64,000 nt of DNA from Pseudomonas sp. NKUCC02_KPG (GTDB lineage: Bacteria; Pseudomonadota; Gammaproteobacteria; Pseudomonadales; Pseudomonadaceae): NCBI RefSeq assembly GCF_019345465.1, contig NZ_JAHKRC010000001.1, positions 310,001 through 374,000 on the forward strand, given 5' to 3'. This document shows, in pieces, positions 1-64,000 of the stretch. Within the stretch, counting starts at the first letter, position 1. The number at the start of each line of letters is the position of its first letter. The position numbers and the translations under genes are program-made. The notes under the pieces are model-generated. The model was given only the letters and a program-made list of their open reading frames with translations. It was not told the DNA's origin and searched no databases.

Positions 1-1
1 G

Positions 2-1363
2 CGCAAACACAGCGCGCTGCTTCCTGTTGCCGGGCAAAAAGCCCTGGCATTGATCGGCGGCATGACCGCTCTTGGCCTGGCCACCTGCGTGCAGGCAGCA
101 CCCGCCTTTGACTCCGACTCCAAGTGGATGCTCGGCGATTGGGGCGGCACCCGCAGCGAACTGGAAAAACAGGGCTATGCCTTCTCTCTCGATTACGTGG
201 GCGAAGTGGGCTCGAACCTGCATGGCGGCTATGACCATGACCGTACGGCGCGCTACAGCGACCAGTTCGGCCTGGGCACGCACCTGGACCTGCAAAAAAT
301 TCTGGGCTGGGACGACGCCGAGTTCCAACTGACGATTACCCATCGCAGCGGCAACAACATCAGCAACGATCGCATCAACGATCCACGGGTTGGCGGTTTC
401 ACCTCGGCCCAGGAAGTCTGGGGTCGCGGTCAAACCACCCGCCTGACGCAGATGTGGTACCAGCAGAAGTTCTTTGATCAGAAGCTCGACATCAAGGTCG
501 GCCGCTTTGGTCAGGGCGAAGACTTCAACAGCTTCCCGTGCGACTTCCAGAACCTGGCGTTCTGCGGCTCCCAGGTGGGCAACTGGGCTGGCAGCATCTG
601 GTACAACTGGCCCGTCAGCCAGTGGGCACTGCGGGTCAAATATCACCTGACGCCCGAGCTGTACGCACAGGTCGGCGCCTATGAGCAAAACCCGTCGAAC
701 CTGGATCGCGGAAACGGATTCAAACTCAGCGGTAGCGGTACCCAGGGCGCGGTACTGCCGATTGAACTGGTGTGGACGCCAAAAATTAATGGCCTGCCAG
801 GGGAATACCGCGCGGGTTACTACTACAGTAATGCCAAGGCAACAGATGCTTACAAAGATGCCAACGGCCAGCCTGCCGCCTTGACGGGTGAAGCGTATCG
901 CAGCAGTTCGAGCAAACACGGGATGTGGCTGGGCGTGCAACAACAGCTCACTACCCGCGCCAGCGATCAGTCGAGGGGCTTGAGTGTGTTCGCCAATGCC
1001 ACTATGCATGACAAGAAAACCAACGCCGTGGACAACTATGTCCAGGCAGGTGTCGTCTACAAAGGCGTGTTCGATGCGCGGCCCAAGGACGACATCGGCT
1101 TTGCCATGGCGCGGGTTCACGTCAATCCGGCTTATCGCAAGAATGCCCAGGCCACTAATCAGGCCCGTGCCGTCTACGACTTCGACAACCCGGCCTACTT
1201 GCCGCCTCAGGACACAGAGTACAGCGCCGAACTGTATTACGGCGTGCACGTCACAAACTGGCTGACCATTCGACCGAACCTGCAATACATCCGTCACCCG
1301 GGTGGCGTCAGTCAGCTGGATGACGCGCTGATTGGCGGTCTGAAAATTCAAAGTTCGTTCTGA
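2..1363 (+). CDS. oprB: OprB-family carbohydrate-selective outer membrane porin (5' end outside window)
   Basis: Outer-membrane beta-barrel porin for glucose and related sugars. The reading frame is open to the left edge, so the true start is upstream. The visible N-terminus is the end of a Sec signal peptide: a hydrophobic stretch with ...ALGLATC, then cleavage near VQAAPAF. The mature part begins SKWMLGDWGGTR, the 'GDWGG' signature of OprB. Alternating aromatic beta strands follow and the protein ends in the terminal phenylalanine typical of porins (SSF). It lies 130 bp before gcd on the same strand, as in P. putida. This suggests it delivers glucose to periplasmic oxidation. Family assignment is firm; substrate is inferred from context. 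Confidence 0.9.
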   Translation, partial: RKHSALLPVAGQKALALIGGMTALGLATCVQAAPAFDSDSKWMLGDWGGTRSELEKQGYAFSLDYVGEVGSNLHGGYDHDRTARYSDQFGLGTHLDLQKILGWDDAEFQLTITHRSGNNISNDRINDPRVGGFTSAQEVWGRGQTTRLTQMWYQQKFFDQKLDIKVGRFGQGEDFNSFPCDFQNLAFCGSQVGNWAGSIWYNWPVSQWALRVKYHLTPELYAQVGAYEQNPSNLDRGNGFKLSGSGTQGAVLPIELVWTPKINGLPGEYRAGYYYSNAKATDAYKDANGQPAALTGEAYRSSSSKHGMWLGVQQQLTTRASDQSRGLSVFANATMHDKKTNAVDNYVQAGVVYKGVFDARPKDDIGFAMARVHVNPAYRKNAQATNQARAVYDFDNPAYLPPQDTEYSAELYYGVHVTNWLTIRPNLQYIRHPGGVSQLDDALIGGLKIQSSF

Positions 1364-1493
1364 CGAGCGGACTGCAACGGCAACCTTGAAGGTTGCAATC
1401 AAACACCTATTTAGCTGATTCACTCCCGCGCCGGTTCGTCCTTTCAAGACACACCCTCGCGGGAACACCTCTAACGTAACGGAGAACCACACT

Positions 1494-3911
1494 ATGAGCA
1501 CTGATGGTGCTTTCAGTCGAAGCCGCCTGCTACCGAGCCTTCTCGGTATCTTGCTGCTGCTAATGGGCCTGGCCATGTTGGCCGGGGGTATCAAACTGAT
1601 CACGTTGGGCGGGTCGTGGTACTACCTGCTGGCCGGTATCGGTTTTGGCTTGTCGGGCGCGCTGCTGATTGCCGGGCGCCGTGCGGCACTGACGCTGTAC
1701 GCGCTGGTATTGTTCGCCAGCACCGTGTGGGCACTGATGGAAGTCGGTCTGGACTGGTGGCAACTGGTGCCACGCCTGGCCGTGTGGTTCGCCATCGGTA
1801 TCGTTCTGCTGCTGCCTTGGTTCCGTCGCCCGGTTCTGCGCGGTCAGTCGGCACCTGTGGCTACCGGCGCGCTGAGCGTTGCCGTGGTATTGGCAGGCCT
1901 GGCAGCACTGGCCAGCCAGTTCACCAGCCCGGGTGAAGTCAAAGGCCAACTGGACCGTGATGCCGTACCTGGCATGACCAACACCGCACCGGCCATGCCG
2001 GAAGGTGACTGGCAGTCATACGGTCGTACCGCCTATGGCGACCGTTATTCGCCACTCAAAGAAATCACCCCGCAAAATGCCCACAAGCTGGTTCCAGCCT
2101 GGACATTCCGCACCGGTGACATTCCTGGTGAAGGCGATCCCGGCGAAACAACCGCCGAGAACACCCCGCTGAAAGTCAACGGCATGCTGTATGTGTGTAC
2201 TCCCCACAGCCAGGTGATTGCCCTTGACCCGGATACCGGCAAGGAAATCTGGCGCTACGACCCGAAGATCAGCACTCAGAACGCTGAAAACTTCAAAGGT
2301 TGGGCACACATGACCTGCCGCGGCGTGACTTATCACGACGAAAACGCCTACACCAAAGCCAGCACTGAACAAAGCGCTGCCGAGCCTGCTGCTGCCACTT
2401 CGAGCAACTCGTGCCCACGTCGCCTGTTCCTGCCGACTGCGGACACCCGCCTGATCGCACTGAACGCCGACACCGGTAAAGTGTGTGAAGACTTCGGTGT
2501 AAACGGCGCAGTCGATCTGCGTCACAACATCGGTAACTTCGCACCCGGTGGCTACTACTCCACCTCGCCACCTGCCGTGACCAAAGACCTGGTTGTGATT
2601 GGCGGCCACGTGACCGACAACATCTCCACGGACGAGCCTTCTGGCGTGATCCGTGCGTACGACGTACGTACCGGCAAGCTGGTCTGGAACTGGGACAGCG
2701 GCAACCCGGAAAAAACCACACCGATTGCTGAAGGCGAAACCTACACCCGTAACTCGCCTAACATGTGGTCGATGTTCGCTGTCGACGAAGACCTCGGCAT
2801 GCTGTACCTGCCGATGGGCAACCAGACGCCTGACCAGTACGGCGGCGACCGTACCGAAGATTCCGAGCGCTATGCCGCTGGCATCACCGCTCTGGACATC
2901 AACACCGGTAAAGTCCGCTGGTACCGTCCGCTCACTCACCATGACCTGTGGGACATGGACGTGGGTGGTCAACCGACCCTGATGGACCTCAAAACTGCTG
3001 ATGGCGTGAAACCGGCTCTGCTGGCCTCCACCAAGCAAGGCAGCATCTACGTGCTTGACCGTCGCACTGGCGAAGCCATCGTGCCGATCAACGAGATCCC
3101 GGCTCCTGGCGGCGCTGTAGAAGGCGACCACACCGCACCGACCCAGCCTCGTTCGGACCTGAACATGATCCCGCCGGTCCTGACCGAGCGTGACATGTGG
3201 GGTGTGACCCCGTTTGACCAGATGCTGTGCCGGATCCAGTTCAAATCCCTGCGTTACGACGGCATGTACACCCCGCCATCGCTGCAAGGTTCGATCGTGT
3301 ATCCAGGCAACTTCGGCGTGTTCGACTGGGGTGGCATTTCGGTTGACCCGGTTCGTCAGATCGCGTTCCTGAACCCGAGCTACATGGCGTTCACCTCCAA
3401 GCTGGTTCCGCAGGCCGACGTGGCTGCAATGGGCCCGCGCAAAGGCGAAACTTCCGGCGTTCAACCGAACAAAGGTTCGCCTTACGGCGTGATCCTGGAG
3501 CCTCTGCTGTCGCCACTCGGCCTGCCTTGCCAGGCACCGGCGTGGGGTTATGTTGCTGCGGTCGACCTGACCAACAACAACCTGATCTGGAAACACAAGA
3601 ACGGCACCGTGCGTGACAGCTCGCCGGTTCCAATTCCGCTGTCGATGGGCGTTCCAAGCCTGGGTGGCACATTCACCACGGCGGGTGGCGTAGCTTTCCT
3701 GAGCGGTACCCTTGACCAGTACCTGCGTGCTTACGATGTAAGCAATGGCAAAATGCTGTGGGAAGGTCGCCTGCCTGCTGGCGGCCAGACCACCCCAATG
3801 ACCTACACCGGCAAGGACGGCACCCAATACGTGCTGGTCATGGCGGGCGGTCATGGCGGTCTGGGCACCAAAAAAGGTGACTATGTCATGGCGTTCAAAC
3901 TGGCTGAGTAA
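1494..3911 (+). CDS. gcd: Membrane-bound PQQ-dependent glucose dehydrogenase
   Basis: Oxidises glucose to glucono-lactone in the periplasm, passing electrons to ubiquinone. It has 805 residues, the usual length for Gcd. Residues 1-145 hold about five hydrophobic segments (membrane anchor and quinone site). The rest is a PQQ beta-propeller with repeated tryptophan-docking motifs such as LDPDTGKEIWRYD and LNADTGKV. The conserved catalytic region HHDLWDMDV (around residue 485) and the lysine of TKQGSIYVLDRRTG (around 512), which contacts PQQ in the E. coli enzyme, are present. A good ribosome site (GGAG) lies 10 bases before the ATG. A strong terminator follows directly, so it is either the last gene of a porin-gcd unit or transcribed alone. 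Confidence 0.97.
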   Translation: MSTDGAFSRSRLLPSLLGILLLLMGLAMLAGGIKLITLGGSWYYLLAGIGFGLSGALLIAGRRAALTLYALVLFASTVWALMEVGLDWWQLVPRLAVWFAIGIVLLLPWFRRPVLRGQSAPVATGALSVAVVLAGLAALASQFTSPGEVKGQLDRDAVPGMTNTAPAMPEGDWQSYGRTAYGDRYSPLKEITPQNAHKLVPAWTFRTGDIPGEGDPGETTAENTPLKVNGMLYVCTPHSQVIALDPDTGKEIWRYDPKISTQNAENFKGWAHMTCRGVTYHDENAYTKASTEQSAAEPAAATSSNSCPRRLFLPTADTRLIALNADTGKVCEDFGVNGAVDLRHNIGNFAPGGYYSTSPPAVTKDLVVIGGHVTDNISTDEPSGVIRAYDVRTGKLVWNWDSGNPEKTTPIAEGETYTRNSPNMWSMFAVDEDLGMLYLPMGNQTPDQYGGDRTEDSERYAAGITALDINTGKVRWYRPLTHHDLWDMDVGGQPTLMDLKTADGVKPALLASTKQGSIYVLDRRTGEAIVPINEIPAPGGAVEGDHTAPTQPRSDLNMIPPVLTERDMWGVTPFDQMLCRIQFKSLRYDGMYTPPSLQGSIVYPGNFGVFDWGGISVDPVRQIAFLNPSYMAFTSKLVPQADVAAMGPRKGETSGVQPNKGSPYGVILEPLLSPLGLPCQAPAWGYVAAVDLTNNNLIWKHKNGTVRDSSPVPIPLSMGVPSLGGTFTTAGGVAFLSGTLDQYLRAYDVSNGKMLWEGRLPAGGQTTPMTYTGKDGTQYVLVMAGGHGGLGTKKGDYVMAFKLAE

Positions 3912-3931
3912 GTTTTTCAGCGGGTTTTAAG

Positions 3932-3966
3932 AAAGGCGGCTATCTCTCGATAGCCGCCTTTTTTTG
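3932..3966 (+). terminator. Rho-independent terminator of gcd
   Basis: An 11-bp perfect stem (AAGGCGGCTAT / ATAGCCGCCTT) with a 6-base loop, followed by a T run. It starts about 20 bases after the gcd stop codon. Confidence 0.93.
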
Positions 3967-4030
3967 TGGGCGTTTTTCACTTAAAAACGCTCTCCCGGAA
4001 TGATGCCTTTCCAAGCCTTGAACACCACGT

Positions 4031-4127
4031 GTAGTCGCTGCCGCAGGCTGCGATAAGGGCCGAAGGACCTTCAAACAGGGTCGCTGCGCAACCCGTCGCA
4101 GCCTCGCTTCGCTCCTCAGCGGCTACA
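4031..4127. repeat. Palindromic intergenic repeat, GTAGTCGCTG family (copy 1)
   Basis: Begins GTAGTCGCTGCCGCAGGCTG and ends in an imperfect complement (CGCAGCCTCGCTTCG...AGCGGCTAC), so transcripts fold into a long hairpin. The same ends recur at 10279, 18281 and 25431. Together with the gcd terminator it fills the 304-bp gcd-lon gap. Nothing else is evident there apart from the lon leader. Confidence 0.75.
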
Positions 4128-4215
4128 CGCCAATTGACGATGAAAATCTGTTCACCATTGAAACCACTGGCACTGCGCCCCATCTAACACCCATACCCAA
4201 TTGTGCAGGTGCCCC

Positions 4216-6645
4216 ATGAGCGACCAGCAAGAATTTCCGGACAACACCACTGAGTACACCGATGTAGAACACTCCGAATCCGAACACCAACCCCACTCAG
4301 GCGGGACTGAGCTGGCATTGCCCGAGCAAAATCTGCCGGACAAGGTGTACATCATCCCGATTCACAATCGCCCGTTCTTCCCGGCACAAGTCTTGCCGGT
4401 CATCGTGAATGAAGAGCCTTGGGCTGAAACCCTCGAATTGGTCAGCAAGTCACCGCATCACTCTCTGGCGCTGTTTTTTGTCGACACGCCACCTGAAGAT
4501 CCTCGCCATTTCGACACCAAAAGCCTTCCGGAATACGGGACGCTGGTGAAGGTTCATCACGCCAGCCGCGAAAACGGCAAATTGCAATTCGTGGCCCAGG
4601 GCCTGACCCGCGTGCGCATCAGCATGTGGCTCAAGCATCACCGCCCGCCGTATCTGGTGGAAGTTGAATACCCGCAGCAGCCCAAGCAGCCCACTGACGA
4701 AGTCAAGGCGTACGGCATGGCGCTGATCAATGCGATCAAAGAGTTGTTGCCGCTCAACCCGCTGTACAGCGAAGAGTTGAAAAATTACCTCAACCGCTTC
4801 AGCCCCAACGATCCGTCGCCGCTGACCGACTTCGCGGCGGCGCTGACTTCGGCCACGGGCAACGAGCTGCAGCAAGTGCTCGATTGCGTGCCCATGCTCA
4901 AGCGCATGGAAAAAGTACTGCCCATGCTGCGCAAGGAAGTCGAAGTCGCGCGGCTGCAAAAAGAGATTTCAGCCGAAGTTAACCTCAAGATCGGCGAACA
5001 TCAGCGCGAGTTCTTCCTCAAGGAACAACTCAAGGTGATCCAGCAGGAGCTGGGGCTGACCAAGGACGATCGCAGCGCCGATATCGAGCAGTTCAAGCAG
5101 CGGCTTGAAGGCAAGACGCTGCCGGCCCAGGCGCAAAAACGCATCGATGAAGAACTCAACAAGCTGTCGATCCTGGAAACCGGGTCGCCGGAATACGCCG
5201 TTACCCGCAACTACCTGGACTGGGCATCGTCAGTGCCGTGGGGCGTGTTCGGCCAGGACAAACTCGACCTCAAGCACGCACGCAAAGTGCTTGATGCCCA
5301 CCATGCCGGGCTGGATGACATCAAAAACCGGATTCTCGAATTCCTGGCGGTGGGCGCTTACAAAGGCTCGGTGAGCGGTTCGATTGTGTTGCTGGTAGGC
5401 CCGCCGGGTGTGGGTAAAACCAGTGTCGGCAAGTCGATTGCCGAATCCCTGGGGCGCCCGTTCTACCGTTTCAGCGTCGGCGGCATGCGTGACGAGGCCG
5501 AGATCAAGGGCCATCGCCGTACCTACATTGGCGCCCAGCCGGGCAAGCTGGTGCAGGCGCTCAAGGATGTTGAAGTGATGAACCCGGTCATCATGCTCGA
5601 CGAAATCGACAAGATGGGCCAAAGCTTCCAGGGCGACCCGGCGTCAGCCTTGCTTGAAACCCTGGACCCGGAACAGAACGTCGATTTCCTCGATCATTAC
5701 CTGGACCTGCGCCTGGACCTGTCCAAAGTGCTGTTCGTCTGTACGGCCAACACCCTGGACTCGATCCCCGGCCCGTTGCTCGACCGCATGGAAGTCATTC
5801 GCCTCTCGGGCTACATCACTGAGGAAAAGGTCGCGATCGCCAAGCGCCACCTGTGGCCAAAACAGCTGGAGAAGGCGGGCGTGTCCAAAAACAGCCTGAG
5901 CATCAGCGACAGTGCCCTGCGCGCAGTGATCGACGGTTATGCCCGCGAAGCCGGGGTGCGCCAGCTTGAAAAGCAGCTGGGCAAACTGGTGCGCAAGGCG
6001 GTGGTCAAGTTGCTGGAAGACCCGAAGGCTGTGATCAAGATAGGCCTCAAAGACCTCGAAGCTTCACTGGGCATGCCGGTGTTCCGTAACGAGCAGGTGA
6101 TCAGCGGCACCGGCGTGATTACCGGCCTGGCCTGGACCAGCATGGGCGGCGCGACATTACCCATTGAGGCCACCCGCATTCACACCCTCAACCGCGGCTT
6201 CAAGCTGACCGGGCAACTGGGGGAAGTGATGAAAGAGTCTGCCGAAATCGCCTACAGCTATATCAGTTCCAACCTGAAACAGTTTGGCGGCGACCCCAAG
6301 TTTTTCGATGAGGCATTTGTGCACTTGCACGTCCCTGAAGGCGCCACGCCCAAAGACGGCCCGAGTGCAGGCGTCACCATGGCCAGTGCCCTGCTGTCAC
6401 TGGCGCGCAATCAGCCGCCGAAAAAAGGCATCGCCATGACCGGCGAACTGACCCTGACCGGGCATGTTTTGCCGATCGGCGGTGTGCGTGAAAAAGTGAT
6501 CGCGGCGCGCAGGCAAAAAATCAACGAGCTGATCCTGCCCGAACCTAACCGCGGTCACTTTGAAGAACTGCCCGATTACCTGAAAGAAGGCATCACCGTG
6601 CACTTTGCCAAGCGCTTTACCGATGTGGCCAAGGTGCTGTTTTAA
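4216..6645 (+). CDS. ATP-dependent Lon protease (second Lon type, AsrA/Lon-1-like)
   Basis: Cytoplasmic AAA+ serine protease of 809 residues from the ATG at 4216. An in-frame TTG 15 bases upstream is unlikely. Visible features are the N-terminal LON substrate domain (about 45-245), Walker A GPPGVGKTS (about 395-403), Walker B VIMLDEIDKM (about 457-466), and the peptidase domain with the catalytic serine in DGPSAG (about 717) and lysine in VREKVIAARR (about 760). Pseudomonads commonly carry two Lon proteins. The canonical one lies beside clpX, whereas this one has the gcd-linked position of P. putida PP_1443 and resembles P. aeruginosa AsrA, linked to heat-shock activation. The acidic N-terminal 35 residues are unlike the canonical Lon. 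Family certain; paralogue assignment inferred from context. Confidence 0.93.
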   Translation: MSDQQEFPDNTTEYTDVEHSESEHQPHSGGTELALPEQNLPDKVYIIPIHNRPFFPAQVLPVIVNEEPWAETLELVSKSPHHSLALFFVDTPPEDPRHFDTKSLPEYGTLVKVHHASRENGKLQFVAQGLTRVRISMWLKHHRPPYLVEVEYPQQPKQPTDEVKAYGMALINAIKELLPLNPLYSEELKNYLNRFSPNDPSPLTDFAAALTSATGNELQQVLDCVPMLKRMEKVLPMLRKEVEVARLQKEISAEVNLKIGEHQREFFLKEQLKVIQQELGLTKDDRSADIEQFKQRLEGKTLPAQAQKRIDEELNKLSILETGSPEYAVTRNYLDWASSVPWGVFGQDKLDLKHARKVLDAHHAGLDDIKNRILEFLAVGAYKGSVSGSIVLLVGPPGVGKTSVGKSIAESLGRPFYRFSVGGMRDEAEIKGHRRTYIGAQPGKLVQALKDVEVMNPVIMLDEIDKMGQSFQGDPASALLETLDPEQNVDFLDHYLDLRLDLSKVLFVCTANTLDSIPGPLLDRMEVIRLSGYITEEKVAIAKRHLWPKQLEKAGVSKNSLSISDSALRAVIDGYAREAGVRQLEKQLGKLVRKAVVKLLEDPKAVIKIGLKDLEASLGMPVFRNEQVISGTGVITGLAWTSMGGATLPIEATRIHTLNRGFKLTGQLGEVMKESAEIAYSYISSNLKQFGGDPKFFDEAFVHLHVPEGATPKDGPSAGVTMASALLSLARNQPPKKGIAMTGELTLTGHVLPIGGVREKVIAARRQKINELILPEPNRGHFEELPDYLKEGITVHFAKRFTDVAKVLF

Positions 6646-6674
6646 AGGCTGTTTTTTGTAGCTGCCTGACCCAG

Positions 6675-6767
6675 GTGGGAGCGGGCTTGCTCGCGATGGC
6701 AGCAGCGTGGTTTGCCTGACAAGCTACGCTGCCTGCATCGCAAGCAAGTCCGCTCCCACATTTTTTG
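6675..6767. repeat. REP-type inverted pair (GTGGGAGCGGGCTTGCTCGCGA family), doubling as lon terminator
   Basis: Two REP units face each other: GTGGGAGCGGGCTTGCTCGC at the left and its near-complement (GCAAGCAAGTCCGCTCCCAC) at the right. A T6 run follows immediately, so a transcript leaving lon would form a long hairpin plus U-tract. Related pairs are at 31310, 48585 and 51268. Confidence 0.85.
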
Positions 6768-6794
6768 CCTGCAACACGTCGGTGAGATCTATTC

Positions 6795-6828
6795 TAGACA
6801 TGTCTACTGTCATTTCTGACAGTAGACA
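6795..6828. promoter_or_regulatory. Two overlapping palindromes upstream of the 164-aa gene
   Basis: TAGACATGTCTA (6795-6806) is a perfect 12-bp palindrome. It overlaps a second, larger inverted repeat: TGTCTACTGTC (6801-6811), six bases, then GACAGTAGACA (6818-6828), with 11-bp perfect arms. They lie 61-94 bases before the start codon at 6889. No T-run follows, so a protein-binding operator is more likely than a terminator. The regulator is unknown. Confidence 0.6.
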
Positions 6829-6888
6829 CCTGCACACTTTCTATCGTTAATAGAGCCCAATCACACAAAAATAACGCTGGAACCGACT

Positions 6889-7383
6889 ATGCCACTTCAT
6901 CATCCTGTGTATGAAAATCCGGATGTCCTCAGGCAGAACGAACCAGGGCAAAAGGTTTTCAACCCTAGAACCCGGGGAGAGCTCAAGGCCGAGTTGCTCG
7001 ACCGCCCGGCTTTTACTGCCCAGGAAATGACATTCGCCAGCAGCCAAAAGAAAATTGTCATCACGGCCGAGTTCGATGACTTCGGCTCAACCCGCTATCG
7101 CGCTGTGTCCCTGACCCTGGACATCAATATCCAGTCCGGCATTTATGGGTTTAAAAAAGACGAACACGGCCCCATCAAATCGATGTCCTACATCGAATGC
7201 ATTGAAGTCGATGGCCGCCAGGTTTATCACTTGAACCAGGCCGACGTCGGCACCTTGCACCTGAGCGTGGTCGAGAGTTGCTACAGCGCACGGCTGTTCA
7301 CAATGGAAGGCCTGGACCACAACGGCAACAGCATGGAAATGTGTGGCGATTTCACCATCAGCCCACCCCATGCCTGTCTCTGA
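6889..7383 (+). CDS. Hypothetical protein, 164 aa, no recognised family
   Basis: No signal peptide, membrane segment or catalytic motif could be recognised. The N-terminus (MPLHHPVYENPDVL) is polar. The rest alternates polar and hydrophobic residues in a beta-rich pattern (KKIVITAEFDDFGSTRYRAV, SLTLDINIQSGIYGF), suggesting a small cytoplasmic beta-sandwich. There are a few cysteines (ESCYSAR, EMCGDF, and one near the C-terminus). It stands alone between lon and the chagasin-like gene, with its own upstream palindromes, so it is probably a monocistronic regulated gene. Function not assignable. Confidence 0.75.
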   Translation: MPLHHPVYENPDVLRQNEPGQKVFNPRTRGELKAELLDRPAFTAQEMTFASSQKKIVITAEFDDFGSTRYRAVSLTLDINIQSGIYGFKKDEHGPIKSMSYIECIEVDGRQVYHLNQADVGTLHLSVVESCYSARLFTMEGLDHNGNSMEMCGDFTISPPHACL

Positions 7384-7458
7384 CCGGTAGCCGACAAATG
7401 GCGCAGCCCCCGTCATGGGTTATGCTGAGTCATTGAGTTTGTCTGACCGGAGCCTTCA

Positions 7459-7851
7459 ATGCTTTCTGCCCGCCTTATCCCTCTGCTCGGCCTCAGCCTG
7501 CTGGCGGCCTGTGCTCAACAGCCTGCACACAACGTTACCGTCGAAGCACAAAGTGATTGCCCCAAGCAACTGCACGTAGGGCAGCATCTGATTGTGTCCC
7601 TGCCCAGCAACCCCACCACCGGTTATCGCTGGGCCATTCAGGACTCCGCGGGCGGCGTACTGCGCAGCCTGGGCCCTGAGGTCTACACAAGCAGCGACGA
7701 TGGCCAGTTGCTGGGCAGTGGCGGGCTCTCGACCTGGCGCTTCCAGGTGTTTGCCGCAGGCAGCGGGCGCCTGCGCCTGACCTCGCAACAGCCATGGGAG
7801 CCCGAAGCCGAGCCCGCACACGTATTCGACTGCGCGATCACGGTGAACTGA
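7459..7851 (+). CDS. Chagasin-like (MEROPS I42) protease-inhibitor lipoprotein
   Basis: A 130-residue predicted lipoprotein. Its signal peptide ends in a lipobox LLAAC with lipidation cysteine 18. The next residues are QQ, so the outer membrane is likely. The mature domain has the I42 hallmark loop NPTTGYRW (residues 51-58), a glycine-rich middle region (DGQLLGSGGLSTWRF) and the third-loop tryptophan (QQPWEP). Family members bind papain-like cysteine peptidases; the target here is unknown. The stop codon is one base before the start of the YhhN-family gene, indicating a two-gene operon. Confidence 0.85.
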   Translation: MLSARLIPLLGLSLLAACAQQPAHNVTVEAQSDCPKQLHVGQHLIVSLPSNPTTGYRWAIQDSAGGVLRSLGPEVYTSSDDGQLLGSGGLSTWRFQVFAAGSGRLRLTSQQPWEPEAEPAHVFDCAITVN

Positions 7852-7852
7852 T

Positions 7853-8488
7853 ATGACGTGGCTGATCCTGGCGGTGATCGGCGCGGGCACTTACCTCTAC
7901 GGTTTGAGCACCCATGACACGTTGCTCTGTTTACTGAGCAAACCGGTGCCCGTGCTGATGCTGCTCGGCTGGCTCCAGGACGCCCCGGCCAGCCCGTATC
8001 GACGCTGGATCAGCATCGGCCTGCTGTTTTCCTTGCTGGGTGACATTCTGCTGGCATGGCCCCAGGACCTGTTTGTGTTTGGCCTGGGCGCGTTTCTGTT
8101 CGCCCACCTGGCCTATCTCAAGGCCTACCTTGTGGACTGCCGGCGTCCGGCCTTGTTGCCTTTGGGGCTGGCGCTGCTCGCCGGAGGCAGCTTATTGACC
8201 GTAATGGCCTCCAGGGGCCTTGGGGATTTGCTGATCCCGGTGTGTGTCTACGCCCTGGCCATCAGCGCCATGCTGTGGCGCGCCCTCGCCCGCCTGGGCA
8301 CACACGTACCCGGACGCTCGGCCTGGCTGGCAGCCGCGGGCGCGGTGGCGTTCGTGGTCTCGGACAGCCTGATCGGCATCGACCGCTTTGTGCTGCCTTT
8401 CAGCGCAGCGCCCTACCTGATCATTCTCACTTACTGGCTCGGCCAATGGGGCATTGGCGCCTCAGTGCATTCACAGAGCACTCGCTGA
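7853..8488 (+). CDS. YhhN/TMEM86-family integral membrane protein
   Basis: A 211-residue, strongly hydrophobic protein with about seven or eight transmembrane segments. Small loops carry conserved YhhN features: LLSKPVPVLMLLGWL near the N-terminus, LLGDILLAWPQDLFVFGLGAFLFAHLAYLKAY in the middle (the GD and H positions of the family) and VSDSLIGIDRF near the C-terminus. Animal relatives are lysoplasmalogenases; bacterial substrates are mostly unproven. It begins one base after the chagasin-like gene, so the two are co-transcribed. Confidence 0.88.
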   Translation: MTWLILAVIGAGTYLYGLSTHDTLLCLLSKPVPVLMLLGWLQDAPASPYRRWISIGLLFSLLGDILLAWPQDLFVFGLGAFLFAHLAYLKAYLVDCRRPALLPLGLALLAGGSLLTVMASRGLGDLLIPVCVYALAISAMLWRALARLGTHVPGRSAWLAAAGAVAFVVSDSLIGIDRFVLPFSAAPYLIILTYWLGQWGIGASVHSQSTR

Positions 8489-8572
8489 ACGGTTTATCAG
8501 ACAGAGCGCGCATCCGGGCGCTAACTTGGCTAAAATGCCGCCCCTTTAAAATTTCCCATCGCCGGAACCGCC

Positions 8573-9316
8573 GTGAGCAAAGAACCCGACCGTATTTTCG
8601 CCCAGCCCCTGGCACAGGTGCCGGACTTCGCCTTCAACGAAGACGTGGTGCGGGTGTTCCCGGACATGATCAAGCGCTCGGTGCCCGGCTACCCGACGAT
8701 TGTCGAAAACCTCGGCGTGCTCGCGGCACAATTTGCCCAGCCCAACAGCGTCCTGTACGACCTGGGCAGTTCGCTGGGTGCGGTGACCCAGGCCCTGCGC
8801 CGACACGTGCGCACCGAAGGCTGCAAGGTCATTGCGGTAGACAACTCGGCGGCGATGGTCGAGCGGTGTCGCGAATACCTCAATGGGCAGAACTCGATGT
8901 TTCAGGAGTTGTTGCCCGTTGAAGTGATCGAAGGTGACATCCTGGCGCTGGAATTTGAGCCCGCGTCAGTGGTTGCGCTGAATTTCACCCTGCAATTTAT
9001 CGCCCCCGATGAGCGCCTGGCGCTGCTTGGACGGATTCGACAGTCGCTGCTGCCGGGCGGCGCCTTGATCCTCTCGGAAAAACTGCGCTTCAGTGATCCC
9101 GAAGAGCACGCGCTGTTGACCGAGCTGCACGTTGCCTTCAAACGTGCCAATGGCTACAGCGATCTGGAGATTGCGCAAAAGCGCAGTGCCATCGAAAACG
9201 TCATGAAGCCCGATAGCCTCGAAGAACACCGTGAACGCCTGCTGGCGGCCGGGTTCTCGAAAGTCGTGCCGTGGTTCCAGTGTCTTAACTTTGCCTCGTT
9301 GATTGCCTTGCCATGA
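8573..9316 (+). CDS. cmoA: Carboxy-S-adenosyl-L-methionine synthase
   Basis: Converts S-adenosyl-methionine and prephenate to carboxy-SAM, the donor for CmoB in forming 5-oxyacetyl-uridine at tRNA position 34. It has 247 residues from a GTG start (codons for [10 protein letters not shown] follow), the family's standard length. Visible are the family N-terminus ([21 protein letters not shown]) and the class I methyltransferase glycine loop [16 protein letters not shown] (about residues 63-78). The stop overlaps the cmoB start as ATGA (9313-9316), so the two are translationally coupled. Confidence 0.97.
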
Positions 9317-10269
9317 TTGATCTGTCCCCACTTGCCCGGCGTCTGGCCGGCACTCCATTGGCTGAATGGGCCAACACCCTGCAGGCCCAGCTCGACGTCA
9401 AAATGGAGAAAGGCCACGGCGATCTGGAGCGCTGGCAAAGCGCGCTGGATGCGTTGCCCAACGTCAAACCCAGTGAAATCGACCTGCTTGACGGCCTGAC
9501 CCTGGACACCGATTGCGACGACGAAACCCGTGCGCAGATGCGCCAGGCGCTGATGGGGCTGTCGCCGTGGCGCAAAGGCCCGTTCGACCTGTTTGGTGTG
9601 CACGTTGATACCGAATGGCACTCGGACTGGAAATGGTCACGCGTTGCACCCCATATCGACCTCAAGCACAAGCGCATCCTCGATGTGGGTTGCGGCAATG
9701 GGTACTACATGTGGCGCATGCTCGGCGCCGGTGCTCACAGCGTGATCGGAGTTGACCCCAACTGGCTGTTTTTCTGCCAGTTCCAGGCTGTACAGCGGTT
9801 CTTGCAGCAAGAGGCCGCGTGGCACTTGCCCTTCCCGTTCGAAGACCTGCCGCCGAACCTCGAAGGCTTCGACACGGTGTTTTCCATGGGCGTGTTCTAC
9901 CATCGTCGTTCGCCCATCGAGCATTTGCTGGCATTGAAAGACTGCCTGGTCAAAGGCGGTGAGCTGGTGCTGGAGACCCTGGTGATTGAAGGCGATGTGA
10001 ATCAGGTGCTGGTGCCTGAAGACCGTTACGCACAGATGCGCAACGTGTGGTTCCTGCCTTCGATTCCGGCGCTTGAGCGCTGGCTGCGCCGTGCTGGTTT
10101 CAGCGACGTGCGCTGCGTGGACGTGAGCGTCACCACGGTCGAGGAACAGCGCGCGACCGAGTGGATGAAGTTCCAGTCACTGAGCGACTACCTTGACCCC
10201 AACGACCACAGCAAAACCATCGAAGGCCTGCCTGCGCCGATGCGGGCGGTGATCATCGCCAAAAAGTAA
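9313..10269 (+). CDS. cmoB: tRNA U34 carboxymethyltransferase
   Basis: Transfers the carboxymethyl group from carboxy-SAM to 5-hydroxyuridine at the tRNA wobble position. It has 318 residues. Typical CmoB features are the N-terminal basic/tryptophan region SPWRKGPF, the SAM-binding loop [17 protein letters not shown] (about 122-138), [12 protein letters not shown], and the C-terminal substrate region with TEWM.FQSL..YLDPND. It is the second gene of the cmoAB operon. A long palindromic repeat lies just after the stop. Confidence 0.97.
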
Positions 10270-10278
10270 CCCCTACCT

Positions 10279-10440
10279 GTAGTCGCTGAGGAGCGGAGCG
10301 AGGCTGCGATCGGCCTGATGCAGCACTCCGATGCAGCCGTCGTAAAACCTGAATGCGCGGATTAACTGGAACACCGCGCTACCTGACTTTACGACGGCTT
10401 CGCCGCCGATCGCAGCCTCGTACTACTCGTCAGCGACTAC
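10279..10440. repeat. Palindromic intergenic repeat, GTAGTCGCTG family (copy 2, large form)
   Basis: Left end GTAGTCGCTGAGGAGCGGAG, inner left GAGGCTGCGATCGGC; right end is the complement (GCCGATCGCAGCCTCG...CAGCGACTAC). A second inner inverted pair (GCCGTCGTAAA / TTTACGACGGC) sits inside it. It separates the convergent cmoB and tadA genes and probably acts as a bidirectional terminator. Confidence 0.8.
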
Positions 10441-10444
10441 ATGC

Positions 10445-10942
10445 CTACGATGTCGGCTTGGCTCTTCTGGCCTTGAAGAACTCGCTCAAGACCGCCCCGC
10501 ACTCTTGCGCCAATACCCCGCCTTCAAACACTACCCGGTGGTTGAGAAAGCCCTGGGTAAAGAACTGCCCCTGACTTTGCACAATCCCGGCCTTGGGCTC
10601 CAGCGCGCCATACACCACCCGCGCCACCCGCGAATGCACGATCAACCCCGCACACATGCTGCATGGCTCCAGCGTCACGTACAGCGTACTGCCCGGTAGC
10701 CGATAGTTGTTTACGGCTGTGGCGGCGTCACGGATGGCAACCATCTCGGCATGGGCGCTGGGGTCGCTGCCGCTGATCGGGCAATTGAACCCGCGACCGA
10801 TAATTTCACCGTTTTGCACCAGCACCGCACCCACCGGCACTTCACCCAACGCTGCTCCCTGGGCGGCCAGGGCCAGCGCTTCGCGCATAAAGTCTTGATC
10901 GCGACTGCGGTCGATGATCTGGGGTTGACGCCCTTGTCGCAT
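10445..10942 (-). CDS. tadA: tRNA-specific adenosine deaminase (CumB in the older cumAB nomenclature)
   Basis: Deaminates adenosine-34 to inosine in tRNA-Arg(ACG). It has 165 residues. The zinc-deaminase signature is complete: H64-A-E66 (SAHAEMVAIRDAA) as zinc ligand and proton shuttle, and P93-C-S-M-C97 (LEPCSMCAG) supplying the two cysteine ligands. The DFMREAL..A...GEVPVGAVLV N-terminus is typical. The start codon shares one base with the cumA stop (TGATG), so it is translated from the cumA message. In P. putida this gene pair was named cumAB. Confidence 0.95.
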   Translation of the reverse strand: MRQGRQPQIIDRSRDQDFMREALALAAQGAALGEVPVGAVLVQNGEIIGRGFNCPISGSDPSAHAEMVAIRDAATAVNNYRLPGSTLYVTLEPCSMCAGLIVHSRVARVVYGALEPKAGIVQSQGQFFTQGFLNHRVVFEGGVLAQECGAVLSEFFKARRAKPTS

Positions 10943-12318
10943 CAGGAAACCTCAATAGCGGCCATCAGGCCGGTTTCCATGTGGTCAATCACATGGCAGT
11001 GGAACATCCACACCCCGGGATTATCCGCCACCAGCGCCACGCGGGCACGCTCGTTTTTGCCCAACAGGTAAGTGTCGGTGAAGTACGGAATGATCTTTTT
11101 GCGGTTGGACGCCAGCACCTTGAAGCTCATGCCGTGCAAATGGATCGGGTGCTGGTACTGGGTCATGTTCTTGAGCTCAAAGATGTAGCTCTGGCCCAGT
11201 TTGAGCCTGGCAATGGGACGGTCGGCACAGGTCTTGTCCTTGATGTCCCAGGCAACACCATTGATCTGCCACAAGCTGGGTGGCTGATCGGGGCCCAGGT
11301 CCTCGGACACCGAACCGACCCATTCAAAGTTGAAGTTGATCTTCTCGGCGCTGGCAACGTCGGGCTCGGCAATCGGGTTGGCCGGCAATGCCGGCGGCCA
11401 CTGCGTCGGAGCGTCATTGCTGGCGACCGAACGCAAGGTGCCCAAGCGTACCGGGCCATCACGCAACGAAAGCTCCTCGCCCGCAGCCGGGGCCTTGATG
11501 CCCAGGCAAATACGCATGCCGGGGCCCAGCCAGTAATCCTTGCCCAACGGCCTTGGCTCGACGGGATTGCCGTCAAGCGCATAGATCATGGCTTCGGCGC
11601 CGGGAATATTCAGACGGTAGGTCAGCGTGTTGTCGAGATTGAGGATGCGCACGCGAGTGATCTGCCCGGCCGGCAACTCAATGGTCGGCACATGGCTGCC
11701 ATTGATCGTCGACAGTCGCCCGGCCGTACCGCCACGCGCCGCTTCGCGGGTAATGCTGAACGGCAGGAAGCCGCCCTCTTCATCCACATGCCAGTTCTTG
11801 ATGCTCAAGGTGCGTTCGTGCTTGAAACCGGTGGGCTCGCGCTCTTCAACGATCAGTGGCCCGACCAGGCCACGACCCAGCTCTTCGCTGCTGTTGACGT
11901 GCGGGTGATACCAGTAGCTGCCCGCATCCGGCACACGGAACTTGTAATCGAAATATTCACCGGGCAGTACCGGCAATTGGGAGACGTAAGGCACGCCGTC
12001 CATTTCCAGCGGCAGGCGGATGCCGTGCCAGTGGATGGTGGTGGCGACCGGCAGATGGTTGATAAACCGCACCCGCAGCCACTCGCCCTGCCGTACCCGC
12101 AACTCGGTACCGGGTGCCGAAGGGCCGAAGGCCCAGGCCTGGGTCTGATGACCGGGCACCAGCTCGACATCCAGTGGCGCGGCAATCAGTTCGTAATCGT
12201 GACCTGCGTGCTCGGCAGCCACCTTGCCCAGCCAGTAACGCGAAGCGCCTCCTGCGCCAACACCCACCACTACCAGGCCGGCCAAACCACCGAGTATTTG
12301 TCGACGGGTAAAGGACAT
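10942..12318 (-). CDS. cumA: Tat-exported multicopper oxidase CumA
   Basis: A 458-residue periplasmic multicopper oxidase. The start is the ATG at 12318 because it directly precedes a twin-arginine-type signal (SFTRRQILGGLAGL); 42 further in-frame codons upstream look non-coding. Copper motifs are all present: HWHG (96-99), WYHPH (136-140), HPIHLHG near 404, and HCHVIDHMETG (440-450). The type 1 axial position (usually Met in CueO) is Leu 451, as in laccases of higher potential. CumA was first proposed as a Mn(II) oxidase in P. putida; later work points to other enzymes, so the substrate is open. The gene overlaps tadA by one base. Confidence 0.88.
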   Translation of the reverse strand: MSFTRRQILGGLAGLVVVGVGAGGASRYWLGKVAAEHAGHDYELIAAPLDVELVPGHQTQAWAFGPSAPGTELRVRQGEWLRVRFINHLPVATTIHWHGIRLPLEMDGVPYVSQLPVLPGEYFDYKFRVPDAGSYWYHPHVNSSEELGRGLVGPLIVEEREPTGFKHERTLSIKNWHVDEEGGFLPFSITREAARGGTAGRLSTINGSHVPTIELPAGQITRVRILNLDNTLTYRLNIPGAEAMIYALDGNPVEPRPLGKDYWLGPGMRICLGIKAPAAGEELSLRDGPVRLGTLRSVASNDAPTQWPPALPANPIAEPDVASAEKINFNFEWVGSVSEDLGPDQPPSLWQINGVAWDIKDKTCADRPIARLKLGQSYIFELKNMTQYQHPIHLHGMSFKVLASNRKKIIPYFTDTYLLGKNERARVALVADNPGVWMFHCHVIDHMETGLMAAIEVS

Positions 12319-12448
12319 GGATTCAACTACCTCTCGTATCCGGCGCGGGCGTGAAGCCCGCAAAAGGCGAATACGATACACCTGCAATTGCGAAACAGTA
12401 AGGGCGGGGTGGCGAAGGGTCACAGTTGCCAGGCAAACACACACCCTG

Positions 12449-12467
12449 TGGGAGCGGGCTTACAACC
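12449..12467. repeat. Solitary REP half-unit
   Basis: CTGTGGGAGCGGGCTTACAA matches the start of the REP family seen at 6675, but no facing partner is nearby. It lies between cumA and the orphan EIIB gene, directly against the latter's stop codon. Confidence 0.6.
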
Positions 12468-12735
12468 CCACCACCAAATGCACCAGACCGCCCGGCAGGC
12501 TCAAGATCCCCGGTACGCCCGCAGCGCGCAGAGCCTGTGGGTCCATGCGCGTGACATCCGCCAGCTCCACGCGGATACGGGTCAAGGCCACCCGCTGCCC
12601 GGACTTGACGTTACGGGCACCGCCGAGCGCCGCCAATACGGCTTCGCCCAAAATCGATGCCGACTGGCCTGGTTCATCAGCCACCAGATCAGGGGTCAGG
12701 GCTTTCCAGAATGCTTTTTGCATTTTATCGAACAT
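12460..12735 (-). CDS. Orphan PTS EIIB-like domain protein lacking the phospho-cysteine
   Basis: A 91-residue protein starting MFDKMQKAFWKAL. It matches the glucose-type EIIB fold (ASILGEAVLAALGGARNV ... LTRIRVELADVTRMD ... LRAAGVPGILSLPGG). In functional EIIB domains the phosphorylated cysteine lies two residues before the TR of 'C-x-T-R-L-R'; here that residue is alanine (VALTRIR). It therefore cannot carry phosphate in the usual way and may be regulatory or degenerate. It starts just after the stop of the EIIA-HPr-EI gene and is last in the trehalose PTS operon. The start at 12735 is chosen because upstream in-frame codons lie inside the preceding gene. Confidence 0.8.
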   Translation of the reverse strand: MFDKMQKAFWKALTPDLVADEPGQSASILGEAVLAALGGARNVKSGQRVALTRIRVELADVTRMDPQALRAAGVPGILSLPGGLVHLVVGL

Positions 12736-12737
12736 GT

Positions 12738-15269
<2,532 letters not shown>

Positions 15270-15328
15270 GACTTCACCTGCAGTTGATTCGGTTAAATGC
15301 CGATGGAGCGCGAGCTCCGACAGCCCGC

Positions 15329-16579
<1,251 letters not shown>

Positions 16580-16608
16580 TTACAGCCATATTTTTGTGGA
16601 ATCCAGCT

Positions 16609-18255
16609 TCAGGTGTTCAGGTGCAGCACGAAAGACTCATACGGGCGCAGCGAGATGCTGTGACTGCGCACCGGGCAGTCGTCGTAGTTGCTGACCAGCA
16701 GCCGTTGGTTCATGCCCGCGTCAATCACGCCTTGCGGCAGTTCGATGGCGCAGGGTGTGCCGTAGAAGTTGTTGATCACCAGCAAACACTCGCCGTCACC
16801 CTGACGCAGATACGCCCACACCTGGGAGTGCTCAGGCAACAACAGGCGATACTCACCGTGTTGCAGCAATGGCTCATCGCGGCGCAAGGCGATCAAGTGC
16901 CGGTAGTGATGCAGTACCGACGACGGGTCATTGAGCTGATCTTCAACGTTGATGGCGTGCGCATTGGCGGGAATACCGATCCACGGTTCGGCACTGCTGA
17001 AACCGGCATTCGCCTGGTGATCCCATTGCATGGGAGTGCGGCTGTTGTCCCGCGACTTTTGCTTGATCGCGGCCATGCATTCATCGTGAGACACGCCTGC
17101 TTCGCGCTTGAGTCGATAGATGTTCAGGGTTTCCACATCCCGGTACTGCTCGATAGCCTCGAACCCGGGATTGGTCATGCCAATCTCCTCGCCCTGATAC
17201 ACATACGGCGTGCCTTGCAAACAATGCAGCGCGGTGGCGAGCATCTTGGCTGAGACCACACGGTGTTCACCGTCATCGCCAAAGCGCGAGACCACACGCG
17301 GCTGGTCATGATTACACCAGAACAAGGCATTCCACCCTCCGCCCTCCTGCATGCCGACTTGCCAGTCCGAGAGGATGCCCTTGAGCTGCAAAAAGTCGAA
17401 ATCGGCCCGTACCCACTTCTGCATGTTCGGGTAATCGACTTTCAGGTGATGAAAATTGAAGGTCATCGACAGCTCTTTGCTCTCGGGTCGCGAGTAACGG
17501 ATGCAGTGCTCAAGGCTGGTGGACGACATCTCGCCGACACTGACCAGATCGTGCCCCTCGAACACTTCGCGGTGCATCTCCTGCAAGTACTCGTGCACCT
17601 TCGGGCCGTCGGTGTAGAAACGGCGCCCGTCGCTGTTGTCCTGGGGGAAGTGAGCCGGCTTGGAGATCAGGTTGATCACGTCCAGACGAAATCCGCCCAC
17701 GCCCTTGTCCCGCCAAAAGCACATCAGTTTGTACACTTGCGCCCGTACGTTGGGGTTGTCCCAATTGAGGTCGGCCTGGGTATGGTCAAACAGATGCAGG
17801 AAGTACTGGCCGGTTTGCGCCTCGTATTCCCAGGCCGAGCCGCCGAACTTGGATTCCCAGTTGTTCGGCTGGTCGCGCCAGATGTAATAGTCGCGGTACG
17901 GGTTGTCGAGGCTGCTGCGCGCCTGCTGGAACCACTCGTGTTCAATGGAGGTGTGATTGACCACGATATCGAGCATCAGCTTGATGCCCCGGGCCTTGGC
18001 CTCGCTGATCAGCAACTCGCAATCGGCCATGCTGCCGTAGCTCGGGTCGATGGCGTAGTAGTCGCTGATGTCATAGCCGTTGTCACGCTGGGGCGAGCGC
18101 AGGAACGGGGTCAGCCACAGGTAGTCAACGCCCAGCCATTGCAGGTAATCGAGCTTGTCGACTACGCCCAGCAAGTCACCGGTCGGGTTGCCCGCGTGGC
18201 TGTAGAAGCTTTTTGGGTAGATCTGATAGATCACCGAGCGCTGCCAGTCTTGCAT
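16609..18255 (-). CDS. treC: Trehalose-6-phosphate hydrolase
   Basis: Hydrolyses the trehalose-6-phosphate made by TreB to glucose and glucose-6-phosphate. It is a 548-residue GH13 enzyme. Its N-terminus is WQRSVIYQIYPKSFYSHAGNPTGDL. The four GH13 signatures are present: DIVVNHTS, GFRLDVINLISK (nucleophile Asp about 201), VGEMSS (acid Glu about 254) and NHDQPR (Asp about 317). It has no signal peptide, so it is cytoplasmic as expected for a phospho-sugar substrate. A hairpin repeat separates it from treB upstream, which may set differential mRNA stability. Confidence 0.95.
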   Translation of the reverse strand: MQDWQRSVIYQIYPKSFYSHAGNPTGDLLGVVDKLDYLQWLGVDYLWLTPFLRSPQRDNGYDISDYYAIDPSYGSMADCELLISEAKARGIKLMLDIVVNHTSIEHEWFQQARSSLDNPYRDYYIWRDQPNNWESKFGGSAWEYEAQTGQYFLHLFDHTQADLNWDNPNVRAQVYKLMCFWRDKGVGGFRLDVINLISKPAHFPQDNSDGRRFYTDGPKVHEYLQEMHREVFEGHDLVSVGEMSSTSLEHCIRYSRPESKELSMTFNFHHLKVDYPNMQKWVRADFDFLQLKGILSDWQVGMQEGGGWNALFWCNHDQPRVVSRFGDDGEHRVVSAKMLATALHCLQGTPYVYQGEEIGMTNPGFEAIEQYRDVETLNIYRLKREAGVSHDECMAAIKQKSRDNSRTPMQWDHQANAGFSSAEPWIGIPANAHAINVEDQLNDPSSVLHHYRHLIALRRDEPLLQHGEYRLLLPEHSQVWAYLRQGDGECLLVINNFYGTPCAIELPQGVIDAGMNQRLLVSNYDDCPVRSHSISLRPYESFVLHLNT

Positions 18256-18280
18256 AAAAGAATCCTGCTCAATGGGCTCT

Positions 18281-18346
18281 GTAGTCGCTGCCGAAGACTG
18301 CGAGCCGGTAAACGTTCGACAGCTCGCAGCCTTCGGCAGCGACTAC
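18281..18346. repeat. Palindromic intergenic repeat, GTAGTCGCTG family (copy 3), between treB and treC
   Basis: Arms GTAGTCGCTGCCGAAGACTG and its near-perfect complement CGCAGCCTTCGGCAGCGACTAC, with about 14 bases between them. Being inside an operon, it would be a hairpin in the treB-treC mRNA. Confidence 0.85.
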
Positions 18347-18357
18347 GGGATAGGGGT

Positions 18358-19800
18358 TTAAACGACGCGATAACCGGGACGAATGATTTTCAGGCTCAGG
18401 GCGCAAGTCAGGACAAACGGCACGACAATGGCCACCAGCATGCCGATCACAAACATCGGGATGTACTGCGGAATGATCGAGATAAAGCCCGGCAAGCCAC
18501 CGACGCCAATGGCCGAGGCCTGGACCTTGTTCAGCGACAGGAAAATGCTGCCCAGGGCCGAACCGATCAGCGCCGCATAAAACGGGAATTTGTAGCGCAG
18601 GTTGATCCCGAACATGGCCGGCTCGGTGATGCCGAAATACGCGGATACCGCGGAGGTCGAGGCCATGCTGCGTTCACGCACATTGCGGCTCATGTAGAAC
18701 ACGCCCAACGCGGCGCTGCCCTGGGCCAGGTTGGACATGACGATCATCGGCCAGATAAACGTTCCGCCCTGGGTAGCAATCAGTTGCAGGTCAACGGCAA
18801 GGAACATGTGGTGCATGCCGGTGATCACCAGCGGTGCGTACAGCAGGCCGAAAATCATCCCGCCAAGCACCGGCGCCAGGTCAAACAGCATGACCACGCC
18901 TTCGGTGATCAGAATTCCGAGGTGGCGAGTCACCGGGCCAATGATTGCCAGCGCCAGCACGCCCGTGATGACGATGGTGGTGATGGGCACGACCAGCAGT
19001 TGAATGGCATTGGGTACCCGCGCCCGCAGCCATTTCTCGATCACGCTCATGACATACGCCGCCATCAGGATCGGCAGGATTTGCCCCTGGTAGCCCACCT
19101 TCTCGATCTGGAACAGACCCAGGATATTGAAGTACGGCAGGCTTTGACCGTCCAGCCCGGCCACGGCCTTGCCGTAGTTCCAGGCATTGAGCAGGTCGGG
19201 GTGGACCAGCATCAGGCCCAGCACGATGCCGAGAATTTCGCTGCCACCAAAACGCTTGGCAGCCGACCAGCCCACCAAAGCAGGCAAGAACACAAAGGAC
19301 GTGTTGGCCATCAGGTTGATCAGGCTCCATACACCGTCCAGTGACGGGTAGGCATCGAGCAGGGTTTTGTCGGCAATGAACATGCCTTGGGCGCCCAGCA
19401 GGTTGTTAACCCCCATCAACAGGCCGGCAATGATCAGTGCAGGGAGGATGGGCATGAACACATCGGAGAACACCCGCACCAGACGCTGCATGGCGTTGGC
19501 CTTGTCGGCGCCCGTCTGTTTGACATCGGCGATGGTGGCTGCGGCCAGGCCGGTCTGTTCCCGCAGGGCGGCATAGACCTTTTCGACTTCACCGGGGCCG
19601 ATCACCACTTGATACAGGCCGCCGGTAAAAAAGGAGCCTTTGACCAGATCGATCTGGTTAAGGGTTGCGCTGTCGACCCGGCTTGGATCCTTGAGCGCCA
19701 GACGCAAACGCGTGACGCAGTGTGCGGCCTGCTCAACGTTATCGGCGCCACCGAGGCTGTGCAGCAACTCGCTGGCGATCTTGGAATAGTCGTGGCTCAT
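18358..19800 (-). CDS. treB: Trehalose-specific PTS permease EIIBC
   Basis: Imports and phosphorylates trehalose. It is a 480-residue EIIBC protein. The N-terminal EIIB domain (1-85) has the phosphorylated Cys28 in AAHCVTRLRLAL; it is followed by a linker and a ten-segment EIIC membrane domain (about 105-470) with GITEPAMFGINLRYKFPF, the conserved substrate loop of this family (GITEP). It has no EIIA domain, so it needs the EIIA of the fusion protein encoded downstream. It is first in the operon and divergent from treR, with operators in between. Confidence 0.95.
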   Translation of the reverse strand: MSHDYSKIASELLHSLGGADNVEQAAHCVTRLRLALKDPSRVDSATLNQIDLVKGSFFTGGLYQVVIGPGEVEKVYAALREQTGLAAATIADVKQTGADKANAMQRLVRVFSDVFMPILPALIIAGLLMGVNNLLGAQGMFIADKTLLDAYPSLDGVWSLINLMANTSFVFLPALVGWSAAKRFGGSEILGIVLGLMLVHPDLLNAWNYGKAVAGLDGQSLPYFNILGLFQIEKVGYQGQILPILMAAYVMSVIEKWLRARVPNAIQLLVVPITTIVITGVLALAIIGPVTRHLGILITEGVVMLFDLAPVLGGMIFGLLYAPLVITGMHHMFLAVDLQLIATQGGTFIWPMIVMSNLAQGSAALGVFYMSRNVRERSMASTSAVSAYFGITEPAMFGINLRYKFPFYAALIGSALGSIFLSLNKVQASAIGVGGLPGFISIIPQYIPMFVIGMLVAIVVPFVLTCALSLKIIRPGYRVV

Positions 19801-19865
19801 GCGTTGTCTTCCGCTTGAATTTTTATTATGGAGCGTCGTTTTGGCAGCACGCCGAAGCGAAAAAT

Positions 19866-19908
19866 ACTCGTCTGTACGAGTTAAAGCAACAACTGGTACA
19901 GACGAGTT
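19866..19908. promoter_or_regulatory. Paired TreR operator sites in the treB-treR intergenic region
   Basis: Site 1, ACTCGT-CTGT-ACGAGT (19866-19881), is a perfect palindrome. Site 2 (19892-19907) is the same sequence in the other orientation with one mismatch in the symmetric arm (ACTGGT-ACAG-ACGAGT). Together they also form a 12-bp perfect inverted repeat (ACTCGTCTGTAC / GTACAGACGAGT), with site centres 26 bp apart. Location between treB and a GntR-type regulator and the two-fold symmetry support TreR binding and repression of both promoters. Confidence 0.75.
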
Positions 19909-20006
19909 TGCATTTTTTTACTTGCTCCCCCGGGTCTGCACTTGCGCTGCCTACCCCCTGCCCTTAAGGTTCGGGCCCAGAGCCCCAACGGCATAGAGCC
20001 CTCGCC

Positions 20007-20714
20007 ATGACTAAATACAATCAGATCTACACCGATCTGCTTGCCAGCATTACCACTGAACGCCTGGCCCGCGGCGCACGCCTGCCATCCGAAGCCGAGT
20101 TGATGGCCCGTTATGACGCCAGCCGTGGCACGGTGCGCAAGGCCATCGAGCAACTTCAGGAACGCGGTTTTGCGCAAAAGATCCACGGCAAAGGCACTTT
20201 TGTGCTGTCATCCAGCCCGATCGAGTTTCAGTTGGGTGGCATTGTCAGCTTCCAGGAAACTTACCCGCGCCTGGGCGACAACGTCAGCACGGACGTCGTT
20301 GAATTCACGCAATTTGCGCTACTGGAGAGTGGGTTGTGCGAAAAGCTTGATGTGGAAGCAGGCAGCCTCATCACCCGAATCAAACGGGTACGCCGCATTG
20401 ATGGCAAACGGGTGATCCTGGACATCAACCATTTCGTGAGCGACCTGATTCCGGGACTCAATCCAGACATTGCCCAGCACTCGATTTATGCCTACATCGA
20501 GCAAACCCTGAACCTGCAGATCAGCTATGCCCAGCGCACCATCGAAGCGGTGCCGCGCAGCAAGGACGATCAGCAGCATCTGGACCTGGACGGTCAGAGC
20601 CATGTCATCGTGGTGAGCAACCAGACGTTTCTGCAGGATGGGCGCCAGTTCGAGTACACCGAGTCGCGGCATACACTGGACAAGTTCTACTTTTCGGATG
20701 TGGCACGGCGCTAG
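20007..20714 (+). CDS. treR: GntR/HutC-family trehalose operon repressor
   Basis: A 235-residue transcription factor. The winged helix at 1-72 is typical GntR (YNQIYTDLLASI, G.RLPSEAELMARYDASRGTVRKAIEQLQERGFAQKIHGKGTFV). Residues about 90-230 form the UTRA ligand-binding domain (..VTRIKRVRRIDGKRVILDINHF..., ending ...YTESRHTLDKFYFSDVARR). The effector is likely trehalose-6-phosphate, by analogy with Bacillus TreR. It is divergently placed against treB with paired palindromes in the gap, consistent with self- and operon repression. Confidence 0.9.
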   Translation: MTKYNQIYTDLLASITTERLARGARLPSEAELMARYDASRGTVRKAIEQLQERGFAQKIHGKGTFVLSSSPIEFQLGGIVSFQETYPRLGDNVSTDVVEFTQFALLESGLCEKLDVEAGSLITRIKRVRRIDGKRVILDINHFVSDLIPGLNPDIAQHSIYAYIEQTLNLQISYAQRTIEAVPRSKDDQQHLDLDGQSHVIVVSNQTFLQDGRQFEYTESRHTLDKFYFSDVARR

Positions 20715-20768
20715 AGCCAATCCGCCCTCACCCTCTCCCTTTGAGAGAGAGGGCGAAGTGCTCCGGAT

Positions 20769-21425
20769 TTACTTCACCGCATACTTCGAACCACGCGGGC
20801 CATCCAGCTGGGCCTGCAACATCAGCCACTCGCGCTGAATAATCGAATACGGGATAAAGATGCTCACCCTCTGCGCGCCTTTCAAGCCGGACTGAGTGAT
20901 CACATCGTTCAATGTGGTCGAGTAGAACCCTTCATTGATACCCACAATGCTGCCGTCACTGGCGATGACCGGCCCGCCCGACATTCCCTTGACCAGCGGT
21001 GCGTCGTGGATGCCATAAAGATCACCGCTATGCTCTTCGATATTGCGAAAGGGGGTTTGATACACCTTGCCTTTGCCCGTGGTGGTCACCAGATAAGGGC
21101 TCACCCCCACTGCGGTAATACTTTCACCCACACGCGGGGCCCGCCAGGATGGAAAGTGGCCGCTTGCCTTGTGCTTGATAAAGACCAGATCGCAATGCGT
21201 GCTACAACGGTATGCGACATTGGGGATAAACGGAGTGTGCGCTGTCGTGACGGCATACTCCTCGTTCCATTGCACGGCCGAGGCCATGTACATAAACGGC
21301 ATGGGAAAGCCTGAAAAGACCGTAAAGTACGCGTCATTAACGGGCCCCGACAAGTCGGGCTTCACGAATCCGTTGCATCCTGCAGTGACAACTCCTATTA
21401 ACAAGAAGGCCATGATCTTGATCAT
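20769..21425 (-). CDS. Trypsin-like serine protease lipoprotein
   Basis: A 218-residue protein with a lipoprotein signal (VVTAGC, lipid Cys17). A chymotrypsin-fold catalytic triad is readable: His63 in TTAHTPF, Asp79 in CDLVFIKH and Ser149 in KGMSGGPVIASDGSIVGIN. The His-Asp spacing of 16 residues is much shorter than in classical HtrA or trypsin, so this is a compact member of the family. Two cysteines (C74, C78) flank the Asp and may form a disulfide. It has no PDZ domain. The local sequence is richer in A+T than the neighbours, suggesting transfer. It is convergent with treR. Probable periplasmic or outer-membrane location; target unknown. Confidence 0.8.
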   Translation of the reverse strand: MIKIMAFLLIGVVTAGCNGFVKPDLSGPVNDAYFTVFSGFPMPFMYMASAVQWNEEYAVTTAHTPFIPNVAYRCSTHCDLVFIKHKASGHFPSWRAPRVGESITAVGVSPYLVTTTGKGKVYQTPFRNIEEHSGDLYGIHDAPLVKGMSGGPVIASDGSIVGINEGFYSTTLNDVITQSGLKGAQRVSIFIPYSIIQREWLMLQAQLDGPRGSKYAVK

Positions 21426-21727
21426 GATAAATCACCGACTTATAGGAAGAATGCAACTGGCTGTTATTGTCAGTATTTTGACAGCACAGAGAATAGCGCT
21501 CCTAACTGCTTGTTTTAGTGGGTCGCTGTATTACTTATGGCTGACAATTTAATAACGCGTATGAATCAATCGAACTAAGCCCAATTGCTTTTTGAGCAAC
21601 CAGGGAGTTCAAATAATTGGCGCCGAAAATGTGCCGGAATCGAGGAGGACTACGCGCAGCCTTTCTGGAGAGATTCACCCGACGGCGCCACTCACTTTAT
21701 GCAGGTCAAACCATAAGGAATAACGAC
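21426..21727. other. 302-bp intergenic region, AT-rich, no gene recognised
   Basis: Lies between divergent genes: the protease (-) and the small lipoprotein (+). It should hold both promoters. I see no long open frame with coding character and no strong hairpin. Base composition is distinctly lower in G+C than the flanking core genes. Confidence 0.5.
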
Positions 21728-22039
21728 ATGCTCACGAGGAGCCTGCTGCTGGGTTTTTGCGCTGTGCTACTGATTGGTTGCACGGGAAGGGGCTTTCAAC
21801 CGCCGCCAGGAGACTACACGCAATGGTACAAAAAGGGGGTAACCCAATCGGGCGTCGACAACGCCATGCGTGCTTGCGGGTATACCAATCTTGATGGCGT
21901 GGGCGACAAGTCGCCAATTGATGTTGTGCTGACGCGGTTCTACTGCATGAAAGATGCAGGGTTCAAGCGCAGGGATAATCTCGACCTGTGCAAGCAAGGA
22001 CGCATCGGCGAATCACCGGTGTGCGAAGGCCGTCGGTAA
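21728..22039 (+). CDS. Small predicted lipoprotein, 103 aa
   Basis: Starts at the ATG at 21728, preceded by AAGGAA. A longer in-frame extension upstream has no coding look. The signal peptide LTRSLLLGFCAVLLIGC ends in a lipobox with Cys18. The mature part has repeated charged/aromatic residues (DYTQWYKKGVTQSGVDNAMRACGY) and five further cysteines, which could form disulfides. The pattern of short Pseudomonas phage- or accessory-associated lipoproteins fits, but no function is assignable. Confidence 0.7.
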   Translation: MLTRSLLLGFCAVLLIGCTGRGFQPPPGDYTQWYKKGVTQSGVDNAMRACGYTNLDGVGDKSPIDVVLTRFYCMKDAGFKRRDNLDLCKQGRIGESPVCEGRR

Positions 22040-22076
22040 CCCGTCAGCCAACGGATTGCCAGACCCAAAAAGCCAA

Positions 22077-22101
22077 AAGCCCGCAATTACGCGGGCTTCA
22101 G
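22077..22101 (-). terminator. Terminator of guaA
   Basis: Read on the minus strand, AGCCCGC / GCGGGCT forms a stem around a 6-base loop and is followed by TTTTGGC. It lies about 45 bases past the guaA stop. The T-tract is short, so strength is moderate. Confidence 0.6.
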
Positions 22102-22144
22102 GGTGTTCAGTGCTGCTTGGTGCCGGTCAGTGCCGGACGTCCAA

Positions 22145-23722
22145 TCATTCCCACTCAATCGTTGCCGGCGGCTTGCTCGACACGTCATAGGTCACGCGGG
22201 AGATGCCTTCGATTTCGTTGATGATCCTGCCGCTGACGGTTTCAAGCAGCTCGTAAGGCAGGTGCGCCCAACGTGCGGTCATGAAGTCGATGGTTTCTAC
22301 GGCACGCAGGGCTACAACCCAGGCGTAACGACGGCCATCGCCTACAACGCCAACCGACTTGACCGGCTGGAACACCACGAATGCCTGGCTGACTTTGTGA
22401 TACCAGTCGGCCTTGCGCAGTTCTTCGATGAAGATGTGGTCAGCACGACGCAGGATGTCGGCGTATTCCTTCTTCACTTCACCCAGGATACGTACACCCA
22501 GGCCCGGACCCGGGAACGGGTGACGGTAGACCATGTCGTACGGCAGACCCAGTTCCAGGCCCAGACGACGGACTTCGTCCTTGAACAGTTCGCGCAACGG
22601 CTCAACCAGCTTGAGGTTCATCTCGTCCGGCAGGCCGCCCACGTTGTGGTGCGACTTGATGACGTGAGCCTTGCCGCTCTTGGCGCCAGCCGACTCGATC
22701 ACGTCCGGGTAGATGGTGCCCTGGGCCAGGTACTTGATGTTGTCCAGCTTGCAGGATTCGGCATCGAACACGTCGATGAAGGTACGGCCGATGATCTTGC
22801 GCTTCTTCTCTGGATCGCTTTCGCCAGCCAGGTTGTTCAGGAACTGATCCGCCGCGTTGGCACGGATCACTTTGACACCCATGTTCTCGGCGAACATGGC
22901 CATCACTTGCTCACCTTCGTGCAGGCGCAGCAGGCCGTTGTCCACGAATACGCACGTCAGCTGATCGCCGATCGCCTTGTGCAGCAACGCTGCAACCACC
23001 GAGGAGTCAACGCCGCCGGACAGACCCAGCAAAACGTTGTCGGTGCCAACCTGGGCACGGATGTTGGCAATGGCGTCTTCCGCGATCTTCGACGGCGTCC
23101 ACAAGGCTTCGCAGCCGCAGATGTCGAGGATAAAGCGCGACAGGATGCGACCGCCCTGCTTGGTGTGGGTCACTTCCGGGTGGAACTGCACGCCGTAGTA
23201 GCCACGCTCGTCGCTGAACATGCCAGCAATCGGGCAGCTTGGGGTGCTGGCCAGAACGTGGAAGTCGGATGGCATTTTGGTGACCTTGTCACCGTGGCTC
23301 ATCCACACGTCCAGACCGAACAGGCCGTCAGCGTCGATATGGTCTTCGATGCCGTCCAGCAGGCGGCTTTTGCCGACCACGTCTACACGGGCATAACCAA
23401 ACTCACGCAGCTCGGAACCTTCAACCTTGCCACCCAGCTGTTCAGCCATGGTTTGCATGCCGTAGCAGATACCGAAAACCGGTACGCCCAGGTCGAATAC
23501 AGCTTGCGGCGCGCGAGGGCTGCCGGCTTCGTGCACGGATTCCGGGCCACCGGCGAGGATAATCCCCTTGGGTGCGAATTCGCGGATCGCTGCGTCATCC
23601 ATGTCGAACGGGTGCAGTTCGCAGTAAACGCCGATTTCGCGCACGCGGCGGGCGATCAGCTGGGTGTACTGGGAACCGAAGTCCAGAATCAGGATGCGGT
23701 GAGCGTGAATGTCGAGGGCCAT
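22145..23722 (-). CDS. guaA: GMP synthase (glutamine-hydrolysing)
   Basis: Converts XMP to GMP using glutamine and ATP. It has 525 residues from the ATG at 23722, the standard length. The N-terminal class I amidotransferase domain has nucleophile Cys in [15 protein letters not shown] (about 86) and HPEVTHT with the catalytic His. The PP-loop ATP-pyrophosphatase motif [16 protein letters not shown] is at about 228-243. The C-terminal dimer domain ends in PPATIEWE, the classic GuaA terminus. It lies 103 bp after guaB on the same strand, so guaBA form an operon. Confidence 0.98.
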
Positions 23723-23825
23723 GACAAAATCTCGATTAATTACAGAAACGACACGGGGCTGAATCAAACAGCCCCGGTGACTTAATTCGTATCGCACCCG
23801 TGCATGAGCCCGGGTGCGACCACTA

Positions 23826-25295
23826 TCAACCTACGCGATAGTTTGGAGCTTCTTTGGTGATCTGCACGTCGTGGACGTGGGATTCAGCCATGCCGGCACC
23901 GGTGATGCGCACGAACTCGGGTTTGGTACGCATTTGCTCGATGTCGGCACAGCCGGTGTAACCCATCGAGGAACGCAGACCGCCCATCAGTTGGTGAACG
24001 ATTGCGGTCAACGAACCCTTGTACGCCACGCGACCTTCGATGCCTTCCGGCACCAGCTTCTCGGCACCCGCGGAGGAGTCCTGGAAGTAACGGTCGGAGG
24101 AGCCCTGGGATTGCGACATCGCACCCAGCGAACCCATGCCGCGGTAGGCCTTGTACGAACGGCCCTGGTACAACTCGATCTCGCCCGGCGCTTCTTCAGT
24201 ACCGGCAAACATCGAACCCATCATCACGCAGGACGCACCGGCAACGATGGCCTTGGACAGGTCACCCGAGAAACGGATGCCGCCGTCAGCAATCAACGGT
24301 ACGCCAGTGCCTTCAAGGGCAGCAGCAACATTGGCAATCGCGCTGATTTGCGGAACGCCTACACCGGCCACGATACGGGTGGTGCAGATCGAGCCTGGGC
24401 CGATACCGACTTTAACCGCGTCAGCGCCAGCTTCAGCCAGGGCCAGAGCAGCAGCGCCGGTGGCGATGTTGCCGCCGATCACCTGAACTTCAGGGAAGTT
24501 CTGCTTGACCCAACGAACGCGGTCGATCACGCCTTTGGAGTGACCGTGAGCGGTGTCGACAACAACCACGTCAACGCCAGCAGCCACGAGGGCGGCCACA
24601 CGATCAGCGGTGTCCTTGCCGGTACCTACCGCAGCGCCAACGCGCAGACGACCTTGATCGTCCTTGCTGGCCAGCGGGTAAGCCTTGGCTTTTTCGATGT
24701 CGTTAACGGTCATCATGCCTTTGAGGGCAAATTTGTCGTCGACGATCAGCACGCGCTCGATGCGGTGCTTGTGCAGCAGTTCGCGGGCTTCTTCCTTGTC
24801 GGCGCCTTCCTTGACCGTGACCAGACGTTCTTTAGGCGTCATCACGTCACGAACGGTAGCTTCCAGACGGTTTTCGAAGCGCACGTCACGGGACGTCACG
24901 ATGCCGACCAGGTCGCCATTGTGCAGTACAGGAACGCCGGAGATGTTGTGCTGGCGGGTCAGTTCAAGCAGCTCACGTACCGTGGCATCAGCCTCGATGG
25001 TGATGGGCTCTTTAACCACACCGGCTTCGAAGCGCTTGACCTTGCGAACTTCGTGAGCTTGCTGCTCGATGGTCATGTTCTTGTGGATGATGCCGATACC
25101 GCCTTCCTGAGCCATGGCGATTGCCAGACGGGCTTCAGTCACGGTGTCCATTGCGGCGGAAACCAGCGGAATATTCAGTTCAATGCCACGGGTCAAACGA
25201 GTCTTTAGGCTGACTTCGTTCGGGAGAACCTCGGAATAACCGGGGACGAGAAGGATGTCATCGAATGTGAGTGCTTCTTGGCTGATACGCAGCAT
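23826..25295 (-). CDS. guaB: Inosine-5'-monophosphate dehydrogenase
   Basis: Oxidises IMP to XMP with NAD, the rate-limiting step of GMP synthesis. It has 489 residues. It starts [21 protein letters not shown], and has tandem CBS domains (about 95-205) inserted in the TIM barrel. The catalytic loop [18 protein letters not shown] holds the active Cys (about 305); the flap [10 protein letters not shown] follows. It is first gene of guaBA. Confidence 0.98.
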
Positions 25296-25430
25296 CGCTG
25301 GGGCTCCCGAGCGGGAAAATGGAAGCGCGCCATTGTACTCAAAACACCTGAGCCTCTCAACGGAAACCTTTAGAGAGTTTTGCGCTAAGGGCCAATGATT
25401 AGCTGACTTTGAAGGCAGAAAAACAGTCGT

Positions 25431-25520
25431 GTAATCGCTGCCGAAGGCTGCGAAGGGTTGCGGAGCAACCCGTTAACGGGAAGCCGCGCGATGCCCTTCG
25501 CAGCCTTCGGCAGCGACTAC
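25431..25520. repeat. Palindromic intergenic repeat, GTAGTCGCTG family (copy 4)
   Basis: Arms GTAATCGCTGCCGAAGGCTG / CGCAGCCTTCGGCAGCGACTAC, with an inner imperfect repeat (GGGTTGCG...CAACCCG). It sits between the guaB upstream region and the stop of the zinc-ribbon-like gene, probably terminating the latter. Confidence 0.85.
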
Positions 25521-25524
25521 AGGC

Positions 25525-26073
25525 TCACAGCTCGACTTTCACCCACGCCACCGGCTGATCAAGCCAGTCGGCAAACTCGTCGAGGAAGCTTTGCTTGAAA
25601 CCCGCCTCGGCCCAGTTGTTGAAAATAAAGCCCAGGTTGGAAAACGCACACGGCTGCAAAAACAGAAAGCCGTTGATGTCGTCTTCATGGGCGCACAACG
25701 GGCAAATGAAATTGTCGGTTCGCCCCGGCATCCAGTCTTCGAGACTGTCGAACAACGCCTCCCCCACTTCCTTGCGGCACTCGGCGCAGCCGGCTTCTTC
25801 GAGAAAGCCCTTGGACGGTGTGTAGATGCAGCGCTTGGTAATGATCTCCAGGCCATTGACCGGCTGACCAAATGGCAGCGCCTCAGGGTGCAGCACCACC
25901 TCCCGGGCACCCGGTGCGATGGCATACGCCATGCCGTTGCCCGTACGTCCGCACGTGGTCAGTTCTTCTTCAATGATGTTCTTGCGCACCAGCCAGCGCA
26001 CGATGGCCCTGGCACGGGGCTCATGCACCGGCAAGGTGGATATTTTGGGAACGATGATGCTTTGCGAGTTCAT
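25525..26073 (-). CDS. Hypothetical protein with two CxxC pairs (zinc-ribbon-like)
   Basis: A 182-residue cytoplasmic protein from the ATG at 26073. Two CxxC motifs, CAEC (EEAGCAECRKEV) and CPLC (FICPLCAHEDD), lie about 35 residues apart and could bind one zinc. The N-terminus looks like a small winged-helix-like region (RARAIVRWLVRKNIIEEELTTCG). Homologues in Pseudomonas are often labelled 'sugar ABC transporter ATPase', but no ATPase motif is visible, so that label is not supported. Confidence 0.75.
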   Translation of the reverse strand: MNSQSIIVPKISTLPVHEPRARAIVRWLVRKNIIEEELTTCGRTGNGMAYAIAPGAREVVLHPEALPFGQPVNGLEIITKRCIYTPSKGFLEEAGCAECRKEVGEALFDSLEDWMPGRTDNFICPLCAHEDDINGFLFLQPCAFSNLGFIFNNWAEAGFKQSFLDEFADWLDQPVAWVKVEL

Positions 26074-26118
26074 GAGATACGGCACATATACGTGGGATAA
26101 GGGCAACACACTGAAACG

Positions 26119-26133
26119 GTGGGAGCGGGCGCG
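26119..26133. repeat. Solitary REP half-unit
   Basis: GTGGGAGCGGGCGCGC resembles the left end of the REP family, without a facing partner. Confidence 0.45.
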
Positions 26134-26158
26134 CAGCTTAAAGCCTCACACCGCGAGG

Positions 26159-26905
26159 TCAAGCGCTCAGATAACGCGCAATCAGCGCAATCCCGCTGGC
26201 CAGTACCAGCCACGTCACCAGTCGCACAAAAGCCTCACGGGACAATTTGCGCGTCAGCCGACGCCCGACCCATAACCCCAGTGCCATGGCAGGCAACAAG
26301 CAGGCACCCAGCAACAGTAGCTCGCCGTCGGCATATACGCCTGCGATCACAAACAGGCTCAGGCGCACCACGGTACTGCAACTGATCAACGCACTTTGGG
26401 TCGCCCGCGCCGCTTCCTTGGGCAATCGCGCGTTGAGGTACAACGCATACAAAAAGCCGCCACTGCCAAACAGGGCGCCGAACAAGCCGCCCGTGATACC
26501 CGTGGGGATGGCCCAGCCGGCTGCCACCTGTGTCGGCTTCACCTTTACCGCCAGGCTGTACAAGGCGTAAGCGGTGATAAAAAGCCCCATCAACAGCAAC
26601 AACAGGTCTGACTTGAGGCTAAGCAAAAATGTCACGCCGACCACGCAGCCGATCGCCATGCACGGCAGCAAGCGCAACAACTCGGGGCGCGCCACATCTC
26701 GCCGGGCAGGCAGCCAGTTGCCAAATGCCGCAACAAAATCCAGCAACACCAGCAACGGGATGATTTTGGACAAAGGCAGGCACAGAATCAGCAGCGGCCC
26801 CGCCACCAGTGCGGTGCCGAACCCGGCCACGCCAAACACGATATACGCCAGCGCAATTGCCAGCTCCAGCAACACCCACTCGCTACCCGTAAAAGGCAAA
26901 TCCAT
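26159..26905 (-). CDS. TauE/SafE-family membrane transporter (probable sulfite/organic anion exporter)
   Basis: A 248-residue integral membrane protein with about eight hydrophobic segments. TauE/SafE features include the N-terminal ALAYIVFGVAGFGTALVAGPLL with the glycine-rich first repeat, and the second-repeat equivalent GGLFGALFGSGGFLYALYL. Members export sulfite, sulfoacetate or related anions; the substrate here is unknown. Divergent from xseA, with 81 bp between their starts. Confidence 0.88.
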   Translation of the reverse strand: MDLPFTGSEWVLLELAIALAYIVFGVAGFGTALVAGPLLILCLPLSKIIPLLVLLDFVAAFGNWLPARRDVARPELLRLLPCMAIGCVVGVTFLLSLKSDLLLLLMGLFITAYALYSLAVKVKPTQVAAGWAIPTGITGGLFGALFGSGGFLYALYLNARLPKEAARATQSALISCSTVVRLSLFVIAGVYADGELLLLGACLLPAMALGLWVGRRLTRKLSREAFVRLVTWLVLASGIALIARYLSA

Positions 26906-26986
26906 TGCACTGCATCCTTGTATTTTTGTGCGCGGACTTTAACCGGGCAGGTGCAGACAGAACAATCCGCCCTTATGATGACCCGC

Positions 26987-28366
26987 ATGATTAAAGACCC
27001 CTTTGCAAGACTCAACCTCGACCGAGAAGTCCTGACCGTCAGCCAGCTCAATGGCCGGGCGCGGGTGTTGCTCGAAGACGTGTTCAGCAACATCTGGGTA
27101 GAAGGCGAAATTTCCAACCTCGCCCGCCCCGCTTCCGGCCACGTGTATTTCACCCTCAAGGACAGTGGCGCCCAGGTGCGTTGCGCGCTGTTTCGCAACA
27201 ACGCGGCGCGGGTGCGCCAGGCCTTGAAGGACGGCCTGGCGGTGAAGGTCCGGGGCAAGGTGTCGTTGTTTGAAGGCCGCGGTGACTATCAACTGATCCT
27301 CGATACGGTGGAGCCCGCGGGTGATGGCGCGCTGCGCCTGGCCTTCGATGCTCTGAAAGAAAAACTCAGCGCCGAAGGCCTGTTCAGCCCCGAGCGCAAG
27401 GTTGCCCTGCCTGCTCACCCGCAGCGCATCGGTATTGTCAGCTCGCCCACCGGAGCGGTGATTCGCGACATCATCAGCGTCTTTCGTCGCCGGGCGCCTC
27501 AGGTCGAACTGACACTGATCCCCACCGCCGTGCAAGGTCGCGAAGCCACGGCGCAAATTGTCCGGGCATTGCGACTGGCTGATGCTCGGGGTTTCGACGC
27601 CTTGATCCTGGCCCGAGGCGGCGGATCCCTGGAAGACCTGTGGTGCTTTAACGAAGAAGCCGTAGCCCGTGCCATCGATGCCTGTGTGACGCCGATTGTC
27701 AGCGCTGTCGGTCATGAAACTGATGTGTCCATCGCCGACTTTGTAGCGGACGTACGCGCGCCCACGCCCTCTGCGGCTGCTGAGTTGCTGGCACCGGACT
27801 CAAGTGACCTGCAACGCCGAATCGACAGCCTGCACCGGCGTCTGGTGATGCGCATTCGCGACCGTTTGATGCGCGACCGCTTGCGTCTGGATGGCCTGGC
27901 ACGCCGCTTGCGCCACCCTGGTGAACGCCTGCGCCAGCAGGCCCAGCGCCTGGATCACCTGGACATGCGCATGCGCCGTGCGTTCGAGCGCAGCCTCAAT
28001 ACCCGCCGCGAGCGTCTGATCCGCCTCGAAACCCGACTGGCGGCACAGCATCCGGGGCGCCAACTGGCCATGTTGCGCCAGCGCCTGGACAGTCTGGCGG
28101 AACGCTTGCCACGGGCCATGCGCGAAGGCCTCAAGGCACGCCGCATGCAGCTGCAAAGCCAGATGCAAACCTTGCACGTGGTCAGCCCGCTGGCGACCCT
28201 TGGGCGCGGCTACAGTATTTTGCTGGATGAGCGTGGCAATGCCATTCGCAGCGCCGGGCAAACCCATAACGGCCAGCGCTTGAAAGCCAGGCTGGGCGAA
28301 GGCGAACTGCAAGTCCGGGTCGAGGACAATCACCTCACGCCCGTCACCCTTTCCTTACTGGATTAA
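26987..28366 (+). CDS. xseA: Exodeoxyribonuclease VII large subunit
   Basis: Degrades single-stranded DNA to acid-soluble oligonucleotides together with XseB (not in this window). It has 459 residues from the ATG at 26987, which gives the family N-terminus MIKDPFARLNLDREVLTVSQ; two upstream in-frame starts are less likely. Visible are the OB-fold domain (about 10-110; VEGEISNLARPASGHVYFTLKD), the catalytic core with HPQRIGIVSSPTGAVIRDI and LARGGGSLEDLWCFNEE, followed by a long arginine-rich coiled coil (about 270-400). It has a 3-bp gap to the M23 peptidase gene. Confidence 0.96.
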   Translation: MIKDPFARLNLDREVLTVSQLNGRARVLLEDVFSNIWVEGEISNLARPASGHVYFTLKDSGAQVRCALFRNNAARVRQALKDGLAVKVRGKVSLFEGRGDYQLILDTVEPAGDGALRLAFDALKEKLSAEGLFSPERKVALPAHPQRIGIVSSPTGAVIRDIISVFRRRAPQVELTLIPTAVQGREATAQIVRALRLADARGFDALILARGGGSLEDLWCFNEEAVARAIDACVTPIVSAVGHETDVSIADFVADVRAPTPSAAAELLAPDSSDLQRRIDSLHRRLVMRIRDRLMRDRLRLDGLARRLRHPGERLRQQAQRLDHLDMRMRRAFERSLNTRRERLIRLETRLAAQHPGRQLAMLRQRLDSLAERLPRAMREGLKARRMQLQSQMQTLHVVSPLATLGRGYSILLDERGNAIRSAGQTHNGQRLKARLGEGELQVRVEDNHLTPVTLSLLD

Positions 28367-28369
28367 CTG

Positions 28370-29194
28370 ATGTCACGCTTTCTTTCTGCCGTCCTGTTGC
28401 TGTGCCTGACCCTCAACGCGCACGCAGCTGACAGTTACATCACGCGCTTATTGAATAAACCGGTGCCGGGCGGTGTTGCCGTGATTGAGCTGGGGACCGG
28501 CGCGCAAGCACCCAAGGCAACCTATGATGGCAAACCGGTGCTGGTGATCAAGGAGCAGGACACCTGGCGGGCGATTGTCGGCATCCCGCTGACGGTAAAA
28601 CCGGGCCCCCAGTCAATCATCAGCGGCTCGCGGGAACTGAGCTTCACGGTGGGCAACAAGAAATACCCCGAGCAGCGCATCACGCTGAAGAACCAGCGCC
28701 AGGTCAACCCCAACCCGGCTGACATCAAGCGAATCGACAACGAGCTGGCGATTCAGATCAAGGCTTACCGTACTTTCAGCCCCAACACTCCGAGCAACCT
28801 GCTGCTGGACAAACCGGTCAACGGACCGCTGTCCAGCAAGTTTGGTGTGCGCCGCTTTTTCAACGGTGAAGAACGCAACCCCCACGCTGGCCTCGACTTT
28901 GCCGTACCTGCAGGTACGCCCATCAAAACCCCGGCGGCCGGTAAGGTGATCCTGATCGGCAACTACTTCTTCAATGGCAACACGGTGTTCGTGGATCACG
29001 GCCAAGGCTTCATCAGCATGTTTTGCCATATGTCGAAAATTGACACCAAGGTTGGCCAGCAACTGGCTCGTGGCGACGTAGTGGGCAAGGTCGGCTCCAC
29101 CGGACGCGCCACAGGCCCCCATATGCACTGGAACGTCAGCCTCAATGACGCCAGGGTTGACCCGGCAATTTTCATCGGGGCCTTCCAACCCTGA
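28370..29194 (+). CDS. M23-family metallopeptidase (peptidoglycan endopeptidase)
   Basis: A 274-residue exported protein. Its signal peptide MSRFLSAVLLLCLTLNAHA is cleaved before ADSYI. An N-terminal beta domain (about 25-150) precedes the LytM/M23 domain. Zinc-binding motifs are NPHAGLDF (H..D) and GPHMHWNV (HxH), with the expected second His in FCHMSK. The active-site set is complete, so it should be an active cell-wall hydrolase. It starts 3 bp after xseA and is likely co-transcribed. A weak hairpin (GGGCATGCCTCG / CGAGGTATGTCC) follows the stop. Confidence 0.93.
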   Translation: MSRFLSAVLLLCLTLNAHAADSYITRLLNKPVPGGVAVIELGTGAQAPKATYDGKPVLVIKEQDTWRAIVGIPLTVKPGPQSIISGSRELSFTVGNKKYPEQRITLKNQRQVNPNPADIKRIDNELAIQIKAYRTFSPNTPSNLLLDKPVNGPLSSKFGVRRFFNGEERNPHAGLDFAVPAGTPIKTPAAGKVILIGNYFFNGNTVFVDHGQGFISMFCHMSKIDTKVGQQLARGDVVGKVGSTGRATGPHMHWNVSLNDARVDPAIFIGAFQP

Positions 29195-29206
29195 TTACGC
29201 CATAAA

Positions 29207-29244
29207 AACAGGGCATGCCTCGCAGCACCCGAGGTATGTCCTGC
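29207..29244 (+). terminator. Weak hairpin after the M23 peptidase gene
   Basis: Imperfect stem CAGGGCATGCCTCG / CGAGGTATGTCCTG about 13 bases after the stop codon. Only a short T-rich stretch follows, so termination strength is uncertain. Confidence 0.5.
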
Positions 29245-29381
29245 CTTGAAGTTGCGCAATATTAGATTTACACAAAACAAAATACAGCAATTAAAACTCG
29301 TATTTTCTTCACATACGAGCATTTATCTCAATGTTTTTTATGCGCTTGCCATCTCTCAGTCCAGTGGTTAGGGTTGAGCTT

Positions 29382-29459
29382 ATGAAAACCTCTCACACCC
29401 TCATCCTGCTCCGCCAACATCGCAGCCTTTGCCTCGTCAGCGCACGACTGCAAAGCTAA
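29382..29459 (+). CDS. Leucine-rich leader peptide of leuA (candidate attenuator peptide)
   Basis: A 25-residue ORF, ATG at 29382, TAA at 29457-29459, with six leucines including the cluster L-I-L-L (CTC ATC CTG CTC) at residues 7-10 and later L-C-L. It is located 81 bp upstream of leuA. Its last codons overlap the sequence that can form two alternative hairpins (see next feature). It is expected to be translated only to sense charged tRNA-Leu. The function is inferred from composition and position; no homologue was compared. Confidence 0.6.
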   Translation: MKTSHTLILLRQHRSLCLVSARLQS

Positions 29460-29491
29460 TTGCGGTGCCTCGCCCTCTGCTTTGTATTTTT
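29427..29491 (+). promoter_or_regulatory. Alternative hairpins (putative leuA transcription attenuator)
   Basis: The segment GCAAAGC at 29450-29456 can pair with CTTTGC upstream (29427-29432, anti-terminator) or with GCTTTG downstream (29479-29484). The downstream hairpin is followed directly by TATTTTT (29485-29491), as in an intrinsic terminator. The two pairings are mutually exclusive. The upstream partner lies inside the leader peptide near its later leucine codons, so a ribosome stalled at the early leucine cluster would leave the upstream pair free. Confidence 0.5.
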
Positions 29492-29539
29492 CCGGCTGGC
29501 CGCGTCTGAATAGTCGGCACGCATATTAAGGATTGCCTG

Positions 29540-31219
29540 ATGACCATGCTCAAAAACCCGTCTTCCAAATACCGCGCCTTCCCGGTCATTGATTTGCCTG
29601 ATCGTACCTGGCCATCAAAAACCATCACCAGTGCGCCTGTCTGGTGCAGCTCCGACCTGCGCGATGGCAACCAGTCGCTGATCGAGCCGATGGATGCGGT
29701 AAAAAAGCTGCGCTTCTGGAAGACCCTGGTCAGTGTTGGCGTAAAGGAAATCGAGGCATCGTTCCCGGCTGCGTCGCAGACCGACTTTGATTTTGTGCGC
29801 ACCCTGATCGAAGACGGCCACATCCCGGACGACACCACCATCCAGGTGCTGACCCAGGGCCGTGAAGACTTGATCGCACGCACTTTCGAGTCGTTGCGTG
29901 GGGCGAAAAAAGCCATCGTTCACCTGTACAACGCCACCTGCCCTGCGTTTCGCCGCATCGTGTTCAATCAGGACAAGGACGGCATCAAGGAAATCGCGGT
30001 CAGCGCCGCCAAGCTGTTCGTCAAATACGCCGCCCAGCAGCCCGAAACCCACTGGACATTCGAGTACTCGCCAGAGACGTTCAGCGCCACTGAGCTGGAG
30101 TTCGCCAAGGAAGTCTGTGACGCAGTGATCGAGGTCTGGAACCCGACACCTGAGCACAAGATGATCCTCAACTTGCCTGCCACTGTTGAGTGCGCCACCC
30201 CTAACATCTACGCCGACCAGATCGAGTGGTTCGGCCGCAACATCAACCGCCGTGACAGCGTCTTGATCAGCCTGCACACCCACAACGACCGTGGCACCGG
30301 TGTTGCCGCAACCGAACTGGGCCTGATGGCTGGCGCCGATCGTGTCGAAGGCTGCCTGTTTGGCAACGGCGAGCGTACCGGCAACGTCGACCTGGTGACG
30401 GTGGCCTTGAACATGTACACCCAGGGTCTGGATCCACAACTGGACTTCTCGGACATCGACGGTGTGCGCAAAGTGGTCGAAGAGTGCAACCAGATTCCGG
30501 TTCACCCTCGTCACCCGTATGTGGGCGACCTGGTCCACACCGCGTTCTCCGGCTCGCACCAGGACGCTATCCGCAAAGGCTTCGCCCAGCAAAAACCGGA
30601 CGCCCTGTGGGAAGTGCCGTACTTGCCAATCGACCCGGCGGATATTGGCCGCAGTTATGAAGCCGTGATCCGGGTTAACAGCCAGTCGGGCAAAGGCGGA
30701 ATTGCTTACCTGCTGGAGCAGGAATACGGCATCAGCTTGCCACGCCGCATGCAGATCGAATTCAGCCAGGTCGTTCAGCGCGAAACCGATCGCCTGGGTC
30801 TGGAAATGACGGCTCAGCAGATTCACAACTTGCTTCGCACTGAGTACTTGCAGGCCAATACGCCTTACGCGCTGGTCAGCCACCGTTTACAGGAAGAGAA
30901 CGGCCATAGCGCAGTCGAGGTTGAAGTGTCGGCCAAAGGCGATGGCGAAACCAACCTGCGCTGGAGCGGCAAGGGCAACGGCGCGCTGGAAGCGCTGGTC
31001 GCTGGCCTGCCGGTCAACGCCGAAATAATGGACTACAACGAACACGCGATTGGCGCGGGCACCAACGCCAAGGCTGCGGCTTACATTGAACTGCGGGTCA
31101 ATGGCGGGCGTGCCGTACATGGCGTGGGTATTGATGAAAACATCACCACGGCAAGCTTCAAGGCCGTGTTCAGCGCCCTGAACCGCTCGCTGACCGAAAC
31201 CGAGGCTAAAGCGGCGTAA
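29540..31219 (+). CDS. leuA: 2-isopropylmalate synthase
   Basis: Condenses acetyl-CoA and 2-oxoisovalerate, the first committed step of leucine synthesis. It has 559 residues, the long LeuA2-like form (N-terminus [17 protein letters not shown]). Metal and substrate motifs are [11 protein letters not shown] (Asp ligand), [12 protein letters not shown] (HxH metal ligands) and [15 protein letters not shown]. The C-terminal allosteric LeuA domain (about 430-550) gives leucine feedback and ends [25 protein letters not shown] lies 7 bases before the ATG. It is preceded by a leader peptide and hairpins, and followed by a strong terminator. Confidence 0.97.
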
Positions 31220-31236
31220 GCATTGGCCCGAAACGC

Positions 31237-31271
31237 AAAAGCCCCCAAGGTGAACGCCTTGGGGGCTTTTT
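31237..31271 (+). terminator. Terminator of leuA
   Basis: Stem AGCCCCCAAGG / CCTTGGGGGCT with a short loop, then TTTTTATTT. About 20 bases after the leuA stop. Confidence 0.93.
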
Positions 31272-31309
31272 ATTTAATCGATGCCCAGGACCGGCAATGA
31301 CTAGCCTCT

Positions 31310-31395
31310 GTGGGAGCGGGCTTGCTCGCGATTCAGGCGGCGCGGGTTGGCAGACAGACCGCAGTGATGCCGCCGCGGGCAAGCCACGCTCCCAC
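31310..31395. repeat. REP-type inverted pair (GTGGGAGCGGGCTTGC family)
   Basis: GTGGGAGCGGGCTTGCTCGCG faces an imperfect complement ending GCAAGCCACGCTCCCAC. It separates convergent leuA and the amidase gene. Confidence 0.85.
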
Positions 31396-31436
31396 AGGTT
31401 TTAAGTCGCACACCGTCTGATAACGGCTTCCACACA

Positions 31437-32228
31437 TCAGCGCAGCTCGAAATCGTCCGCATCCAGGTTGGCCGGGAACCGCTCACGATAGGCCCCCAGA
31501 TCGGCCGCGTTGAGGCTCATGGTGAACACCCCGTCCGCCTCCCCGGCACTGAGCAGTGACTCGCCCTGGAAGTCGAAGATATGACTGTCGCCCGTGTAGA
31601 CCATCCCTTTGCCGTCCGTGCCCACCCGATTCACCGCTGCGACGTAACAGAGATTTTCGATGGCCCGTGCAGGCAATAAGCGGTTCCAGTGCAATCGACG
31701 CGCCCCTGGCCAACTGGCGGTATACAGCAACAAGTCGGTGTCGTGAGGGTCGCAGCTCCACACCGGGAAGCGCAGGTCATAGCAAATCAAAGGGCGAATA
31801 CGCCAGCCTTTGACCTCGAACTGAACCTGACGCTCACCCGGGGTGAAATGCTCATGCTCACCGGCCATACGAAACAGGTGACGTTTGTCGTAGTGCAGCG
31901 CTTCGCCATCAGGGCGGGCCCACAACAATCGATTACGGTGGCTGCCATCTGCCGCACGCACAATCACGCTACCTGTGACCACGGCATCAAGCCTTTTTGC
32001 CTGCTTGCGCAGCCACTCGGTGCTTGGGCCGCCTTCAGGTTCAGCCAGGGTTTTGGATTCCATGCTGAAGCCGGTGGTGAACATTTCGGGCAGCACCACC
32101 AGGTCGGCGCCCCGAGCATGCTCAAGCAGCTCGTCGAAATGTTCAAAATTGGCCTGACGGTCATGCCAGGCCAGCGTGGTTTGCACCAGTGCCACGGTTA
32201 AATCGGGTAAACCCTTCAGATCACGCAT
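31437..32228 (-). CDS. Carbon-nitrogen hydrolase, probable omega-amidase (Nit2/YafV-like)
   Basis: A nitrilase-superfamily amidase of 263 residues; start chosen at 32228, giving MRDLKGLPDLTVALVQTTL. The catalytic triad is readable: Glu48 (VLPEMFTTGFSM), Lys about 120 (YDKRHLFRMAGEH) and Cys about 153 (PLICYDLRFPVW). These motifs match the YafV/Nit2 branch, which hydrolyses alpha-ketoglutaramate and alpha-ketosuccinamate. It overlaps the 3' end of the aminotransferase gene by 13 bp. This fits a glutamine-transaminase/omega-amidase pair, with removal of the ketoglutaramate product pulling transamination forward. Confidence 0.88.
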   Translation of the reverse strand: MRDLKGLPDLTVALVQTTLAWHDRQANFEHFDELLEHARGADLVVLPEMFTTGFSMESKTLAEPEGGPSTEWLRKQAKRLDAVVTGSVIVRAADGSHRNRLLWARPDGEALHYDKRHLFRMAGEHEHFTPGERQVQFEVKGWRIRPLICYDLRFPVWSCDPHDTDLLLYTASWPGARRLHWNRLLPARAIENLCYVAAVNRVGTDGKGMVYTGDSHIFDFQGESLLSAGEADGVFTMSLNAADLGAYRERFPANLDADDFELR

Positions 32229-33364
32229 AGTTTTTCTGCTGCTTCGCGCAGCGTCTCCTCGCGTTTTGCAAAACATAGACGAACCAGCCGCTGCCCTTCA
32301 GGCGGGGTCTGGTAGAACACCGACACCGGGATAGTGGCCACCCCGTGTTCGCGGGTCAGCCATACCGCCATGTCGACATCGTTGAGGTCCGGGCGAACCC
32401 GGGAGTAATCCACCAACTGAAAATACGTACCTGCCACCGGCTTGAAGGTAAAACGCGACGGGCTGAGCAAATCACAGAACAGGTCGCGCTTGGCCTGGTA
32501 AAACCCTGGCAACTCTTCAACGTGCTCCGGGTGATCGGCCATGAAGTCTGCCAACGCATACTGCAAGGGCGTTACTCCGCAAAAGCTGACGTACTGGTGA
32601 ACCTTGCGCAGTTCAGCGGTCAAGGCAGGCGGCGCAACGACGTAGCCTGTTTTCCAGCCTGTCACGTGGTAGGTCTTACCGAATGAGCTGACAACGAATG
32701 CGCGATGGTACAACTCAGGGTGGGACAAAACACTGACGTGGGGCACGCCATCGAACACCAGATGTTCGTACACCTCATCGCTGATGAGGTAGATATCGCG
32801 GTCGGCAATCAGGCGGGCCAACTGGTCCAGTTCGGCACGACTGATCAGGGCACCGCTTGGATTGTGCGGGCTATTCAGGATGATCATGCGCGTGCGCGGG
32901 CTCAGGGCATCTTCAAGTTGTTGCCAATCTATCGAGAAGTCTTCCAGCCCCAGTTGCACATGCACGCAACGGCCACCCGCCAGCTCAACCGAGGGCTCGT
33001 AGCTGTCGTAGCACGGATCAAAGACGATCACTTCATCGCCGGCATGAATCACGGCCTGGATTGCGCAGAAAATGGCCTGGGTCGCGCCAGGCGTGATCGT
33101 CACCTCGGTGTCAGCATCCACCTTGACCCCGTAGCTGCGGGAAATTTTGGCTGCCACCTGCTCACGCAAGGCAGGCAAGCCGGTCATGGGTGAGTACTGG
33201 TTATGGCCACTGGCAATGTGCTTGCCGACCGCGTCACGCAATGCCTGCGGGCCGTCGAAATCGGGGAACCCCTGAGACAGGTTAAGTGCGCCGGTTTCTG
33301 TCGCGAGCTGCGACATGCGCGTGAAAATAGTGGTGCCTACATTCGGCAACTTGCTGGTGATCAT
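32216..33364 (-). CDS. PLP-dependent aminotransferase (methionine/glutamine transaminase K-like, YbdL type)
   Basis: A class I/II aminotransferase of 382 residues; start at 33364 gives MITSKLPNVGTTIFTRMSQLA, the YbdL-type N-terminus. Motifs: LNLSQGFPDFDGP, ITPGATQAIFCAIQA, NSPHNPSGA, and the PLP lysine in SSFGKTYHVTGWKTGYV (about 237). Family members transaminate methionine and glutamine with 2-oxo acids and can act in methionine salvage. The overlapping amidase gene strengthens the glutamine-transaminase interpretation. Exact substrate is inferred. Confidence 0.88.
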   Translation of the reverse strand: MITSKLPNVGTTIFTRMSQLATETGALNLSQGFPDFDGPQALRDAVGKHIASGHNQYSPMTGLPALREQVAAKISRSYGVKVDADTEVTITPGATQAIFCAIQAVIHAGDEVIVFDPCYDSYEPSVELAGGRCVHVQLGLEDFSIDWQQLEDALSPRTRMIILNSPHNPSGALISRAELDQLARLIADRDIYLISDEVYEHLVFDGVPHVSVLSHPELYHRAFVVSSFGKTYHVTGWKTGYVVAPPALTAELRKVHQYVSFCGVTPLQYALADFMADHPEHVEELPGFYQAKRDLFCDLLSPSRFTFKPVAGTYFQLVDYSRVRPDLNDVDMAVWLTREHGVATIPVSVFYQTPPEGQRLVRLCFAKREETLREAAEKLCVI

Positions 33365-33437
33365 GGCCGTTCCCTGTTGAGTTCCCGGCACTGACTACGG
33401 CGCAGGACCCTCCGAGAATAGCCCAAACGTCAGACAC

Positions 33438-33463
33438 GAAAAAGGGCCCTTTCGGACCCTTTC
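33438..33463 (-). terminator. Terminator of der
   Basis: On the minus strand GGGTCC-GAAA-GGGCCC (one G-T pair) followed by TTTTTCG, about 25 bases after the der stop. Confidence 0.8.
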
Positions 33464-33487
33464 TCAATACGCTAGAACCTTGCGCTA

Positions 33488-34957
33488 TCAGCGCTTGTCT
33501 TTGCGGTTTTTCTCGGCTTTCTTGTGGTGCGACATCATGCGGCGCTTCTTGTTGACCTGACGGTCGGTCAGCGAGTTCTTGTTGCCTTCGTACGGATTCT
33601 CGCCACCTTTGAACTCAATGCGGATCGGCGTACCGACCAACTTCAAGACACGACGGTAGGTGTTTTCGAGATAACGGACGTAAGACTTCGGAACCTTCTC
33701 AACCTGGTTACCGTGGATCACGATAATCGGCGGGTTAGCACCACCCAAGTGGGCATAACGCAGCTTGATCCGGCGGCTGTTGACCATCGGTGGCGCGTGC
33801 TCACTGACCGCATCTTCCAGGATCTGGGTCAGACGGTTGGTCGGCCAGCGGGTAACCGCTGACTTGAAGGAGTTCTGCACCGACTGGTACAGGTTGCCCA
33901 CGCCAGTGCCGTGCAGCGCCGAGATAAAGTGAATATCGGCGAAGTCGACGAAGAACAGGCGACGCGTCAGCTCGACTTTAACGAAGTCGCGCTCGCTCGG
34001 GGTCATGCCGTCCCACTTGTTGATCGCGATGACCAGAGCCCGACCGGCCTCCAGCGCAAAGCCCAACAGGTTGAGGTCGTGGTCAACCACGCCTTCACGG
34101 GCGTCCATCACAAAGATCACCACGTTGGCGTCTTTGATCGCTTGCAGGGTTTTGACCACGGAGAACTTTTCAACTTCTTCGTGGATCTTGCCGCGCTTGC
34201 GCACACCGGCGGTGTCGATCAGCGTGTACTTCTCGTCGTTACGCTCAAACGGGATGTAGATACTGTCGCGGGTAGTGCCTGGCTGGTCATACACGATTAC
34301 CCGGTCTTCACCGAGCATGCGGTTAACCAGAGTCGACTTGCCAACGTTAGGACGACCGATGATGGCGATCTTGATGCCGTCTTTTTCGCTTGGGCCAGGA
34401 ATGCGCTTGGCTTCCTCACCTTCGAGAACGACTTCTTCTTCGCCGTCTTCAGGCTCTTCTTCGTCACGCGGGAAGTTGCTCAGGGCAATTTCCAGCATCT
34501 GGGTAATACCACGACCGTGAGCACCGGCGATTGGAATCGCGTCGCCCATGCCCAGTGGCGCGAACTCGGCGCGAGCCATGTCCGGATCGATGTTGTCGAC
34601 CTTGTTGGCTACTACGTAGGAACGCTTGTTACGTTTGCGAAGGTGTTCGCCGATCATCTGGTCAGCGGCGGTGAAGCCTGCTTTTGCATCTACCAGGAAC
34701 AGAACGACATCAGCTTCTTCGATAGCCAGCAGCGACTGCTCGGCCATCTTTTCGTCCATACCGTGCTCGTCACCGGAGATACCGCCGGTGTCGACCAGAA
34801 TGTAGGAACGCCCTTGCCACTTGGCCTCACCGTATTGGCGATCACGGGTCAGACCGGACAAGTCGCCAACGATGGCGTCACGAGTCCTGGTCAGGCGGTT
34901 GAACAAGGTGGACTTGCCGACGTTTGGTCGGCCCACCAGGGCGATTACGGGAACCAT
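33488..34957 (-). CDS. der: Ribosome-assembly GTPase Der (EngA)
   Basis: Essential GTPase for 50S subunit maturation. It has 489 residues from the ATG at 34957. Two tandem G domains have P-loops [12 protein letters not shown] (about 8-19) and [12 protein letters not shown] (about 200), each with DTAG/DTGG and NKxD elements (VANKVDN, AINKWDG). A C-terminal KH-like domain (about 370-460) has a basic tail rich in lysine and arginine ([21 protein letters not shown]). An acidic linker (about 165-185) separates the G domains. Downstream of bamB, with a hairpin between. Confidence 0.97.
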
Positions 34958-34991
34958 GCGGCTCTCCACTTCGTTATTTCAGAAAATACAA

Positions 34992-35013
34992 AAGCCGCTG
35001 CAAGGCAGCGGCC
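34992..35013 (-). terminator. Hairpin with T-tract between bamB and der
   Basis: On the minus strand GCCGCTG-CCTTG-CAGCGGC followed by TTTTG and TATTTT, 35 bases before the der start. It would terminate or attenuate transcripts entering der from bamB. Confidence 0.75.
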
Positions 35014-35095
35014 AGAGTTCGGAACAGCACAAATGTGCCGCAAACCTTGCCAGAGCAAGGCTGCCCGAGGCCCTGAAGCCTCAAGCATAGACGCC

Positions 35096-36247
35096 TTAGC
35101 GAATGGTCAGGGCTTCCAGTTTGCCGCTGTTACCAAACACGTAAATCATGTCACCGACCACCAGCGGACGCGCCCGAAGGCCATCACTGTCAACGCGGGT
35201 ACGGCCCACGAAACGACCATCGACCTGGCTCAGCAGGTGCAGATAGCCTTCCATGTCACCGACCGCCACGTAGCTGGAGAAGACTTCCGGTGCCGACAAT
35301 TGACGGCGAGCCAGAGCATCATTGCTCCACAGTGAGGTGGTCGAACGCTCGTCAACGCCTTCTACAGTGCCCGACGCCAGGCTGACGTAGACGCTGCCAA
35401 AGCCCTGAGCGACACCTGAATAGCTGGAAGCATCGCGTTGCCAGAGCACGCGACCCGATTCCATTTCAAGCGCAGCCATACGGCCCTGGTAGCTGGCGAC
35501 ATACAGTGTACCGCCAGACATCAGCAGGCCACCGTCGATATCGACAATGCGTTCAAGCTCGGAGCGACCTTGCGGGATGGCAACACGTTGCTCCCACACA
35601 GGTACGCCGTTGCGCGTATCAAGGGCAACCACTTTACCGGTCGACAGACCGGCAATGGCCAGGTGATTGGTCACCAGTGGTGCGCCCGTGCCACGCAAGG
35701 TCAGCACGCCCGGCGTGCTGTCATACGTCCAACGCTGATTGCCGGTGGAAGCATCCAGGCCGATCAGGCGATCGTCCTGGGTCTGTACCACAACGATATC
35801 GCCGTTGGTCGCAGGAGGTGCAAGCACTTCGCTGTTGACGCGAGAGCGCCATTTTTCTTCGCCGGTACTGGAATCCAGGGCAACCACGTCACCTTGCAAG
35901 GTGCCGAGCATGACCAGGCCATAGCCCAGGCCAACTGCGCCTGAAACCGGCAGTTCGAGGTCTTTTTTCCACTCAACGTCGCCGTTCATGCGGTCCAGAG
36001 ACATCACAACACCCGTTACGTCTGCGGCGTAGATGTTGTTACCTTCAACCGCTGGAACCAGCATGTTGTAGGTTTTGCCCTGACCGTCACCGATCGAGCG
36101 GCTCCACTGCTTTTGCAGCACGACTTCTTCTTTGAAGTCGGTCAGCTCGGCCGGTGGCAGTTCTTTTTTGCTGTTGCTGCTGCAACCCGCGGCCAAAACG
36201 ACCAGAGCCAGCAATGCCGCATGTTTCCAACGCATCACGTCACGCAT
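35096..36247 (-). CDS. bamB: Outer membrane protein assembly factor BamB
   Basis: Lipoprotein of the BAM complex that helps insert beta-barrel proteins. It has 383 residues from the ATG at 36247 (a second ATG at 36235 is possible). The lipobox is VVLAAGCSSNSKK. The body is an eight-bladed PQQ-like propeller with repeated blades such as VALDSSTGEEKWR and VALDTRNGVPVWE. It overlaps the 3' end of yfgM by 8 bp; BamB and YfgM neighbour each other in most gammaproteobacteria. Confidence 0.96.
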   Translation of the reverse strand: MRDVMRWKHAALLALVVLAAGCSSNSKKELPPAELTDFKEEVVLQKQWSRSIGDGQGKTYNMLVPAVEGNNIYAADVTGVVMSLDRMNGDVEWKKDLELPVSGAVGLGYGLVMLGTLQGDVVALDSSTGEEKWRSRVNSEVLAPPATNGDIVVVQTQDDRLIGLDASTGNQRWTYDSTPGVLTLRGTGAPLVTNHLAIAGLSTGKVVALDTRNGVPVWEQRVAIPQGRSELERIVDIDGGLLMSGGTLYVASYQGRMAALEMESGRVLWQRDASSYSGVAQGFGSVYVSLASGTVEGVDERSTTSLWSNDALARRQLSAPEVFSSYVAVGDMEGYLHLLSQVDGRFVGRTRVDSDGLRARPLVVGDMIYVFGNSGKLEALTIR

Positions 36248-36881
36248 CCCCTTTGGCCAGGTCATCGAGCTTGATTTGTAAGCCACCTACCGCTGCTTCA
36301 TCCGACAAGGCGGCCTTGGCTTTTTCGTAGGCTGCACGTGCGTCGTCGGCACGGCCCTGCTGCACCAGCAAGTCGCCCTTAAGCTCTTCGCGGCTGGCCA
36401 GGAATGCTTTGTCCGAATCACCTTCAAGCAGTTTCAGGGCATCATCGACCTTGCCCTGTGCCGCCAGAACCTGGGCCAGACGCTGACGCGCCACTTCAGC
36501 CAGGGTGGCATTGGCCGGTTTGTCTACAATGGCTTTCAGCTCTGCGGCCGCGTCATCGAGTTTGCCGTTGTCCACTGCGACCTTGGCCACGAACAGACCG
36601 CCAAATTGCGCATAGGCAGAGCCTGCGTATTCGCTTTTCAACTTGTTGGCCAAATCAGCCACACGGGCCACATCGGGCTGACCGTCAGGCGTGAGTGTGG
36701 TCTCTAGCAACTGTTGGTAGAGAATCGACGCACCCTGCGACTGATTCGTCTGATACTTGTGCCAAAACTGCCAGCCGAACACCACCACCAGCGCCAGCAT
36801 GCCGCCAGTGACCAGGGGTTTGCCGTTACGCTGCCACCAGTCTTTCAACTCGCCCAGCTGATCATCATCGTTACTCGACAC
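36240..36881 (-). CDS. yfgM: YfgM-family TPR-like membrane protein
   Basis: A 213-residue ancillary factor of the SecYEG translocon and periplasmic chaperone network. A short cytoplasmic N-terminus (DDDQLGELKDWWQRNGKPL) is followed by one transmembrane segment (about 24-42, GGMLALVVVFGWQFW) and an alanine-rich tetratricopeptide domain (about 60-213). Typical position between hisS and bamB. Overlaps bamB start. Confidence 0.94.
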   Translation of the reverse strand: MSSNDDDQLGELKDWWQRNGKPLVTGGMLALVVVFGWQFWHKYQTNQSQGASILYQQLLETTLTPDGQPDVARVADLANKLKSEYAGSAYAQFGGLFVAKVAVDNGKLDDAAAELKAIVDKPANATLAEVARQRLAQVLAAQGKVDDALKLLEGDSDKAFLASREELKGDLLVQQGRADDARAAYEKAKAALSDEAAVGGLQIKLDDLAKGDA

Positions 36882-36922
36882 CCCAACACTCCTTAATTCG
36901 ATAAATCGGCTGTTTTACAGCT

Positions 36923-38212
36923 TCAACCCTGCACGACGCAGGTGGCCAGGTGCTCGGAAAGAGCATCCCAGGCAATCGTTTGTTGTTCGCCCTGGCCACG
37001 CAGGGGTTTTAAACCTACCACTTGCTGGGCCAATTCGTCGTCACCCAGGATCAGCGCGTACAGTGCGCCGCTCTTGTCAGCCTTTTTGAACTGGCTTTTG
37101 AAACTGCCTGCACCGGCATTGATCTGCAAGCGCAGGTTCGGTAGCTGATCGCGAACACGTTCGCTCAAAGTCAGGGCAGCCAACTCGGCAGCCTCACCGA
37201 AAGCACACAGGTAGACATCGACCTGACGCGCGATTTCTTCGGGGATCTGTTCAAGGGTTTCGAGCAGCAGGATCAAGCGCTCGATGCCCATGGCGAAACC
37301 GACACCCGTAGTAGGCTTGCCGCCCATTTGCTCGACCAGACCGTCATAACGGCCGCCAGCACAGACGGTACCCTGGGCGCCCAGTTTGTCGGTGACCCAT
37401 TCGAATACGGTTTTGCTGTAGTAATCCAGACCACGAACCAGTTTTGGATTGATCGTGTAGGGAATGCCCGCTGCATCGAGGCGTGCCTTGAGCCCCTCGA
37501 AATGCACACGGGATTCTTCGTCCAGATAGTCAACCAGCTTCGGCGCGTCGACCAGAACAGCTTGAGTATCGGCATTTTTGGTGTCGAGAACGCGCAGCGG
37601 ATTGGATTTCAAACGACGCTGGCTGTCTTCGTCAAGCTCGCTCAGGCGCGAGGACAGGTATTCGACCAGAGCTGCGCGGTAGCGCCCACGGGCTTCGCTG
37701 GTGCCCAGGCTGTTAAGTTCGAGCTTGACCGCATCGCGGATACCCAGCTCGCCCCACAGGCGCCAGGTCAGCACGATCAGTTCGGCATCGATGTCCGGGC
37801 CATCAAGGTTGAACACCTCGACACCAATTTGATGAAACTGGCGATAGCGCCCTTTTTGCGGACGCTCGTGGCGGAACATCGGACCGATGTACCACAACTT
37901 TTGTACCTGGCCGCCGCCGGTGATGCCGTGCTCAAGCACCGCACGCACGCACGCCGCAGTACCTTCAGGGCGCAAGGTCAGCGAATCGCCGTTGCGGTCC
38001 TCGAAGGTGTACATCTCTTTTTCGACGATGTCGGTCACTTCACCGATAGATCGCTTGAACAGCTCGGTGAACTCAACGATTGGCATACGGATTTGCTTAT
38101 AACCGTAGTTATCCAGCAAACGCGAAACCTTGCCCTCAAAGTAACGCCACAGAGGCGTCTGCTCCGGCAGGATGTCGTTCATGCCACGAATGGCTTGCAA
38201 TGACTTGCTCAC
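36923..38212 (-). CDS. hisS: Histidyl-tRNA synthetase
   Basis: Class II aminoacyl-tRNA synthetase of 429 residues. It shows motif 1 ([17 protein letters not shown]), motif 2 ([12 protein letters not shown].. and [20 protein letters not shown]), the histidine-A motif [15 protein letters not shown], and motif 3 ([16 protein letters not shown]), followed by the anticodon-binding domain (about 330-425). It lies between ispG and yfgM in the conserved order. Confidence 0.98.
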
Positions 38213-38234
38213 AATAAATCCTTTATTCGTCTGG

Positions 38235-39344
38235 TTAGCCGCGCGCGATAACTGCAGCGTCAGCTTCGACCTTTTCGGCCGCCCTCTGCCGGATCAGTCT
38301 TTCGAGCTGGTCCACCAGATTGTCATTCGTCAGTTTCTGCGACGGCTTGCCGTCAATGTAAATCAGGTTGGGTGTACCACCGGTGAGCCCCACATGGGCT
38401 TCCTTGGCTTCGCCAGGGCCGTTGACCACACAACCGATCACCGCCACATCCAGCGGCACCAGCAGGTCTTCAAGACGAACTTCAAGTTCGTTCATGGTTT
38501 TCACCACATCGAAGTTCTGCCGAGAGCAGCTTGGGCACGCAATGAAGTTGATGCCACGCGAGCGCAGGTGCAGGGACTTGAGGATGTCGTAGCCGACTTT
38601 TACTTCCTCTACCGGGTCTGCCGCCAACGAGATACGGATGGTATCGCCAATGCCTTCGGCGAGCAGCATACCTAGGCCCACGGCAGATTTCACTGTGCCT
38701 GAACGCAAACCACCGGCTTCGGTGATCCCCAGGTGCAGCGGTTGAACGATTTCCTTGGCCAGAAGACGGTAGGCCTCAACAGCCATGAACACGTCGGAAG
38801 CCTTCACGCTGACCTTGAAGTCCTTGAAGTTCAGACGTTCAAGGTGCTCGACGTGGCGCAGTGCCGACTCGACCAGAGCAGCAGGTGTCGGTTCGCCATA
38901 TTTCTTTTGCAGGTCTTTTTCGAGCGATCCCGCGTTGACGCCAATACGGATCGGAATACCGCGATCCCGTGCCGCATCAACTACTGCACGCACACGGTCT
39001 TCACGACCGATGTTGCCCGGGTTGATCCGCAGGCAATCCACACCCAGTTCCGCTACGCGCAGGGCGATCCGGTAATCGAAGTGGATGTCGGCAACCAATG
39101 GCACCTTGACCAACTGCTTGATCCGGCCAAAAGCTTCAGCGGCGTCCATATCCGGTACGGAAATCCGTACGATATCAACGCCTGCTGCCTCCAGGCGGTT
39201 GATTTGGGCTACGGTTGCAGCGACATCATTGGTGTCACTGTTGGTCATGCTCTGTACAGCGATAGGGGCGTCGCCACCTACGGGTACATTGCCGACCCAG
39301 ATTTTGCGCGATTCGCGACGTTTGATTGGTGATTCGCCGTGCAT
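38235..39344 (-). CDS. ispG: 4-hydroxy-3-methylbut-2-en-1-yl diphosphate synthase
   Basis: 4Fe-4S enzyme of the MEP isoprenoid pathway, 369 residues. It begins [35 protein letters not shown]. Cluster ligands are CPSCSRQ (two Cys) and [10 protein letters not shown] (third Cys), with the following conserved Glu. It is 3 bp after rodZ, in the rlmN-pilF-rodZ-ispG-hisS operon. Confidence 0.98.
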
Positions 39345-39347
39345 GAC

Positions 39348-40334
39348 TTATTGACCTAACTTCAGGCGAGCAGTCTCGCCACTGGTGAAAGGAGCCACAT
39401 CCACAGACTGACCGTTGTAGGTCACCTGTGCGCCACGGGCAAAGCCCAGGCGCAGGGTCAGTGGAGGCTTGCCGCTCACTTCTAGATTTTCGCCTTTGCG
39501 CTTCAGTCCACCGAACAGCACTTTACCCGTAGCGTCGGTTACCTGCGTCCAGCAATCAGCGGTGTATTGCACTGCCACTTTGCCTGCACCCGCGACCGGA
39601 GCCACTGTGGCCGCCGGTGGCGTGGCTACAGGTGCGACAACCGGGGCGACTGCAGGAGCGACAACAGAAGGTGCAGGCACCGGGGCTGCCACAACGGGGG
39701 CCGCTGCTGGCGCTTGAGCCGCCGCAGGCAGTGCCAATGCAATGCTTGCCGCCTGCTCTGGAGCAGACTCGGTTACAACCGGAGTTTCACCTTCAGCCTT
39801 GGCCTCGGCGACGGCCTGGTCTTCAGGCTCGTCGAGCGGATGGATGCGGGTTGTGCCGTCTGCACCTTCAACTTCAACGTGTTCCGGGGTCAGGCCAATC
39901 AAGTCCTTGGCACGCATGGACGTTTGATCCTGCCACCAGATAAAACCGCCACCGATCACGGCAATCAGCAACAACAGGCTGACAATACGCAAAATGGTAT
40001 GGGACACCCGCACTGGCTCTTCTATACGGCCCAGGCTGTGCACGTTGCTGCCGTTGGCATCAGTGCCGGTATACAGGTCAAATTCACGTACCAGGCTGGC
40101 CTGATCCATGCCCAGCAATTTGGCATAGGTCCGGATATAGCCGCGAGCAAAGGTATGCCCTGGCAGCTTGTCGAAAGCGCCCGTCTCAAGGTTGCTCAGG
40201 GAGCTGGCCGTGAGGTTGAGTTTCAAGGCGACTTCAGCCAGCGTCCAGCCATTGTTTTCACGGGCCTGACGCAGGGTCTCACCGGGATTGACACGAGTCG
40301 CTGCTAGAACTTCGGGTTGCGCCGCTTTCATCAT
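39348..40334 (-). CDS. rodZ: Cytoskeletal cell-shape protein RodZ
   Basis: Links MreB filaments to the inner membrane. It has 328 residues. The N-terminal helix-turn-helix domain (about 15-85; GETLRQARENNGWTLAEVALKLNL) binds MreB. A transmembrane segment at about 112-133 (ILRIVSLLLLIAVIGGGFIW) is followed by an alanine/proline/valine-rich periplasmic linker (about 190-245) and a C-terminal beta domain (DUF4115; DCWTQVTDATGKVLFGGLKRKGENL). The start overlaps the pilF stop (ATGATGA), so translation is coupled. Confidence 0.95.
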   Translation of the reverse strand: MMKAAQPEVLAATRVNPGETLRQARENNGWTLAEVALKLNLTASSLSNLETGAFDKLPGHTFARGYIRTYAKLLGMDQASLVREFDLYTGTDANGSNVHSLGRIEEPVRVSHTILRIVSLLLLIAVIGGGFIWWQDQTSMRAKDLIGLTPEHVEVEGADGTTRIHPLDEPEDQAVAEAKAEGETPVVTESAPEQAASIALALPAAAQAPAAAPVVAAPVPAPSVVAPAVAPVVAPVATPPAATVAPVAGAGKVAVQYTADCWTQVTDATGKVLFGGLKRKGENLEVSGKPPLTLRLGFARGAQVTYNGQSVDVAPFTSGETARLKLGQ

Positions 40335-41089
40335 TGCTCCGACAGGTATTGCTGATATTCCGGCGTGCCGGGATAGAGTCGTTGTAGTTGCTGGCCATGG
40401 TTGGCAGTTGGGGTGCGGTCGTCGAAAACACTCGCCAGTCGCGCACCGAGCAATAGACTACGTGCATTTTGCCCGCTAAGCAGGCTAAAACGATCGTAAA
40501 AGTCACGTGCTGATACATATTGCTTGTCTTGGTATGACATCTGAGCCATTTCGAGTAGCGCGCGCGGTTGCCGAGGGTTCAGGCGCAGGGCTTTTTCAAG
40601 CTCCTGGCGGCCTCTCTCTCGCTGCCCCAACTCAAGCGACGTTATACCCAGGTTCTCGAAAATACGGGAACGCTCAGGATAAAGGTCATCAGTCGCAGCC
40701 TTTTGAAACTGGACACTGGCTTCCTGATAGCGCTGACGCTCAAACAGGAAACTGCCGTAATTATTGAGGATTCGCGCATCACCAGGCCGCCCGTTCAATG
40801 CGGTACGAAATGACTTCTCGGCCAGCTCGAACTCCATTTCGGACTGAAACACCAATGCCAGTGCGGCGTTGGTGTCCGGGTCCGCCTTGTCGAGTTCCAG
40901 GGCTTTGCGCAAAGGAACTTTGGCCTGTTCGACCATGCCCTGCTGCAGATAACCCAGGCCCAACTGAACATAAGCCTGACGCGCCTCGTTACGCCCTTTG
41001 TCGCCCATCATCGAGGTTGAATCGCCCGATGATGCACAGCCAGCCAAAAAGCCGACCAAAACGACGGAGAGCGCGGCGCGCAGGATCAT
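40331..41089 (-). CDS. pilF: Type IV pilus biogenesis/stability lipoprotein PilF (PilW)
   Basis: Pilotin that localises the PilQ secretin. It has 252 residues. The signal ends LVGFLAGC with lipid Cys18, followed by TPR repeats (about 35-235; for example ARQAYVQLGLGYLQQGMVEQAK). Conserved location between rlmN and rodZ. Confidence 0.95.
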   Translation of the reverse strand: MILRAALSVVLVGFLAGCASSGDSTSMMGDKGRNEARQAYVQLGLGYLQQGMVEQAKVPLRKALELDKADPDTNAALALVFQSEMEFELAEKSFRTALNGRPGDARILNNYGSFLFERQRYQEASVQFQKAATDDLYPERSRIFENLGITSLELGQRERGRQELEKALRLNPRQPRALLEMAQMSYQDKQYVSARDFYDRFSLLSGQNARSLLLGARLASVFDDRTPTANHGQQLQRLYPGTPEYQQYLSEQ

Positions 41090-41101
41090 GGATGTCCTCT
41101 C

Positions 41102-42250
41102 TCAGGGCGCGGACGCAGCGCTTTGTGCCGAATCGGCATCGGCGCTGAGCTCACGTGCCGCAATCAGGCGCGAGCTGCGGCGCGTGCGGTCATTGACCTG
41201 CCCCACCAGTTGGCCGCATGCCGCGTCGATGTCTTCACCACGGGTGGTGCGCACGGTCACGTTATAGCCAGCTTGCTGCAACAGCTCCTGGAAACGGCGA
41301 ATGGCGTTGTTGCTTGGACGCTCATAACCGGAATGCGGGAACGGGTTGAACGGGATCAGGTTGATCTTGCACGGCGTGTCTTTTAATAGCTCGATCATTT
41401 CGCGAGCGTGATCGACGTGGTCGTTCACGTCCTTGAGCAAGGTGTACTCAACGGTCAGCACACGCTTTTCACCCAGGGTCGCCATGTAGCGGCGGCAGGA
41501 ATCAAGCAGCATGGCCAGCGGGTACTTCTTGTTGATCGGCACCAATTGACTGCGCAATGCGTCATTGGGTGCATGCAGCGACAACGCCAGGGAGACGTCG
41601 ATGTGCTTGGCCAGCTCATCGATCATCGGCACCACGCCCGAGGTGGACAGTGTCACCCGGCGCTTGGAGATGCCATAGCCCAGATCATCCATCATCAGAT
41701 GCATGGCGGCGATAACGTTGTCGAAGTTCAGCAGCGGCTCACCCATGCCCATCATCACCACGTTGGTGATGGCACGGTCGATGGTTGCCGGGACGCTGCC
41801 AAAGGATTTGTTGGCAATCCACACCTGGCCAATGACTTCGGCGGCGGTGAGGTTGCTGTTGAAGCCTTGCTTGCCGGTGGAGCAGAAACTGCAATCCAGG
41901 GCACAGCCAGCCTGGGACGAAACGCACAATGTGCCACGCTTGCCCGAGGGAATATAAACGGTCTCGACGCAGCTGCCGGACTCTACACGTACCACCCACT
42001 TGCGGGTGCCGTCGGTAGAAATGTCCTCGCTGACGACTTCAGGTCCACGAACCTCAGCAATGGCCTTGAGCTTGTCGCGCAAGGCCTTGCTGACGTTAGT
42101 CATGGCGTCGAAATCATCGACGCCAAAGTGGTGAATCCACTTCATGACCTGACCGGCACGGAAACGCTTCTCCCCGATTGAGTCGAAGAATTTCTCCATT
42201 TCCGGCTGAGTCAGTCCCAGCAGGTTGGTTTTGCCAGTCGTTGCAATCAT
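41102..42250 (-). CDS. rlmN: 23S rRNA A2503 / tRNA A37 C2-methyltransferase
   Basis: Radical-SAM methyltransferase, 382 residues; start at 42250 chosen ([23 protein letters not shown]), though six further in-frame codons exist upstream. The CxxxCxxC cluster motif is [15 protein letters not shown]. The methyl-carrying cysteine lies in the C-terminal region ([18 protein letters not shown]), and the SAM pocket shows [13 protein letters not shown]. The C-terminal 35 residues ([24 protein letters not shown]) are an extension beyond the usual core. Confidence 0.97.
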
Positions 42251-42278
42251 GTCTTCACCCTCACTCACAAGCTAATAC

Positions 42279-42704
42279 TTAGCGAGTGGTTACTTCAGTA
42301 GCTGCGAAAAAGTACGAGATTTCACGAGCTGCAGCCGCTTCAGAGTCGGAACCGTGAACAGCGTTAGCGTCGATGGATTCAGCGAAGTCAGCACGGATAG
42401 TGCCGGCAGCTGCTTCTTTAGGGTTGGTAGCGCCCATCAGTTCGCGGTTCAGAGCGATAGCGTTTTCGCCTTCCAGAACCTGAACAACAACCGGACCGGA
42501 GATCATGAAAGCAACCAGGTCGCCGAAGAAGCCACGAGCGCTGTGCTCAGCGTAGAAGCCTTCAGCTTCGGCTTTGGACAGTTGCTTCAGTTTGGAAGCT
42601 ACAACCTTCAGGCCGGCTTTTTCAAAACGAGTGGTGATCTCGCCGATAACGTTTTTTGCAACAGCGTCAGGCTTGATGATGGAGAAAGTGCGTTGAACAG
42701 CCAT
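42279..42704 (-). CDS. ndk: Nucleoside diphosphate kinase
   Basis: Balances nucleoside triphosphate pools. It has 141 residues: [17 protein letters not shown] at the start, and the phospho-His in NAVHGSDS (about 117). It lies between iscX and rlmN on the same strand. A terminator separates it from iscX. Confidence 0.98.
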
Positions 42705-42742
42705 GGTGTAACTCCAGAAACAGTGATTTAAGCGAAAAATTA

Positions 42743-42765
42743 AACCCGCGAATTATACGCGGGTT
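42743..42765 (-). terminator. Terminator at the end of the isc operon
   Basis: On the minus strand AACCCGCG-TATAATT-CGCGGGTT followed by TAATTTTTCG, about 35 bases after iscX and 40 before ndk. Confidence 0.85.
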
Positions 42766-42798
42766 CTTGGGTATTTCATAATTACGTCGATTACAAGC

Positions 42799-42999
42799 TT
42801 AGTCGGCTTCTTCGATCCACAAACCCTGAATGGCTTCGAGAACCTTCTCACCGCCACGATCAGGGATATCGTCGAACTCAGGCAGCGCCATGACCAGATT
42901 GCGCAGCGTGACGAAATTCACCGAAAGCGGATCGACGTCCGGGTGAGCTTCAGCCAGCTGAATCGCGATTTCCTGCACATCAACCCATTTAAGGCTCAT
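42799..42999 (-). CDS. iscX: Fe-S cluster assembly protein IscX
   Basis: A 66-residue acidic protein that modulates IscS and may carry iron. Conserved sequence features are LKWVDVQEIAIQLAE..PDVDP and LP.FDDDP-like LPEFDDIPDRGGEKVLEAIQ. Last gene of the isc operon. Confidence 0.96.
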   Translation of the reverse strand: MSLKWVDVQEIAIQLAEAHPDVDPLSVNFVTLRNLVMALPEFDDIPDRGGEKVLEAIQGLWIEEAD

Positions 43000-43011
43000 G
43001 ACAACCCCTTA

Positions 43012-43353
43012 TCAGTGCGGCGCTTCGGCAGCATGGTTAAGCGAATACTTCGGAATCTCGACAGTGATGTCCTCGGTGCCGACGCGAGCCTGACAGCTCA
43101 GGCGCGAAGTGGCTTCCAGACCCCAAGCCCTGTCAAGGTAGTCCTCTTCCAGCTCGTCAGCTTCGTTCAGCGAGTCAAAACCCTCGCGAATCACGCAGTG
43201 ACACGTGGTGCAGGCGCAAACGCCACCGCAGGCACTTTCGATTTCGATGTGATTGTCGTGAGCCACTTCGAGAATGGTCTTGCCGGTCTCAGCCTCTACA
43301 ACCATACCGTCCGGGCAATGCTCGGCGTGTGGCAGAAAAATGATCTGCGGCAT
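43012..43353 (-). CDS. fdx: ISC-type [2Fe-2S] ferredoxin
   Basis: Electron donor for cluster assembly, 113 residues. Ligands: CGGVCACTTC (three Cys, adrenodoxin spacing) and the fourth Cys in SRLSCQARV. 12 bp before iscX. Confidence 0.97.
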   Translation of the reverse strand: MPQIIFLPHAEHCPDGMVVEAETGKTILEVAHDNHIEIESACGGVCACTTCHCVIREGFDSLNEADELEEDYLDRAWGLEATSRLSCQARVGTEDITVEIPKYSLNHAAEAPH

Positions 43354-43356
43354 CAG

Positions 43357-45219
43357 TTATTCCTCGATTTCATTCAGGTTGCGACCCGCCAGGGCGGCCT
43401 TGACGGTCAAGTCCATGCGGCGGGCAGCAAAGGCATCGGTCACTTGCGACAGACGCTTGGTCTGCTGCTCAATGGCGTAACCATCGGTGCCTTTCAATAA
43501 TTCGGATAATTCCTGCATTTGCAGTTCGATGACCATGCGCTCTTCAGCATCCAGCAAGCGCTCACCATCGACTTCAAGGGCCGCTTGCACAGCCTCGATC
43601 AGACGCTGGGCATCCACTTGCTGCTCACGCAATACGCGAGCGACCTTGTCGTCGCTGGCGTACTGGAACGAATCCTTGAGCATCTTGGCGATTTCGCCGT
43701 CGGTCAGACCGTATGACGGCTTGACCTGGATATTGGCTTCAACGCCTGAACCCAGCTCACGTGCAGTCACACTCAGCAAACCATCGGCATCCACCTGGAA
43801 GGTCACGCGAATTTTCGCAGCACCGGCAACCATCGGCGGGATACCGCGCAACTCAAAGCGTGCAAGAGAACGGCAATCGCTGATCAGCTCGCGCTCGCCC
43901 TGCAGCACATGAACCATCATGGCCGTCTGGCCGTCTTTATAGGTGGTGAAGTCCTGAGCACGGGCCACCGGAATCGTGGTGTTGCGCGGGATGACCTTCT
44001 CCATCAGCCCACCCATGGTCTCAAGACCCAGAGACAACGGAATCACGTCAAGCAGCAGCAGTTCGCCACCGTCACGCTTGTTGCCTGCCAGGGTATCAGC
44101 CTGAATCGCCGCACCAATGGCGACCACTTGATCAGGGTCGATATCGGTCAACGGCTGACGGCCGAACATCTCGGCAACGGCCTCGCGCACACGGGGCACG
44201 CGGGTAGAACCACCCACCATGACCACTGCCTGGACGTCTTCAATCTCGATATTGGCGTCGCGCACGGCACGGCGGCATGCCTTCAGACTGCGTGCAACCA
44301 TGGGTTCGATCATTGCGTTAAAGGCTTCACGGGTCAGCTCCGAGTGCCAGTCACCGAAGGCAACGGCCACAGAGGACGCATCGGTCAGCGCTTCTTTGGC
44401 GGCACAGGCTGCCTGCAACAAGGTGCGCTGCGTGCCCGGATCGAGGTCAGCAGACAAACCGGCCCGCTCTACCATCCAGCTGGCAATTGCATGATCGAAG
44501 TCATCGCCACCCAGCGCACTGTCGCCGCCGGTAGCCAAGACTTCAAACACACCGCCGGTCAGGCGCAGGATCGAAATATCGAACGTGCCCCCGCCCAGAT
44601 CATAGATAGCCACCACACCTTCAGCCGACTGGTCCAGACCATAGGCCACGGCAGCCGCTGTCGGCTCGTTGAGCAAACGCAAGACATTCAGACCGGCCAA
44701 CTTGGCAGCGTCTTTGGTGGCCTGACGCTGGGCATCATCGAAATAGGCCGGAACGGTAATCACCGCACCTACCAACTCGCCACCCAGGGTCTTTTCAGCG
44801 CGCTCACGCAGTACTTTCAGGATTTCAGCAGACACTTCAACCGGGCTTTTCGGGCCTTGCACAGTGTCGATAAACGGCATGTGCGACTCACCACCTACAA
44901 AGTGGTAAGGCAGCTGCTCACCCAATTGCTTGACGTCGGAAAGACCACGACCCATCAAGCGCTTGACCGACAGCACGGTATTGAAAGGATCGCTGGAAGC
45001 CGCCAGACGCGCCGACTCACCCACCTCGACGCGATCAGCGTGATAGCGCACGGCAGACGGCAAAATAACGTTGCCATTTGCGTCAGCCAAAGGCTCGGAA
45101 AGGCCGCTGCGCAATGCAGCAACCAGCGAATTGGTAGTGCCCAAGTCAATCCCCACAGCCAGACGTCGCTGGTGCGGTTGAGGACTTTGGCCGGGTTCGG
45201 CGATCTGCAGTAGGGCCAT
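43357..45219 (-). CDS. hscA: Fe-S assembly chaperone HscA
   Basis: Specialised Hsp70 that releases clusters from IscU. It has 620 residues. The ATPase domain has [26 protein letters not shown]-like [14 protein letters not shown] and [14 protein letters not shown]. The substrate domain begins about 385 ([14 protein letters not shown]). It lacks the long C-terminal tail of DnaK. Three bp separate it from fdx. Confidence 0.98.
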
Positions 45220-45269
45220 CGTAATCAGGACTTATCTGTAATCAGGCGTGCAATCAGGGAAGCACGGAG

Positions 45270-45791
45270 TTAATCGTCGAGGCGCTCTTCTAACTGGCGC
45301 ACTTCGTAGTTGAGCTTGTCGAGGAACTGCATGCGCCGCATCAGGCGCTCGGCCTGCTCGCGTTGCGCAGCATCATCCCAACAAGCAGCGAAGCTGTCGT
45401 TCAATTCGTTCTGAGCGACTTTCAGTCGACGCTTGAATGCTGCAATACCGGCCATATCGGCGCTGTCGTGCAAATCTTCAAGTTCTTCGCGCCACTGCAT
45501 CTGCTGCATCAGAAACTCGGGATCGTGCACCGTGACTTCCAGCGGCAATTCGCCACCCTGTAGCGCGAGCAGGTAACGCGCACGCTTGGGAGGGTTTTTG
45601 AGCGTCTGGTAAGCCTCATTGAGGCTGGCGGACTGCTCCAGCGCCAGACGCTGCTCGCGCTCGGAAGCATCGGCAAATCGATCCGGGTGAACACCGCGCG
45701 CCAACTCTCGATAACGCACAGCCAGCTGATCGAGATCCAGATTGAAACTCGGCTGCAGCTCAAACAAAGCAAAATGACAAGGAGTACCCAC
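45270..45791 (-). CDS. hscB: Fe-S assembly co-chaperone HscB
   Basis: J-domain partner of HscA that brings in IscU. It has 173 residues from a GTG at 45791 ([19 protein letters not shown]), the family length; a longer in-frame reading upstream overlaps iscA. The J domain has the HPD motif in [15 protein letters not shown]. The C-terminal three-helix bundle (about 85-173) binds IscU. Confidence 0.96.
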
Positions 45792-45799
45792 GACTAGCC

Positions 45800-46123
45800 T
45801 CAGATGTTGAAGCTTTCGCCGCAGCCACATTCACCGCGCACGTTAGGGTTATTGAACTTGAAGCCTTCGTTCAGGCCTTCCTTGACGAAATCCAGTTCGG
45901 TGCCGTCAAGGTAGGTCAGGCTTTTTGGATCAATGATCACTTTTTCGCCATGGGTTTCGAAGACCTGGTCTTCTTCACCCACTTCGTCGACAAACTCCAG
46001 CACATAGGCAAGACCGGAACAGCCTGTTGTGCGAACACCCAGACGAATCCCCTCACCTTTGCCGCGCCCGTCAAGGGAGCGGCGAATGTGTCGAGCAGCC
46101 GCTTCTGTCATGCTGATAGCCAT
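45800..46123 (-). CDS. iscA: Fe-S assembly A-type carrier IscA
   Basis: A 107-residue A-type cluster carrier. The three conserved cysteines are in GCSGLAY and near the C-terminus GECGCGESF. It starts [16 protein letters not shown]. 8 bp before hscB. Confidence 0.97.
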
Positions 46124-46191
46124 CGTGACTCCTTACCTTTTGCCAGTTTCTTCACCCCGCCTGCGCCATTAACAGGCACACGCAGCGAGGA

Positions 46192-46578
46192 TCAGATCAA
46201 ACCTTTCTTCTGCTTGTAATCGCGAACAGCTGCCTTGATGGCGTCTTCAGCGAGTACCGAGCAGTGAATTTTTACCGGCGGCAAAGCCAGTTCTTCAGCC
46301 AGCTGAGTGTTCTTGATGGTCTCTGCTTCATCCAGAGTCTTGCCTTTCATCCACTCGGTAGCCAGGGAGCTGGAAGCGATTGCCGAACCACAACCATAGG
46401 TCTTGAACTTGGCATCTTCAATAATGCCCTGCTCGTTGACCTTGATCTGCAAACGCATCACGTCGCCGCATGCTGGAGCACCGACCATGCCAGTGCCGAC
46501 ATCCGGGTCTTCCGCGTTCATCTTGCCGACGTTGCGCGGGTTCTCGTAGTGGTCAATGACCTTTTCGCTGTAAGCCAT
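46192..46578 (-). CDS. iscU: Fe-S cluster scaffold IscU
   Basis: Scaffold on which clusters are built, 128 residues from the ATG at 46578 (AYSEKVIDHYENPRNVG). Cluster cysteines are in GAPACGDVM (37), YGCGSAIASSS (63) and HCSVLAEDAI (106). The HscA recognition motif LPPVKIHC is intact. Confidence 0.98.
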   Translation of the reverse strand: MAYSEKVIDHYENPRNVGKMNAEDPDVGTGMVGAPACGDVMRLQIKVNEQGIIEDAKFKTYGCGSAIASSSLATEWMKGKTLDEAETIKNTQLAEELALPPVKIHCSVLAEDAIKAAVRDYKQKKGLI

Positions 46579-46675
46579 GGTACTAATCCTCACTCATCAG
46601 AGAGTCGCTCTTGAGACGCTGTAAATGCTGCTGTTCGCTGCGCTTACAGCGTCTACTTTACGGCGACTTAAATTG

Positions 46676-47890
46676 TTAGTGCGCCGCCCATTCGATTTTC
46701 GAAATGTCGATGCCGTCTTTGTACATGTCCCACAGCGGCGACAGTGCGCGCAGCTTGGTAACAGCCTCGCAAACCTTCTGCGCGGCGTAATCGATTTCTT
46801 CTTCGGTGGTGAAACGACCGAACGTGAAACGAATCGAGCTGTGTGCCAACTCGTCATTGCGGCCCAGGGCACGCAATACGTAGGACGGCTCAAGGGAAGC
46901 GGAAGTACAGGCCGAACCGGACGACACAGCCAGATCCTTGAGCGCCATGATCAGCGACTCGCCTTCAACGTAGTTGAAGCTCAGGTTCAGGTTGTGAGGT
47001 ACGCGATGGACCATGCTGCCGTTGACGTACAGCTCTTCAAGGTGTTCAACCTGCTTGAAGAAACGGTCGCTCAACGCCTTGATACGGACGTTTTCGGCCG
47101 CCATTTCTTCTTTGGCGATCTGGAACGCTTCGCCCATGCCCACGATCTGGTGGGTGGCCAAGGTGCCCGAACGCATGCCACGCTCGTGACCGCCGCCGTG
47201 CATGGCAGCTTCGATACGGACCCGAGGCTTGCGGCTTACGTACAGCGCGCCAATGCCTTTAGGGCCGTAGGTTTTGTGTGCCGAGAACGACATCATGTCG
47301 ACTTTGAGCTTGGCCAGGTCGATTTCAACCTTGCCGGTAGACTGTGCAGCATCAACATGGAACAACACGCCGCGCGAGCGAGTCAGCTCACCAATGGCAG
47401 CGATGTCGTTGATGGTGCCGATTTCGTTGTTCACGTGCATGATCGAAACCAGAATGGTGTCGTCGCGCATGGCCGCTTCAACCATGGCTGGCGTAACCAG
47501 ACCATCTGTACCCGGCTCGATGTAGGTCACTTCAAAGCCTTCACGCTCCAGCTGACGCATGGTGTCGAGAACGGCCTTGTGTTCAATCTTGTCGGTGATC
47601 AGGTGCTTGCCTTTGGTGGCATAGAAATGCGCAGCACCCTTGATTGCCAGGTTGTTGGCCTCGGTCGCACCAGAGGTCCAGACAATTTCACGGGGGTCGG
47701 CATTGACCAGATCAGCAACCTGACGACGACCGTTCTCTACCGCTTCTTCAGCTTTCCAGCCAAATACGTGGGAACGCGACGCCGGGTTACCGAAGTTCCC
47801 GTCAACCAGCAGGCAGTCGCTCATTTTTTGAGCAACACGCGGATCAACCGGGGTAGTGGCTGAGTAATCGAGGTAAATTGGCAACTTCAT
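46676..47890 (-). CDS. iscS: Cysteine desulfurase IscS
   Basis: PLP enzyme that takes sulfur from cysteine for Fe-S clusters and tRNA thiolation. It has 404 residues. PLP lysine in [17 protein letters not shown] (about 206); catalytic Cys in [16 protein letters not shown] (about 328). It follows iscR by 49 bp. Confidence 0.98.
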
Positions 47891-47939
47891 GGACTATCTC
47901 CTAAATCAGGCTGGCTGGCGCACCGTCGTTTTTAAGCAA

Positions 47940-48431
47940 TCACTCGACGGCGGACGCTTCGATCTTATCCAGGTGCGGCACCTTGCCATTACAGCGGCGC
48001 TGATCCTGACGCTGGGCTACCTCTTGTACCTCACGGCGAGTGACAAGATCAGCCAAGCTGATACCACTGAGAAAATCGTGTATTTGCAAGCTGAGGTCGC
48101 ACCACAGGTGGTGGGTCAGGCAAGTATCGCCGGCATGGCAATCGCCAAGACCCTGGCAACGCGTTGCGTCGACCGACTCGTTCACGGCATCAATTACCTG
48201 AGCCACTTGAATGCTTTGCATCTCGCGCGACAGCTGATAGCCGCCACCCGGGCCACGCACACTGGAAACCAGGCTGCTGCGGCGCAATTTGGCAAACAGT
48301 TGCTCAAGGTAGGAAAGAGAAATGCCTTGGCGCTCGGAAATATCGGCCAGGGACACGGGCCCGTGCTGTGCGTGCAACGCCAAATCGAGCATCGCAGTTA
48401 CGGCGTAACGGCCTTTTGTAGTCAGTCTCAT
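47940..48431 (-). CDS. iscR: Fe-S cluster-sensing transcriptional regulator IscR
   Basis: Rrf2-family repressor of the isc operon, 163 residues. The winged helix is at 1-65 ([18 protein letters not shown]). The cluster ligands are Cys92, Cys98, Cys104 and His107 ([18 protein letters not shown]), all present, so it should carry a [2Fe-2S] cluster. First gene of the operon; a type 1 IscR site overlaps its promoter. Confidence 0.98.
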
Positions 48432-48462
48432 GGACAGGTACCACGGAATTCGGAATGGGGCG

Positions 48463-48520
48463 AGTATGCTATTCCCGACTATTTAAGTCAACTATTAGAC
48501 CTAGTACTTTAGTCGGGATT
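48463..48520 (-). promoter_or_regulatory. iscR promoter with type 1 IscR binding site
   Basis: On the minus strand, -35 TTGACT (48486-48491), 17-base spacer and -10 CATACT (48463-48468). A 25-bp site at 48471-48495 reads ATAGTTGACT-TAAAT-AGTCGGGAAT, matching the published type 1 consensus at nearly all positions and covering the -35. A second, poorer half-match (CCCGACTAAAGTACTAGGTC) lies just upstream. This predicts autorepression by holo-IscR. Confidence 0.8.
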
Positions 48521-48584
48521 ACCCGCAAAAGAGCGCGCGCATTGTAGCAGGGTATGCGGCGTAATGGCACACGACACGCATCCT

Positions 48585-48668
48585 GTGGAAGCGGGCTTGC
48601 TCGCAACGGCATCGATGCGATGTTTCAAGCAAACCCCTGTGATGCCATCGCGAGCAAGCCCGCTCCCG
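48585..48668. repeat. REP-type inverted pair (GTGGGAGC family)
   Basis: GTGGAAGCGGGCTTGCTCGC faces GCGAGCAAGCCCGCTCCCGC. It lies just past the cysE stop, before the iscR upstream region. Confidence 0.85.
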
Positions 48669-48690
48669 CCCATCATTCAGCCCACAACCC

Positions 48691-49470
48691 TCACACCGCC
48701 TTGCTTTCATCCTTGTCTTTTACACAGGCAAAGTCTTCTTCGCGCAGCTCAGGCAGATCTTTCGCACAATAAGGACTACCCAGATCCTTCAGCGCACCGC
48801 ACATGCCATCCAGCTTGCCGTCGACCGCCTGCAAGTGATCCAGCAACCGAGCAATGGCACGGGCAACCGGGTCGGGCATGTCTTCACTGACGCCGTAGGC
48901 ATCAAAACCGATCTTCTCGGCCATCGCTTTGCGCTTGGCCTCGGCCTCATCGTCACTTTTGACAATAATGCGCCCCGGAATACCCACCACCGTCGCACCC
49001 GGCGGCACCGCCTTGGTCACCACCGCATTGGAACCGACCTTGGCACCCGCCCCGACAGTGAACGGCCCGAGCACCTTGGCGCCCGCCCCGACCACAACAC
49101 CATCTTCCAGCGTCGGGTGGCGCTTGCCCTTGTTCCAGCTTGTGCCACCCAGGGTCACACCCTGGTACAGGGTTACGTCATCACCGATTTCCGCGGTTTC
49201 CCCAATCACAATACCCATGCCGTGATCGATGAAAAAACGACGCCCCACCTTGGCCCCCGGGTGAATTTCAATCCCGGTCAGCCAGCGCCCGAAATTCGAC
49301 ACCAAACGGGCCAGCCACTTCCAGCCGGCCTGCCACAACAGCGCCGACAAACGGTGAATCCAGATCGCATGCATCCCCGGATAGCACGTCAGCACCTCGA
49401 AAGCGTTACGCGCCGCGGGATCACGATGAAACACACTTTGGATATCTTCACGCAGACGCTCAAACATCAT
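48691..49470 (-). CDS. cysE: Serine O-acetyltransferase
   Basis: Makes O-acetylserine for cysteine synthesis. It has 259 residues (or 258 from the second ATG). The N-terminal helical domain ([27 protein letters not shown]) precedes a left-handed beta-helix of hexapeptide repeats (about 120-190; [30 protein letters not shown]). The C-terminal tail is longer than in E. coli. Located beside iscR and overlapping the trmJ stop. This context links cysteine supply to Fe-S assembly. Confidence 0.97.
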
Positions 49471-50240
49471 TAATCCTTGCGCTTGAGCAGCTCGCCACGG
49501 GCTGCTTTCTGGGTTTCGGTGAGAATGCCGCGCAGAATGTTCATCTCTGCACGACTGACCGCACTGCGCCCGTAGAGCCGACGCAGGCGCGCCATCAGGT
49601 GGCGCGGCTTTTCGGGATCCATAAATTCAATGGCCACCAGGGTTTGCTCCAGGTGCTCGTAAAAGCGCTCCAGCTCATCCATGGTCGCCAACTCGCCACT
49701 TTTGGTGGACGCCACTTCCTCTTTCTCGATCTTGCTCGGCTGCCCCTGGCTCGCGAGCCAGGCCATGCGGATTTCATAGCTCAATACCTGCACGGCCGCG
49801 CCCAGATTCAGAGAACTGAACTCAGGGTCGGACGGGATATGCACGTGAAAGTGACAGCGCTGCAACTCTTCATTGGTCAGGCCGGAGTCTTCACGACCAA
49901 ACACCAACGCAATCTCAGCGCCTTGAGCCGCTTCCTGAACCACTTTCTGCCCACACTCGCGCGGGTCCAGCAGCGGCCAGGGGATGCGGCGATCACGGGC
50001 ACTGGTACCCAGAACCAGATTGCAGCCCACCAAGGCATCTTCAAGGGTCGCGACTACTTGAGCATTTTCGAGAATGTCACCCGCACCTGACGCCCGCGCA
50101 TCGGCTTCATGGTGAGGAAACAACCTTGGCTCCACCAGAACCAGCCGCGACAACCCCATGTTTTTCATGGCACGCGCAGCACCGCCGATGTTCCCGGGAT
50201 GGCTGGTATTGACCAGAACGACACGAATATTAGGCAACAA
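49470..50240 (-). CDS. trmJ: tRNA Cm32/Um32 2'-O-methyltransferase
   Basis: SPOUT methyltransferase, 256 residues. Conserved: [40 protein letters not shown] and [19 protein letters not shown], the knotted SAM site. The stop overlaps the cysE start by one base or so, indicating coupling. Divergent from suhB. Confidence 0.96.
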
Positions 50241-50384
50241 AGGAAGCGCTCACAGACCAGCAAAAGGGAGCAAATCTTACCTAAGCAAAACGCCATAAGC
50301 TACGAAAGCTAACGCAAACCTTCATCTGCCAAAGTTTTCTGATAGAATATTCGGCTTTCTTTAACAACCTTAGGTGAAACGTCC

Positions 50385-51200
50385 ATGCAGCCCATGCTGA
50401 ATATCGCGCTGCGCGCCGCCCGCAGCGCCAGTGAATTGATTTTCCGCTCCATCGAGCGCCTGGATACCATCAAGGTTGACGAAAAAGACGCCAAGGATTA
50501 CGTCTCTGAAGTCGATCGTGCTGCTGAACAGAAAATCATCGACGCCCTGCGCAAGGCTTACCCGACGCACGGCATCCTCGGTGAAGAAACCGGCATGCAC
50601 CCAGGCAGCGGTGAAGGTGAAGACTATCTGTGGATCATCGACCCACTGGATGGCACCACCAACTTCCTGCGCGGCGTTCCACACTTCGCCGTCAGCATCG
50701 CCTGCAAATACCGCGGCCGCCTTGAGCACGCAGTGGTTCTCGATCCGGTTCGCCAGGAAGAGTTCACCGCCAGCCGTGGCCGTGGCGCCCAACTGAACGG
50801 TCGCCGCCTGCGTGTAAGCGGTCGCACCAGCCTCGAAGGCGCCCTGCTGGGCACCGGCTTCCCGTTCCGCGACAACCAGATGGACAACCTGGAAAACTAC
50901 CTGGGCATGTTCCGCAGCCTGGTTGGCCAGACTGCCGGCATCCGCCGTGCAGGCGCAGCCAGCCTGGATCTGGCTTACGTGGCTGCAGGCCGTTTCGACG
51001 CCTTCTGGGAGTCGGGCCTGTCCGAGTGGGACATGGCTGCAGGCGCACTGCTGATTCAAGAAGCAGGCGGCCTGGTCAGCGACTTTACCGGTAGCCACGA
51101 TTTCCTTGAAAAAGGCCATATCGTTGCCGGTAACACCAAGTGCTTCAAAGCTGTACTGACTGCAATCCAGCCGCACCTGCCGGCTTCGCTGAAACGCTAA
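50385..51200 (+). CDS. suhB: Inositol-1-monophosphatase SuhB
   Basis: Mg-dependent inositol monophosphatase that also acts as a Nus-factor partner in rRNA antitermination. It has 271 residues. Metal sites: GILGEETG, WIIDPLDGTTNF and the C-terminal SEWDMAAGALLIQEAGG. A terminator follows. Confidence 0.97.
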   Translation: MQPMLNIALRAARSASELIFRSIERLDTIKVDEKDAKDYVSEVDRAAEQKIIDALRKAYPTHGILGEETGMHPGSGEGEDYLWIIDPLDGTTNFLRGVPHFAVSIACKYRGRLEHAVVLDPVRQEEFTASRGRGAQLNGRRLRVSGRTSLEGALLGTGFPFRDNQMDNLENYLGMFRSLVGQTAGIRRAGAASLDLAYVAAGRFDAFWESGLSEWDMAAGALLIQEAGGLVSDFTGSHDFLEKGHIVAGNTKCFKAVLTAIQPHLPASLKR

Positions 51201-51220
51201 GCGAAACCCGCAGACAAAAA

Positions 51221-51247
51221 AAAGCACCCTTCGGGGTGCTTTTTTTT
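51221..51247 (+). terminator. Terminator of suhB
   Basis: AAAGCACCC-TTC-GGGGTGCTTT hairpin with UUCG-type loop and a T7 run; an A run on the other side makes it possibly bidirectional. Confidence 0.92.
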
Positions 51248-51267
51248 GGCCTTGAAATTGCCCCCTG

Positions 51268-51351
51268 CAGGAGCGGGCCTGTTCGCAACGGCATCACCGC
51301 GATTTGCCTCACAGACCGCGGCGCCCGCATCGCGAGCAAGCCCGCCCCCCA
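51268..51351. repeat. REP-type inverted pair (GTGGGAGC family, diverged)
   Basis: CAGGAGCGGGCCTGTTCGC faces GCGAGCAAGCCCGCCCCCCAC. Between suhB and the glycine-zipper gene (convergent). Confidence 0.75.
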
Positions 51352-51358
51352 CAAGAAC

Positions 51359-51886
51359 CTAATTCAGGATCAGCTTGCCTTCCTTGTCCACGGCAATTTC
51401 ATTGCCCGGCTCGCGATCCATTCGCACCTTGCCTTCCTTGCCGTTGAGCGAATAACGCACGTCATACCCGACAACCTTGCTGCTGATGTCATTGACCGTA
51501 TTGCAGCGCGTCTGCGTCGTGGTGTAGGTATCACGCTCCTGCATGCCTTCCTGAACCTTGTTGCCGGCGTAACCGCCACCGACAGCACCGGCAACCGTAG
51601 CAATCTTCTTGCCGGTGCCACCGCCCACCTGATTACCCAGCAAACCGCCCGCAACAGCGCCGATCACGCTACCGACGATCTGATGCTGATCCTTGACCGG
51701 CGCCTGACGCGTCACAGTCACATCCTTGCACACCTCACGCGGCGTTTTGACCTGCTGGTTGACCGGCACAACTGCCAGCACCTGCGCAGACTCAGGGCCT
51801 TTAACCAAGCTGTAAGTGGCAAAAGCGCCACCGGCTGTAACACCGACAGCACCCAGTACAGCACCTACCAGCAATGACTTGTTCAC
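51359..51886 (-). CDS. Glycine-zipper 2TM-domain outer-membrane-like protein
   Basis: A 175-residue exported protein from the GTG at 51886; GGAGG 5 bases before it decides the start. The N-terminal hydrophobic region (LLVGAVLGAVGVTAGGAFA) acts as signal or anchor. A glycine-zipper segment is at about 85-125 (IGAVAGGLLGNQVGGGTGKKIATVAGAVGGGYAGNKV), related to SlyB/Rickettsia 17-kDa antigen proteins. The C-terminal beta part (YDVRYSLNGKEGKVRMDREPG) follows the family. Likely periplasmic or outer membrane; role in envelope integrity inferred. Confidence 0.85.
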   Translation of the reverse strand: MNKSLLVGAVLGAVGVTAGGAFATYSLVKGPESAQVLAVVPVNQQVKTPREVCKDVTVTRQAPVKDQHQIVGSVIGAVAGGLLGNQVGGGTGKKIATVAGAVGGGYAGNKVQEGMQERDTYTTTQTRCNTVNDISSKVVGYDVRYSLNGKEGKVRMDREPGNEIAVDKEGKLILN

Positions 51887-51948
51887 GTGAACCTCCAGAC
51901 CATCATACGTAGGAAAATCCCACATCAATCCCAGCCTTGGAGCACAAA

Positions 51949-51980
51949 AAAAGGCGCGAGTTCAATACTCGCGCCTTTTA
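51949..51980 (-). terminator. Terminator of secF
   Basis: On the minus strand AAGGCGCGAG-TATTGAA-CTCGCGCCTT followed by TTTTT, 26 bases after the secF stop. Confidence 0.92.
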
Positions 51981-52006
51981 GGTGACAACCTGCTTATAAC
52001 CAGAGG

Positions 52007-52921
52007 TTATGGACGGTCGTCGATCTCTTTCTCAGTCGCCGCAGGCGGAATCAAATCCTCTGCACTGAGGTTCAGCCAGATCAGCACCACGTTCGCGATA
52101 TAGATCGACGAGTAAGTACCCGCCATCACACCAACGAACAGCGCAATCGAGAAGCCCCACAGATTATCGCCACCGAAGATCAGCAACGCCGCAATCGCCA
52201 GCAATGTGGAGACCGAAGTCGCCACGGTGCGCAACAGGGTTTGCGTGGTCGAGATGTTGATGTTGTCGATCAGGCTGGCCTTGCGCAACACCCGGAAGTT
52301 CTCCCGAACCCGGTCGAATACCACGATGGTGTCGTTGAGCGAGTAACCGATGATCGCCAGCACCGCCGCCAACACCGTCAGGTCGAAGGTGATCTGGAAC
52401 CAGGACAGGATACCCATGGTCACGATCACGTCGTGAACCAGGGACACAATCGCGCCGACCGCGAACTTCCACTGAAAGCGGAACGCGAGGTAAAGCATGA
52501 TACCGCCCAGTGCCATCAGCATGCCGAGGCCGCCCTGGTCACGCAGCTCTTCACCTACTTGCGGCCCAACAAATTCAACGCGCTTGATGACCGCAGGGTT
52601 GGACGTGTCGGCCTGGCCCAGCGCAGCCGCTACCTTGTTTCCCAGCAGCGGATCGTCGCCCGGCATACGCACCAACAAGTCGGTGGTTGCACCAAAGCTC
52701 TGCACCACGGCGTCATGGAAGCCGGCCGAAGCCAGCTCCGTACGCACCTTGGTCAGGTCAGCCGGCTTCTCGTAGGTCAGCTCAATAAGCGTACCGCCGG
52801 TGAAGTCCAGGCCGTAGTTCATGCCCTTGTGGAACATGCTGAACAAAGCCAGCACGGTAAGCAGCACAGTGACGCCGAACGCTACGTTGCGAACGCCCAT
52901 GAAGTTGATTGTACGTAACAT
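52007..52921 (-). CDS. secF: Protein translocase subunit SecF
   Basis: Inner-membrane partner of SecD that uses the proton gradient to aid late protein export. It has 304 residues and six transmembrane segments. Features: FGLDFTGGTLIEL-like GLDFTGGTLIELTYEKP near residue 40 and YSLNDTIVVFDRVRENFR in the middle. 9 bp after secD. Confidence 0.97.
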   Translation of the reverse strand: MLRTINFMGVRNVAFGVTVLLTVLALFSMFHKGMNYGLDFTGGTLIELTYEKPADLTKVRTELASAGFHDAVVQSFGATTDLLVRMPGDDPLLGNKVAAALGQADTSNPAVIKRVEFVGPQVGEELRDQGGLGMLMALGGIMLYLAFRFQWKFAVGAIVSLVHDVIVTMGILSWFQITFDLTVLAAVLAIIGYSLNDTIVVFDRVRENFRVLRKASLIDNINISTTQTLLRTVATSVSTLLAIAALLIFGGDNLWGFSIALFVGVMAGTYSSIYIANVVLIWLNLSAEDLIPPAATEKEIDDRP

Positions 52922-52930
52922 GGCAGCCCC

Positions 52931-54802
52931 TTAAATCCACAACTTCTTGAAGTCCCGACCGCCATACACCAGGTTGACCAGTGCGCGGGTGACCATGATG
53001 GCCGTGAACATCGAGGTAAAGATACCCAGCGACATGGTGACCGCGAAGCCCTTGACCGGCCCGGTACCCATGGCAAAGAGAATCCCGCCGACCAGCAAGG
53101 TTGTCAGGTTGGAGTCAACGATGGCGGTAAAGGCACGGTTGAAACCTTCGTTGATCGCCCGCTGCGGTGTCATGCCATTGGCAATCTCTTCACGTATACG
53201 CGAGAAGATCAGTACGTTGGCATCGACCGCCATACCCATCGTCAACACGATACCGGCAATACCCGGCAGGGTCAGGGTTGCACCCAGCACCGACATCAGA
53301 GCCAGCAGCAAGACCATGTTGCCCGCCAGCGCCACCGTCGCGATCACACCGAAGAAACGGTAGATGGCAATGATGAAGAGGGACACGAACAGCATGCCCC
53401 ACAGCGAAGCATCGATACCCTTGGTGATGTTGTCAGCACCCAGGCTAGGACCAATGGTGCGCTCTTCAGCGAAGTACATTGGCGCTGCCAGACCACCGGC
53501 ACGCAACAGCAGTGCCAGCTCGGAAGCCTCACCCTGGCCATTCAGGCCAGTGATCCGGAACTGACTGCCCAGCGGCGACTGGATAGTCGCCAGGCTGATG
53601 ATCTTTTTCTCTTCCTTGAACGCCTGGACCGGCACGTCCTTCTCAACACCATCAACCACTTTCTTGGTGTAAGTCGTCACCGGCTTCTGCTCGATGAAGA
53701 TTACCGCCATGCTGCGGCCAACGTTGCTGCGGGTCGAACGGCTCATCAACTCGCCGCCATGACCATCAAGCTTGATGTTCACCTGCGGACGGCCGTGCTC
53801 GTCAAAGCCGGCCTGAGCGTCGGTCACCTGGTCACCGGTGATGATCAGGCCACGCTCGATCTGCGCGGTCGGACGGTTGCCCTCACGGAACTCAAAGGTC
53901 TCGGACGTAGCCTTGGAAGCACCCGGCTCAGCAGCCAGACGGAACTCAAGGTTGGCCGTCTTGCCCAGGATACGCTTGGCTTCGGCAGTATCTTGTACGC
54001 CTGGCAGCTCAACCACGATGCGGTTGGCACCCTGACGCTGAACCAAAGGCTCGGCAACACCCAACTCGTTAACCCGGTTACGGACGGTTGTCAGGTTTTG
54101 CTTGATGGAATATTCGCGGATTTCCGCCAGCTTGGCCGGGGTCATCACCAGACGCAGAACCGGCTGACCATTGAGGTCTGCAGCAGTAATGTCGAAGTCA
54201 TTGAAGCTTTTGCGGATCAGGCCACGCGCTTGCTCACGGGTAGCTTCATCAGTGAAGCCCAACTGAATGGCACCGTTGAGTTGCGGCAGACTGCGATAAC
54301 GCACTTTCTCTTTGCGCAGCAGGCTTTTGACATCGCCTTCGTACACTTTCATGCGTGCATCGACAGCTTTGTCCATGTCCACTTCCAACAGGAAGTGCAC
54401 ACCACCCGACAAGTCCAGACCCAGTTTCATTGGGTGAGCACCCAGACTACGCAACCATTGCGGCGTGGTCTGCGCCAGGTTGAGCGCTACGACATAGTCG
54501 TCACCCAGGGCCTTGCGTACGACATCCTTGGCTGGCAACTGGTCGTCTTTCTTGACCAGACGCAGCAAGCCACCTTTGCCATTCTGGGCCAGAGTGGCGC
54601 CCTTCACGGCAATGCCAGCATCCGTCAACGCCTTGGTGGCGCGATCCAGATCAGCTTGAGTGACCTGCAGGGCCGTGCTCGCACCCGACACTTGAATGGC
54701 CGGATCATCAGGGTACAGATTGGGAGCGGAATAAATAAAACCGATCGCCAGCACCGCCAGGATCAGTATGTATTTCCACAGAGGGTATTTGTTCAGCATC
54801 AA
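52931..54802 (-). CDS. secD: Protein translocase subunit SecD
   Basis: A 623-residue inner-membrane protein (622 from the second ATG). N-terminal segment PLWKYILILAVLAIGFIYSAPNLYPDDPAIQVSG, first periplasmic domain with LGLDLSGGVHFLLEVD (P1 region), and the membrane domain with TMGMAVDANVLIFSRIREE. Operon yajC-secD-secF. Confidence 0.98.
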   Translation of the reverse strand: MMLNKYPLWKYILILAVLAIGFIYSAPNLYPDDPAIQVSGASTALQVTQADLDRATKALTDAGIAVKGATLAQNGKGGLLRLVKKDDQLPAKDVVRKALGDDYVVALNLAQTTPQWLRSLGAHPMKLGLDLSGGVHFLLEVDMDKAVDARMKVYEGDVKSLLRKEKVRYRSLPQLNGAIQLGFTDEATREQARGLIRKSFNDFDITAADLNGQPVLRLVMTPAKLAEIREYSIKQNLTTVRNRVNELGVAEPLVQRQGANRIVVELPGVQDTAEAKRILGKTANLEFRLAAEPGASKATSETFEFREGNRPTAQIERGLIITGDQVTDAQAGFDEHGRPQVNIKLDGHGGELMSRSTRSNVGRSMAVIFIEQKPVTTYTKKVVDGVEKDVPVQAFKEEKKIISLATIQSPLGSQFRITGLNGQGEASELALLLRAGGLAAPMYFAEERTIGPSLGADNITKGIDASLWGMLFVSLFIIAIYRFFGVIATVALAGNMVLLLALMSVLGATLTLPGIAGIVLTMGMAVDANVLIFSRIREEIANGMTPQRAINEGFNRAFTAIVDSNLTTLLVGGILFAMGTGPVKGFAVTMSLGIFTSMFTAIMVTRALVNLVYGGRDFKKLWI

Positions 54803-54865
54803 TCACGCCGCCCGCTTAAAACGCGGGGCGCCTTGCGCGCCCCGTCGATTGTTAAAAGTTGAAAC

Positions 54866-55204
54866 TTAGATCGCTTTCAGCGTGCCTTTAGGCAACGTGG
54901 CTGCAACAGAGCCTTTCTGAATTTTCAGCTCGACAGTGTCAGACACTTCGATAACAACAAAAGCGTCAGAAACCTTGACGATCTTGCCGGCGATGCCGCC
55001 AGTGGTCACGATCTCGTCGCCTTTTTGCAGGTTACCCAGAAGGGCTTTCTGCTCTTTGGCGCGCTTGGCCTGTGGACGCCAGATCATCAGATAGAAGATG
55101 ACCAGGAAGCCGACCAGGAAAATCCATTCAAAACCGCCACCCATAGGGCCAGCAGCGGCAGGTGCAGCAGCGTCCGCGAAAGCGGAAGAGATGAAAAAGC
55201 TCAT
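54866..55204 (-). CDS. yajC: Preprotein translocase accessory subunit YajC
   Basis: A 112-residue protein from the ATG at 55204 (SFFISSAFADAAAPAAAG). One transmembrane segment (about 22-42, WIFLVGFLVIFYLMIWRPQ) ends in the conserved RPQ..R motif; the cytoplasmic domain has GDEIVTTGGIAGKIVKV. Confidence 0.97.
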   Translation of the reverse strand: MSFFISSAFADAAAPAAAGPMGGGFEWIFLVGFLVIFYLMIWRPQAKRAKEQKALLGNLQKGDEIVTTGGIAGKIVKVSDAFVVIEVSDTVELKIQKGSVAATLPKGTLKAI

Positions 55205-55246
55205 TAAGCACTCCAGTTGCAATGTTGTTTCTTAAAGGTCCGAAAC

Positions 55247-57435
<2,189 letters not shown>

Positions 57436-57499
57436 GATAGGTTTCGTCTAGCAGGGCCGGGGAGTTTAACGGACTTAGTAAAAATAGACCAATAAGTTG

Positions 57500-57528
57500 T
57501 TGACCGACCTAAACCTCATCTCTATACT
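57500..57528 (+). promoter_or_regulatory. Promoter of tRNA-Leu
   Basis: -35 TTGACC (57500-57505), 17-base spacer, -10 TATACT (57523-57528), GC-rich discriminator, 13 bases before the tRNA. Close to the sigma-70 consensus. Confidence 0.85.
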
Positions 57529-57541
57529 TCGCCGCCATTGA

Positions 57542-57626
57542 GCCCTGATGGCGGAATTGGTAGACGCGGCGGATTCAAAATCCGTTTTCGAAAGGAGTGG
57601 GAGTTCGAGTCTCCCTCGGGGCACCA
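57542..57626 (+). tRNA. tRNA-Leu (CAA anticodon)
   Basis: 85-nt class II tRNA with encoded CCA. Acceptor GCCCTGA pairs with TCGGGGC; D-loop GGAATTGGTAGACGC; anticodon loop TTCAAAA (anticodon CAA at 57576-57578); long variable arm; T-arm GGGAGTTCGAGTCTCCC. The 3' end is a common integration site, and an integrase gene follows 165 bp downstream. Confidence 0.97.
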
Positions 57627-57637
57627 TATAGCAGTAC

Positions 57638-57663
57638 CTGCAAGTCTCTACCAGGACTTGCAG
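57638..57663. repeat. Perfect inverted repeat just downstream of tRNA-Leu
   Basis: CTGCAAGTC (57638-57646), 8 bases, GACTTGCAG (57655-57663), with 9-bp arms. It could be a processing/termination hairpin or part of the attachment site. Confidence 0.6.
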
Positions 57664-57670
57664 CACAGAG

Positions 57671-57697
57671 AAACCGGCCCCCGAGCCGGTTTTTTTG
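57671..57697 (+). terminator. Terminator after tRNA-Leu
   Basis: AACCGGC-CCCCGA-GCCGGTT followed by T6-7. Confidence 0.88.
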
Positions 57698-57708
57698 TGC
57701 CTGACGAT

Positions 57709-57788
57709 CTACCCCTGTCTACCCCTATCCGTTGTATCCCTGTATCCCCACTTGTATCCTGAGAAAAATACCGAACTTTGGGATACAA
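57709..57788. repeat. Short repeats upstream of the integrase (candidate arm-type sites)
   Basis: TTGTATCC at 57732-57739, TGTATCC at 57741-57747, TTGTATCC at 57752-57759, and the inverted copy GGATACAA at 57781-57788, next to the integrase start. They are preceded by a tandem CTACCCCTGT/CTACCCCTAT (57709-57728). Position and spacing resemble integrase arm-binding sites, which would also autoregulate int. Confidence 0.5.
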
Positions 57789-57790
57789 GG

Positions 57791-59032
57791 ATGAAGCGCG
57801 CAGACATCAAGCGCCGCCCTCTGGCCGATACCACGCTGGCCGGGCTGGAGGCAGAGTCAAAAGAATATCGAGAGCTTGATGGGAGCGGTCTCTACTTCCG
57901 GGTAAAGCCTGACGGCGGCAAATCCTGGCAACTGCGCTACAAACGTCCGGCGGGCAATTGGGCCTGGATGGGGCTCGGGGGTTATCCAGAGGTCAGTGGT
58001 GCCGTGGCACGAGAGAAAGCTGCTGAACTACGCAAAGTAGTGAGTAGCGGTGCCGACCCTCTGGAACAGAAACGTTCTGCCAAAGCTGCCATCGACATTG
58101 CCAAAGCCCGCACTTTTCGCGCAGCCGCTGACGCATGGCTCAAGGCCAAAGAAGAAAAAGGCCTGGCACCCTCCACCCTCAACAAGATCCGCACCTACCT
58201 CGACAAAGACATACTCCCGGCACTTGGCGACAAACCTCTCGACGACATCACCCGCACCGATTGCGCCGAACTGCAGGCCAGCATTGAGGCTCGTGACGCC
58301 CACAACGTTGCCGAGAAATGCCGCACCTGGGTCAATCAGATCTTTGGCCGGGCCATCGGCTTGGGACTGACAGAGAACGATCCGGGGAGCCGCTTGCGGG
58401 ATATTGCCGCGCAAGCTCCCAAGACTCAGCAACACCCTCACCTCCTCGAGCACGAGCTGGGTGAGTTTGTTCAGGCACTCAAAAACACCCCCAGCAGACT
58501 CACCGCTCGCACAGCGGCATGGCTTTGCCTGTGGACAGCCTCAAGACCGGGCATGGTCCGCTTTGCTGAGTGGAAAGAAATCGACCTTGAAAAAGCCCTG
58601 TGGACCACACCGGCAGAGAAAATGAAGATGCGCAGGGATTTTGTCAGCCCTCTACCCAAGCAAGCTATAGAGGCTCTGAAGGAGCTACAGGCATTAACAG
58701 GTCGTAGTAGGTGGCTATTCCCAGGAGTCGGCGCGAAGAACCCGACCATCAGCGAAAACACTATTAACAAAGTGTTCTCCACTATTGGTTACAAAGGTCG
58801 TCTTGTAGGTCATGGCACTCGACACACCGCGAGCACACTCCTGAGGGAGCATGGCTGGCCAAAAGAGCATGTGGAGGCTCAACTGGCACATAAAGAACAA
58901 GGCATCTCCGGGGTTTACAACAAGGCCCAGTATCTCGATAACCGAATCAAAATGATGCAGTGGTACGCCGACCACCTTGAAGATCTGAGCGCTGGGAATG
59001 TGGTGCACGCAGACTTCGGGAAAGCGATATGA
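57791..59032 (+). CDS. P4-type tyrosine-recombinase integrase
   Basis: Integrates and excises the element at the tRNA-Leu 3' end. It has 413 residues from the ATG at 57791 (KRADIKRRPLADTTLAGLEAES); in-frame codons further upstream are repeat-derived. The N-terminal arm-binding domain (DUF4102-like, about 1-90) has LRYKRPAGNWAWMGLGGYPEVSG. The core-binding domain follows, then the catalytic domain: Arg in WTASRPGMVRFAEW, HGTRHTAST (HxxR), and nucleophile Tyr in SGVYNKAQYLDNR. All catalytic residues are present, so the protein should be active. The stop overlaps the next ORF as ATGA. Confidence 0.95.
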   Translation: MKRADIKRRPLADTTLAGLEAESKEYRELDGSGLYFRVKPDGGKSWQLRYKRPAGNWAWMGLGGYPEVSGAVAREKAAELRKVVSSGADPLEQKRSAKAAIDIAKARTFRAAADAWLKAKEEKGLAPSTLNKIRTYLDKDILPALGDKPLDDITRTDCAELQASIEARDAHNVAEKCRTWVNQIFGRAIGLGLTENDPGSRLRDIAAQAPKTQQHPHLLEHELGEFVQALKNTPSRLTARTAAWLCLWTASRPGMVRFAEWKEIDLEKALWTTPAEKMKMRRDFVSPLPKQAIEALKELQALTGRSRWLFPGVGAKNPTISENTINKVFSTIGYKGRLVGHGTRHTASTLLREHGWPKEHVEAQLAHKEQGISGVYNKAQYLDNRIKMMQWYADHLEDLSAGNVVHADFGKAI

Positions 59033-59280
59033 ATATACAACCCCTACCTTCCATAAAATCCGGTGTTACGTGTGTAACTCGTGTAACGAAAACAACCAAG
59101 TACATGAAAATAAAGGATTTTTTATTCGTAACACTCTCTACACACACAAACTCAGCAACGTGTAACGCGCCCAATCTGTGTAACAGCAGCAGCTCACAAA
59201 CCTACCTGCAGGTGCTCACACCCCGACACTTCTATCGCTGGTTTCATGCTCAAAAATGGGGCTCGGGGCAATCTGAATGA
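59029..59280 (+). CDS. Short ORF (83 aa) across a TGTAAC-repeat cluster; doubtful gene
   Basis: Its start overlaps the int stop (ATGA) and its stop overlaps the start of the following gene (ATGA), so it would be translationally linked on both sides. The sequence is low in complexity (VTCVTRVTKTTK, threonine/serine/asparagine-rich) because it reads the TGTAAC repeats. No domain is recognisable. It may be a by-product of the repeats; the double ATGA junctions are the only support for real coding. Confidence 0.35.
   Translation: MNIQPLPSIKSGVTCVTRVTKTTKYMKIKDFLFVTLSTHTNSATCNAPNLCNSSSSQTYLQVLTPRHFYRWFHAQKWGSGQSE
59062..59184 (+). repeat. TGTAAC-repeat cluster with AT-rich core (left copy of inverted module)
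   Basis: Six TGTAAC/TGTTAC-type motifs: 59064, 59073, 59082, 59128 (GTAACAC), 59161 and 59179. Between the third and fourth is an A/T-rich stretch with AAAGGATTTTTT. The same order (GGTGTTACGTGTGT, AT-rich stretch with AAAGG plus T-run, GTAACA) recurs on the minus strand at 63985-63905. Confidence 0.65.
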
Positions 59281-60203
59281 ATTTCGAATTTGGCGTGGAT
59301 ACTGATGATCTAAAGATTGCAGGCTACAACGTGAAGTACTTACTTTGGGATATGGACGAAGCTGAAGCAGCTGTGCACAAGCTAGCGCTTTACCCCCAAT
59401 TCTACGATCACTTCTATGAGGCATTTGATGTAATCAACATGGCCACCTCGTTCTGGCTCGACGAAGGAAGCTATACAGAATATGCCGAGTCCACGATCCA
59501 ATCAGTATTTCATCTTCGCGACGTGATCGTGCAAGAAGCCAGCTTTATGCAGGCAGCATCCCTTCCAAGGGCTGTTCGCAATGTCATAGGCGTTGATCAC
59601 CCTGCGACTGATTCACAGCTCACTGCAACCGTGGCACTGGTCTACAGCGTGGAAGCAGTGGAGATCTTGGCCAACTGGCTTTTCAACCTCGAAATCATCG
59701 TCGAGGGGATCGACGCAGAGCTAATTGAACAATTGAAAATGATGCCTTCGCGGGAATACCTAGACCTAGTTGAGAGACAAAGAGATCTCAACAGCGGCCT
59801 GGAAATCTATGCCCGGGAACAATTCGCCATCAGAAAAGGGGATGCTGAAAACGCCCTTCAATTGGCTGGCCTTTATCAGCAAATTGAAAACATCGATGTT
59901 TCGGTTAAGGGATTCAATGTTTCAAGCGTACTGCACGACATCGTAAGCACTGCGTTCTCTTCCAAAGCCTCGTTACGGTCAAGTGCAGCTGGCAAAGGCA
60001 ATAAATCTCCTGACTCTGTGAAACAGCAAGAATCTCAGGATTTAAAGGACAGGATCATAAAGTCAGCCAAGCGGCACCTTCAAGCCAATGCCCAAAGCAC
60101 AAAAACAGAACTCGTGAAAGCCCTTCATGCGGATGGCATTGCATCTAAACCGACTATTCGAAAGTACGTCGACGAGGGTAATTTCTTTCCTAAATTAAAA
60201 TGA
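59277..60203 (+). CDS. Island protein of unknown function, 308 aa, with putative C-terminal DNA-binding region
   Basis: Cytoplasmic, acidic protein without signal peptide or membrane segment. Residues 1-210 are rich in helices (KLALYPQFYDHFYEAFDVINMA, VVYSVEAVEILANWLFNLEIIVEG-type stretches). About 225-260 is a low-complexity serine/lysine linker. The C-terminus (about 262-308; RIIKSAKRHLQAN..TKTELVKALHADGIASKPTIRKYVDEGNF) resembles a helix-turn-helix of the resolvase-like or plasmid-replication type. No family recognised. The start codon overlaps the preceding stop (ATGA). Location between integrase and AlpA suggests an element-control role (inference). Confidence 0.75.
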   Translation: MNFEFGVDTDDLKIAGYNVKYLLWDMDEAEAAVHKLALYPQFYDHFYEAFDVINMATSFWLDEGSYTEYAESTIQSVFHLRDVIVQEASFMQAASLPRAVRNVIGVDHPATDSQLTATVALVYSVEAVEILANWLFNLEIIVEGIDAELIEQLKMMPSREYLDLVERQRDLNSGLEIYAREQFAIRKGDAENALQLAGLYQQIENIDVSVKGFNVSSVLHDIVSTAFSSKASLRSSAAGKGNKSPDSVKQQESQDLKDRIIKSAKRHLQANAQSTKTELVKALHADGIASKPTIRKYVDEGNFFPKLK

Positions 60204-60280
60204 ATAGCCAGGAAAGCAAACCATGTTTGCTTTCCGTTGCGTTCGTACCCTGTGCTGACTCTCACTTGCTAGGCACAGCT

Positions 60281-60532
60281 ATGACGGACTATCTCACTCC
60301 AAAATCAAAAGCCCTTTCTCTCCGCGATCCAGGGACAACCTTGATCCGAATCACCGAAGTAATGGCCATCGTAGGCCTTGCTCGCCCCACCATCTACAAG
60401 CTTATGCAGCAACCCGAAAGCGGCTTCCCTACTCCAGTAAAACTAAGTAATAGCAATGCCCGCGGCGCACCTGTTGCTTGGGTACTAGGGGAAGTTCAGA
60501 GCTGGACTCGCGCCCGTACCCATTGTCATTGA
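60281..60532 (+). CDS. AlpA-family phage/island transcriptional regulator (C-terminus altered at a junction)
   Basis: An 83-residue MerR-like helix-turn-helix protein. LIRITEVMAIVGLARPTIYKLMQ (about 24-46) and FP.PVKL...APVAWVLGEVQSWTRAR (about 51-79) are the AlpA signature; such proteins control excision or gene expression of P4-like elements. The last residues (THCH) come from DNA that belongs to the following NTPase gene in another frame, so the natural end has probably been replaced. Start chosen at the ATG matching AlpA N-termini; a longer in-frame ORF begins at 60200. Confidence 0.85.
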   Translation: MTDYLTPKSKALSLRDPGTTLIRITEVMAIVGLARPTIYKLMQQPESGFPTPVKLSNSNARGAPVAWVLGEVQSWTRARTHCH

Positions 60533-63344
60533 CGGTCTGAATGAGGCAGAAGACCCAAGAAACTGGAGGGATGAACTCGCCAGAGCGGAACAGCTTCTGG
60601 AGGACTTTCCGTACGTTCTACTGGTTGTCACTCTACGCAATGAGTTCGCGCAGATCTGCCTGCCGGAGGACTTTCCTCAAGTTGAGCACAACGGATTCCA
60701 AGAAGCCCCGAAGACGGCCATCGACAAGTACTTCGAGTATTACAAGATCGACGCCACCGATGCGGATCTGCCAATCGAGTTCTTGCAGCACCCGTTGACG
60801 CTGAGAATCTTCTGCGAGGTGGCGAACCCTCGGCACCAGCACATTGTCGGGGTGGAGGCGCTGCCCAATTCGCTGGCAAGCCTGTTCGAAGCGCACTTCA
60901 ACAAAGTTGCCGAACGAGTTGCTGAGCTTTCAGCGACGGCGAATCGCATCTTTCAGGATGAGGTGCAAGATGCGCTGCTGACTATTGCGGGTCTCCTCTG
61001 GGAGGGCAACGCGAGAAGCGTGGAGTTCCAAGCTGCTCGGACGGCAGTTCGAGACGTGGGCCGTTGGGACGCCAGCGTCATTCGCGCGCTGGAGTCAGAA
61101 GGCGTCCTCGTTCGAACGACTTCTTCAGACGGTGGCCAAGGAATTGCGTTTTCATACGACCTGATGGCTGGACATATGATGGCGCGCCACCTGCTTGCCA
61201 GGCCGGCCTTAACACAGTGGCTGCAAAGCGATGAAGGACGCACGCAGTTCCAATTCCGTGAGCCTGGATCGCATACTTTCGCCTATGACGTGTTCCAGGC
61301 TCTAGTTGGCCAATATCCGCAACACTCTGGCAGGCGCCAGCTTTGGCAAGACGTGTCGGACGAGAATCTCGTCATGAATGCTCTGTTGTTGACGGCGCAA
61401 TCAGACCCAAGGCAAATCGGGCGAGAAACGGTAGAACGGTTCGCGCGCGCAATGCAGGAGTCGAAGCAGTTCGCATGGAGAGCCTTCAAGAGACTTCGGA
61501 GTACCAGGGCAGCGCGAGCGCATCCGTATGATGTGGATTTCTTGCATAGCGTGCTCTTGGCCATGCCCAACACGCAGCGCGATCTTTTCTGGACGGAGTG
61601 GGTTCGCGAGACGTCTGAGGAAATTGAAAACGATTTAAAATTCCTGTCGACCAGATGGAAGTCGGGTGACCTAGACGAGCGCGAGATTCGGCGGGCACGC
61701 TGGGTGATGTGGACGCTGACATCTACGTCCAGAAGCCTTCGGGACGTGGCCACCAAGACCCTGTACGAGTTCGCCGCCAAGCGGCCTACAGAGTTTTTCC
61801 GGCTGGCAGTGGAGGCAATTGCCGTTTCAGATCCATACGTCCCCGAGCGGATGTTCGCCGCAGCCTACGGTGCGGCGCTGACCACTTGGTCGGACATAAA
61901 TGCTGTGGAGATGCGTGAGGCACTGCCGAGAGTCGCTCGTGAGATTTATCAAGCGATGTTCGCGCCTGGCGCGACGCATCCTACCTCGCATGCTCTCTAT
62001 CAGCAGTACTGTCTGGGAACCATTGCCATAGCGTGGGCGGTTGATCCGGCTTGCTTGTCTGAGGAGGAGGGAACTCATCTCCTTCCACCGTTTGGCCATC
62101 TGCCCAGTCCGTTTGAGAACATGCCGCAGTACGACTTGGCGGTGATCAAACGTGCGAAGCGCGCGGCGATTCGAATGGACTTCGGCAACTACACGATGGG
62201 GCGTCTGATTCCAGGTCGGTCGAACTACGACGACCGCAACCCAGAGTACCAGCGGGTGCTGCCAGCAATCGTTTCGCGAATGCTGGTGCTTGGCTATGAC
62301 CCCGAGCAGTTCGAAGCTGCTGATCGGCAAATGGACTCCGGCCCTCGTATGGGAAATGACAAGCACAAGGTCGACAGATACGGGAAGAAGTACGGCTGGA
62401 TCGCTTACTTCGAGATGTGGGGTGTCCGGTACGCGCGGGGCCTCCTTGCCGAAGAGCGCAGTGCTCGTCCTTCAGATGCGGACATCGACCCGACGTTCCC
62501 GCTTGAGGCCGCGAGCATCGACCTGCCGCTTCCAGTCTTGTTCAGCGGTCAGCCTACGGATACTGGCGACTGGATAGTGAGAGGTCCGCAACCAGACTAT
62601 CGTGGCATCCTTGAATTAGCGGAGATTGATGGCCTGACGGGGCCGTGGGTCGTACTTGACGGGTTCCTCGAACAGAACGCCCCCGCTGATGACAGACAGG
62701 TCTTCACCTTCCTCCGAGGTGTGCTCGTGGACAGCGGAGAAGTCGACCGCCTGTGCACGTTGTTCACTGGCCTCGAGTACCCCGGCAATGACGCCATTCC
62801 GGGCGAGCCAAGCTACTACTACACCTATGCGGGTGAGATGCCTTTCTCTTCGATTCCGGGACTGCCTGTCACTGATGAGCAAGAGGGTGACCGCGCCGAA
62901 TACATGGTGTCCGCTGATAGGTGGTCAAACAATGGCGTCGTGGTCGACATCCCAGTGCAGAAGTACAACTGGGAGAGCTACCACAGCGTGGTGAACCAGA
63001 ACAGCGGTGCATGCCTGCCCTCTAAACAGCTCTGTCAGGCTTTGAGTCTCAGGTACTGCGACAACAAATGGGACCTGCACGATACTGCAGGCGTGGCGTC
63101 CCTGTACCGCGAAGTCGGCGAGTATGGCTCGCAGGTCAGTGGCTTTTTCAGCTATCTGCGTCGTGACCTTCTTGATAGCTACTTGACGCAGTCCGGCAAG
63201 ACGCTGGTATGGCTAATGTGGGGAGAGCGTGGCCTCCATCACCGGTCAGTAGAGACGCACAACCTGCACGAGTACTACGCGGACCACCAGCATATTCACA
63301 AGCGCACTCACATCTATCAGCCTGCTTCGAGCACTCAATCGTAG
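60516..63344 (+). pseudogene. 5'-truncated STAND/NACHT-like NTPase (defence-type), about 940 codons remaining
   Basis: The open frame starts after an in-frame stop at 60486-60488, but recognisable coding begins near 60516 in the middle of a domain: PVPIVIDGLNEAEDP is a Walker B, followed by LLVVTLRNEF (sensor 1-like) and the winged-helix region QHPLTLRIFCEVANP typical of STAND NTPases. The P-loop and any N-terminal effector domain are missing. There is no ATG/GTG start before the TTG at 60783, so full-length translation is not expected. The remaining C-terminus (to 63344) is a long helical sensor-like region and a conserved-looking segment KVDRYGKKYGWIAYFEMWGVR (about 62365-62430) followed by DIDPTFPLE. 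The frame stays open for about 2.8 kb without inactivating mutations, so the truncation is recent or the fragment is still expressed. Link to antiphage STAND proteins is by family resemblance only. Confidence 0.75.
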
Positions 63345-63856
63345 ACCGAATCAGGCGAGGGGACGCCGCCATTCTTGGGCGCAGTAGATGTTTTATGTAG
63401 GGCAGGGAGCCGGCAGCGTATTCATTACTCGGTGCTGGATGCACCGTTCGACAGCCTGAGAAGGTCGCGGCACCTTCAAATCAGCGCCTCGAATGTCCGC
63501 TCTCCGGGGCACCATTGCAGGCACAACCGGAGAGCACACCAAGTGGACTCGCAGGCATTAGCTTTCGAACCGCATCGGACTTCAGTGTCTTACAAGCGGT
63601 TAGTCAACCAATTACACGCCGATGACCGCTGGTGACAATCGCGGTCGGTAGGCACACAAACATCTATGGCCAGTTAAAACTAGGTGTTGGCTACCTGCGT
63701 CTGGCCGAAAGGGGCTTCTTCGTGGCTATGTGTTTGGGACAGTGAGTGTCGCTTCTGGGTCGAAAAAAGGTCGCTCGGAACGACTGCTATTGGCCGATTG
63801 CTGCCTCAGACCAACTACAAGCTTGGGGTCGATAGCGACCACTCCTAGGGGATACC
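63345..63856. other. Apparently non-coding, decayed stretch
   Basis: No frame in this interval has clear coding character; only short ORFs occur. It contains CGGGGCACCAT at 63505-63515, an 11-base match to the tRNA-Leu 3' end, and a segment (63700-63810) without recognisable features. Confidence 0.5.
63505..63515 (+). other. Possible attachment-site remnant (match to tRNA-Leu 3' end)
   Basis: CGGGGCACCAT is identical to 57617-57627, the last ten tRNA bases (including CCA) plus one; the bases before it (CTCTC versus CTCCCT) are only partly alike. Same orientation as the tRNA. Short for a P4-type core, hence weak. Confidence 0.3.
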
Positions 63857-63860
63857 ACAT

Positions 63861-63985
63861 GTAACACTCGCAGCTCTTGTAACACTTGCCTACGAGTACT
63901 AATCACAGCGATGTTACAACCAAAAAAAACCTTTAAAATCAGTTATATAAATTTATCCGTAACACACGTAACACACGTAACACCG
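63861..63985 (-). repeat. TGTAAC-repeat cluster with AT-rich core (right copy, inverted)
   Basis: GTAACAC motifs at 63861 and 63879, TGTTAC at 63912, and three tandem CGTAACACA-type units at 63958-63984. Between them lies an AT-rich stretch (TTTAAAATCAGTTATATAAATTTAT). Read on the minus strand it matches the left cluster: GGTGTTACGTGTGT, AT-rich stretch with AAAGG plus a T-run, then GTAACA. Confidence 0.65.
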
Positions 63986-64000
63986 CTTTCGAGAGACCAT

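Follow-up and report, generated by a model that had tools for sequence, protein, structure and literature searches.

The region upstream of leuA in Pseudomonas carries a conserved 25-codon leader ORF, and the reading we favour, at a probability of roughly 70%, is that it controls leuA by ribosome-mediated leucine attenuation. The leader would encode a sensor peptide translated from a leaderless transcript, and a ribosome slowed on it is probably how the cell detects a lack of leucine. Transcription would be cut off by Rho across most of the genus, the option that we favour, and perhaps by an intrinsic terminator in the clade of the window, by which we mean the whole 64,000-nucleotide stretch of Pseudomonas DNA analysed here. 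Sequence comparison supplies the ORF, its conservation, the selection on its peptide, the promoter spacing, the hairpin at the leader end (P1) and the C-rich spacer that follows.

The leader ORF and its promoter

The leader ORF sits between a promoter and leuA (Table 1), a gene of the long leuA_yeast type. As originally predicted, it has 25 codons, from the ATG at 29382 to the TAA stop at 29457-29459, and six of them encode leucine: codons 7, 9, 10, 16, 18 and 23 (CTC, CTG, CTC, CTT, CTC and CTG, respectively), with CTC-ATC-CTG-CTC at codons 7-10. The original prediction also had the ORF end inside GCAAAGC; this motif occupies 29450-29456 and the stop begins at the next base, so that the ORF ends directly after it. 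The possible partners of the motif are CTTTGC at 29427-29432 and GCTTTG at 29479-29484, the latter followed by TATTTTT at 29485-29491.

A search with the LeuA N terminus in 149 genomes of the genus, including that of the window, found a match in all 149, and DNA upstream of leuA was taken from 110. A leader of the same kind, recognized by a peptide regular expression, lies in 106 of these 110 upstream regions, the window's included. The four that the expression missed comprise a frame-shifted leader (L066), a shortened one (L119), one broken by an insert (L120) and a region in which none was recognized (L095). The L066 leader is out of frame through a short deletion near codons 12-13, which could be a sequencing error. 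Inserts lie inside the leader in both L102 and L120; the two halves share one frame in L102 (MNAIHCLILLRQHA ... LRLVSQRLRG) and do not in L120.

The leader ATG follows the -10 box at 7 nt in 95 of the 106 loci and at 6 nt in another 10; the remaining locus, with 2 nt, is L102, in which the leader is interrupted. A Shine-Dalgarno-like 4-mer is present 4-16 nt upstream of the ATG in 2 of 106 loci. Sigma-70 promoters start transcription ~6-8 nt after the -10 box. Because the ATG lies 6-7 nt after this box in 105 of 106 loci and is almost never preceded by a Shine-Dalgarno-like motif, the mRNA should begin at the leader AUG or at most 1 base from it. Among the 80 pattern matches listed for named genomes, the spacing is 7 nt in 74 and 6 nt in 4, with 2 too short, and two other genera of the family show 7-8 nt at each of 12 loci. 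Searching the window's own genome for TTGCCA-N17-TAGGGT-N7-ATG returned one match with zero mismatches and 10 others, all at 2 mismatches; the reversed-pattern control of this search gave 3 matches.

Table 1. Coordinates, in the window, of the leuA leader region and its features
Feature	Position	Strand	Basis
-35 box TTGCCA	29346..29351	+	TTGCCA in 97/106 loci; spacer of 17 in 103/106
-10 box TAGGGT	29369..29374	+	TAGGGT in 89/106 loci
Predicted transcription start (A of leader ATG)	29382..29382	+	Promoter spacing
Leader peptide ORF, MKTSHTLILLRQHRSLCLVSARLQS	29382..29459	+	Sequence, translation, regular expression and codon conservation
G-free 5' stretch, codons 2-8	29385..29405	+	G count in distinct leaders
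Conserved Arg-Gln-His, codons 11-13	29412..29420	+	95, 96 and 95 of 96; amino acids kept with synonymous drift
Hairpin P1	29424..29457	+	AGC-C-TTTGC (29424-29432) with GCAAAGCT (29450-29457); inner TCGT (29434-29437) with ACGA (29444-29447)
Codons 16-18 with Leu16 and Leu18, candidate control codons	29427..29435	+	Leu in 95 and 96 of 96
Rare Arg codon CGA, codon 22, near-invariant	29445..29447	+	CGA in 95/96 leaders
Rival hairpin, TGCAAAGC (29449-29456) with GCTTTGTA (29479-29486), then TTTTT (29487-29491)	29449..29486	+	7/9 distinct RLQS-type leaders
C-rich, poorly structured, rut-like spacer	29460..29494	+	C/G 2.17; putative Rho loading region
Possible weak hairpin P2 (GCCG:CGGC), upstream of leuA Shine-Dalgarno	29499..29518	+	By eye
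leuA Shine-Dalgarno AAGGA	29528..29532	+	Sequence, by eye
leuA, 2-isopropylmalate synthase	29540..31219	+	NF002991 895 bits, TIGR00970 794 bits, both above cut-off

Selection on the leader peptide and its spread

Exactly 25 residues are encoded by 96 of the 106 leaders (81 of them distinct), and codon counts and a dN/dS-like ratio were taken from these alone, all at loci found through leuA. Excluded from the codon counts were the 10 leaders of other lengths and the named set L155-L234, the search pattern of which fixes codons 11-13, 19, 20, 22 and 23. A minimum spanning tree built from the DNA of the 81 distinct leaders gives a ratio of 0.16 in frame, against 1.87 and 2.99 in the other frames, so the leader is most likely translated and its product under selection. 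This ratio, together with the presence of the leader in 106 of 110 upstream regions, indicates that the ORF is not a chance one. Its 5' part is poor in G: codons 2-8 hold zero G in 49 of the 81 distinct leaders, and a mean of 0.44 compared with the 2.26 expected from leuA codon usage (s.d. 0.09).

Near-fixed residues among the 96 leaders are, besides R11, Q12, H13, L16 and L18 (counts in Table 1), V19 (96), S20 (95), R22 (95) and L23 (96). Leucine occupies codon 7 in 92 of 96, codon 10 in 80 and codon 9 in 41, and codon 9 encodes Gln in 55. The claim of a leader peptide before leuA with conserved Leu codons thus holds at codons 16, 18 and 23 and mostly at 7 and 10, and it fails for CTC-ATC-CTG-CTC as a conserved feature, given the Gln at codon 9; by these counts, the Leu run of codons 7-10 is not the conserved portion of the leader. 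Codons 11-13 accumulated 35 synonymous and 2 nonsynonymous changes on the tree, and codons 11-13, 16 and 18 pooled show 66 and 3, a synonymous drift from which it follows that selection acts on the amino acids. Codon 22 (CGA) shows zero synonymous changes, and the CGA share of Arg codons rounds to 0.00 in the first 100 codons of leuA. CGA codons may be decoded slowly. The V19 codon is GTC in 95 of 96 leaders, and in the window and the fluorescens-type leaders these fixed V19 and R22 codons fall in the inner stem of P1, TCGT:ACGA.

Conservation at R11, Q12, H13, V19, S20 and R22, none of them leucine, and the 35-to-2 ratio at codons 11-13 would both suit a nascent-peptide sensor, since plain codon-counting attenuators have no need of such residues. 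Together with a co-factor, either free leucine or a Leu intermediate, R-Q-H-x-x-L-x-L-V-S-x-R-L in the exit tunnel would then arrest the ribosome near the leader end, and the arrest would set leuA expression; TnaC is a case of peptide arrest with Trp as co-factor. We think this unlikely. The last two residues of the leader vary (for example, PG, PS, QS, RG, SR and SA), the V19 and R22 codons are fixed at the nucleotide level, where RNA structure may explain part of the conservation, and the effect of TruA loss described below points to tRNA decoding.

Conservation at the peptide level would also fit a leader product that acts in trans, with the attenuated leader RNA serving as a small RNA or the peptide being functional, in the manner of rnTrpL and peTrpL of Sinorhizobium, which offer a precedent for a leaderless leader with trans functions (PMC10117765, PMC7298713). 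We hold this to be very improbable: leuA adjoins it downstream in all 80 listed matches in named genomes (for L161, through a looser start pattern), and the window's own genome holds a single copy, at 3.2e-15, with the next match at 0.254.

Leader matches at E <= 2.1e-6 were found in 66 of 119 genomes of the family, covering 11 of its 19 genera. Among 229 genomes of the class, none outside the family was convincing; the best match (G405, 3.4e-4) was rejected, as simple patterns found neither an R-Q-H-type leader nor a leuA motif in the surrounding 3 kb. All of the 80 pattern matches listed for named genomes (at least 119 stretches) belong to Pseudomonas or Halopseudomonas, and 11 of these 80 loci share their leader-to-leuA DNA with a locus of the first set. 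When 14 family genomes with no strong match were inspected by eye and with an ORF list, 12 showed no leader, L278 had a divergent one and L280 a shortened one, the last two with the same promoter spacing. Viewed by eye, L276, L277 and L280 lack a full leader yet keep a similar promoter; the triplet expected to start the leader is ATT in L276 and ATC in L277, which suggests that the leader start was lost. Elsewhere, LeuA of G106 is close to the window's (96% over the first 100 residues), and its leader-to-leuA DNA is the same as that of P. lundensis L1802. Nineteen leaders had no Pfam or NCBIfam family match at E <= 1.

The leader-end hairpin and the proposed cut-off of transcription

When the leader end is folded alone (nt 40-78), RNAfold pairs AGC-C-TTTGC with GCAAAGCT to give P1, and in every one of the 81 distinct leaders the 3' arm, which runs from codon 23 to the stop, takes part in 4 or more pairs. 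The 5' partner lies at codons 15-17 in 48 leaders and more 3' in 33, mostly at codons 17-19 in the examples inspected. This register tracks the Leu codons, L18 being CTG in 30 of the 33 second-register leaders versus 5 of the 48 first-register ones; in these predicted folds, P1 is kept through a register shift that goes with the codons of L16 and L18. Its stability is -13.39 versus -12.72 (s.d. 0.17) after synonymous column permutation, with 0 of 300 permutations as good, a test that kinship inflates.

Folding the whole leader gives the pairing of TGCAAAGC with GCTTTGTA. Of the 9 distinct leaders of the RLQS type, the type of the window's clade, 7 have it; counted by locus, with two duplicates among the 11, the figure is 8 of 11. 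A U-run stands behind it in 6 of these 7 distinct leaders. The earlier structural claims accordingly divide. The leader-end hairpin of CTTTGC with GCAAAGC is supported, forming in RNAfold and kept across distinct leaders; the two mutually exclusive pairings can both form, and the rival of GCAAAGC with GCTTTG was seen only in the window's clade, so that alignment keeps the ORF and P1 across the genus and not this second pairing. Likewise, the predicted logic of leucine attenuation is partly supported, by the leader, its conserved Leu codons, P1 and the rise of LeuA on TruA loss described below, and not by the Leu run or by a terminator common to the genus.

In the window's clade, TGCAAAGC:GCTTTGTA with its U-run could nevertheless be an intrinsic terminator, a stall on Leu codons 7-10 then allowing the leader-end hairpin to form and leuA to be read. 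All seven leaders with the pairing have Leu at codons 7 and 9, and the freed 3' arm of P1 pairs better in distinct RLQS-type leaders than with shuffled downstream DNA (-11.71 versus -9.39; 0 of 40 shuffles as good). We consider this switch conceivable but doubtful. Two leaders of this type, L007 and L110, lack the pairing, and those recorded for other clades do not include it; the U-run is lost in P. lundensis (L004 and L205), there is no standard terminator call, and partners permuted within the type do as well (50 of 60 as good). Its members are close relatives, which makes their conservation weak evidence. The terminator so proposed would be blocked by a ribosome that had reached the stop codon and favoured by one at Leu16 or Leu18; because the latter would free GCAAAGC for that structure, the original model needs the stall to occur at codons 7-10.

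The same comparison was made for the other leader types. Against shuffled downstream DNA, the freed 3' arm gains in distinct fluorescens-type leaders (-14.38 versus -12.97; 0 of 40 as good). It shows no gain in the putida-type, where 17 of 40 shuffles do as well, or in the remaining leaders, where 8 of 40 do. When the partners are instead permuted within each group, in tests that kinship of the sequences inflates, the arm pairs better than the permuted sets in the fluorescens-type (0 of 60 as good) and in the putida-type (1 of 60), with no gain in the other leaders (24 of 60), as in the RLQS-type.

No intrinsic terminator was called by a consensus scanner on either strand of 28800-30200 (0 found, 1.8 expected in shuffles), and none with a U-run kept genus-wide was found, one being possible in the window's clade (the 6 of 7 distinct leaders above). 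Several candidates were dropped. A lenient definition (at least 6 bp, loop of at most 45, 5 of 8 T) returned 99 of 173 loci versus 20 of 173 when shuffled, in a pool that contains duplicates and holds 163 distinct leader-to-leuA sequences. Pairing of an arm before the U-run with the spacer beat the shuffled spacer in only 34 of the 61 fluorescens-type loci tested (of 88) and in 5 of 11 loci of other leader types; this test covered 2 of 27 putida-type loci, both better, and 0 of 8 loci of the window's clade. Pairing of GCGGTGCC in the spacer with GGCAGGCCGC was dropped by eye, as the spacer side varies without compensation.

After the leader stop, the spacer has C in excess of G in 161 of 163 distinct sequences. 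Intergenic DNA upstream, taken as a control, is C-rich too (C/G 1.42; C exceeds G in 153 of 161), so the C-richness of the spacer is a matter of degree. The spacer also folds less than shuffled versions of itself, with a mean z of +0.64 across 154 distinct stretches of 40 nt. Its resemblance to a Rho loading site is suggestive only. Hairpin P2, further downstream, was not retained as a conserved element: related hairpins occur in many relatives and are weak (mean z -0.63, 142 distinct).

Control could instead be translational, with the 5' codons of the leader pairing with the ribosome-binding region of leuA, as proposed for the actinobacterial LEU element. Pairing between the leader 5' region and the leuA start exceeds shuffles in the putida-type (-7.74, shuffled -6.34, s.d. 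0.28). The values are -8.06 versus -7.78 (s.d. 0.19) in the fluorescens-type, -7.95 versus -7.98 in the RLQS-type and -6.97 versus -7.69 in the others, and no group shows a clear gain over permuted partners; we hold this explanation to be quite improbable.

Proposed leucine sensing, TruA and related leaders

In the attenuation mechanism that we prefer, RNA polymerase would start at the A of the leader ATG, as the promoter spacing suggests, and a ribosome could load at once at the leaderless 5' end. With ample charged Leu-tRNA, it would pass Leu16, Leu18, the rare CGA codon 22 and Leu23 and leave at the stop. The leader-end hairpin would then close, the C-rich spacer would lie bare and the transcript would end short of leuA, in most of the genus probably through Rho. 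With charged Leu-tRNA scarce, the ribosome would wait on Leu codons, mainly 16 and 18; the 3' arm of P1 would be freed to pair downstream, or the stalled ribosome would shield the RNA, and leuA would be made. The response to leucine would be a direct one. We favour a stall that turns leuA on because of the position of two conserved codons, Leu16 and Leu18: both fall within or beside the 5' arm of P1, the place from which control codons would act on that hairpin.

A variant joins sensor and cut-off in a gammaproteobacterial attenuator that has no classical terminator: the nascent chain of the leaderless leader, through R-Q-H-x-x-L-x-L-V-S-x-R-L, and a near-invariant, possibly slow CGA would time or arrest the ribosome over the hairpin, with leucine setting the Rho cut of the leuA transcript. 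We give this variant low credence.

Published proteomics of a P. putida truA deletion bears on the role of decoding. LeuA rose 4.2-fold (p 3.2e-5) in the mutant and was among the 18 of 2856 quantified proteins that changed significantly by at least twofold, 10 down and 8 up (PMC7822408). TruA pseudouridylates tRNA positions 38-40, confirmed there for tRNA-Leu CUG and UUG, and, according to the same source, the his operon is derepressed in E. coli and Salmonella that lose the enzyme (PMC7822408). Slowed Leu decoding leading to more LeuA fits the direction that attenuation predicts, and the effect could be indirect. HisD and HisC were also raised in the mutant, and PMC7822408 describes a His leader as sought and not found and names leuA only in the list of raised proteins and a table. 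In the window's own genome, the only ATG-started ORFs of 8-60 aa with at least 2 His upstream of hisD (L299) are two nested ones at the hisG end. Deletion of truA can therefore act by other routes, since HisC and HisD rise with no visible His leader. Two strains named P. putida carry the leuA leader (L162 and L204), and the mutant strain is PaW85/KT2440. It counts against the mechanism that P. putida is the source of the TruA result, yet the putida-type 3' arm shows no gain over shuffled downstream DNA.

The leader resembles the enterobacterial leu, ilv, trp and his attenuators in having a short ORF between promoter and biosynthetic gene, with codons for the end product and a hairpin that overlaps the leader end; that of E. 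coli leuABCD encodes 28 aa with 4 Leu (PMC6123439). Unlike them, it lacks a conserved run of Leu codons, a conserved terminator with a U-run, a Shine-Dalgarno sequence of its own and an Rfam match, and its peptide is conserved at non-Leu residues. Reading of a leader ORF with no Shine-Dalgarno sequence is shared with S. meliloti trpL, a leaderless leader peptide (PMC10117765), and with C. glutamicum ilvBNC, the leader of which has no ribosome-binding site according to the title of Morbach 2000 as cited in PMC4046766. S. meliloti trpL is read from the mRNA 5' end, whereas here the leaderless start is predicted from promoter spacing, and both cases concern other bacterial groups and operons.

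Leader peptides with Leu codons before leuA are also found with the actinobacterial LEU element (PMC1262725) and in C. glutamicum (PMC4046766). In the LEU element, the run of Leu codons pairs with the leuA Shine-Dalgarno sequence in a pseudoknot, and the LEU-element cases described there likewise have no terminators (PMC1262725). Unlike in that element, the Leu run is not conserved here and pairing of leader to start exceeds shuffles only in the putida-type. Rho-dependent leader attenuation has been suggested for mycobacterial cys leaders, which the same article likens to E. coli tna (PMC1262725). As in the cys leaders, a leader ORF is followed here by pyrimidine- or C-rich RNA with no obvious terminator, and Rho would be the putative factor. 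The leuA leader would respond to shortage, unlike tna, which responds to an inducer.

If the mechanism is right, Pseudomonas gains a leucine attenuator that operates from a leaderless mRNA, and the rise of LeuA in P. putida on losing tRNA pseudouridylation has a candidate explanation. The leader would offer a test case of whether sensing by leader peptides depends on codon supply, on the nascent chain or on both. Titles and abstract openings of the open-access literature yielded no leuA leader peptide in Pseudomonas, although one survey may list it. For published start sites, leuA is absent from the main texts of PMC3460626 and PMC3247240; it is also absent from those of PMC8297930 (P. aeruginosa 3' ends) and PMC2965389 (premature terminators). 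The window and the loci of seven relatives matched no Rfam leader family, Leu_leader included, at the gathering threshold. This suggests that attenuators of such a form can escape terminator-based searches and Rfam models. The sole Rfam match at that threshold in the window is a tRNA gene at 57542-57623.
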